Below, piece by piece: positions 1 through 33,424 of a stretch of DNA of 33,424 bases. The notes under the pieces were generated by a model. That model had not been told where the DNA came from, made no database searches, and saw only the letters and a list, made by a program, of their open reading frames with translations. Numbering within the stretch: the first letter of the stretch is position 1; each line of letters begins with the position of its first letter. The stretch lies in the NCBI GenBank assembly GCA_947175335.1, contig CAMWMF010000022.1:1-33424 (forward strand). The letters run 5' to 3'. The position numbers were made by a program, and so were the translations under genes. The DNA comes from an uncultured Clostridia bacterium (GTDB taxonomy: Bacteria > Bacillota > Clostridia > Christensenellales > Pumilibacteraceae).

Positions 1-9
1 GTAAAAGTG

Positions 10-38
10 TTGACATTACCTTCTCTACCGTGTATAAT
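10..38 (+). promoter_or_regulatory. Promoter of small RNA 1
   Basis: A perfect TTGACA -35 box at 10-15 and a perfect TATAAT -10 box at 33-38 are separated by 17 bases, the optimum for the housekeeping sigma factor. Transcription would start near 44-46, at the base of the long stem of the RNA that follows. No open reading frame follows on this strand, so the promoter appears to serve a noncoding RNA. Confidence 0.85.
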
Positions 39-43
39 ATTAT

Positions 44-117
44 TAGAGTCGTGATTGGTATTAAACCCTAGCAATTGTAGCTCGGCTGACACTGCCAAAT
101 CACGACTCTATTTTTTT
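44..117 (+). ncRNA. Orphan small RNA 1, about 70-75 nt, unidentified family
   Basis: The transcript predicted from the upstream promoter folds into one long stem: 44-56 pairs without mismatch with 98-110, and GG at 57-58 pairs with CC at 95-96 around one bulged A. The stem encloses a 36-base loop (59-94), and a run of seven T (111-117) follows at once, so the outer stem doubles as an intrinsic terminator. The internal loop is large for a plain terminator and could hold a binding or antisense region. The RNA converges on the end of the ribosomal operon. I do not recognise an Rfam family. Promoter and terminator are seen directly; noncoding function is inferred. Confidence 0.7.
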
Positions 118-127
118 ACAATCCAAC

Positions 128-159
128 AAAAAAATCCCGAACCGTTTGGTTTGGGATTT
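128..159 (-). terminator. Intrinsic terminator of the ribosomal operon
   Basis: An inverted repeat (132-143 with 148-159, one mismatch, four-base loop) is followed on the minus strand by a run of seven T, given by the A run at 128-134. It lies about 25 bases after the rplQ stop codon and ends the long minus-strand operon. Confidence 0.85.
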
Positions 160-184
160 GATTTGTTTTGCGATATTAAGTTAA

Positions 185-694
185 TTACACCAACTCGATA
201 AGCGCTTCTTCGGCGCCGTCGCCGCGGCGTGCGCCCAATTTGAGGACGCGGGTGTAGCCGCCTGCCGAGTTGTTGTCGTGGTTGCGCTGCGAGTAGCGGA
301 TAGCATACACGTTAAAGATTTTCTCGATAAGCGGGTGCTGGATATCCTCGGTGCGTGCGCGGAACGCAGGGCCGGTTTCGCCCGGCTTTTTGGTTTCGGG
401 CGGATCGTATACCATTGCCATAATCTTGCGACGCGCGGCAAGGCGTTTTTCGCCGTCAAGGATAACCTCGACGTTGACGGGCTTGCCCTTTTTGTCAACG
501 GTCTGCTTGACTTCCTTTTTAACGTCAAGCACGGTGTCGACGGCAAGCTGGATAACCTTGTCGGCAAGGCGCGAAACTTCTTTGGCACGCGCATAGGTGG
601 TGGTTATTTTTTCGTTCCACAACAGCGCGGTTACTTGGTTGCGCAAAAGCGCGGCGCGCTGGTCGGTAGGACGGGAAAGTTTTCTCTGTTCCAT
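185..694 (-). CDS. rplQ: 50S ribosomal protein L17, with internal insertion
   Basis: Large-subunit protein L17, last gene of the alpha operon. The N-terminal block (RKLSRPTDQRAALLRNQ) and the C-terminal GGYTRVLKLGARRGDGA block are typical L17. At 169 residues it is about 50 longer than the roughly 120-residue Bacillus protein; the excess lies at about residues 55-125, a charged segment replacing the short helix-linking region. The frame is open and both flanks are canonical, so this is a lineage-specific insertion and not a frameshift. The start is preceded by AAGGAG about 11 bases upstream. It is 18 bases after rpoA and is followed by the operon terminator. Confidence 0.95.
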   Translation of the reverse strand: MEQRKLSRPTDQRAALLRNQVTALLWNEKITTTYARAKEVSRLADKVIQLAVDTVLDVKKEVKQTVDKKGKPVNVEVILDGEKRLAARRKIMAMVYDPPETKKPGETGPAFRARTEDIQHPLIEKIFNVYAIRYSQRNHDNNSAGGYTRVLKLGARRGDGAEEALIELV

Positions 695-712
695 AGTGCG
701 ATAATCTCCTTA

Positions 713-1666
713 TTAGTCTTCCGATGCTTTAAGATCAAGTCCCAAGCCACGCAATTTGGCGATAACCTCGTCCAAAGACTTTCTGCCGAGGTTGCGGACT
801 TTGAGCATGTCCTCTTCGGTCTTGCGCGTGAGGTCGGCAACGGTGTGGATTCCGGCGCGCTTTAAGCAGTTGTAGCTGCGCACCGACAAGTCCATTTCCT
901 CGATGTTCATTTCCAGTACTTTTGCCTGACGGTCTTCCGAGCGCGACACAAGAATGTCCATGCCGGAAATCGTGTCGGACAGCGCGACAAACAGCTTGAC
1001 GTGATCCTCGAGCGCTTTTGCGGCAAGGCTGAGTACGTCCTTGGCGGAAAGCGAGCCGTCGGTCTTGACGTTGAGCGTGAGCTTGTCGTAGTCCATAGAC
1101 TGCCCTACGCGCGTCGGCTCTACCGAGTACGAAGCGAACTTGACGGGCGTGAATATGGCGTCAATCGGGATATAGCCGATTGGACGTGACGGATCTTTAA
1201 GCTCGTCCGCAACAACGTAGCCCCTGCCTTTGCCGACGTACAACGTCATGTCGAGCTTGGCGCCCTCGTCGAGCGTGCAAAGGTATAAGTCGGGGTTGAG
1301 AACGTCGATTTCGGGATCGACGTCTATATCTGCGGCGGTTACTGCGCCGGGCGTCGTCTTTTGGATATGCAATTCCTTGACGAGCGATTTATCGGTATAG
1401 TTAGCCTTTAAGTTGAGCGATTTAAGGTTAAGAATGATTTCGGTCACGTCTTCCTTAACGCCCTTGACGGTCGAGAATTCGTGGTCGACGCCTTCTATCA
1501 TTATGCCAATGACGGCGGCGCCGGGGAGGTTGGACATCAACACTCTACGAAGCGCATTGCCAAGCGTGTGGCCGTAGCCGCGGTCGAGCGGTTCTACGAC
1601 GAACTTGCCGGAGCGGTAGCTGTCGGTTTCCTCCATCGAGATTCTCGGCATTTCAATTTCCATCAT
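713..1666 (-). CDS. rpoA: DNA-directed RNA polymerase alpha subunit
   Basis: Alpha subunit, 317 residues, the normal length. Residues 1 to about 230 form the dimerisation domain that nucleates core polymerase assembly (GYGHTLGNALRRVLMSNLPG and following). After a linker, residues about 255-312 form the C-terminal domain (SYNCLKRAGIHTVADL and the helix-hairpin-helix NLGRKSLDEV) that contacts UP elements and activators. The first of two adjacent ATG codons is chosen because AAGGAG lies 9 bases upstream. It sits between rpsD and rplQ, the standard Bacillota arrangement. Confidence 0.97.
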   Translation of the reverse strand: MMEIEMPRISMEETDSYRSGKFVVEPLDRGYGHTLGNALRRVLMSNLPGAAVIGIMIEGVDHEFSTVKGVKEDVTEIILNLKSLNLKANYTDKSLVKELHIQKTTPGAVTAADIDVDPEIDVLNPDLYLCTLDEGAKLDMTLYVGKGRGYVVADELKDPSRPIGYIPIDAIFTPVKFASYSVEPTRVGQSMDYDKLTLNVKTDGSLSAKDVLSLAAKALEDHVKLFVALSDTISGMDILVSRSEDRQAKVLEMNIEEMDLSVRSYNCLKRAGIHTVADLTRKTEEDMLKVRNLGRKSLDEVIAKLRGLGLDLKASED

Positions 1667-1682
1667 GTCCTGATACTCCTTA

Positions 1683-2303
1683 TTACTTGGAATACAACTC
1701 GACGATGAGCTGCTCGTTGATAGTGAGATCTACGTCTTCGCGTTTGGGATTGTCAACAACCTTGCCGACAAAGCTTTCGGTGTTAAACGTGACCCACTTG
1801 GGCATTTTGACTTCGGCGCCGCGAAGCTCTTTGAACAAATTATTGTCGCGGCTGGTTTCCTTAATGGTAATCTCGTCGCCCAGCTTGATTTGGTAGGACG
1901 GAATGTCTACGCGCTTGCCGTTGACAAGGATGTGGCCATGATTGACTATCTGGCGGCACATTTTGCGCGAAGCGCCGATACCCATGCGGTATACGACGTT
2001 GTCCAAACGCTTTTCGAGCATAGCGAGCATGTTCTCGCCGGTAACGCCCTTTTGCGCGACAGCCTTTTCGTAGTATTCTCTGAACTGCTTTTCAAGCACG
2101 CCGTAAATACGTTTAACCTTTTGCTTTTCGCGGAGCTGCATGTTGTACTCGCTGTTTTTGCGGCGAGCCATTGCGTGCGCGCCCGGGGGAACGGGACGAC
2201 GATCCATAGCGCATTTTTTGGATTGGCAGCGATCGCCTTTGAGGAAAAGCTTCATGCCCTCGCGGCGGCATTGTCTGCAATCAGCACAAATATTTCTTGC
2301 CAT
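1683..2303 (-). CDS. rpsD: 30S ribosomal protein S4 (zinc-binding form)
   Basis: Primary 16S rRNA-binding protein that nucleates the 5' domain of the small subunit. Length is 206 residues. Cysteines 9, 12, 26 and 31 form the zinc site of the C+ S4 type. A C-terminal S4 RNA-binding domain begins near residue 95 (MLEKRLDNVVYRMGIGASR). A GGAGAG ribosome binding site precedes the ATG. In many bacteria S4 represses its own operon; no pseudoknot target was verified here. Confidence 0.97.
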   Translation of the reverse strand: MARNICADCRQCRREGMKLFLKGDRCQSKKCAMDRRPVPPGAHAMARRKNSEYNMQLREKQKVKRIYGVLEKQFREYYEKAVAQKGVTGENMLAMLEKRLDNVVYRMGIGASRKMCRQIVNHGHILVNGKRVDIPSYQIKLGDEITIKETSRDNNLFKELRGAEVKMPKWVTFNTESFVGKVVDNPKREDVDLTINEQLIVELYSK

Positions 2304-2315
2304 AATTTACTCTCC

Positions 2316-2705
2316 TTACACTCTGCGACGTTTGGGCGGTCTGCAACCGTTGTGCGGAATAGGCGACACGTCGTTGATTTCCGTGACCTGCAAGCCTACT
2401 ACTTCCATGGCGCGGATGGCCGATTCTCTGCCGGAGCCGGGGCCTTTTACGAACACCTTGACCGAGCGCAAGCCGTGCTCCATAGCACGACGCGCGGCTT
2501 CCTCCGCCGCCATTTGCGCCGCGTACGGCGTGGACTTACGCGAACCGCGGAATTTGAGCGCGCCCGCCGAGCAAGCGGCGATAGCGTTGCCGTCCTCGTC
2601 CGTAACAGTCACTATCGTGTTGTTGAACGAAGCGTGAATGTGCACGCAACCTTTGTCGATATTTTTCGTTACCCTCTTTTTGGTAGCGGTTTTCTTGACT
2701 GCCAT
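2316..2705 (-). CDS. rpsK: 30S ribosomal protein S11
   Basis: Small-subunit platform protein contacting the 690 loop of 16S rRNA near the E site. The 129 residues include the conserved [28 protein letters not shown] and C-terminal [15 protein letters not shown] segments. It starts with ATG after a GAAGGAGAG site and lies between rpsM (3-base gap) and rpsD (12-base gap), so it is translated as part of the alpha operon. Confidence 0.97.
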
Positions 2706-2708
2706 GCG

Positions 2709-3086
2709 TTATCTCTCCTTCTTCTTGCTGCGAGAAACAGTGCGTTTGGGTCCCTTGCGGGTACGCGCGTTCTGCTTGGTGTTTTGACCGCGAACGGGCA
2801 AATTTTTACGATGCCGTACGCCACGGTAGCAACCTATATCTTTAAGGCGCTTAATATTGAGTTCGACCTCGCGGTGAAGATCGCCTTCCGTCTTGATATT
2901 TTTGTCGATATAAGTACGGAGCGCGTTTTCCTGATCGCCGGTCAAGTCTTTTACACGAACGTCGGGGCTGATGCCCGTCGCTTGAAGAATTTTGTTTGCC
3001 GTGGGACGACCGATACCGTAAATATAGGTAAGTCCTATCTCGATACGTTTTTCCTTGGGCAAATCAATACCTGCTATTCTTGCCAC
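2709..3086 (-). CDS. rpsM: 30S ribosomal protein S13 (GTG start)
   Basis: Head protein of the 30S subunit that contacts P-site tRNA and bridges to L5. The 125 residues show [26 protein letters not shown] at the N-terminus (helix-two-turn-helix) and a basic C-terminal tail ([14 protein letters not shown]). The start is a GTG at 3084-3086 preceded by AAGGAG. It follows a long gap (3087-3447) holding a heptamer array and a structured repeat element, the most likely place for an internal promoter or processing site separating the spc and alpha parts. Confidence 0.96.
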
Positions 3087-3190
3087 TTTTGAAACTCCTT
3101 AATGGTTTTTTAATTGATAGATATAAATAGCGCTCTTTCGGCTTGCGTGTGGAATGTCGCGCTCACCGTAGATACGGTTATTTTCGATTT

Positions 3191-3224
3191 AATTCGGAAT
3201 TCGGAATTATGAATTCGGAATTAT
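3191..3224 (-). repeat. Heptamer array H1
   Basis: On the plus strand the array reads AATTCGG, AATTCGG, AATTATG, AATTCGG, AATTAT: four tandem 7-base units and a partial fifth. The same pattern recurs at 3581-3614 and, inverted, at 5642-5673 and 21779-21810; variants lie at 5522-5554 and 7713-7746. Here it separates structured element A from the rpsM leader. Confidence 0.9.
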
Positions 3225-3225
3225 C

Positions 3226-3447
3226 GTTGTTAAGACTTCGCCTTTTTAAATGTGCTTATTTGCCGCGAGCACACCGCATATACGTGCTCAACATACCGCT
3301 TCAATATTACAGAACGTATGTGAGAGTGCGGAGATGCGAGTTAGACGGACAGCTGGCGCCGAGGCGCGACGGGAGTTTAGACCCACCTAAATGACCGAGC
3401 GCCGAGAAGCACGCAGTCCGTATAACGACGCATATACGTGCTCGAAC
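3226..3447 (-). repeat. Structured intergenic element, copy A
   Basis: This stretch begins at the rpmJ stop codon and ends at heptamer array H1. It aligns end to end with copy B (7747-7931). Shared plus-strand blocks, in order, are a 28-base block around TTTTTAAATGTGC and TTGCCGCGA, GCGGAG, AGACGG, CGCGACGGG, TAGACCCACCTA, ACC-AGCG and CCGTAT. The hairpin at 3375-3392 has stem GTTTAG/CTAAAT and loop ACCCAC; in copy B the stem is changed on both sides while the loop is identical. The 15-base sequence CGCATATACGTGCTC occurs twice within copy A. No convincing coding frame is present. It could be a mobile-element relic or an RNA acting in the operon transcript. Confidence 0.7.
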
Positions 3448-3564
3448 TTAGCCTTGGCGTTGCTTATGGCTGGGGTTCTTGCTGCAAATTACCATAACCT
3501 TGCCGTGACGGCGAATGACTTTGCACTTGTCGCACATGGGTTTTACGGACGATCTTACTTTCAT
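3448..3564 (-). CDS. rpmJ: 50S ribosomal protein L36 (zinc-binding form)
   Basis: Very short large-subunit protein of 38 residues. It starts [20 protein letters not shown] and carries the zinc ligands Cys11, Cys14, Cys27 and His33 of the C+ form. A strong AAAAAGGAG site lies 8-10 bases before the ATG and directly abuts heptamer array H2. Its position between infA and rpsM is the standard Bacillota order. Confidence 0.96.
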
Positions 3565-3580
3565 GATGTTCTCCTTTTTC

Positions 3581-3614
3581 AATTCGGAATTCGGAATTAT
3601 GAATTCGGAATTAT
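3581..3614 (-). repeat. Heptamer array H2
   Basis: Identical in pattern and orientation to H1 (AATTCGG twice, AATTATG, AATTCGG, AATTAT). It lies in the infA-rpmJ gap and ends directly next to the rpmJ ribosome binding site, so the array forms part of the translated operon's untranslated spacer. Confidence 0.9.
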
Positions 3615-3647
3615 AATGGTTGGTTAATTGTGAATAGTTGTTGTTGC

Positions 3648-3869
3648 CTACGATTTGCTTCTGAACGTAATGATACCTTTGGTTATATCATACGGGGAAA
3701 TGGCAACCTTGACTCTGTCGCCCAGCAGTACCTTGATGTAATTGACCCGCATCTTGCCCGCAATCGTGCACATTACCATTGCGCCGTTGTCGAGCTTGAC
3801 CTTGAACTTGGTACCGGGCAGACATTCCTCTACGGTGCCTTCCGTTTCGATATTATCACTTCTCGGCAT
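3648..3869 (-). CDS. infA: Translation initiation factor IF-1
   Basis: IF-1 occupies the 30S A site during initiation and assists IF-2 and IF-3. The 73-residue protein is a single OB-fold with recognisable IF-1 blocks ([49 protein letters not shown]). An AGGAGG site lies 5 bases before the ATG. Its start overlaps the end of the upstream KOW-protein gene by 14 bases, which suggests translational coupling. Confidence 0.97.
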
Positions 3870-4110
3870 ACAACCTCCTATCCTTAATAAATTGTTTTAT
3901 ACGCTTTTTAAGCGCTGCGTTTGTCGGGATTTCTATGCCGCTTTGATCGGCTACCCGTAAATGCCTTTTACGTTTAAGCTTGGGGTTTTCCATTCCCCGC
4001 GAAATGCCGTCGGCTATCAGCACGAAGTTTTCGCCTGCCTGCGCGACTACTACGAACGGCTTGCCCGTATCATGCCCCGCAAGGCTTATTACAATATCGC
4101 CGATTTCCAT
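3856..4110 (-). CDS. KOW-domain RNA-binding protein (L14e/L6e/L27e-like)
   Basis: An 84-residue protein with an N-terminal KOW-type motif ([22 protein letters not shown]), followed by a basic segment ([12 protein letters not shown]) and a lysine/arginine-rich C-terminus. Short proteins of this kind, related to archaeal/eukaryotic L14e, are commonly encoded between map and infA in Clostridia; their exact role is not established, though location and fold suggest ribosome or rRNA binding. Start: ATG after AAAAAGGAG. It overlaps infA by 14 bases and follows map after 30 bases. Confidence 0.88.
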
Positions 4111-4140
4111 TTTGTAACGCGCTCCTTTTTCAAGTATCCG

Positions 4141-4887
4141 TCACAGCGTAAGGATTTCGGGCGGCTCACCGTCACCGTTAATGATGATGGTGTTTTCGTA
4201 GTGCGCCGCGCGGCTTCCGTCAAAGGTCTTGACCGTCCAGCCGTCGCGCTCTATCCTGACGCGCCAACCGCCTGCCGTAATCATCGGCTCTACGCAGATG
4301 CACATACCCGCTTTGAGCGGTGCGCCCGTGCCGTGCTTGCCGAAGTTGGGAACCTCGGGCGGCTCGTGCATTTTGTGCCCGATGCCGTGACCGGTCAGGT
4401 CGCGCACAACGCCGCAGCCGTTAAGCTCGGTGTAAAGCTGAACCGCGGAGGATATATCCCCCACTCTGCATCCCGCTTTGGCATACTCGATACCCGCGAA
4501 GAATGCGTCCTTGGCTACTTGGATAAGCCTGCGGTCGGCTTCCGAAACGTTGCCTACGGCAAAAGTCCTTGCCGCGTCGCCTTGATATCCGTTTAAAAGT
4601 GCGGTAATGTCCACAGACACTATGTCGCCGTCCTTGACCGTCAGTAGCGACGGTATTCCGTGGACGACCACGTCGTTGACCGATATGCACGAGGCGTTGG
4701 GGTAGCCGTGGAAGCCCTTGCTGGACGGCGTTGCGCCGTAGCTCCGTATGACTTCCTCGACGACCGCGTCGATTTCCAACGTTGTTACGCCGACCTTGAT
4801 AAACTTTTCCGCCGCGTCGAGCGCCGCTTTTACTACGCGGCTTGCCGCGCGCATGCCCTCTCGCTCTTTATCGGACTTGACTATCAT
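4141..4887 (-). CDS. map: Methionine aminopeptidase, type I
   Basis: Removes the initiator methionine from nascent proteins with small second residues. The 248-residue pita-bread-fold enzyme retains the catalytic set: His76 (VVHGIP), metal ligands Asp93, Asp104, His167 (GHGIG), Glu200 (VEPM) and Glu231 (HYENT), and His174. It has no N-terminal SH3-binding zinc extension, so it is the short bacterial type Ia. The ATG overlaps the adk stop as ATGA, a typical coupled junction. Confidence 0.97.
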   Translation of the reverse strand: MIVKSDKEREGMRAASRVVKAALDAAEKFIKVGVTTLEIDAVVEEVIRSYGATPSSKGFHGYPNASCISVNDVVVHGIPSLLTVKDGDIVSVDITALLNGYQGDAARTFAVGNVSEADRRLIQVAKDAFFAGIEYAKAGCRVGDISSAVQLYTELNGCGVVRDLTGHGIGHKMHEPPEVPNFGKHGTGAPLKAGMCICVEPMITAGGWRVRIERDGWTVKTFDGSRAAHYENTIIINGDGEPPEILTL

Positions 4888-5501
4888 TTAAGCGCTGCCT
4901 CGATAGCTTGGTTGACTTGCTCTATCGACTGCATACCGTCGATGTTTTTGAGCAGTCCTTTGTTGTTGTAGTAATCCACAAGCGGAGCGGTGTTCTGTTC
5001 ATAAACCTTTAAGCGGTTTTCCACAACCTCGCGCTTGTCGTCGTCGCGGATGACCAGCTTGTCGCCGCACGCCTTGCAGATTCCGTCCGGCGCGTCCTGC
5101 GCGCTGGTGGTGTATCCGCATTTAAGGCATACCCTGCGGCTTGCCATGCGGTCGGCCAACTTGTTAAGGTCGGTTACAAGGTTGAGTGCTACGTCGATTG
5201 TCGTAATGCCGCCGAGCGCGTCCGCCTGAGCCTTTGTGCGCGGGAAGCCGTCCAAAAGGAAGCCCTTTGCGCAATCCGCTTGCTCTATCCTGTTCTTTAA
5301 CAGCGCGATAACCAGCTCGTCGGGAACAAGCTTGCCCGCGTCCATAAACGCTTTGGCTTGCTTGCCAAGGTCGGTGCCGTCCGCTATGTTTTTGCGGAGC
5401 AGGTCGCCCGTCGAAATATGCGGTATGTCGTGCGTCTTGCAAATGAGCGCCGCTTGCGTGCCTTTGCCGCTGCCCGGCGCACCCATGATTATGAGATTCA
5501 T
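4884..5501 (-). CDS. adk: Adenylate kinase (zinc-LID form)
   Basis: Catalyses AMP + ATP to 2 ADP. The 205 residues include the P-loop GAPGSGKGT (7-15), the AMP-binding STGDLLR segment (30-36), the DGFPRT motif (84-89), and a LID domain with four cysteines (125, 128, 142, 145) positioned to bind structural zinc, as in many Gram-positive enzymes. It is coupled to map by a 4-base ATGA overlap and separated from secY by a 170-base insert containing two inverted heptamer arrays. Confidence 0.97.
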   Translation of the reverse strand: MNLIIMGAPGSGKGTQAALICKTHDIPHISTGDLLRKNIADGTDLGKQAKAFMDAGKLVPDELVIALLKNRIEQADCAKGFLLDGFPRTKAQADALGGITTIDVALNLVTDLNKLADRMASRRVCLKCGYTTSAQDAPDGICKACGDKLVIRDDDKREVVENRLKVYEQNTAPLVDYYNNKGLLKNIDGMQSIEQVNQAIEAALK

Positions 5502-5521
5502 TTGATACCTCGTTGACAGTC

Positions 5522-5673
5522 AATTCGGAATTCGGAATGCGGAATTCGGAATTAGTGTTGGTTGTAGTCGTAAGTTGTATTATATTTGCTTGTCTAAATG
5601 TGCTTTAAAGAATTCAATAAGGGCACGAAGCGCAGTCCTTCAATTCCGAATTCATAATTCCGAATTCCGAATT
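5522..5673 (-). repeat. Short element C bounded by inverted heptamer arrays
   Basis: Heptamer arrays face each other at 5522-5554 (H3, with one AATGCGG variant unit) and 5642-5673 (H4, inverted), enclosing 87 bases. The interior shares only the end sequences of copies A and B: TAAATGTGCTT near 5595 and GCGCAGTCC near 5630. It looks like an internally deleted copy whose arrays form terminal inverted repeats, like a miniature inverted-repeat element. The H4 edge supplies bases of the secY TAA stop codon (5672-5674). No coding capacity is seen. Confidence 0.75.
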
Positions 5674-6973
5674 ATTTAAGGAATCCTTTGTATTGCTTCA
5701 TCATCAACTGGCTTTGCAGCTGCTTTTCGAATTCCAGTGCGACCGAAACTACGATTAGCATACCCGTTGCCGAAAACGCGTTGACGAGCGATGACGTTTG
5801 TCCAAGCACCGCGGCGAATACGACCGACGGCACAAGCGCGATAAACGCGAGGAATATAGCGCCGAACAATGTGAGCCGCTTGGAAATCCTGCTGAGGTAT
5901 TCCGTCGTCGGCCTGCCCGGGCGAATGCCGTTGATAAAGCCGCCGTACTGCTGAATGTTGCGCGAAATGTCTTCGGGGTTGAACTCGATACCGGCATAAA
6001 AGTACGAGAAGCCGAGTATGAGCAACGCGACAAGCACCGAGTAAGCGATAGAGCCCGCGCCGAGGTAGGTCATCCACCAAATATAGAACGAGCTGGTGGG
6101 TGCTACAAGCTGAGCTATCATTTGCGGGAAGGTGATAAGCGCCGTCGAGAAGATGATAGGCATAACACCGCTTGCGTTGACCTTGATGGGAATGAACGTG
6201 CTTTGTCCGCCGTACTGCTTTCTGCCCTTGATCTGTTTGGCGTACTGTACGGGAACACGACGTTCGGCGCCGTCAATGAAGACTATGAGCAAGAATACCG
6301 CAACGACCATGATGACAAATCCGACAAGCTGCCAGATAGCCATTTCGTCGCCGCCGACCGAGCTTTGAATAGTCGCAACGATGCTGTGACCTGCCGTAGC
6401 GATAATACCGACAAAAATCAAAAGGCTTATGCCGTTGCCGATACCGTAGTCGGTTATGCGCTCGCCCAGCCACATAGTGAGCATAGAGCCCATTACCATG
6501 ATGACCGCTACGAATATACCGATAATCCAGCCTTGGGTCATAGGTCCGAACACTGTGTCGGACAACGCGCCCGCACGCACGTACGACACGGTAACTGCCG
6601 CCGCTTGCGCTACGGCAAGCGCCAATGTGATATAGCGCGTGACTTGCGTGATTTTCTTTTTACCTTCGTCACCCTGCTTTTGCCATTCTTGCAAGCGCGG
6701 TATGGCGACTGTGAGTAGCTGCAATATAATGGAAGCGTTGATGTACGGCGTAATACCTATTGCAAACAACGCACCGTTACTTAGAGCGCTACCCGTAATG
6801 CCGTTGAGCAAGCCCAACAATCCGTCCGCGGAGTTGCCGGAGTAAGCCAACGGATTAATGCCGGGGATAGGAACCCAACACCCCAGCCTATATATAAAGA
6901 GCAGTGCGAGCGTGATTAAAATCTTACGCCGCACGTCTTTATTTTTGAAAGCGTTTTTTAGCGTTTCAAACAT
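5672..6973 (-). CDS. secY: Preprotein translocase subunit SecY
   Basis: Central channel of the SecYEG translocon in the inner membrane. At 433 residues it has the normal length and about ten hydrophobic segments, the first at about residues 17-33. Family signatures include LGCWVPIPGINP, the GIGNGISLLIF segment, the cytoplasmic RRVPVQYAK loop, and the C-terminal LQSQLMMKQYKGFLK. The ATG overlaps the rplO stop by one base (TAATG). Confidence 0.98.
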   Translation of the reverse strand: MFETLKNAFKNKDVRRKILITLALLFIYRLGCWVPIPGINPLAYSGNSADGLLGLLNGITGSALSNGALFAIGITPYINASIILQLLTVAIPRLQEWQKQGDEGKKKITQVTRYITLALAVAQAAAVTVSYVRAGALSDTVFGPMTQGWIIGIFVAVIMVMGSMLTMWLGERITDYGIGNGISLLIFVGIIATAGHSIVATIQSSVGGDEMAIWQLVGFVIMVVAVFLLIVFIDGAERRVPVQYAKQIKGRKQYGGQSTFIPIKVNASGVMPIIFSTALITFPQMIAQLVAPTSSFYIWWMTYLGAGSIAYSVLVALLILGFSYFYAGIEFNPEDISRNIQQYGGFINGIRPGRPTTEYLSRISKRLTLFGAIFLAFIALVPSVVFAAVLGQTSSLVNAFSATGMLIVVSVALEFEKQLQSQLMMKQYKGFLK

Positions 6974-7416
6974 TAGATGACCTCGACAGTGCCGCCCGCT
7001 TTTTCGATCTTTTCTTTTGCGGAAGCCGTAAACTTAGCCGCTTTGACGGTAAGCTTTTTGGTGAGTTCGCCGTCGCCCAAAACTTTGAGTCCGTAGGCTT
7101 CGACCTTTTTGACGACGCCCGCTTCGACCAAAAGCATGAGATCGACAACAGTGCCGTCGTCAAACATGTTCAGTTTGTCGATGTTGATGACACTGAATTC
7201 CTTTTGGAACTTGTTGTTGAATCCGCGCTTGGGAAGACGACGCATAAGCGTGATCTGTCCGCCCTCGAATCCGGGACGAACGCCGCCGCCGCTGCGCGCC
7301 CACTGTCCTTTATGACCCTTGCCCGACGTCTTGCCTAAGCCCGAGCCTATTCCGCGACCCAAACGCTTGGCTTTGGTGCGCGAGCCGTCTGCCGGCATAA
7401 GTGCGTGCATTTTCAT
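6973..7416 (-). CDS. rplO: 50S ribosomal protein L15
   Basis: Late-assembly large-subunit protein. The 147 residues show the glycine/arginine-rich N-terminal extension of L15 ([21 protein letters not shown], then [10 protein letters not shown]) and a globular C-terminal half. It follows rpmD by 70 bases; that gap holds only the ribosome binding site and unremarkable sequence. It is coupled to secY by a one-base overlap. Confidence 0.97.
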
Positions 7417-7486
7417 GATTTAAGTCTCCTTTTCTAATGGTACCCGACCGAATGCTTCGCCGCGAGGACGAAATTACAGTCAAGCC

Positions 7487-7684
7487 TTATGCCTCGGTAA
7501 CCGTCACGAGGTGACATACCGTGCGAATCATTCCGCGCATTGCGGGAGTGTCCTCCACAACAACGGACTGATGAAGTTTTTTAAGTCCGAGCGCCTCGAC
7601 CGTGCGCTGTTGCTTAACCAAACGTCCCGCCGTGCTTTTTACCAGCGTTACCGTCAGTTTCTTGTTTTCGGTTTTCTTTGCCAT
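7487..7684 (-). CDS. rpmD: 50S ribosomal protein L30
   Basis: Small large-subunit protein present only in some bacteria; 65 residues, slightly longer than the usual 59-60 because of a basic N-terminus (MAKKTENKK). The core [22 protein letters not shown] and the [10 protein letters not shown] segment fit L30. Start: ATG after TAGGAG. It follows array H5 and structured element B, which separate it from rpsE. Confidence 0.94.
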
Positions 7685-7712
7685 AATGTACTCCTATTCG
7701 AGCGCATCGCTC

Positions 7713-7746
<34 letters not shown>

Positions 7747-7931
7747 CGTAGGTTGAGCTATGCCTTTTTTAAATGTGCCTGCTTGCCGCGAATTCTCTCT
7801 GCCAAAACTGCGGAGTCGCGCCGCAGACGGGCAACAGTTGTGCCACACGCGACGGGCGCGTAGACCCACCTACGCAACCAAGCGGGTGGTGCAAACGTAG
7901 CCCGTATCCGGCGATGAATACGCAGTTTGAG
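7747..7931 (-). repeat. Structured intergenic element, copy B
   Basis: Second copy of the element described at 3226-3447. It starts at the rpsE stop codon and ends at array H5. The hairpin at 7858-7875 has stem GCGTAG/CTACGC around the loop ACCCAC, whereas copy A has GTTTAG/CTAAAT around the same loop: the stem differs on both sides yet pairing is kept. A second hairpin, CTGCGG/CCGCAG, lies at about 7808-7826. Two copies in one operon, each directly after a stop codon and each followed by a heptamer array, suggest the same insertion event type or a common RNA role. Confidence 0.7.
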
Positions 7932-8453
7932 TTAGAGTATTTCGTCTACCGTCTTTCCACGCATTGCGGCGACTTGGTCCAACGTCCTCAAGCTCTCCAA
8001 CGCGTTCATCGTCGCCTTTACGACGTTGATGGGGTTGCGCGAGCCGTAGCACTTGGTGGTGATGTTGTTTATGCCGCAAAGCTCCAACACCGCACGCACG
8101 CTGCCGCCGGCGATAACGCCTTTACCTTCGGGAGCGGGACGGAGAAGCACCTTGCTGCAAGAAAACTCGCCAATCGTTTCGTGCGGGATAGCCGTGCCGT
8201 TGAGCGCGATCTTTTTCATATCGCGGCGAGCGGCCTGCTCCGCCTTTTTGATAGCTTCGGGAACCTCGGTGGCTTTGCCCATGCCGATGCCCACTCTGCC
8301 TTTGCCGTCGCCCGCAACCACGAGCGCCGCAAAGCTGCTGTTACGACCGCCCTTAACAACCTTGCTGACCCTACGCGTAGTGACAAGCTTGGTTTTGATG
8401 CCGTCGTCGACAACTTCTTTTTCTCTTTTCTTTCTGAATTCTTCGCGTGCCAT
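7932..8453 (-). CDS. rpsE: 30S ribosomal protein S5
   Basis: Small-subunit protein near the mRNA entry channel, involved in decoding accuracy. The 173 residues contain the N-terminal double-stranded-RNA-binding-like domain (RVSKVVKGGRNSSFAALVVAGDGKG) and the C-terminal domain (GVIAGGSVRAVLELCGI, GSRNPINVVKATMNAL). It lies 9 bases downstream of rplR. Its stop directly borders structured element B. Confidence 0.97.
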   Translation of the reverse strand: MAREEFRKKREKEVVDDGIKTKLVTTRRVSKVVKGGRNSSFAALVVAGDGKGRVGIGMGKATEVPEAIKKAEQAARRDMKKIALNGTAIPHETIGEFSCSKVLLRPAPEGKGVIAGGSVRAVLELCGINNITTKCYGSRNPINVVKATMNALESLRTLDQVAAMRGKTVDEIL

Positions 8454-8462
8454 GATTCGCTC

Positions 8463-8825
8463 CTAAAATTTGAGTCCCGCAGCGCGTGCTGCGTCGGCGA
8501 GCGCTTTAACTCTGCCGGTGTAAAGGTATCCGCCGCGGTCGAAAACCACTTCGGTAATGCCCTTATCTTGCGCCTTTTTGGCGACGTCGGTGCCGACAAA
8601 CTCGGCCTGTTGGGTTTTGGTTTTGCCCGCAATGTCGGCGCCCTTGATGAGCGTGCTGCTGCTGCAAAGCGTAACACCCTTTACGTCGTCTATGACCTGA
8701 GCGTAAATGTGGCTGGTCGAACGGTAAACCGCAAGGCGCGGACGAGCCGCAGTGCCTTTGAGGTCATGGCGCAACCGCACGTGACGCTTCATACGAATTT
8801 TGTTTTTATCAATCTTCTTAATCAT
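8463..8825 (-). CDS. rplR: 50S ribosomal protein L18
   Basis: 5S rRNA-binding protein of the central protuberance. The 120 residues include a basic N-terminus ([21 protein letters not shown]), the [15 protein letters not shown] strand block and the C-terminal [24 protein letters not shown]. Length and sequence are typical. An AGGAGAG site precedes the ATG, and rplF ends 11 bases upstream. Confidence 0.97.
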
Positions 8826-8836
8826 TTGCCACTCTC

Positions 8837-9382
8837 CTATTTCTTGCCTGCGGTCTTAGCCTCTTTGCGGAGGACAACCTCGGTGCTGTAATGCAGGCCG
8901 TAGCCATGATACGGTTCTACCGGACGCTTGGACTTGATTTGCGCGGCGACCTCGCCGACAAACTCCTTGTCGATACCGCTTACAACGATGGTGAGCGGAT
9001 CGGGGCAAGCGATGGTAACGCCTTGCGGTATGGTGTACTCAACGGGCTTGCTGTAACCGATGTTCATAACAAGCTTGTTGCCCGTAACCGCGCATTTGTA
9101 ACCGACGCCCGATACGATAAGCGTTTTGGTAAACGCATTCTGAACGCCCGCAACCATGTTGGCAATGAGCTGACGATACAAGCCGTGGTAAGCTCTGGTC
9201 TGCTTGTCGTCGTTGGCGCGCTCAACGTTGACCACGCCGCCGTTTATAACCACGTTTATATCCTTGCACTTGATTTCTTGTTTAAGCTCGCCGAGCTTGC
9301 CCTTGACCGTAACAACGCCGTTTTCGAACGACACGGTTACGCCGGCGGGCACGTCGATATGCTTTCTGCCTATACGCGACAT
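8837..9382 (-). CDS. rplF: 50S ribosomal protein L6
   Basis: Large-subunit protein near the GTPase-associated centre, with two repeated domains. The start is set at the ATG at 9380-9382 ([15 protein letters not shown]), which has AAGGAGGG about 6 bases upstream and matches the conserved L6 N-terminus; a reading nine residues longer would overlap rpsH and lacks such a site. Length is 181 residues. The C-terminal signature GVDKEFVG-like segment ([18 protein letters not shown]) and [12 protein letters not shown] are present. Confidence 0.96.
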
Positions 9383-9392
9383 ACTGCCCTCC

Positions 9393-9788
9393 TTACCATA
9401 CGTAGGCAAGCACTTCGCCGCCTACTTTAAGCTCGCGCGCCTTTTTGTCGGTCATGACGCCGCGCGAGGTGGAAATGATCGCAATGCCGTAGCCGCCGAG
9501 TACTTTGGGCAAATCTTCGCAGCCGCAGTAAACGCGAAGGCCGGGCTTGGATATGCGTTTCAAGTTGGTAATGGCGTTGCGGTTGTCTTTGTATTTGAGC
9601 ACAACCTTAATGTTGTTGTGGCCCTTTTCCTCGACTACCTCGCCCGCCGCTACAAAGCCTTCGTCCACAAGGATATCAACGATAGCCTTTTTCATCTTGG
9701 ACGCGGGTATAGATACGGTATCGTGTCTTGCCGTTATTGCATTACGGATTCTCGTGAGCAAATCCGCGATAGGATCTGTTGTAACCAT
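9393..9788 (-). CDS. rpsH: 30S ribosomal protein S8
   Basis: Primary binder of the 16S central domain; in several bacteria it also represses the spc operon. The 131 residues show [17 protein letters not shown] at the N-terminus and the conserved C-terminal [18 protein letters not shown] with [10 protein letters not shown]. It starts 12 bases after rpsN. No copy of the S8 repressor target was verified. Confidence 0.97.
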
Positions 9789-9800
9789 GTTATACCCTCC

Positions 9801-9986
9801 TTACCAGCTCGATTTCTTTACGCCGGGGATTTCTCCCTTGTACGCAAGTTCGCGGAAGCAAATTCTGCAAATTCCGTACTTTTTAAGCACGGCGTGCGGA
9901 CGGCCGCAAATATTGCAACGCGTATACGCGCGAGTGCTGTATTTGGGCGTTCTTTGCTGTTTATTTATCATCGCTTTTTTAGCCAT
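9801..9986 (-). CDS. rpsN: 30S ribosomal protein S14, type Z
   Basis: Small-subunit head protein, 61 residues, zinc-dependent short form: Cys24, Cys27, Cys40 and Cys43 make the CxxC-x12-CxxC site. The C-terminus ([16 protein letters not shown]) is characteristic. The short zinc form is the one normally located between rplE and rpsH in Gram-positive operons. Confidence 0.97.
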
Positions 9987-9998
9987 GTTTTTATCTCC

Positions 9999-10622
9999 TT
10001 AATTCTTAAACGGCATGCCGAGCTTAGTAAGCAAAACCTTTGCTTCCTCGTCGGTTGCGGCAGTGGTGACGATATCTACGTCGAAACCTCTGATCTTTTC
10101 GATAAGCTCGTACGAGATTTCGGGGAATATCGTCTGATCCTTAATGCCGAGCGCATAGTTGCCTCTGCCGTCGAACGACTTGCCCGATATACCGCGGAAG
10201 TCGCGGACGCGCGGGAGCGCGATAGATACAAGCCTGTCGAAGAACTCGTATGCCATTTCGCCGCGCAGCGTGACCTTGATAGCTATGGACTGACCTTCGC
10301 GCAGTTTGAAGTTACTTACCGACTTTTTGGCTTTGACCAAAACACTGCGTTGTCCCGCAATAGCGTCAAGCTCGGCTTGCGCAAGCTGAATGCTTTTGGA
10401 ATTGTCCTTAATATCGCCCAAGCGCATGTTAAGCACTATCTTTTCGATCTTAGGAACCTGATTGATATTTTTGTAGCCGCGCTCTTTCATGAGCTGGGGA
10501 ACAATTTCCGATTTGTAACGCTTTTTAAGGCGGTATCTATCCGGATTGTTCGACTTGACCGGCTTGCCGGCTTTTGCCGCCGCTATGGGCGCCTTGTCCT
10601 TGGCTTTGGATTTTTCTGCCAT
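9999..10622 (-). CDS. rplE: 50S ribosomal protein L5, N-terminally extended
   Basis: 5S rRNA-binding protein of the central protuberance contacting the P-site tRNA elbow. The core from about residue 29 ([21 protein letters not shown]) to the C-terminus is normal L5. The first 28 residues are an extra lysine/alanine-rich segment ([20 protein letters not shown]) not found in the usual 179-residue protein. The extension has its own AAGGAG site 10-12 bases before the ATG, so it is probably translated. It lies 13 bases after rplX. Confidence 0.95.
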
Positions 10623-10635
10623 TACCGTTTACTCC

Positions 10636-11148
10636 TTACTCTGTTTTACCGTCTGTACCGTTGTCGACGGGAACTTCCGTTGTTTCGGCTTTTTTATTAG
10701 TCTTTTTTGCCGTGGTCTTTTTAGCCTTGGTTTCCTCGGCTACCTCTTCGGTCGCCTCGTCCTTGGCCTTTTTCGCCTTTTTGTCGGCCGCCTTTTTGGC
10801 TTTTTTGTCAGCCTTGTCGGCCTTTAACGCCGCGTCGAGGCTGGCGCCGCACTTGGCGCAAACACGCGCGTTTTTGCCGTCGATCTCTTGGTGACGGGCG
10901 CGAACGCTCTTGCCGCACGACGGGCAAATTATCTGAACGTTGCTGGCTGCGATGGGCGCTTCCACCTTTTTCCGACCGCCCTGCTCGGTAGCCGAACGCG
11001 GTTTGATGTGGTGGGTAGCAATGTTAACGCCCTCTACAAGTACCATAGCTGTCTTGGGATCGGTCGCCAGTATTTTGCCGGTTTTGCCCTTGTCCTTACC
11101 GGTCAAAACCTTTACGTTATCGCCTTTTCTTACATGAAGATTGTTCAT
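10636..11148 (-). CDS. rplX: 50S ribosomal protein L24 with zinc motif and long charged tail
   Basis: Assembly-initiating large-subunit protein. Residues 1-60 carry the KOW motif (VRKGDNVKVLTGKDKGKTG). Residues 75-100 carry two CxxC pairs (Cys75, Cys78, Cys97, Cys100), as in many Clostridia L24 proteins. The usual protein ends near residue 105; here about 65 further residues follow, rich in Lys, Ala, Glu and Thr. This low-complexity tail is in frame and ends 13 bases before rplE, so it appears genuine. A poly-cationic then acidic tail could contact rRNA; that is inference. Confidence 0.94.
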   Translation of the reverse strand: MNNLHVRKGDNVKVLTGKDKGKTGKILATDPKTAMVLVEGVNIATHHIKPRSATEQGGRKKVEAPIAASNVQIICPSCGKSVRARHQEIDGKNARVCAKCGASLDAALKADKADKKAKKAADKKAKKAKDEATEEVAEETKAKKTTAKKTNKKAETTEVPVDNGTDGKTE

Positions 11149-11160
11149 GGTGATCCTCCG

Positions 11161-11529
11161 TTAAAGTACTTCGGGCGCCAAAGATATTATCTTTGTAAAG
11201 TCGCGGTCGCGCAACTCGCGGGCAATGGGTCCGAATATACGGGTGCCGCGCGGCTGCTTTTGGTTATCTATAATTACGGCGGCGTTGTCGTCGAAACGGA
11301 TATGCGATCCGTCCGGACGGTTTACGCCCTGGTGCGTGCGCACAATAACAGCCTTAACGACGTCACCCTTTTTAACGGTGCCGCCCGGCTGAGCCGACTT
11401 TACCGACGCAGTAATGATGTCGCCGATATTGCCGCTTTTACGCAAGCTACCGCCCATAACCTGTATGCACATTATTTCTTTCGCGCCGGTGTTGTCGGCG
11501 ACTTTAAGATACGATTGGGGTTGTATCAT
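11161..11529 (-). CDS. rplN: 50S ribosomal protein L14
   Basis: Intersubunit bridge protein of the 50S subunit. The 122 residues match L14 throughout ([70 protein letters not shown]). It starts with ATG after AAGGAG and lies 12 bases before rplX. Confidence 0.98.
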
Positions 11530-11553
11530 GATTCACTCCTTAAAATGCGGGTG

Positions 11554-11571
11554 GGCAACTTTTGTGTTGCC
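11554..11571 (-). other. Short hairpin between rpsQ and rplN
   Basis: GGCAAC and GTTGCC pair (11554-11559 with 11566-11571) around a six-base loop in the 51-base rpsQ-rplN gap, the first real gap after a run of overlapping genes. No T run follows on the minus strand, so it is not a terminator; it could be an RNA stability or processing hairpin. Confidence 0.4.
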
Positions 11572-11580
11572 GGTTCTGCA

Positions 11581-11835
11581 TTATTTTGCCTTCTCAACAA
11601 TTCTGTTTACGCGCCAGCACTTGTCCTTGGAAATGGGTCTTGTTTCGACAATCTCCACTCTGTCGCCAATGCCGCACTCGTTGTTCTCGTCATGCGCCTT
11701 GAACTTTTTGGTGCGCGTAACCGTCTTTTTGTAAAGCGGGTGCTTGTACTTTTCGACGACGGAAACAACTACCGTCTTGTCCATTTTGTCGGATACGACC
11801 ACGCCTTCACGCGTCTTTCTGTCGTTGCGTTCCAT
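11581..11835 (-). CDS. rpsQ: 30S ribosomal protein S17
   Basis: OB-fold 16S rRNA-binding protein of the body of the 30S subunit. The 84 residues begin [24 protein letters not shown] and include [20 protein letters not shown] and [20 protein letters not shown], all typical. Its start overlaps the rpmC stop by one base. Confidence 0.97.
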
Positions 11836-12041
11836 TACTTAGCCTCCTTTTTGGCGCGAAGCTCACGCTCTCTGATGACCGTCTTTACACGCGCAATGTC
11901 GCGTCTTACGGTCTGTATCTGTTTGGGATTGGCAAGCTGACCGGTCGCGTTGGAAAACCGAAGGTTGAACAGCTCGGTTTTAAGCGACGCCAGCTTTTGC
12001 TGCAACTCGTCATCTCTTAACTCATGAACTTTCTCTTTCAT
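11835..12041 (-). CDS. rpmC: 50S ribosomal protein L29
   Basis: Protein at the polypeptide exit site of the 50S subunit, two antiparallel helices. The 68 residues contain [33 protein letters not shown] and [12 protein letters not shown]. It overlaps rplP and rpsQ by one base at each end, so the rplP-rpmC-rpsQ block is tightly coupled. Confidence 0.96.
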
Positions 12042-12508
12042 TATTCAGCCTCCTCTGTTTTTGCCGCCTGCGCATTGGCCAGGGCTTCAGCCTCTTCCAG
12101 CTCGCGTTTAACGACTATTTTGCAACGAACGGGCAGCTTGTACGACGCAAGCCTTAACGCCTCTCTTGCGATCGGCTCGGCAACGCCCGCCATTTCGAAC
12201 ATGACCGTGCCGGGCTTGACGACTGCCGCCCAGTATTCCGGTGCGCCTTTACCGCTACCCATACGGGTGTCGGCGGGCTTTTTGGAATACGGTTTGTGCG
12301 GGAATATGTCTATCCAAACCTTGCCGCCACGCTTGGTGTAACGCGTCATTGCAACACGGGCCGCCTCTATCTGGTTGGAGGTGATTCTGCCCGGATCCTC
12401 GCTGACCAACGCGTATTCGCCGTAGGAAATCTTATTGCCGCGAGTAGCTTTGCCTTTCATTCTGCCGCGCTGAACTCTGCGGTGTTTAACCTTGTTGGGA
12501 CTTAACAT
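12041..12508 (-). CDS. rplP: 50S ribosomal protein L16
   Basis: Large-subunit protein that helps position A-site tRNA. The 155 residues include [37 protein letters not shown], and [20 protein letters not shown]-terminal stretch of about ten residues beyond the usual 144 is glutamate/alanine rich. It overlaps rpsC and rpmC by one base at each end. Confidence 0.97.
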
Positions 12509-13188
12509 TATTCGCCCTCCTTATTATCGGCAGCAGCGGCCGCGGGTGCGGGGGTAGCGCCTAAAACGTCGCCCTTGTAGATCCACACTTTGACGCCCAA
12601 AACGCCGAATGTAGTACGCGCGATGCAGTAACCGTAATCGATATCCGCACGCAACGTTTGCAGAGGTATGGAGCCTTCCTGATAGTGCTCGGCACGCGCG
12701 ATTTCCGCGCCGTCCAAACGACCGCCGACCATAACCTTAACGCCCTTGGCGCCGGCATGCATTGCTTTGCTCATAGCCTGCTTCATAGTGCGACGGAAGA
12801 ACGCGCGCTTTTCGAGCTGTGCCGCGATGCTTTCCGCAAGAAGCTTGGCGTTGAGGTCGGGATGCTTAACCTCTATGATATTGACGTAAATCTTTTTGTT
12901 GCCGACAAGCTTTTCGAGGTTCTTTTTGAGCTCGTCGATACCGACGTGCTTCTGACCGATAATCTTGCCGGGGAACTGCGTATGAATAGATACCTGTACC
13001 TTGCCTTGCGGACGCTCGATAACTACCTTGCTGATGCCGCAGGTTTTGTACTTATTCTCGATAAACTCACGAACCTTGTAGTCCTCGATCAAGTACGCGG
13101 CAAATTCATTTTTGCCCGCATACCACTGAGAATTCCACTTTTCGATGATGCCGACGCGCAAACCGTGGGGATTAACTTTTTGACCCAT
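12508..13188 (-). CDS. rpsC: 30S ribosomal protein S3
   Basis: Forms part of the mRNA entry tunnel and helicase centre. The 226 residues contain the N-terminal [15 protein letters not shown], a type II KH domain (about 40-110, with [20 protein letters not shown]) and the C-terminal domain ([21 protein letters not shown]). The C-terminal tail is alanine rich ([14 protein letters not shown]). It starts 2 bases after rplV. Confidence 0.97.
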
Positions 13189-13190
13189 GA

Positions 13191-13583
13191 TTATTTGTCC
13201 TCCTTGGTGTCGAGAATAACGGTGATGTGGCTGGTGCGCTTCAAAATGTGATGCGCTCTGCCCTTGCTGACCGGCTGGAAGCGTTTGAGCGTGGGACCTA
13301 CGTCCGCGTACGCTTCGGCTACGTACAAATCGTCAACCGACAGCCCGTTGTTGTGTTCGGCATTGGCAGCTGCGGAGTTCAATACCTTGAACACCTGCTC
13401 GCTTGCCGCCTTGGGCGTGGCTTGGAGTATAGCCATGGCTTCGCCTACCGATCTGCCGCGAATAAGCGCGAGTACAATGCGTACCTTGTCGGGCGCAATG
13501 CGCACGTGCTTGGCAGTAGCGTGCGGACGCTTTTCGCGCAACTCTTCTACGCGCTGCGCTTTTTCTTTCATTCTTGTTGCCAT
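13191..13583 (-). CDS. rplV: 50S ribosomal protein L22
   Basis: Lines the nascent-peptide exit tunnel. Residues about 20-125 form the L22 core ([38 protein letters not shown], and the tunnel-loop region ending [17 protein letters not shown]). An extra basic N-terminus of about 18 residues ([18 protein letters not shown]) is present compared with the usual 110-residue protein. Confidence 0.96.
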
Positions 13584-13596
13584 AAGTTATTTCTCC

Positions 13597-13875
13597 TTAT
13601 CTGCCCTTGGTCGTCTTTTCGCCGCCGTGACCGGTGAAGGTGCGCGTGGGAGCGAACTCGCCGAGTTTGTGTCCGACCATGTCGGTGGTAACGTATACCG
13701 GCACAAACTTTTTGCCGTTGTGTACGGCAAAGGTAAGACCTATAAATTGCGGGAATATAGTGGAAGCACGCGACCACGTTTTGATGGGACGCTTATCCGC
13801 TACCGCCGCCATCGCCTCGGCTTTTTTCATAAGCCCGGCGTCAACATAATAACCTTTTTTAGTCGATCTTGACAT
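13597..13875 (-). CDS. rpsS: 30S ribosomal protein S19
   Basis: Head protein of the 30S subunit that contacts S13. The 92 residues ([57 protein letters not shown]) match S19 along the full length. It sits between rplB (13-base gap) and rplV, the invariant S10 operon order. Confidence 0.97.
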
Positions 13876-13888
13876 TTTTTAACGCTCC

Positions 13889-14716
13889 TTAATTTACGCG
13901 TTTGACAATAAACTTGTCGGAAGCCTTGTGCTTGGATCTTGTCTTCTTACCCAAAGTCGGTTTGCCCCAAGGTGATACGGGACTGGGCCGGCCTATCGGG
14001 CTCTTGCCCTCGCCGCCGCCATGAGGGTGGTCGCAAGGGTTCATAACGACACCGCGGACGGTGGGTTTGACGCCCATGTGGCGTTTGCGGCCCGCTTTAC
14101 CCAAGGAAACAAGCTCGTGGTCGAGGTTGCCGACCTGTCCGATAGTCGCCTTGCAGCGTTGGAGCACCATACGCATTTCGCCGGACGGAAGTCTAAGCGT
14201 TGCATACTTGCCTTCCTTAGCCATAAGCTGTGCCGCCGCGCCCGCCGAGCGAACCATTTGTCCGCCCCTGCCGGGAAGCATCTCTATGTTGTGCACAAGC
14301 GTACCTACGGGAATGTTGGCAAGCGGCAAGCAGTTGCCCGCTTTGATGTCCACATTGTCGCCCGAAATCACTTTGTCGCCCTTTTGCAGTCCGACGGGCG
14401 CAAGAATGTAGCGCTTTTCGCCGTCGGCATAGTTCAACAATGCGATGAATGCGGTGCGGTTGGGATCGTATTCCACAGTAGCGACGCGCGCTTCTATGCC
14501 GTCCTTGTCGCGTTTAAAGTCTATAACGCGGTACTTTTGACGGTTGCCGCCGCCGATATGGCGAACGGTGATTTTGCCGGTAAAGTTGCGGCCGCCGTGA
14601 CGGCTTTGCTCTTTGAGCAACGGTTTGTACGGCTTGTCGCCCGTAAGCTCGGGCGCCGCTATAACGGTTTTGAACCGCGTGCCCGGCGTAATCGGTTTAT
14701 ATCTCTTAATAGCCAT
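13889..14716 (-). CDS. rplB: 50S ribosomal protein L2
   Basis: Core large-subunit protein needed for subunit association and peptidyl transferase function. The 275 residues include the N-terminal OB-fold region ([23 protein letters not shown]) and the C-terminal SH3-like region with the conserved [20 protein letters not shown] segment, whose His corresponds to the functionally important residue. A GGAGG site precedes the ATG. The upstream gap contains a large hairpin (14746-14807). Confidence 0.98.
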
Positions 14717-14745
14717 TTATGTTATTAACCTCCGTGATTGTTGTG

Positions 14746-14807
14746 TTTGAGCGCCGCTTGCCTATTTTTGCCTTTCATTATATATAGGCAATCTTGCGCG
14801 ACTCAAA
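14746..14807 (-). other. Large imperfect stem-loop in the rplW-rplB gap
   Basis: The 92-base gap is mostly one inverted repeat. Outer arms TTTGAG and CTCAAA are followed by CGC/GCG and GC/GC steps with single bulges; an internal loop and an inner GCCTAT/ATAGGC stem enclose an apical region carrying TATATATAATGAAAGG, a motif also found at 17015-17037 and 17832-17854. The rplB ribosome binding site lies downstream of the stem. There is no T run, so it is not a standard terminator. Confidence 0.55.
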
Positions 14808-14808
14808 C

Positions 14809-15099
14809 TTAGGACAAAGTCTCAAAGAACGGTATCGCCTTCGACTCGGGCGTCAGCGTAACGTACGCTTTTTTGCCCTTGGACGTGTAGCCCTGCGTTC
14901 TGCCCTGTCTTTTGAGTTTGCCGCGGACGTTGGTCACGTTGACCGATTCGACCTTGACGTCGAATATTTGCTCGACCGCCGCTTTAACTTGCACTTTATC
15001 CGCGCGGGGGTCTACCATAAACACGTAACGTTTGGCAGCCACGCCGTCGTTTGACTTTTCGGTCAGTACCGGACGAATGATAATGTCTTGTGCCGTCAT
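14809..15099 (-). CDS. rplW: 50S ribosomal protein L23
   Basis: Exit-tunnel protein that docks trigger factor and the signal recognition particle. The 96 residues begin [19 protein letters not shown] and contain YVFMVDPRADKVQVKAAVEQIFDVKVESVNV, typical of L23. It overlaps the rplD stop by one base. Confidence 0.97.
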   Translation of the reverse strand: MTAQDIIIRPVLTEKSNDGVAAKRYVFMVDPRADKVQVKAAVEQIFDVKVESVNVTNVRGKLKRQGRTQGYTSKGKKAYVTLTPESKAIPFFETLS

Positions 15100-15740
15100 T
15101 ATTGCGCCGCGACCTCCTTGGATGTGTATTTTTGTTCAATCGCCTTGATGGCTTCCACAGTCGTAAGCATGACCGTGTTTGCAACTACGTCGTATACGCT
15201 GAGCTGATCGCTGTTTGCCAAACGGACGTTGGGGATGTTGCCCGCAGCCCTGACCGCGTTGGTGCTGCCGTTGGGCAGAACCAAAAGCACACGGCTTTCT
15301 ACTTTGAGCGCTTTAAGCACCGCAGCCATCTGCTTAGTCTTGGGTTCGATTTCCAGCTTGTCCAAAACTATGAGGTTGCCGTCCGAACGTTTTGCGGAAA
15401 GCGCGCTCGTAATAGCCGTTATGCGCATAACCTTGGTTATCTTTTTGCGGAAAGAACGCGGCTTCGGCGCGAAAACTACGCCGCCGCCCTTCCACTGCGG
15501 TGCACGGATAGAGCCTTGGCGGGCGTTACCCGTGCCCTTTTGACGCCACGGCTTTTTGCCGCCGCCCGTCACTTCGGTGCGGGTAAGCGTGCTTTTGGTG
15601 CCTTGGCGGGCATTGGCCATTTGCGCGACCACTACTTGGTGAATAATCGACTCCTTATACTCGGCGCCGAATACGCTTTCGTCAAGCTCCATCGTGCCGG
15701 CGGAGCTGCCGTCTTGTTTAAATATCTCGATTGTAGGCAT
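15099..15740 (-). CDS. rplD: 50S ribosomal protein L4
   Basis: Large-subunit protein whose extended loop lines the exit tunnel. The 213 residues include the loop region [29 protein letters not shown] (about 59-88) and a Rossmann-like globular domain. In several bacteria L4 also represses the S10 operon through the leader RNA; a leader of about 147 bases precedes rpsJ here, but the regulatory structure was not established. Confidence 0.97.
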
Positions 15741-15760
15741 TATATTCTCTCTCCTCGACC

Positions 15761-16390
15761 TTATTTAACGGTTTCCTTAACCGTAACAAGTCCGCCCTTA
15801 GGTCCGGGAACGGCGCCGCGTATTAAAAGTACGCCGCGAGCCTTGTCCACTTTTACGACCTTAAGGTTTTGTATCGTCACGTTCTCGTGTCCGTACTGAC
15901 CGGCCATTTTAAGGTTCTTGATGCGGCGCGACGGATTGGAGTTAGCGCCGGTAGAACCGACCTCACGGTGAACGGGGCCCGTACCGTGCGTCATTTTAAG
16001 GCGGTGGTGATTCCAACGCTTGATAACGCCGGTGAAACCTCTACCCTTGGTCATACCGCTTACGTCAACCATGTCGCCTTCGCCGAACATGGTGCAGTCG
16101 ATAACCGAACCCACGGCGTAAGTATCCGCATTGTCGTAGCGGAACTCGCGCAAATACCGCGCGGGCTTTGCTTTGGCCTTTTTGAACAAACCGGCTTCCG
16201 GCTTGTTAAGCTTGCCTTCCTTGATTTCCTCAAACGCGCAAACTACCGCGCTGTAACCGTTGCGGTCGACGGTGCGAAGATCGACAACCGTCATAGGGCC
16301 GCACTGGACGACGGTGACAGGTATAGCCACGTCGTTCTCGCCGAATATTTGCGTCATGCCGAGTTTCTTTCCCAAAATTGCTTTAGTCAT
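15761..16390 (-). CDS. rplC: 50S ribosomal protein L3
   Basis: One of the first proteins to assemble on 23S rRNA, reaching the peptidyl transferase centre. The 209 residues contain MTKAILGKKLGMTQIF, the MTKGRGFTGVIKRWNHHRLKMTHGTGPVHR segment with the conserved tryptophan and glutamine-methylation region, and AGQYGHENVTIQNLKVV. It starts 18 bases after rpsJ. Confidence 0.97.
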   Translation of the reverse strand: MTKAILGKKLGMTQIFGENDVAIPVTVVQCGPMTVVDLRTVDRNGYSAVVCAFEEIKEGKLNKPEAGLFKKAKAKPARYLREFRYDNADTYAVGSVIDCTMFGEGDMVDVSGMTKGRGFTGVIKRWNHHRLKMTHGTGPVHREVGSTGANSNPSRRIKNLKMAGQYGHENVTIQNLKVVKVDKARGVLLIRGAVPGPKGGLVTVKETVK

Positions 16391-16408
16391 GATAATTTCG
16401 GCTCCTTA

Positions 16409-16717
16409 TTACAGCTTTATCTTGATGTCTACGCCCGCGGGGAGATCGAGACGCATAAGCGAGTCGACCGTCTTGCCCGAAGGGCTGTAAATATCTATAA
16501 GTCGAGAATACGTGCGAAGCTCGAATTGCTCGCGCGAATCTTTGTGTTTGTGTACGGAACGCAAAATCGTGACCACTTCCTTCTGCGTCGGCAGAGGAAT
16601 AGGCCCGCAAACCTTGGAACCGGTCTGCTTGGCTGCGTCGACTATCCGTTGCGCGGAACTGTCGACCAGCTCGTGATCGTACGCTCTTAGCTTGATTCTG
16701 ATTTTTTGGCTAGACAT
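16409..16717 (-). CDS. rpsJ: 30S ribosomal protein S10
   Basis: First gene of the operon. S10 is a 30S head protein and, as NusE, also partners NusB in antitermination. The 102 residues ([68 protein letters not shown]) match the family in full. An AAGGAG site precedes the ATG, and a consensus promoter lies about 155 bases upstream. Confidence 0.98.
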
Positions 16718-16807
16718 ATATTTCTCCTTGTGTCCACCCGACGTGCCGTACCCAACATATTGTGGCGTTTCACGTGTTCGGGCGTGCCGTTTTGTGCGAA
16801 TTTTTTT

Positions 16808-16825
16808 CGGGGCTTCTCGGCCCCG
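16808..16825 (-). promoter_or_regulatory. GC-rich hairpin in the rpsJ leader
   Basis: CGGGGC and GCCCCG pair (16808-16813 with 16820-16825) in the untranslated leader of the operon, about 40 bases after the predicted start of transcription. On the minus strand it is followed by A residues, so it is not a terminator of this operon. It could belong to an r-protein binding leader or stabilise the 5' end. On the plus strand, four T follow it. Confidence 0.45.
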
Positions 16826-16870
16826 TTTTCTGTCACAAATAACCCACCACGCACATTGCGCAGCTTATCT

Positions 16871-16899
16871 ATTGTACCACCCTTGTCCACCCTTGTCAA
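16871..16899 (-). promoter_or_regulatory. Promoter of the S10-spc-alpha operon
   Basis: On the minus strand, TTGACA (16894-16899) and TACAAT (16871-16876) are spaced 17 bases apart. Predicted initiation near 16864 gives an untranslated leader of about 147 bases before rpsJ. The spacer contains a short direct repeat of GGGTGG. This is the only strong promoter seen for the 16-kb operon. Confidence 0.85.
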
Positions 16900-16932
16900 C
16901 TGTTTTGATATACCTTTTTGAAATTTTTTCCC

Positions 16933-16956
16933 CTACTTCTTTTGGAAAAGAAGTAG
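16933..16956. other. Perfect 11-base-arm hairpin upstream of the ribosomal operon
   Basis: CTACTTCTTTT and AAAAGAAGTAG form a perfect inverted repeat with only GG between. Neither side carries a clean T run of more than a few bases, so terminator function is doubtful. It lies between the operon promoter and the TATATATAATGAAAGG-type motif at 17015-17037 and may be part of a dispersed repeat. Confidence 0.45.
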
Positions 16957-17050
16957 GCAAGAAAACTTTACACAAAGAAAGGAAGGGGTCAAAAAACTTC
17001 CCGATTTTGTTTGCCTATATATAATATATAATGAAAGGGGGCAGCCTTGT

Positions 17051-17257
17051 TTAGATCAGACCGTTATTGGCAGTATATGTATACGTGCCGCCTGTGCAGC
17101 TTACGCTGCGCTCCCGACTTGGTGTAGCGGCAGCATGCACCGAATAAAGAGAGTTATCGCTAAAATCATAAAGTCTGAACAGAATATCTCCGTCAAACTT
17201 AATTTCGTAATATTGAATTAAGCAACTCTTGATTTTCGTCGCCTTCTTCTTGATTCG
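17051..17257 (-). pseudogene. Fragment of a secreted beta-rich protein, out of frame with the lipoprotein gene
   Basis: A 68-codon open stretch in a different frame from the lipoprotein gene it overlaps. From about 17211 down it encodes YYEIKFDGDILFRLYDFSDN, then TGGTYTYTANNGLI before a TAA at 17051-17053. These segments look like the C-terminal strands of a lipocalin-like or copper-resistance-like lipoprotein, and TGGTYTYTANNG resembles SDGTYTTTNG in the upstream gene. It has no start codon or ribosome binding site of its own. It is either the frameshifted true C-terminus of the upstream gene or the remnant of a paralogue. Confidence 0.45.
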
Positions 17258-17651
17258 TTATGCGCCTGCATGGATTGTCGTTTATAACCACCACGCCGTT
17301 ATACACCCCGTACATCGTATCAGGTTCGTCATCAAAGATAGCTCTAATTGATTCTACATCGGAAACACATTTAATAATTTTACAATAACGATTACCAATA
17401 GCTCTGGTTTCTATATGATAAAATTCGCCCGCGTGCCCATTTGTGGTGGTATATGTGCCGTCGGAGTTGAAATCGTATCCCCAATTATCGCTGTCCCGCC
17501 AAGTGCCGACAATGCTTTTTTCAAACTCGTCCAACTTTCGCGGCTGCGGAGGCGGATTTTTTCTATCCGTGCATGCCGTAAGCGCAAATACCGCAAGCAA
17601 CAACGTAAATGCCCAAATAATCGACAAAATTTTTATAGCTTTCCTTTTCAT
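17199..17651 (-). CDS. Small lipoprotein of unknown function
   Basis: A 150-residue protein with a lipoprotein signal: basic start (MKRKAIK), hydrophobic segment about 8-24 and lipobox LTAC with Cys at 27, followed by a charged proline-rich linker. The mature part contains GTWRDSDNWGYDFNSDGTYTTTNG, a beta-strand pattern common in small secreted lipocalin-like proteins. The last roughly 18 residues (QEEGDENQELLNSILRN) look unlike a beta-barrel end, and a more plausible continuation exists in another frame (17051-17257), so the 3' end may be frameshifted. It has its own promoter. Function unknown. Confidence 0.7.
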   Translation of the reverse strand: MKRKAIKILSIIWAFTLLLAVFALTACTDRKNPPPQPRKLDEFEKSIVGTWRDSDNWGYDFNSDGTYTTTNGHAGEFYHIETRAIGNRYCKIIKCVSDVESIRAIFDDEPDTMYGVYNGVVVINDNPCRRITNQEEGDENQELLNSILRN

Positions 17652-17677
17652 ATAACAGCCTCTCTCATTTTTTACAT

Positions 17678-17707
17678 ATTTTACAACAATATAATTTAAT
17701 ATGTCAA
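17678..17707 (-). promoter_or_regulatory. Promoter of the lipoprotein gene
   Basis: TTGACA at 17702-17707 and TAAAAT at 17678-17683 on the minus strand, with an 18-base spacer. A GAGAGG ribosome binding site follows and lies 7 bases before the ATG at 17651. Confidence 0.75.
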
Positions 17708-17875
17708 GGGATAATCACTTACTTTTATACCGCTTACTTTCGTGTGTTTGCTTGAATGCCGGCCTTGCTTCACGCCCGACTGATCCGTCGATATAATATT
17801 GCCCTACCGTCTGACGGTTTTTAACTTTCCGTATATATAATATATAATGAAAGGAAGCAATGAAAAAAGCACAAC

Positions 17876-18056
17876 AACCTTGCGGCGGTTCGCCTAGATT
17901 CCTCGACTGCGCTCGGAATGATGGGTGTACATCAATGCTGTTTGGAAAAGGCAACTACAATCCCCATCATTTCGACCGAAGTGAGCGCAGCGAACGTAGC
18001 GGAGAAATCTAGGCGTAGCCGCACATTTTTTGTTACTCCGAGCGAAGCGAGAAATC
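17876..18056. repeat. REP-like inverted repeat element
   Basis: Two imperfect inverted copies flank about 40 bases: 17880-17926 (GCGGCGGTTCGCCTAGATTC, ending GGAATGATGGG) and 17961-18021 (CCCCATCATTTCGACCG, ending GAAATCTAGGCGTAGCCGC). A further half copy (CTCCGAGCGAAGCGAGAAATCT) follows at 18034-18056. The GAGCG/AGCGAAGC signature is typical of palindromic dispersed repeats in many bacterial genomes; related copies lie at 20877-21006, 31365-31500 and 33240-33257. A small ORF read across it is a repeat translation, not a gene. Confidence 0.75.
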
Positions 18057-18200
18057 TAATCCTATTTCTCGCTATATTATATAATGAAATGTGAATTAAA
18101 CAAAATTCACGCCCAATGGTTGTATCTCATTACAAGCACACCCTACATGTGATAATATTATATTGTGCTATGAGTACAATTTAATTTTAGGACGTGTAAT

Positions 18201-18473
18201 ATGGAAACAAAAGAAATGAATACGCAACGACAAATCTTAGATACTCCACAAAAGATTGTTTACAGCAAGCTTGATTTTTCTTGGTACTTGGCGGGAACGT
18301 ATCTCGATATTTTGCGCGGCATAGGCGCTTTTTCTTGCGACAAGGAATTCAGTAGGCTATTTACCGAACTACGCGATTACGTGGATAAACGATTTTTATC
18401 CCAATTCGAGGGAGAAATTAACGATATATTTGTTATAGCGGAGCAAATAATCCCGACAAACGAAATTAAATAA
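18201..18473 (+). CDS. Hypothetical small protein
   Basis: A 90-residue soluble protein with no motif I recognise, predicted largely helical (YLDILRGIGAF, FTELRDYVDKRFLSQFEGEINDIFVIAEQII). The ATG at 18201 has only a weak AGGACG site about 7 bases upstream; an in-frame ATG at residue 6 is an alternative. A TACAAT at 18175-18180 could be a -10 box, but no good -35 box is seen. It is isolated between repeat elements and followed by an extremely AT-rich tract. Coding is plausible from length and composition but not proven. Confidence 0.5.
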   Translation: METKEMNTQRQILDTPQKIVYSKLDFSWYLAGTYLDILRGIGAFSCDKEFSRLFTELRDYVDKRFLSQFEGEINDIFVIAEQIIPTNEIK

Positions 18474-18650
18474 ATTATTTAATTTTTAAATTTAATAATT
18501 TAATTTTTTATTTAATTAAATTAAAAATAAATATTTTAATAAATTATTAAAATTGTAGATAACTCAAAACCATTTGTACCGTAAAATATCCGTTTTCTGC
18601 TATTTTGGCATAAAAAATGCACGAAAACGGGCATTTTTGTGCATAAATCG
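18474..18650. other. AT-rich tract and hairpin between convergent genes
   Basis: The first 80 bases (about 18474-18550) are almost pure A and T, built from ATTTAATT/AATTAAAT-like units; a similar tract follows the last gene at about 33170-33230. Then CCGTTTTC (18587-18594) can pair with GAAAACGG (18621-18628), just before GCATTTTTG, and TGCAC/GTGCA offers a competing pairing. This could terminate the plus-strand gene. No coding sequence is seen. Confidence 0.5.
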
Positions 18651-18651
18651 T

Positions 18652-19695
18652 TTAGAACATTAATGTGTCGCGTAGCTCGCCGAGGTACCAACTGGGGCCG
18701 TCGGTTGTTACTGCGTCGAATTTTGATTTTAATATTTTCGTAATTTTTAATATATAGCAATAAGGCAAAATATCGAAATAATAATTGGGATTTTCTTCTA
18801 TTAATGTTTCCAGCTGGTCTTTTTCGGCGTCCAGTAAAAATTGTTTAAACGCGCTTATTCTGCCGTAAATCGCTATGTCCCTTTCCGAGCGAATGTCGAT
18901 AAACTGTGACAATACAACTGTTGCGACCGACGCCGCCATGCCTATGCTTAATGTTATTGCGCTGTCTAACGGCGCAAATGACAGAAATGCGCCGAACGGA
19001 ACCCCGCCCCATGCGCAAATAAACGGGTATTTTATCATTGTCGCAATAGGTTCGTCGTTGGGTATTGCCTTAATCAATATTACGGCGATAATCGGGAAAA
19101 GCATCATTGCATACATTCCTCCCCCGCCGAATACTACCGCATTTATTATAGTTATCAATATAATCGAGACTTCCGCCCAAACCAAAGCGAGTGCGGAAAG
19201 CTTTTTTGTCCTAGCATTTCGTCTTTTTTCCGCCTTTTCCTTGCAGCTGTCCATCAGCTTTTTATTTACGTCCTTTACGGACGAAGGCGCTGCAAGCGTG
19301 TAAAATTCTATGCTCGCCTCGAACAGACCGTCGAAAAACTCCTTTTCTATTTTGAAGTTATTCTTCATTTGGTTAGTCATTTGGTCTTCGTCGGCGTTCG
19401 GCTCGAGATTTTTCAGCTTTGTTATTTTAAGTCCGCGCTTGCAGTCCTCTTCGATTTTTACAAATCCGCGCGCCGCCCAATGCAGCATGAGCGGATTTAT
19501 TATTTCGTGCGCTCTCAGCCGGTGCGAATAATATTTGCCCATTACGTCTATGGGCGAATAGCCGCGCGGCGGGTAGAATTCTATCGGCTTTAACGCGCGT
19601 TTAAGTTTGACCTTGCCGATTATAAACGGCACTGCCGCCGACAAAACCGCCGCTGCGGAAATAATTACGCAAATTACAAATAACCAAAGCTTCAT
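18652..19695 (-). CDS. DUF2207-like membrane protein, paralogue 1
   Basis: 347 residues from the ATG at 19693-19695, chosen because it overlaps the upstream stop as ATGA and has a GAGGGGTGG-type site. Layout: an N-terminal membrane segment (about 5-25), a winged-helix-like region (PPRGYSPIDVMGKYYSHRLRA, then LMLHWAARGFVKIEED) and a central group of hydrophobic segments (about 170-265). It ends with the YYFDILPYCYILKI segment that matches the LPYA-type motif of DUF2207 proteins. The large N-terminal extracellular domain of full DUF2207 proteins is missing. Function unknown; membrane location is clear. Confidence 0.65.
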   Translation of the reverse strand: MKLWLFVICVIISAAAVLSAAVPFIIGKVKLKRALKPIEFYPPRGYSPIDVMGKYYSHRLRAHEIINPLMLHWAARGFVKIEEDCKRGLKITKLKNLEPNADEDQMTNQMKNNFKIEKEFFDGLFEASIEFYTLAAPSSVKDVNKKLMDSCKEKAEKRRNARTKKLSALALVWAEVSIILITIINAVVFGGGGMYAMMLFPIIAVILIKAIPNDEPIATMIKYPFICAWGGVPFGAFLSFAPLDSAITLSIGMAASVATVVLSQFIDIRSERDIAIYGRISAFKQFLLDAEKDQLETLIEENPNYYFDILPYCYILKITKILKSKFDAVTTDGPSWYLGELRDTLMF

Positions 19696-20741
19696 AGCAA
19701 CCACCCCTCTCTGTCGGGATCGCCGCTGTACCACTTGGGCGGCGGCAGGACTTTATACCTGCGCCCTACTATCCATTTAATATTGAAGGTGTGCAAAAAC
19801 GGCAGCGCATTATAGTAATCGTCGCCGACCTCGTCGGCAGAAGCCTTTAATAAATACTTTTTGTAATTGGTCAAATCGGAATAATCGGACAGATTTATCT
19901 TTTCGCGGTAGTCTACAAACCGAATGAGCACAATCGGACCGACAAACAATATTGCCGCCGCTACGTAGATGACGCCCAAATAATCGTTGACGCCCGAGCC
20001 TATCCATATGCCGAGCGACCCGCCGACCGACGCGCCCAGCCACATTCCGCACCAAACGATTTTGAAAATAATAGGCATGCCCCTTACGAATATCAAAACT
20101 ATAAGCCCGATTACCGCCATAAAAAACATCATAATCAGCATATAGTTTCCGGTGAGCGCGCCAAACAGTATTGCGGAAAGCAACAGCGGAAGTATGGAAA
20201 GCGCAAAAGTTATTACCTTCAACGTATAGTGCATGGACGAATACACGCCCTCGTCTTCCCTCGCGGCAAACATTTGCGATATATTTTTAGCCGTATCTTT
20301 TGTCACAAGCGGCATGTGAATGTTTATCGGCTTGCCGCCGGCTGCTTTTTTCATAGCCGCTTTAAACAGCTCGCGCTCGCGCACGTACGTGCCGCGGTCG
20401 AAAAACACGGCGTCCTTATCGAAGTGCATGGGCATATCCTTTATTTTGGTCAGCCGTACCGTGTGCTTCGATAAATACTTAACCTTTATATACCCCATTT
20501 GCGCCCAGTGCGTAATAAGCGCGGCGGTCAGTCGCCTGGGATAAGTCTTGCCGATAAATATACGCTGAACGTCTAGCGGCGAAAAACCTTCGGGCAGTTT
20601 TGTAACAACTTCTTTTTTTACGTTTCGCTTTGCCCGCAGTCCGAAAATTAGTGCAAGCAAAAGTATAACCCCGACGCAGCCGTATATGCCTGCGGCAAAA
20701 CCGTTGTATATTATTGAATTGCTACTCGACAAAAATGCCAT
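19692..20741 (-). CDS. DUF2207-like membrane protein, paralogue 2
   Basis: About 349 residues from the ATG at 20739-20741 (MAFLSSSNSIIYNGFAAGIY). Longer readings start inside the promoter (20815-20843) and are rejected. It shares the layout of the downstream gene: membrane segment about 11-32, PEGFSPLDVQRIF..LITHWAQMGYIKV, a hydrophobic cluster, then NALPFLHTFNIKWIVG and KWYSGD near the end, corresponding to SWYLGE in the paralogue. The two are translationally coupled and probably form a heteromeric membrane unit. The only upstream purine-rich site (AAAAAAGGAAAA) is rather far, so the start is moderately certain. Confidence 0.65.
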   Translation of the reverse strand: MAFLSSSNSIIYNGFAAGIYGCVGVILLLALIFGLRAKRNVKKEVVTKLPEGFSPLDVQRIFIGKTYPRRLTAALITHWAQMGYIKVKYLSKHTVRLTKIKDMPMHFDKDAVFFDRGTYVRERELFKAAMKKAAGGKPINIHMPLVTKDTAKNISQMFAAREDEGVYSSMHYTLKVITFALSILPLLLSAILFGALTGNYMLIMMFFMAVIGLIVLIFVRGMPIIFKIVWCGMWLGASVGGSLGIWIGSGVNDYLGVIYVAAAILFVGPIVLIRFVDYREKINLSDYSDLTNYKKYLLKASADEVGDDYYNALPFLHTFNIKWIVGRRYKVLPPPKWYSGDPDREGWLL

Positions 20742-20814
20742 AACCGATTTTGCTTTTCCTTTTTTGTCTATTTTTGCTTGCGTGCCTATCTGCACCGCCG
20801 ATAATGATATAATC

Positions 20815-20843
20815 ATTGTATCATATTGCTTAACTCCCGTCAA
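20815..20843 (-). promoter_or_regulatory. Promoter of the DUF2207-like pair
   Basis: TTGACG (20838-20843) and TACAAT (20815-20820) on the minus strand with a 17-base spacer. Predicted initiation near 20808 leaves a leader of roughly 65 bases to the ATG at 20741, which rules out the longer protein start. Confidence 0.8.
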
Positions 20844-20876
20844 ATTATCTTATATCAAACATTGATGCGGCTAACG

Positions 20877-21006
20877 CCTAGATTTCTCCGCTTCGTTCGC
20901 TACGCTCACGTCGGTCGAAATGATGTGATTTTAATTTATCCTTTCTAAACAGTTTAGAATTACTCCCATCACCCCGACCAACGCGGAGGGGTCTAGGCGA
21001 ACCGCC
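20877..21006. repeat. REP-like inverted repeat element
   Basis: Inverted arms CCTAGATTTCTCCGCTTCG, continuing to CGGTCGAAATGATG (20877-20927), and CCCATCACCCCGACC, continuing to GGGGTCTAGGCGAACCGCCG (20967-21006), enclose about 40 bases. This is the same family as 17876-18056, with the outer CTAG-containing ends conserved. Confidence 0.7.
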
Positions 21007-21094
21007 GCATAGTGGCTACACATTATTACTTATCAACATTTTTACTCAAAATGATGTTCATAGCTTGTCCGCAACGCTATATAAACGCCGCGTG

Positions 21095-21250
21095 GAACAC
21101 TCAAAAATCCTGATTTGCTAAACCGTCGGTTTAGTCGAGCGCGAGGGTATCGAAATTCATGCGTTCGCAGACTGCCGCGCCGAGTAAAACCGTCATGATT
21201 TTTTGTCTGCAACGTTTTTACCCATCAGGATTTTTGTCATGAATTTTACG
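21095..21250. repeat. Palindrome-containing dispersed repeat, copy 1
   Basis: Contains the near-perfect palindrome CTAAACCGTCGGTTTAG (21119-21135). Read on the minus strand, the surroundings (GATACCCTCGCGCTCG before, CAAATCAGGATTTTT after) match the copies at about 31210-31256 and 31581-31628. AATCCTGATT-type and AGGATTTTTGTCATGAATTTTACGCAA sequences further along also recur. No coding sequence is seen. Confidence 0.6.
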
Positions 21251-21254
21251 CAAC

Positions 21255-21281
21255 AAAAAATCGCCGACGTTGTCGACGATT
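21255..21281 (-). terminator. Intrinsic terminator downstream of the single-TM acidic protein
   Basis: A ten-pair stem including one G-T pair (21259-21268 with 21272-21281, three-base loop) is followed on the minus strand by a run of six T (A run at 21255-21260). It lies about 15 bases after the stop of the gene at 21296-21571. The plus strand also has a T run (21284-21289), so it may work in both directions. Confidence 0.8.
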
Positions 21282-21295
21282 GATTTTTTGTAATA

Positions 21296-21571
21296 CTATT
21301 TATCACTCTGCTCTTGCTTGTCGCTTACGGTATCGGTTGCGTCCCCGTTCGCTTCGCTCGTTTCGGATTCGCCCGATTGTTCGGCGTTTGTTTGAGCTTT
21401 GTCGGTATTTTCCGATTGTTCATCCTTTTTTTGCTCGTCAGGCTTCTTTTTTCCGCTGAAAATGATGTACACGGCAAGCGCACCGAATATGGCGAGTAAA
21501 AACAGTAATCCTATCACATAGTACCACGGATTGGACGGATCGTTAAAAGCATTACATAAATATTGAAGCAT
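21296..21571 (-). CDS. Small single-pass membrane protein with acidic tail
   Basis: 91 residues: a short N-terminus, one membrane helix at about 17-39 (YYVIGLLFLLAIFGALAVYIIF), then a KKKPDEQKK stop-transfer patch and a low-complexity tail rich in Glu, Asp, Ser, Thr and Gln. No cleavable lipobox is present. It has a consensus promoter, an AGAGAGG site and its own terminator, so it is a well-defined single-gene unit. Function unknown; it may be a membrane-anchored adaptor. Confidence 0.8.
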   Translation of the reverse strand: MLQYLCNAFNDPSNPWYYVIGLLFLLAIFGALAVYIIFSGKKKPDEQKKDEQSENTDKAQTNAEQSGESETSEANGDATDTVSDKQEQSDK

Positions 21572-21595
21572 GGTGATTAACCTCTCTTTTGTTAG

Positions 21596-21624
21596 ATTAT
21601 ACTAAATTTCGCCGATTGTGTCAA
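21596..21624 (-). promoter_or_regulatory. Promoter of the single-TM protein gene
   Basis: Perfect TTGACA (21619-21624) and perfect TATAAT (21596-21601) on the minus strand, spacer 17 bases, starting transcription about 20 bases before the ATG. Confidence 0.9.
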
Positions 21625-21778
21625 GTTTCATACGTTATTTAGCGTTCTTATTCGGAAAAATTGAACTAATTTAAATAATTTTCCCGCGATTTTGTATTGA
21701 TTTTTTGTAAAAATTCTGTATAAAACCGCCAAATGATGTTTATTTTATAACAATATTGTGCTGACTGAGCTATCAACC

Positions 21779-21810
21779 AATTCCGAATTCATAATTCCGA
21801 ATTCCGAATT
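21779..21810 (-). repeat. Heptamer array H6 at the smpB stop codon
   Basis: On the minus strand it reads AATTCGG, AATTCGG, AATTATG, AATTCGG, AATT, identical to H1/H2 in reverse orientation. Its first bases are shared with the smpB TAA stop codon (21809-21811), the same arrangement as H4 at the secY stop. This is the only full array outside the ribosomal operon. Confidence 0.9.
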
Positions 21811-22303
21811 AACTAAACATTTCTCTTTGTGCAGTCCTGTTTATATCGCGTTCTTTTATTACGTTTTTCTTTTCGAAGTTCTTTTTACCCTTGGCGAGTG
21901 CTATCTCCACCTTGACGAACCGACCCTTCATATACATTTTAACCGGGACGATAGTAAAGCCCTTTTCCGCCGCCTTGGACGCCAACCGCTGTATTTGGGT
22001 CTTATGCAGCAACAGTCTGCGCGTCCGAGTAGGGTCTGGAGCGAACGCGCCGACGTTCTTGTACGGCGTTATACGGCAATTTTTCAGTTCAAGATTGCCC
22101 TTTTCCATAAAGCAAAAGCTGTCGCGCAGCGATACGTCGCCCGCCTTTACCGACTTTACCTCCGAGCCCTCCAACGCTATACCCGCCTCGAAGGTTTCAA
22201 CAAAAAAGTAGTCAAAAGCTGCTTTTTTGTTGATAGCAACAACTTTCACCGTCGTTTTCGGCTCGGATTTTTTAGTATTCTTTCTTTCAACTTTGCTTTT
22301 CAT
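21809..22303 (-). CDS. smpB: SsrA-binding protein SmpB
   Basis: Binds tmRNA and brings it to stalled ribosomes for trans-translation. The 164 residues have a basic N-terminal extension of about 18 residues, then the OB-fold core (INKKAAFDYFFVETFEAGIALEGSEVKSVKAGDVSLRDS, HDP-like APDPTRTRRLLLHK, GFTIVPVKMYMKGRFVKVEIALAKGKK) and a basic tail (KERDINRTAQREMF) that probes the mRNA channel. It begins 1 base after mnmE ends upstream... that is, it shares a transcript with the neighbouring minus-strand genes. No tmRNA gene was found nearby. Confidence 0.96.
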   Translation of the reverse strand: MKSKVERKNTKKSEPKTTVKVVAINKKAAFDYFFVETFEAGIALEGSEVKSVKAGDVSLRDSFCFMEKGNLELKNCRITPYKNVGAFAPDPTRTRRLLLHKTQIQRLASKAAEKGFTIVPVKMYMKGRFVKVEIALAKGKKNFEKKNVIKERDINRTAQREMFS

Positions 22304-22304
22304 A

Positions 22305-23639
22305 CTACTTTCCTACACAAAACCTTTCAAAAACGGTGGATATTATGCTCTCGTCGGCCTGTTCGCCGTAAAGCTCGGCTATTGCCGAATACGCTTCGTA
22401 CAGCAGCGCCGCTACAATTTCCAGTCCTTCCGCCTTTTTGGCCTCGGTTTTGACCGCGTTAAGACTGTCTAAACAGCGTTTAACGCAATCGTACTGACGG
22501 TGGTTACAAACCGACCCGAAATCCTTGGGACACATGTCATATAGCTTTTGTTTTAGCGCGGTGATATTTATATTTTGCTTGGCGCTTATGCGTATCGATT
22601 GCCCGTCGTACGCTTGGTTATAGTTTTTTCCGACATCTTTTTGGTCGTCGCACTTGTTTTTTACCGTTACAAACCGCGAAAACGCACTTTCGTCTACCGC
22701 AATTTGCCTGTCGTCGGTCACCAAAACCACCGCGTCGGCGTCTTTTGCGGCGGCAAGCGCGCGCTCTATACCTATTTTTTCCACTTGATCGTCGGTGTTT
22801 GTGTTGAGCCCCGCAGTGTCGGTTACGGTAAATTTGCGGCCGTAATACACGTAATCGCCGTCTATGGTGTCGCGCGTCGTACCGGCAATGGGGGTGACAA
22901 TGGCGCGGTCGCTGCCCACCAATGCGTTGAGTAGCGTCGATTTTCCGGCGTTTGGCGCTCCGATAAGCGCTACTTTAAACCCGTCGTTTATTATTTTTCC
23001 GCCCGCAAAGCCTGCGATTTCCTTTTCCAGCATAGCCGCCGCGCTATCCACAGCAGCCAAAACTGCGCTTACTTCCGCGCCGTCTACCTCGTTTTGCTCC
23101 ATTTCATCGCTGTAATGCAGCACCGCCTCTATGGAGCTGAGCGCATTTTTAAGTAATTGTTGTACCTGTTCGAGCGATTTGAACCCGCCGAAGTACCGCT
23201 TGTTGCCGTAATCGAGCTGTTCGGCCGTTTGCGCGTCTATAATATCGGCCAAAGCCTCGCACTGCATCAAATCGAGCTTTCCGTTCAAAAACGCGCGCTT
23301 GGTAAATTCGCCGCGTTCGGCCAGGCGTGCACCGCTATTAAGTAAAGTCTTTATAATTATATCGCAAATTACCGGATTTCCGTGCGGAAAAAGCTCCACA
23401 ATGTCCTCGCCGGTGTACGACTTGGGCGCTTTGTACGCTACCGCCATCAGGTTTTCGGTAAAGCTACCGCTTTTAAACTTATTAACGCACAGCATACCTA
23501 CTTTTAGCGGCTTTTCCAAAAACGCATTCAAAAGCTCGGTACAGCCTTTGCCGCTTACCCTTATTATCGCTACCGCCGACTTGCCGTTTGGCGTTGCAAG
23601 CGCGGTTATAATGTCGTTATTGTTGTTTAAAGCGTTCAT
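22305..23639 (-). CDS. mnmE: tRNA modification GTPase MnmE
   Basis: With MnmG, forms the cmnm5 modification of wobble uridine in tRNA. The 444 residues show an N-terminal tetrahydrofolate-binding domain (ALATPNGKSAVAIIRVSG), a helical domain, an inserted G domain with GAPNAGKST, GTTRDT, DTAG and NKCD motifs, and the C-terminal CxGK-type motif (CVGK) carrying the catalytic cysteine. The G domain is slightly short. No clear Shine-Dalgarno sequence precedes the ATG. The usual neighbour mnmG is absent here; the gap upstream holds a candidate origin. Confidence 0.96.
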   Translation of the reverse strand: MNALNNNNDIITALATPNGKSAVAIIRVSGKGCTELLNAFLEKPLKVGMLCVNKFKSGSFTENLMAVAYKAPKSYTGEDIVELFPHGNPVICDIIIKTLLNSGARLAERGEFTKRAFLNGKLDLMQCEALADIIDAQTAEQLDYGNKRYFGGFKSLEQVQQLLKNALSSIEAVLHYSDEMEQNEVDGAEVSAVLAAVDSAAAMLEKEIAGFAGGKIINDGFKVALIGAPNAGKSTLLNALVGSDRAIVTPIAGTTRDTIDGDYVYYGRKFTVTDTAGLNTNTDDQVEKIGIERALAAAKDADAVVLVTDDRQIAVDESAFSRFVTVKNKCDDQKDVGKNYNQAYDGQSIRISAKQNINITALKQKLYDMCPKDFGSVCNHRQYDCVKRCLDSLNAVKTEAKKAEGLEIVAALLYEAYSAIAELYGEQADESIISTVFERFCVGK

Positions 23640-23926
23640 AATTTATTATAACTTTGTGGAAAAGTGTGGTTTTTGTTATGATTTACTTCCGTTTTTTGTG
23701 GATTTTTCTGACTTTTTTTAGCTTTGCACAATGTTTTGCACAACGTTATGTGCAAATCTAAGCACACTTATGTGCATTTTTGTACACATATTTAATAATA
23801 AGCTTTTCTACCTTTTGTCTGTCTTTTGACTATTTTCCACCATATCTTGTGGAGGTCGTAGGTTATGCACATTTGTTGTGCACCTACTATATATAACTAC
23901 TAATAAATAATATATAAACTCAACTA
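23640..23926. other. Candidate replication origin with DnaA-box-like cluster
   Basis: A 287-base gap between mnmE and rsmG, AT-rich and with no coding sequence. It holds one exact TTATNCACA box (TTATGCACA, 23863-23871) and one-mismatch forms: TTTTCCACA on the minus strand (23655-23663), TTTTGCACA (23734-23742) and TTGTACACA (23780-23788), plus weaker ones. The exact box is followed by GTGCAC, CTACTA triplets and a run of about 50 almost pure AT bases (23887-23920), an arrangement like box, DnaA-trio and unwinding element. parS sites lie 4 kb away. Function is inferred; dnaA is not in the window. Confidence 0.45.
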
Positions 23927-24568
23927 CTACAACTTCTCGTAGATAAATACTCGTCTTTGGATATCGGTGTTTAAAAGTGTGTAGTCTTTGGATTCTATAA
24001 GCCTTACTTTAACTTTCGCTTGGGTGGAGTTTTGTGCAGGATTATCGTTTTGCGTTTTGTACAATACTATCTTTCCGCCTTTTTTGGCGAGCGGAGCGCA
24101 GTACGACAACGTTTTGTCTACGTCTGACACAGCTCTTGCGCTTATCGTATCGAATAACTCGCCTTGTTTTGCCAAGTCCTCTGCCCGAGAATGTACGGCG
24201 GTTATGTTGTTCAAACCCATTTCCTTAACGCAGCGGTTGATAAGCGTCAGCTTTTTGCCTATGCTGTCCAGCCCGACAAACTCCAATCCGGTCACAATGG
24301 CCAGCGGTAGGCAGGGAAACCCGCCGCCGCAACCGACGTCGCAGCACCGCCCCGAAAAGTATTTGTACGGATAAATACTGTCCAAATAGTGTTTGATATA
24401 TACGTCGCTTTCGGTGCGGATAGCCGAAATGTTTATAACCGAATTGACCTCGAAGTACAGTTTTGTCAGCGCTTCGAACTTGTTTATTAAAGTTTCGTCC
24501 GAAAAATTTTCGAGCAAAAAGTCCGAAAATACATTTTTTCCGTATTCTTTATCTATTAAATCAGTCAT
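23927..24568 (-). CDS. rsmG: 16S rRNA m7G527 methyltransferase RsmG
   Basis: Methylates N7 of G527 in 16S rRNA using S-adenosylmethionine. The 213 residues have the family's N-terminal helices (NKFEALTKLYFEVNSVINISAI), the cofactor motif CCDVGCGGGFPCLPLA (75-90), the GLDSIGKKLTLI strand 2 region, and the ISARAV signature. It lies 19 bases downstream of lepB. rsmG near mnmE and parB is a common origin-proximal grouping in Bacillota, though here its order relative to mnmE is reversed compared with B. subtilis. Confidence 0.95.
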   Translation of the reverse strand: MTDLIDKEYGKNVFSDFLLENFSDETLINKFEALTKLYFEVNSVINISAIRTESDVYIKHYLDSIYPYKYFSGRCCDVGCGGGFPCLPLAIVTGLEFVGLDSIGKKLTLINRCVKEMGLNNITAVHSRAEDLAKQGELFDTISARAVSDVDKTLSYCAPLAKKGGKIVLYKTQNDNPAQNSTQAKVKVRLIESKDYTLLNTDIQRRVFIYEKL

Positions 24569-24587
24569 AATTATTCCTATTTAGTTA

Positions 24588-25253
24588 TCAATATATAACT
24601 GATAGCACTTTGTACTTGATTTGGGAGAGCGGGCGTGTGCCGTAGTACCTTGAATCGCGGGACACGTTGCGGTTGTCGCCCAAAAAGAAAACGTTTCCGT
24701 CGGGTATTATAATCGTAGATTTGACGATCCTATCATAAGTATCCGAATCGAGCGAATTATCAATGTTGTAGGTTGTAAGGTTGGGGTCGTACCGCATAAT
24801 TACGTTATCGTCAAAATACTTTTTGTTAAAGTTCATATTAACGTACTTCATAGGTTCTTTTATATACGGTTCGTTTACTTTGCTGAAATTATTTTCGCCG
24901 TTTTTGCAAATATATACGTCCACGTAACGGCTGTCCTCGCCGTGCATAAATATCAGTTTATCGCCTGAAACACCGATTACGCGTTTTACAATGTCGTGGT
25001 TGTTTTTGCCATCCTCGTCGGCAACTTCTATTATAACGATGTCGCCGCGGCGAATGGTGTTGCATTTTCGTTGCGCAAGGCAATACTGCTTGTCGAATAT
25101 GGTATTTTCCATACTTTCGCCCTCTATCGGTACAAACGAAAAGAAATAGAAAAATATCAAAACTGCAAGCAGAATAAAAACAACAATCAAAGTTAAAACA
25201 TATGACTGCTTCTTTCTGGTAAACAGCAGTTCGCCGGTGCCGATAAAGTTCAT
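24588..25253 (-). CDS. lepB: Signal peptidase I with internal insertion
   Basis: Membrane-bound serine protease that removes signal peptides. The 221 residues include one membrane helix (about 19-39), the catalytic Ser47 in GESMENTIF, the catalytic Lys90 in VKRVIGVSGD, and the box E motif GDNRNVSRDSRYYG (192-205). Between the lysine box and box E about 90 residues replace the usual 35-45; the extra region is rich in Asn, Asp and Tyr and probably forms an exposed cap. The gene is 4 bases after the hydrolase-like gene. It is probably the organism's type I peptidase or one of several. Confidence 0.92.
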   Translation of the reverse strand: MNFIGTGELLFTRKKQSYVLTLIVVFILLAVLIFFYFFSFVPIEGESMENTIFDKQYCLAQRKCNTIRRGDIVIIEVADEDGKNNHDIVKRVIGVSGDKLIFMHGEDSRYVDVYICKNGENNFSKVNEPYIKEPMKYVNMNFNKKYFDDNVIMRYDPNLTTYNIDNSLDSDTYDRIVKSTIIIPDGNVFFLGDNRNVSRDSRYYGTRPLSQIKYKVLSVIY

Positions 25254-25257
25254 AATT

Positions 25258-26829
25258 TTATACCCAAATCACCGAACCCAGTATAAATTGCTTATCCGAA
25301 GTAAATTCCAATACCAATATTTGCGACCAGTCGGCAAGCATTCCGGCCGAACCCTTAAAGTTCATGTGCGAAAGCGAAAATTTATGCCAATCGCTGTCGT
25401 TCTTAATATCCACGGTACATTCGTACTTGTTTGTTTCGTTGCTGACCGAAACCGTTACGGTTTGCGGCTCGCCGCACAGCATTAGCTGCAACAAAGTGTC
25501 GGGCGGAACGCTGAACAACGGATCGCCCAGCTTAAAAGTCAACAGCGATCCGCTTTTGCTGGTTACGCCGTCTATGTCGTATAATCCTTTTACCTGCATT
25601 ACCGAGCTGCCGTCGCGAGTTGTCCAGCAATCCTCGCCCATGCTGCCGTCGTATATCTTTCTATGGCTTACACCGGGGCGTGCCTGCACCCCAAGCGATT
25701 TGGGAATGATACCGAGCAAGTTGGATGAGCGAACGGTTTTTCCGTCGTAAATTACGTTAGCAAAGGCATAAATAGGCTTGTTATCCTGGCAAACGTTTAT
25801 TTTTGCCATATAATTGTCATTGCCTAAGCTGATAATAGGTATGGTCATCCAGTTGCGGTACGGAGCGTCCTCTATACAAAACGATACGTACAGCTTTACC
25901 TGTATATTACGCTCAACCGCCGCAGGATTGCCTATCGCAATATTGATGTACAGATTCTTTTCGGAATTTGACGGTGATATTTGCGGTATCGGCTCGCATT
26001 GAACACCGTTTGCGCGGTCGTCGAAAAACTCAAAAAGGTTATCGTACGCCGCTTTTATCCCGCCTGTCAACGCGCGCTCCACTATGCGGAAGTGTTTCAG
26101 CGACGCAGTGTTTTTTGCAAGCTCCGCCATGTCGTCAATTGAACCGTCCGCATCGTTGGACGAAATCGCCATAAACATAGGTATTTCGCAAATCGAAGCG
26201 TATGCGCTGTTATCCAGCGACGCGCGGTAGTTTATCAGCGAGTTGCCCTCGCCTACTACGTTGGGGATGATATTTAGCAGCGTTGCGCACGCAGTAAGTC
26301 CGTCGTTGAACGCAGCCAGCTTGTACACCGTGCACCCGCCCAAACCTACGCCAAGCGCAAAAATATGCGTTTCGCCGTACAGTTCTTGGAGCAGCTTTAT
26401 TGCGCGGCGCGAAATACAAGTCCAAATGTACCAGTTACTGGTTGCGTCGTCGGGTATTGAAAACTCCTCTACTCCGTCAAGATTGCACGCTTCCAGCGAT
26501 TTGGGATAAAGCGTATACCGCTCGCGGTCGGATTTGCCCAGGTAATCCAAAACTGCCACCGTATACCCGTTTTCGTGCAGTTTTGCAAGCAGTTCCTCGT
26601 CGGGCTTTGCGGTTTTATCCGCAAGGTACAACACTACGCCCTTAGCGTCCTCGCGCTCGTAAATCTTAATGTATGTGCGCGTTCGTCCGTCCACGGTAGT
26701 ATACCCGTCAAAATAATACTCTTTGACGGTAAAGCCGTTTTCGGTTTTTTGGGAAAGCGCCGACTTATTGAGCGGAAGCGCCAAAACGTCGTAGTTTTTC
26801 CATAGATTGATAGGGCTTGTAATATCCAC
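25258..26829 (-). CDS. Two-domain alpha/beta-hydrolase-like protein lacking the nucleophile serine
   Basis: 523 residues from a GTG at 26827-26829 with GGAG 8 bases upstream. Residues about 1-285 look like an alpha/beta hydrolase: strand VVLYLADKT, then GYTVAVLDYLG, and the elbow region IFALGVGLGGCTVYKLAA. At the G-x-S-x-G position it reads G160-V-G162-L-G164, so the nucleophile is glycine. Residues about 290-523 appear to be beta-rich repeats, probably carbohydrate- or protein-binding modules (INIAIGNPAAVERNIQVKLYV, then QVKGLYDIDGV). No signal peptide is seen. First gene of the minus-strand unit with lepB and rsmG. Possibly a binding or scaffold protein; function unknown. Confidence 0.65.
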   Translation of the reverse strand: MDITSPINLWKNYDVLALPLNKSALSQKTENGFTVKEYYFDGYTTVDGRTRTYIKIYEREDAKGVVLYLADKTAKPDEELLAKLHENGYTVAVLDYLGKSDRERYTLYPKSLEACNLDGVEEFSIPDDATSNWYIWTCISRRAIKLLQELYGETHIFALGVGLGGCTVYKLAAFNDGLTACATLLNIIPNVVGEGNSLINYRASLDNSAYASICEIPMFMAISSNDADGSIDDMAELAKNTASLKHFRIVERALTGGIKAAYDNLFEFFDDRANGVQCEPIPQISPSNSEKNLYINIAIGNPAAVERNIQVKLYVSFCIEDAPYRNWMTIPIISLGNDNYMAKINVCQDNKPIYAFANVIYDGKTVRSSNLLGIIPKSLGVQARPGVSHRKIYDGSMGEDCWTTRDGSSVMQVKGLYDIDGVTSKSGSLLTFKLGDPLFSVPPDTLLQLMLCGEPQTVTVSVSNETNKYECTVDIKNDSDWHKFSLSHMNFKGSAGMLADWSQILVLEFTSDKQFILGSVIWV

Positions 26830-26859
26830 CGTTCACACTCCAAGATAATACTGCCCTCT

Positions 26860-26888
26860 ATTATATATCATATGGCATTGTTTGTCAA
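26860..26888 (-). promoter_or_regulatory. Promoter of the hydrolase-lepB-rsmG unit
   Basis: Perfect TTGACA (26883-26888) and TATAAT (26860-26865) on the minus strand with a 17-base spacer; initiation near 26853, about 24 bases before the GTG start. It is divergent from the parB promoter about 75 bases away. Confidence 0.88.
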
Positions 26889-26964
26889 GTATAGACGGGC
26901 AGTGCGTCTACATATATATTTTGCCGAAAATTTTGTATAGCGCTACCATAATTTACCTATTTGC

Positions 26965-26993
26965 TTGACAATATTTTACTGTACGTATATAAT
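26965..26993 (+). promoter_or_regulatory. Promoter of parB
   Basis: Perfect TTGACA (26965-26970) and TATAAT (26988-26993), spacer 17 bases. Initiation near 27000 places the ATG at 27031 as the first codon with a proper ribosome binding site (GGAGG). Confidence 0.9.
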
Positions 26994-27030
26994 ATTGATA
27001 GTAAAAAAAACATACACGGAGGTCATTACT

Positions 27031-27912
27031 ATGACACCTATAAGAAAAGGCGGACTTGGGCGCGGCCTGGGCGCACTGCTCAGCGATATCGAGGAAGAAT
27101 CGGTTATCAATTCGGTCGAAACGTCGGAAATGCTGCTATCTAATATCGAGCCGAATGTAGATCAGCCGCGCAAACAGTTTAACGACGACGCACTTTCCGC
27201 ATTAGTGGAAAGCATTAAAACCCACGGCGTAATAACACCGCTTATCGTCACACCCAAGCCCGACGGCAAATATATGATTATCGCAGGCGAACGCCGCTAC
27301 CGTGCAGCCACCGCCGCGGGCCTTGTGTCCGTACCGGTGTGCGTACGCGAATACACGCAGGTGCAGATTGACGAGCTGTCCTTGATAGAAAACATCCAGC
27401 GCGAGGACTTGAACCCTATGGAAGTAGCCCGCGCCATAAAAAAGTTGATGGACGACTACGGATATACTCAAGAGGAAGCTGCCGAGCGCATAGGTAAAGC
27501 TCGTCCGACTGTAGCCAACCTGCTCCGCCTTATGGATTTGACCGACGCCGTGCAAAAAATGGTGGAAAGCGGTCAGCTTTCGGCCGGACATGCCCGCTGC
27601 CTTGTGACTGTAGCGGATAGCGAATTACAGTGGGACCTTGCGCAAAAAGCTCGCGGCGACAGAATGAGCGTGCGCGACTTTGAAAAACTGGTTAAAAACA
27701 CATTAAATCCCAAAAAGAAACCCGACGCTACCAAACAGAGCCTCGAATTGCGCGATATGGTAGTACGCATGCAACGCACTTTCGGCACAAAAGTATCGCT
27801 TTTGGGCAACGATAATAAGGGACGCATATTTATAGATTACTATACCCCCGACGATTTGAGCCGTATCGAGAGCATGCTCGCCTATTTGGAGAGCAATTAC
27901 AACAAGGATTAA
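27031..27912 (+). CDS. parB: Chromosome partitioning protein ParB (Spo0J type)
   Basis: CTP-dependent DNA clamp that loads at parS and recruits condensin to the origin. 293 residues from ATG at 27031 (GGAGG 8 bases upstream; the longer reading starts in the promoter). Domains: N-terminal ParA-stimulating motif RKGGLGRGLGALL (5-17), CTP-binding GERRYRAA (86-93) and ENIQREDLNP (120-129), helix-turn-helix YTQEEAAERIGKARPTVANLL (145-165), C-terminal dimer domain. Three parS sites follow at once and match its expected target. The ParA-contact motif implies a parA elsewhere; none is in the window. Confidence 0.96.
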   Translation: MTPIRKGGLGRGLGALLSDIEEESVINSVETSEMLLSNIEPNVDQPRKQFNDDALSALVESIKTHGVITPLIVTPKPDGKYMIIAGERRYRAATAAGLVSVPVCVREYTQVQIDELSLIENIQREDLNPMEVARAIKKLMDDYGYTQEEAAERIGKARPTVANLLRLMDLTDAVQKMVESGQLSAGHARCLVTVADSELQWDLAQKARGDRMSVRDFEKLVKNTLNPKKKPDATKQSLELRDMVVRMQRTFGTKVSLLGNDNKGRIFIDYYTPDDLSRIESMLAYLESNYNKD

Positions 27913-27928
27913 TGTTCCACGTGAAACA
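27913..27928. promoter_or_regulatory. parS: parS site 1
   Basis: TGTTCCACGTGAAACA, matching the B. subtilis parS consensus TGTTNCACGTGAAACA. It begins one base after the parB stop codon. Confidence 0.95.
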
Positions 27929-27952
27929 TTTTTATATCCGTCAGAAAGCAAA

Positions 27953-27968
27953 TGTTCCACGTGAAACA
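27953..27968. promoter_or_regulatory. parS: parS site 2
   Basis: Identical to site 1 (TGTTCCACGTGAAACA), starting 40 bases after it. The 24-base spacer is unrelated to the next spacer, so only the 16-bp site is repeated. Confidence 0.95.
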
Positions 27969-27989
27969 ATCCAAGAGTCGGTAAAATAG

Positions 27990-28005
27990 TGTTCCACGTG
28001 AAACA
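27990..28005. promoter_or_regulatory. parS: parS site 3
   Basis: Third identical site, starting 37 bases after site 2. Spacings of 40 and 37 bases put the sites at intervals of about 3.5-4 helical turns. Three sites within 93 bp is a dense cluster for a chromosomal locus. Confidence 0.95.
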
Positions 28006-28019
28006 AAATAGAAATTAGC

Positions 28020-28051
28020 AAAATACGCCACATAATAGTGGCGTATTTTTT
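28020..28051. terminator. Bidirectional terminator between parB and the ferritin-like gene
   Basis: A perfect 12-pair stem (AAAATACGCCAC at 28020-28031 with GTGGCGTATTTT at 28038-28049) with a six-base loop and T-rich flanks on both strands. It terminates parB on the plus strand and the convergent gene at 28083-29342 on the minus strand. Confidence 0.88.
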
Positions 28052-28082
28052 ATTGTTTAAATAATAGTATATAAGGAGGCTG

Positions 28083-29342
28083 TTACGGCTGTTTTTTGCG
28101 GCCTAAGTCGACGTTGTCCTCTTTTCTGTTGCGAAGTGCTTTAACCGGGTGTTCTGCGACTGTAAAGCGGTAGTCTTGTCCGAATTCGGTAATATAGTTG
28201 TCTATAACCTTGTGGCTGGCAACCGACGACGGCGTTTTATTTACTGTGGAGTTGTAGCGGAAATACTCGTAATCGTCGGGTACGTTGGTTATATCGGTGT
28301 ATTCCTCCAATACCGCCGTGTTGTTTACGGTGTTTTTAAGCACGTTACGCACGTAATGTTTATTCTTTTCGCAGTTGTCGTTAAATGTGAGCAGCGTGGG
28401 GAATTCGGCGTTGGGGATAACCTGCGCCCATTCTTTGCCCTCGTACTTTTTAAGGAGATCGGCGGCGTAATGCAAATGCGCCAGCTCTTGCTCGAAGTGC
28501 AACGTCCAAATCTTTTTGGCAACGGCGTCCGTTTCCTCGCTCATGGCGGAATAATACAAGTAGCATTCGCAGTATTCGTGCATAAGCAGGCATTCAAGCC
28601 ACGTCGCGGTAGAATCCATAAGCGATTCGTATTGCGTTACGTGCTGTTCCTCTATCATACCGATTTCGAGGAATAGTCTGCGGCCGACGTCGGATGCGGC
28701 GTAGAACGTGCCGAGGTTCATATAAAAGTTCATTGTTTGCTGCTCTGCGGCGGTTATTATCATGGTGTGCAGCTTGGTGGCGAGCGGCGCGTTTGCCGGA
28801 ACGGGGCGGCGCACGTCGTCAAACGGGTGGCGGTGCTCGGATATAGTCGGGCGCCCGGGCATAATTTCGGTATAGCTGCCTACCAGCTTTTCACCCTTAA
28901 TCCCCTGCTCCATTTCCAAAAGGTCGCTGAACCGGTAAAGATGATCGAAGTCCTCCAAAAGCGCAAAATCGAGTGCGGCCTTAACGTACTTGTTCTTTTC
29001 TGTTTGAGCGAGCACGGCGGTCAAATCGACGGCGAGCTGCTCGTAGGATATTGTTGTTTCCAGCATAGTTTCGTCCTTTGGCTTAAAGAACGATATACGT
29101 TTTTGCTGTTGCTGTTCGAGTCGGCGAAGAAATGCGACGTCGCGGCGAAGATTGTTGTCCGTCGTGTGGCGTGACAGCTGATGCATAAACCAGTTTTCCT
29201 CGAATTCCGCGCCGTTAAGCAGAATCGTGCGCACTTTGGTGTAGGCGTCGGTTTCGTTTTTGTCGTAAGCGGTGGGGTAAATCTTTCGCCAATCGCTCAC
29301 ACACTTGTCGATTTTGTAGGATTTTTCGTTAAATGGATTCAT
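28083..29342 (-). CDS. Ferritin-like (diiron-type four-helix) protein, uncharacterised
   Basis: 419 residues from the ATG at 29340-29342, chosen for its GGAGG site; a reading 14 residues longer lacks one. Candidate metal ligands in ferritin-like helices: E130/D131 with H134, E200, E231xxH234 (IEEQHVTQYE), H255-E256 (MHEYCECYLYYSAM) and E286xxH289 (EQELAHLHYAADLL). The paired ExxH motifs suggest a diiron or dimanganese site within about residues 95-300, with extra N- and C-terminal segments. No signal peptide. A role in oxidative stress or redox chemistry is plausible for an anaerobe; the exact family was not identified. Confidence 0.65.
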   Translation of the reverse strand: MNPFNEKSYKIDKCVSDWRKIYPTAYDKNETDAYTKVRTILLNGAEFEENWFMHQLSRHTTDNNLRRDVAFLRRLEQQQQKRISFFKPKDETMLETTISYEQLAVDLTAVLAQTEKNKYVKAALDFALLEDFDHLYRFSDLLEMEQGIKGEKLVGSYTEIMPGRPTISEHRHPFDDVRRPVPANAPLATKLHTMIITAAEQQTMNFYMNLGTFYAASDVGRRLFLEIGMIEEQHVTQYESLMDSTATWLECLLMHEYCECYLYYSAMSEETDAVAKKIWTLHFEQELAHLHYAADLLKKYEGKEWAQVIPNAEFPTLLTFNDNCEKNKHYVRNVLKNTVNNTAVLEEYTDITNVPDDYEYFRYNSTVNKTPSSVASHKVIDNYITEFGQDYRFTVAEHPVKALRNRKEDNVDLGRKKQP

Positions 29343-29456
29343 TATGACCTCCGATTGTTTGTTGGATAATCTAATTGTGGGCAAGCAAGATAAGATTTAA
29401 ACAGCAGATTTTATTCGTTTTTTACGCAGGGAGTAGATTTTTGATTTTGCGTATGG

Positions 29457-29462
29457 TATAAT
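29457..29462 (+). promoter_or_regulatory. Possible -10 box of the phospholipase D-like gene
   Basis: A perfect TATAAT lies only 12 bases before the ATG at 29475, with a poor -35 candidate (TAGATT, 29434-29439, 17-base spacer). If used, the transcript would start about 6 bases before the ATG and be almost leaderless. Confidence 0.45.
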
Positions 29463-29474
29463 GTGATTAGCGTA

Positions 29475-30926
29475 ATGAAAACACTGTATAAGAAAAAAGC
29501 GATTGCTTTATACGAAACGCATATGCGCGTCGGGTACGTTGTAAAAACCGTCGTGTTCTATTTGCTTGCCGCAGTGCTTTGGTACGCAATAGCCGTTATC
29601 GCTCCGTACATGGCCACGATAGAAATTAGTTCGTCGCAAAATATCGTGCTCACAAGGCAGGCATTCTCCGCGAGTGAGCAAAGCAAGGACTCCCCTATCG
29701 AACAAAAAGAACGTGCACTGCTGTTACCGACAAGCGAAAGCTCGTTTTGCCGCAGGCTGCGATTGATAGAGGATGCACAAGAGAGTATAGATTTTATGGT
29801 ATACTTTGCATCTCAAAGCGCGTACTCCGACTATTTTTATACCGCGCTTGTCCGCGCAGCCGAGCGCGGCGTTAAAGTTCGCATTATTCAGGACGGCAAA
29901 ATGGGCAAGCTCGCCGGTTATGTTTCGGACGGAATTGCAAATATAATATATAATCATAACAATATTGAACTATATTATTTTAATAAAATAAATATATTCG
30001 ATCCTGCGGGGCTGGCTACCATTATGCACGACAAGGTGTTAATAGTGGACGGTGACAAAATGATTGTTGGCGGCGCAAATATGGGCACGTCGGCGTATCT
30101 ATATAATTACGATATGGAAGTGCTTGTAACCAACAGCGGCGCGGATGGTAGCGTAGGACAGGCGCAAAGATACTTTAATAAAATGTTAAGTAGCGACTTG
30201 ACAAAGCGCGAAAAGCGCAAAAAACGCGATTTTTCGACAAAAAGCAGGTTCGAAAGCGAGTATTTGGACTTTTACCAAAACAGCGAATTTGCGCAAATAG
30301 ATATGGATTACGGCGCGATAGGCGTGCCGGTTGATAAAATTACATATCTTAGCAATCCCATAAGCTCGACCAAAAAAGCGCCTGTCATTATGCAAGCGTT
30401 ATATAATTTGATGGAAAGCTCCGAAAAATCGATATTGATAACGCCGTATACCCTGCTGGAAAACGACAAAATCAACCGTTTACGGCGCGCGTCGGAGCGT
30501 AACAACCAATTCATACTTATAACCAATTCTCTGTATAATTCCAGAAACGTAGGCTTTGCGGACTATTATTATAATAGGGATAAGTATTTGAATTCCAATA
30601 TTACGTTGCTTGAATTTCAGGAAGAAAACCAACTGCACGCCAAAGTGGCCTCTTTTGACGATAGATATAGTGTAATCGGATCGTTCAACTTTGACGAACG
30701 TAGCGCACATGTGGATACCGAAAGCGTGCTTGTAATCGATTCCGAGGACTTTAACGCTGTGCTGACTGAATATATTAATGAAACGTTTATTGCCAACAGT
30801 TTACAAGTAGGCAATGACAACGAGTATCTGCCGAGCGAGACAGTTGAAGCTCACGACGTTCCGGCTAAAAAGAAGTTTCAGTATTGGCTGTACAGCGCGC
30901 TTGGCGTTGTGCGGTGCCTGATATAA
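29475..30926 (+). CDS. Membrane-anchored phospholipase D family protein (cardiolipin synthase-like)
   Basis: 483 residues from the ATG at 29475. One membrane helix (about 22-44) and two HKD motifs: H185-K187-D192 (MHDKVLIVDGDKMIVGGANMG) and H388-K390-D395 (LHAKVASFDDRYSVIGSFNFDERS), each followed by the GG/GS-N segment of active enzymes. Both half-sites look intact, so phosphatidyl transfer or hydrolysis is likely. Cardiolipin synthases usually have two N-terminal helices and closer family motifs, so it may act on another phosphodiester. No Shine-Dalgarno site is seen; a GTG 12 bases upstream overlaps the -10 region and is less likely. Confidence 0.8.
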   Translation: MKTLYKKKAIALYETHMRVGYVVKTVVFYLLAAVLWYAIAVIAPYMATIEISSSQNIVLTRQAFSASEQSKDSPIEQKERALLLPTSESSFCRRLRLIEDAQESIDFMVYFASQSAYSDYFYTALVRAAERGVKVRIIQDGKMGKLAGYVSDGIANIIYNHNNIELYYFNKINIFDPAGLATIMHDKVLIVDGDKMIVGGANMGTSAYLYNYDMEVLVTNSGADGSVGQAQRYFNKMLSSDLTKREKRKKRDFSTKSRFESEYLDFYQNSEFAQIDMDYGAIGVPVDKITYLSNPISSTKKAPVIMQALYNLMESSEKSILITPYTLLENDKINRLRRASERNNQFILITNSLYNSRNVGFADYYYNRDKYLNSNITLLEFQEENQLHAKVASFDDRYSVIGSFNFDERSAHVDTESVLVIDSEDFNAVLTEYINETFIANSLQVGNDNEYLPSETVEAHDVPAKKKFQYWLYSALGVVRCLI

Positions 30927-30944
30927 TTGGTATTCCCCTATCGC

Positions 30945-30973
30945 TTGACTATTGAAAAGCCATAGTGTATAAT
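30945..30973 (+). promoter_or_regulatory. Promoter of small RNA 2
   Basis: TTGACT (30945-30950) and perfect TATAAT (30968-30973) with a 17-base spacer, just after the phospholipase D-like gene. Initiation is expected near 30980. Confidence 0.87.
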
Positions 30974-30979
30974 ATATTT

Positions 30980-31118
30980 AATGGTTGACGTTCCTTTACG
31001 AGGGGTGTGTAAACGGCAAAGACATCTTGAAAAGCTCGACCTTTAAGAATGATGGCTTGCAGCATTTAATGCAGGTAAGCCTTGCCAAGACTGACACTTA
31101 TGTGTCGGTCTTTTTTTT
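30980..31118 (+). ncRNA. Orphan small RNA 2, about 135 nt, unidentified family
   Basis: Bounded by a strong promoter and a strong terminator, with no open frame of note. Visible pairing: a 5' hairpin CCT-TTACG-AGG (30993-31003), a closing helix GGCAA (31015-31019) with TTGCC (31082-31086), an internal hairpin GGCTT/AAGCC (31054-31058 with 31077-31081) containing GCAT/ATGC, then the terminator hairpin (31089-31110, loop TTAT) followed by eight T. The nested helices suggest a multi-branched structured RNA. It lacks the features I would need to call SRP RNA, tmRNA, 6S RNA or a known riboswitch, and the gene-free stretch after it argues against a riboswitch. Confidence 0.72.
31089..31118 (+). terminator. 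Terminator of small RNA 2
   Basis: A nine-pair stem with one G-T pair (31089-31097 with 31102-31110), loop TTAT, then eight T at 31111-31118. Confidence 0.9.
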
Positions 31119-31209
31119 ATACTGTTTTTGATATAGCGAATACTGTGTTATATTACAATATCAAAATGACGGTTTTATTTGCAATTTCGCAAAATTGAAG
31201 ATAATTATT

Positions 31210-31256
31210 CGTATACCCCACCGTATCACAAAACCGACGGTTTAGTAAATAAGGAT
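31210..31256. repeat. Palindrome-containing dispersed repeat, copy 2
   Basis: GTATACCCCACCGTAT, then AAAACCGACGGTTTAGTAAAT and AAGGATTTTT. It matches copy 3 at 31581-31628 and the reverse complement of copy 1 near 21119. The palindrome is slightly damaged here (AAAACCG in place of TAAACCG). Confidence 0.65.
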
Positions 31257-31364
31257 TTTTAAAAAATTACTCGACGCCAATAATTTTTCGCCGAACTTGA
31301 AAATACCGTTGATTGAGTAAAAATGTGATCGGCTGAATTGACAATTGCAGTATGTAAAAATGTT

Positions 31365-31500
31365 AAGATCATTCGCTTTGCTCAGGATGACATGCATTGT
31401 GCTTGGGATAATTTGATAAAACCAAACACATGCAAAAGCTATTATCAGCATATACTTAGCTCAATTATTGTCATGCTGAGCGTAGCGAAGCATCTATTCT
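31365..31500. repeat. REP-like repeats between the palindrome copies
   Basis: ATTCGCTTTGCTCAGGATGACA (31370-31391) and its inverted partner TGTCATGCTGAGCGTAGCGAAG (31470-31491) flank about 80 bases. This is the common AGCGNAGCGAAG dispersed repeat type, related to the elements at 17876 and 20877. Small ORFs across it are repeat translations. Apart from these repeats I see no gene between 31120 and 31775. Confidence 0.65.
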
Positions 31501-31580
31501 TTAATGCGACTACATCCATCTTATTAATTCCGAATTCAAATCGCCGTTCTCATTCGAAAAAATTTTCAGAGGAAGCAAAT

Positions 31581-31628
31581 TTTTGTATACCCTACCGTAT
31601 AACTAAACCGACGGTTTAGTAAATCAAG
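31581..31628. repeat. Palindrome-containing dispersed repeat, copy 3
   Basis: GTATACCCTACCGTATAAC followed by the perfect 19-base palindrome with an odd centre, ACTAAACCGACGGTTTAGT, then AAATCAAG. It is the best preserved of the three copies and lies in the same orientation as copy 2, about 370 bases from it. Confidence 0.7.
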
Positions 31629-31704
31629 AAAAATGACGAAAAATGTCGGCGGCATTTTTTGCACGATATTATTTCCGACGGGTAAATTTACTCGATTTTG
31701 CCAC

Positions 31705-31743
31705 AACCGAAAATGCCGAGCGTATATGCTCGACATTTCGGTT
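31705..31743. other. Long imperfect hairpin
   Basis: Arms 31705-31721 (AACCGAAAATGCCGAGC) and 31728-31743 (GCTCGACATTTCGGTT) pair over about 15 positions around GTATAT. No T run follows on either strand, so it is probably part of the adjacent repeat and not a terminator. Confidence 0.5.
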
Positions 31744-31775
31744 GCGTAAAATGTAATTTTGTCTTGAGAGAATAA

Positions 31776-31925
31776 TTACTTTACGTTGTTAGACTTTTTG
31801 CTTTGAGTGCGGGCAGTCGTTTTGGTGCTCTTCGTGACAGAGCTCGACTGTACGCTGCTATCGGACTTTTTCGATCCGCAGCACGTGCTCTTTTTTGTAG
31901 CAGTCTTTTTAGTGGTGTTAGCCAT
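31776..31925 (-). CDS. Small basic Ser/Thr/Lys-rich protein
   Basis: A 49-residue protein (MANTTKKTATKKSTCCGSKK and following) made mostly of Lys, Thr and Ser, with one Cys-Cys pair at 15-16 and no hydrophobic segment. The strong AAAGGAGG site about 10-12 bases before the ATG is the main argument that it is real. No clear promoter was fixed. It may be a small nucleic-acid-binding or histone-like tail peptide; the composition also occurs in low-information spurious peptides, so expression data would matter. It is divergent from the regulator gene at 32197. Confidence 0.6.
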   Translation of the reverse strand: MANTTKKTATKKSTCCGSKKSDSSVQSSSVTKSTKTTARTQSKKSNNVK

Positions 31926-32137
31926 TGTAATCCTTTTCCTCCTTTAAGTATTACATGCATAGGCTGTTTCCTTTTTGGAAATAAGGCTTATGCGGTTACG
32001 CAATTATAGTTTGTGCGGCTACGGCGGTTTTATACAGAATGCATGATTTTTTTCGCGGAAAATTCGACAAAAATTTTTGAAAATTCCAAATGCAACCGCA
32101 AGTTGCGCAAAAAAATAGTATTGCAAACAAAAATTGG

Positions 32138-32166
32138 TTGAAGTTTGGCCTGTGCTACTTTACAAT
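32138..32166 (+). promoter_or_regulatory. Promoter of the HTH membrane protein gene
   Basis: TTGAAG (32138-32143) and TACAAT (32161-32166), spacer 17 bases, about 30 bases before the ATG at 32197. Confidence 0.7.
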
Positions 32167-32196
32167 ATTATTAATTGATTGCATGTGGAGGATGAC

Positions 32197-33204
32197 ATGT
32201 ATATAGCAAAGAATTTGCAGTACCTTAGAAAGCGCGAAAAAATTACGCAAGAGGATTTGGCGGAAAAACTGAACGTTTCCCGTCAGTCGGTATCAAAGTG
32301 GGAAACGGGCGAGGCGTATCCGGAAACAGACAAGCTGCTCGCGCTTTGCGATTTGTTTTCCGTATCGCTCGACGGATTGATGCGAACGGACCTGACGGAA
32401 GGCGATATCGAAGCCGGCAACAGTAATGATAATAATATAGATAGTATCGCGCCAAGTCCGACCGCAGACGAAAACGGAGCCAATGTAGCGACCGACTATT
32501 CGATTTACGAAAATCATATCAACAAATTTTCGCGTGGGATAGCAATTGGCGTGCTGCTGATAATTTTGGGCGTCGCAGTGTGCGTTGCGCTCAGCGGATA
32601 TTCGTTCATACTAGTCGGTGCGGCTGCGGAAATTACAAGCATAATGGGCGGCGTCGCAGTTATATTATTTATTGCAGTGGCGGCATTCTTGCTTGTGCTT
32701 TTCGGACAGCGCAACGAAAGCTTTAAAAAATTGCACCCGGTCGTAGCGGAACCGATTGCGCCGAGTGAAATCAGTGGGTTTGCCGCAAAAATGGCGGCGC
32801 TTGTGTCGGGTGTTCTCATTGACGTTGTGTACTTGATAATAATGACTTCGCTTATAGGTACGCAAATTATAAAAACTATTAATGACGATATGGCCACTTG
32901 TTACGTGACTTCGGCGTTTTTGGCGGTGCTGGCTTTTATAGTAGGCGGACTTGTTTACTTGGGTATACAGCGCAGTAAGATTTCGGTAGGCGAGTACAAC
33001 CGACAGACCGCGAGGGAGCAACACCCCACGCAAGGGGATAAAATTACGGGCGCCGTATGCGGCGCGGTCATGCTTACGGCAACGGCGGTATTTTTATTGT
33101 TGGGATTTATAGGTAATTATTGGCATCCCGCATGGGTTGCATTTCCGATAGGTGGAATTATTTGCGGAATAATTAAATTAATTTTAAATATTAAAAATAA
33201 ATAA
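32197..33204 (+). CDS. XRE-family helix-turn-helix protein with C-terminal membrane domain
   Basis: 335 residues from the ATG at 32197, preceded by GGAGG. Residues 1-65 form a Cro/C1-type helix-turn-helix (IAKNLQYLRKREKITQEDLAEKL, VSRQSVSKWETGEAYPETDKLLAL). After an Asn/Asp-rich linker come about six hydrophobic segments (roughly 110-132, 140-170, 200-225, 235-260, 280-305, 310-330). The protein is therefore a membrane-tethered transcription regulator. Such proteins are common in Bacillota and often sense envelope conditions or control a neighbour, here possibly the divergent small basic protein; the target is not known. Confidence 0.82.
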   Translation: MYIAKNLQYLRKREKITQEDLAEKLNVSRQSVSKWETGEAYPETDKLLALCDLFSVSLDGLMRTDLTEGDIEAGNSNDNNIDSIAPSPTADENGANVATDYSIYENHINKFSRGIAIGVLLIILGVAVCVALSGYSFILVGAAAEITSIMGGVAVILFIAVAAFLLVLFGQRNESFKKLHPVVAEPIAPSEISGFAAKMAALVSGVLIDVVYLIIMTSLIGTQIIKTINDDMATCYVTSAFLAVLAFIVGGLVYLGIQRSKISVGEYNRQTAREQHPTQGDKITGAVCGAVMLTATAVFLLLGFIGNYWHPAWVAFPIGGIICGIIKLILNIKNK

Positions 33205-33424
33205 ATTTATTAAATTAATTAAATAATATTTTTATTCTACGCTTCGCTCGGGGTGACAAAAATTGTATAATCAAATATTACTAAAAATATGAAAAACCGC
33301 AAAAAATCGATATTTTGCTGTCAAAAATAACAAAAACTGCGCATTTTCAGATAATTTCGATAATGCGCAGTTAAATATATTTTATTTATTTTCTGAGAAT
33401 TCAGTGTATGTGTATACTATTTTT
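33205..33424. other. Gene-free end of the window: AT tract, REP half copy, hairpin
   Basis: An AT-only tract (to about 33230) resembles the one after 18473. A REP-type half copy (CTACGCTTCGCTCGGGGTGAC) lies at 33238-33258. A perfect ten-base inverted repeat, AACTGCGCAT (33335-33344) with ATGCGCAGTT (33363-33372), encloses an 18-base loop; no long T run follows. No gene is seen. Confidence 0.55.

Follow-up and report, generated by a model that had tools for sequence, protein, structure and literature searches.

A ribosomal-protein operon on the minus strand of the window, by which we mean the whole 33,424-nt stretch of DNA analysed here, contains two structured intergenic elements, A and B, and the question they raise is whether such elements belong to the ribosomal transcript as an RNA structure or are members of a mobile family. 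A preliminary description had left both answers open, on the strength of a hairpin with a common loop and a stem altered on both sides. This hairpin is present in both elements, as GTTTAG/ACCCAC/CTAAAT in A (plus strand, 3375-3392) and as GCGTAG/ACCCAC/CTACGC in B (plus strand, 7858-7875); the outermost pair of the A stem is G.T, which leaves five Watson-Crick pairs. It is the mere tip (helix 4 in the 75-copy alignment described below) of a rod-shaped palindrome of fixed length, about 129 nt with 43 model pairs, and the family to which this rod belongs is larger than had been reported. Rod A occupies positions 3321-3447 of the minus strand, which is the gene strand (127 nt; 99.7 bits), and rod B positions 7803-7931 of the same strand (129 nt; 123.6 bits), as scored with a covariance model, R1, that was trained on 11 copies from the genome of the window, A and B among them. 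With this model A and B are the sole rods in the window at E values up to 10. Read in the gene sense, and as had been proposed, each starts at a stop codon: A lies directly 3' of that of rpmJ (3448-3450) and B directly 3' of that of rpsE (7932-7934).

The extents first given to the two elements, 3226-3447 and 7747-7931, hold for the rods themselves and not for the stretches downstream of them on the minus strand. The stretch following A (3226-3320), in which a fold of the whole region places a second small hairpin, and that following B (7747-7802) both lie outside the model. A short segment is common to the two stretches (3241-3267 after A resembles 7763-7790 after B), and a segment similar to 7763-7790 also comes after the rod at the rpsE site of genomes G012 and G014. 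The arrays of AATTCGG/AATTCCG heptamers near A (3191-3222) and near B (7713-7744), earlier described together with the element, are a separate repeat. At least two AATTCCG units occur within 250 nt downstream of just 5 of 76 rods, compared with 0.8% of random stretches of the same loci, and we therefore rejected the array as a part of the element and regard it as an occasional neighbour. Further arrays of this type lie in other gaps of the window (3581-3612, 5522-5553, 5642-5673 and 21779-21810), and in relatives they also occur without an adjoining rod.

The 11 full copies in the genome of the window align and fold into one rod, and 29 of the 43 pairs show two-sided change with pairing kept. 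In an alignment of 75 copies from this genome and close ones, 92.1% of 3200 pair cells were paired versus 70.0% after shuffling, and 656 cells carried a two-sided change versus 191.7 in the shuffles. The covariation score was 0.551 (0.164 shuffled; at most 0.094 in slid controls), and none of 500 shuffles reached either the pairing or the covariation score, which bears out the compensatory changes claimed for the stem. This alignment leans towards the model because it was fitted to it. For 48 matches from other genera and families, none of which was used to train the model, the values were 91.0% paired versus 71.0% shuffled, 397 two-sided changes versus 122.3, and a covariation of 0.508 versus 0.161; two opposite-strand duplicates are retained in these pair counts and were removed for the tests of placement and of the rod's foot. 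The rod is built on a basal helix, is interrupted by several internal loops whose letters hardly vary, and ends in a tip helix of five pairs closed by a loop that is mostly GTGGGT in the gene strand. Three columns are fixed as wobble positions, where the gene strand has G opposite T or C. For a mobile palindrome, strong covariation does not by itself establish an RNA function.

Copies with compensatory changes beyond A and B, the absence of which would have told against the preliminary description, were looked for and found. Blast searches of the genome of the window returned 11 places with A as the query and 9 with B, and the core pattern with up to three mismatches was found at 20 places (1 for the reversed control). 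The covariance model built from the 11 copies gave 15 matches in this genome at E <= 1, the two weakest scoring 43.1 and 32.9 bits, and it found matches in related Clostridia genomes. Rods were detected by the model in all 20 genomes of the genus, with 2-57 matches each; in the family they were found in 50 of 74 genomes, which represent 14 of its 18 genera. A sample of the order yielded 73 of 396 genomes at E <= 1e-6, 52 of the 73 lying outside the family; many of these genomes have one modest match, and eight candidates were scored per genome. In a collection of named genomes the exact core pattern was found in 53 stretches, whose titles name Clostridiales/Clostridia, Christensenella sp., Roseburia sp. 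(two stretches, both of one MAG) and Anaerocaecibacter muris, a member of the Pumilibacteraceae in NCBI taxonomy in which the model matches over the core only. A search of the window against Rfam 15 at E <= 1 gave one sub-threshold miRNA match (27902-27976) and none on the rods, and a search of 18 loci with copies gave a tRNA only, no Rfam family covering the rod. We found no publication on this family in the open-access literature, although the palindromic candidates of one report (PMC8040213) could include it.

We examined placement with 76 copies from five close genomes. These are the distinct members of a set of 87 drawn from 107 matches, weak, cut-off and opposite-strand matches being left out; four of the genomes contributed 19 of 33 (G011), 19 of 21 (G012), 16 of 23 (G014) and 9 of 17 (G015) copies to the placement and site comparisons, which also omit two matches of the genome of the window that are truncated or interrupted (L065, L066). 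A rod was scored as lying at a gene end when its 5' end was within 13 nt of a stop codon closing an open frame, the frame being read back to the previous stop with no start codon required. Such a stop, closing a frame of at least 60 codons, was found at the start of 52 of the 76 copies, and one closing a frame of 30-59 codons at 4 more; of the remainder, 14 follow a run of five or more T and 6 are placed otherwise. The corresponding frequency was 9.0% for random positions of the same loci, and 9 of 76 for the antisense mirror, in which the other end of the rod is scored in the opposite orientation. The offsets are sharply distributed (17 at 0, 12 at +6, 9 at +1, 7 at -1 and 7 elsewhere; n = 52), the rods are oriented in the sense of the upstream gene, and a stop is likewise found at 38 of 46 copies from other genera and families. 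Within 350 nt downstream of 54 of the 76 copies (median 85 nt) there is a frame of at least 60 codons whose start codon has a ribosome-binding-site-like motif, so that many rods look intra-operonic. The genes upstream, named from our reading of the proteins, include gyrB, clpP, ssb, glnA, potD, rpmE and others, and on this ground we rejected a ribosomal-protein leader or ribosomal autoregulation.

Comparison of orthologous sites points to gain and loss. We inspected, by eye, 22 junctions of the 35 matches listed, representing six copies of the genome of the window in five close genomes, and judged 15 to be empty and 7 filled; the gyrB-gyrA junction was empty in all five. At rpsE-rpmD, where 17 junctions were read, the rod was present in 6 (one degenerate), a different palindrome in 2, and neither in 9. 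At the rpsG-fusA, rpsE-rpmD and rpmJ sites, six comparisons gave rods that were 67-75% identical next to 200 nt of upstream sequence that was 90-97% identical; in two other same-site comparisons the rods were 99% identical. As read from these assembled junctions, the rod is present at some orthologous sites and absent at others in close relatives, and at some sites it has been replaced by a clearly different member of the family. The rpsG-fusA, ssb and potD-mnmG sites are common to several species, as would also be expected if rods were inherited vertically and maintained for a function, a point against the mobile reading. Possible short target-site duplications were seen, by eye only, at two or three sites.

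Taken at the level of sequence, the position, orientation, presence or absence at orthologous junctions, replacement and foot register of the rod are established. We favour, with a probability of roughly 0.6, the interpretation that the rod is a small mobile palindrome, non-autonomous and akin to ERIC, YPAL and REP, that settles at the 3' ends of genes. The many copies, the empty orthologous sites, the differing members per site and the two-sided changes all agree with the structured mobile element that was one of the two original suggestions. Under such a mechanism the fold would be kept because mobilisation or copying depends on recognition of the folded palindrome, probably in the form of single-stranded or cruciform DNA; gene ends would be actual targets of insertion and more than places where it does no harm; and gene conversion between copies would swap modules such as the tip hairpin. 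A transcribed rod would then stand directly behind the terminating ribosome and, as with ERIC and stop-proximal REP sequences, might alter mRNA stability or translation. Small palindromic repeats are common, but where they land and why they are structured is, to our knowledge, poorly understood in most cases. The present family combines many filled and empty sites with a sharp rule of position and orientation, and its basal helix constrains coding sequence, the last codon and the stop, together with pairing. It thereby allows two questions to be put to the test: whether repeats of this type are maintained in folded form as DNA that moves or as RNA that serves the message, and whether insertion selects gene ends or is simply put up with at them.

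The other original suggestion, an undescribed structured RNA of the ribosomal transcript, finds no clear support in the many kinds of upstream gene or in the following analysis of wobble pairs. In an RNA, G.U would be expected to be better tolerated than A.C at variable pairs. Outside the three wobble columns, which were set aside only after the counts were seen, the 75-copy alignment contains 62 G.U and 71 A.C, and the second set, from other genera and families, 21 and 58; with the three columns included the 75-copy counts are 214 and 71, and in the second set these columns hold a further 55 G.U. Two E. coli RNAs, RNase P and 6S, gave 15 G.U and 1 A.C in 153 pairs, a small control from another species for which four E. 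coli RNAs were aligned and SSU and tmRNA left out; a tRNA control (8 tRNAs) was discarded, being in the wrong register. Because G.U does not exceed A.C outside the three columns, as compared with 15 to 1 in the RNAs, we lean towards structure at the DNA level, and the rod is probably kept as a folded structure chiefly as DNA. The three fixed columns are G.U in the gene strand and thus also compatible with RNA, which leaves room for an RNA role; a mobile DNA element could well have an effect through its RNA in addition.

An alternative is that the rod is first of all a cis-acting mRNA element, serving in protection from 3' exonucleases, as an operon processing site or in slowing the terminating ribosome, with gain and loss secondary. 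The sense orientation, the exact placement at the stop, the seemingly intra-operonic position of many of the 54 copies with a downstream frame, the sites common to species and the three columns with G opposite T or C would all suit it, as would published links of ERIC to mRNA stability and of REP within 15 nt of a stop to stalled ribosomes. We nevertheless regard it as unlikely, since the other 40 pairs lack an excess of G.U over A.C, 14 of 76 copies come after a T-run, a place at which many transcripts would already have ended, the upstream genes are of many kinds, and the rod is missing from most of the orthologous junctions inspected.

The foot of the rod bears on how the element meets its host gene. 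In the +6 register the stop codon (TGA or TAA) lies within the basal helix. Of the 57 cells that the last sense codon contributes at 19 distinct sites, 40 are paired with the 3' arm, where 17.6 are expected and none of 10000 arm shuffles gives as many; for the stop codon 56 of 57 cells are paired, with 46.7 expected. In a set of 23 copies drawn from other genera and families, with repeated sites left in, the two inner codon letters were paired in 19 and 21 of 23, versus 10.2 and 11.9. Pairing with the host is bounded at the same rod position whether the stop is at +6, near 0 or absent. At ssb, genome G011, which lacks this rod there, has the same TTCTAAGGT at the gene end, so that the 3' arm at this site matches host sequence. 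The idea that RpsE lost its last codon through insertion was dropped: the terminal glycine codon is also absent in G004, G005, G011 and G017, none of which has such a rod at the rpsE junction.

These features could also have a mutational origin, in which template switching at the hairpin or gene conversion between copies corrects one arm by the sequence of its partner and carries the palindrome on into the host gene, so that two-sided changes would arise without selection on the fold. There are few G.U or A.C intermediates, as this would predict, and whole tip modules are exchanged between near-identical copies at one site, where L052 of G000 and L221 of G015 have a swapped tip hairpin and little else that differs. 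We doubt that it is the explanation, in that the internal loops and mismatches are conserved and not corrected away, and host complementarity ends at a fixed position in all classes. A stronger form of the mobile-palindrome interpretation is a portable gene-end module: a folded-DNA element, inserted in one orientation by a machinery that recognises gene 3' ends (the stop or the terminator), operating without a reverse transcriptase or Y1 transposase in its own genome, its basal helix rebuilt so as to take in the last codon and the stop of the host, whereby the element would provide or take over the end of the frame. We put this version forward tentatively, as one that is probably not the case.

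An ordinary MITE-like element that inserts anywhere, with gene-end copies alone surviving and the rest being harmful, appears improbable. Known small palindromic repeats are intergenic and some insert next to dyad symmetry (YPAL, PMC2229807), and about 9% of random positions in these loci are near such a stop anyway. The offsets, however, are concentrated at -1, 0, +1 and +6 (45 of 52) rather than spread across the spacer, and the antisense mirror does no better than chance (9 of 76), where a near-palindrome would be expected to do as little harm in one orientation as in the other. Chance hairpins or ordinary terminators, GC-rich hairpins beside genes being common, are effectively refuted by covariation far above the shuffled and slid controls, by the lack of a T-run after the rods in the flanks listed, and by copies both inside operons and after T-runs.

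The rod behaves like the small mobile palindromes ERIC, YPAL, REP and bcr, with which we compared it as they are described in the cited passages. It is, like the first two, an interspersed, multi-copy, intergenic long stem-loop unit within about 100-170 bp, with filled and empty sites in relatives (15 of the 22 junctions empty; rpsE-rpmD). YPAL, or RU-2, of Yersinia is about 168 bp long with internal inverted repeats and filled and empty sites; its targets span or adjoin dyad symmetry, and it is co-transcribed with upstream genes (PMC2229807). The likeness, between different taxa and by description, lies in the inverted repeats and the filled and empty sites; unlike YPAL as there described, the rod begins at a stop codon, which may be part of it. 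ERIC (IRU, RU-1) is a 127-bp intergenic element forming one long stem-loop, with an orientation-dependent effect on mRNA and its stability (PMC2229807, PMC2267715). The rod resembles it in length, in the single long stem-loop and in its intergenic position. Similarity in sequence to ERIC proper was not seen, one representative rod (L052:1501-1664) having no blastn match in 20,395 E. coli records.

REP sequences, or PUs, are palindromes often found just after stop codons, and E. coli REPs no more than 15 nt from a stop have been tied to ribosome stalling (446 of 4,072 in RepRanger; PMC12306157). They are 20-40 bp long with an unpaired GTAG or CGTC tag (PMC3733652). The position just past stop codons is shared; unlike the REPs of these accounts, the rod is about 129 nt long with 43 model pairs, has CGTC inside its core and comes from a genome in which no Y1_Tnp was found. 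Membership in REP was rejected on its length and on the lack of an end tag like that of REP. The bcr repeats of the Bacillus cereus group are interspersed and intergenic in a Gram-positive host, some being MITE-like and some having conserved secondary structure, and often lie in UTRs or operon gaps (PMC3446304). They are alike by description, and the passages on bcr drawn on here do not mention a stop-codon register. Integron attC sites follow the stop of the cassette gene. They are imperfect palindromes of diverse sequence, and it is the structure of the folded single strand that is recognised (PMC2727003). Here too the likeness, that of imperfect palindromes, is by description, and the rods lie in housekeeping operons and not in cassette arrays.

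Candidates for the mover were sought as protein domains. Y1_Tnp (PF01797) was found in 4 and RVT_1 (PF00078) in 3 of the 20 genomes of the genus. Neither was found in the genome of the window (94% complete) or in G004, G011, G012 and G014, which have 57, 33, 21 and 23 copies of the rod; G019, with 29 copies, gave weak matches to both. With neither found in the genome of the window or in these four genomes, a Y1 transposase or a reverse transcriptase as the mover is not supported. A REP element with its RAYT (a Y1 transposase) and a group II intron or other retroelement are likewise not supported, PF01797 and PF00078, respectively, not being found in the genome of the window. The exact pattern had no match in viral contigs, nor had one representative rod in phages. 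Six Streptomyces plasmids match 30% of a representative rod at an E value of 2e-4, probably by chance, and a plasmid, phage or viral origin was set aside on these results.

Several minor observations concern the neighbourhood of the rods. At rpsE, L149 (G011) and L155 (G017) have a second, longer palindrome directly after the stop codon, which the model does not match, and such palindromes unrelated to the rod would suggest a landing rule common to more than one family. A segment, TGTCATTCTGAGCGTAGCGAAGAATCTCA, that recurs in several gaps among the flanks of copies from G011, G012 and G015 represents another interspersed repeat. The stretches shown for L166, on a second rpsE contig of G016, and L156 (G001) are identical, which suggests a foreign contig in G016. 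Finally, L125, L136, L011 and L253 have a similar segment inserted within the rod, as if a palindrome had landed in a palindrome.
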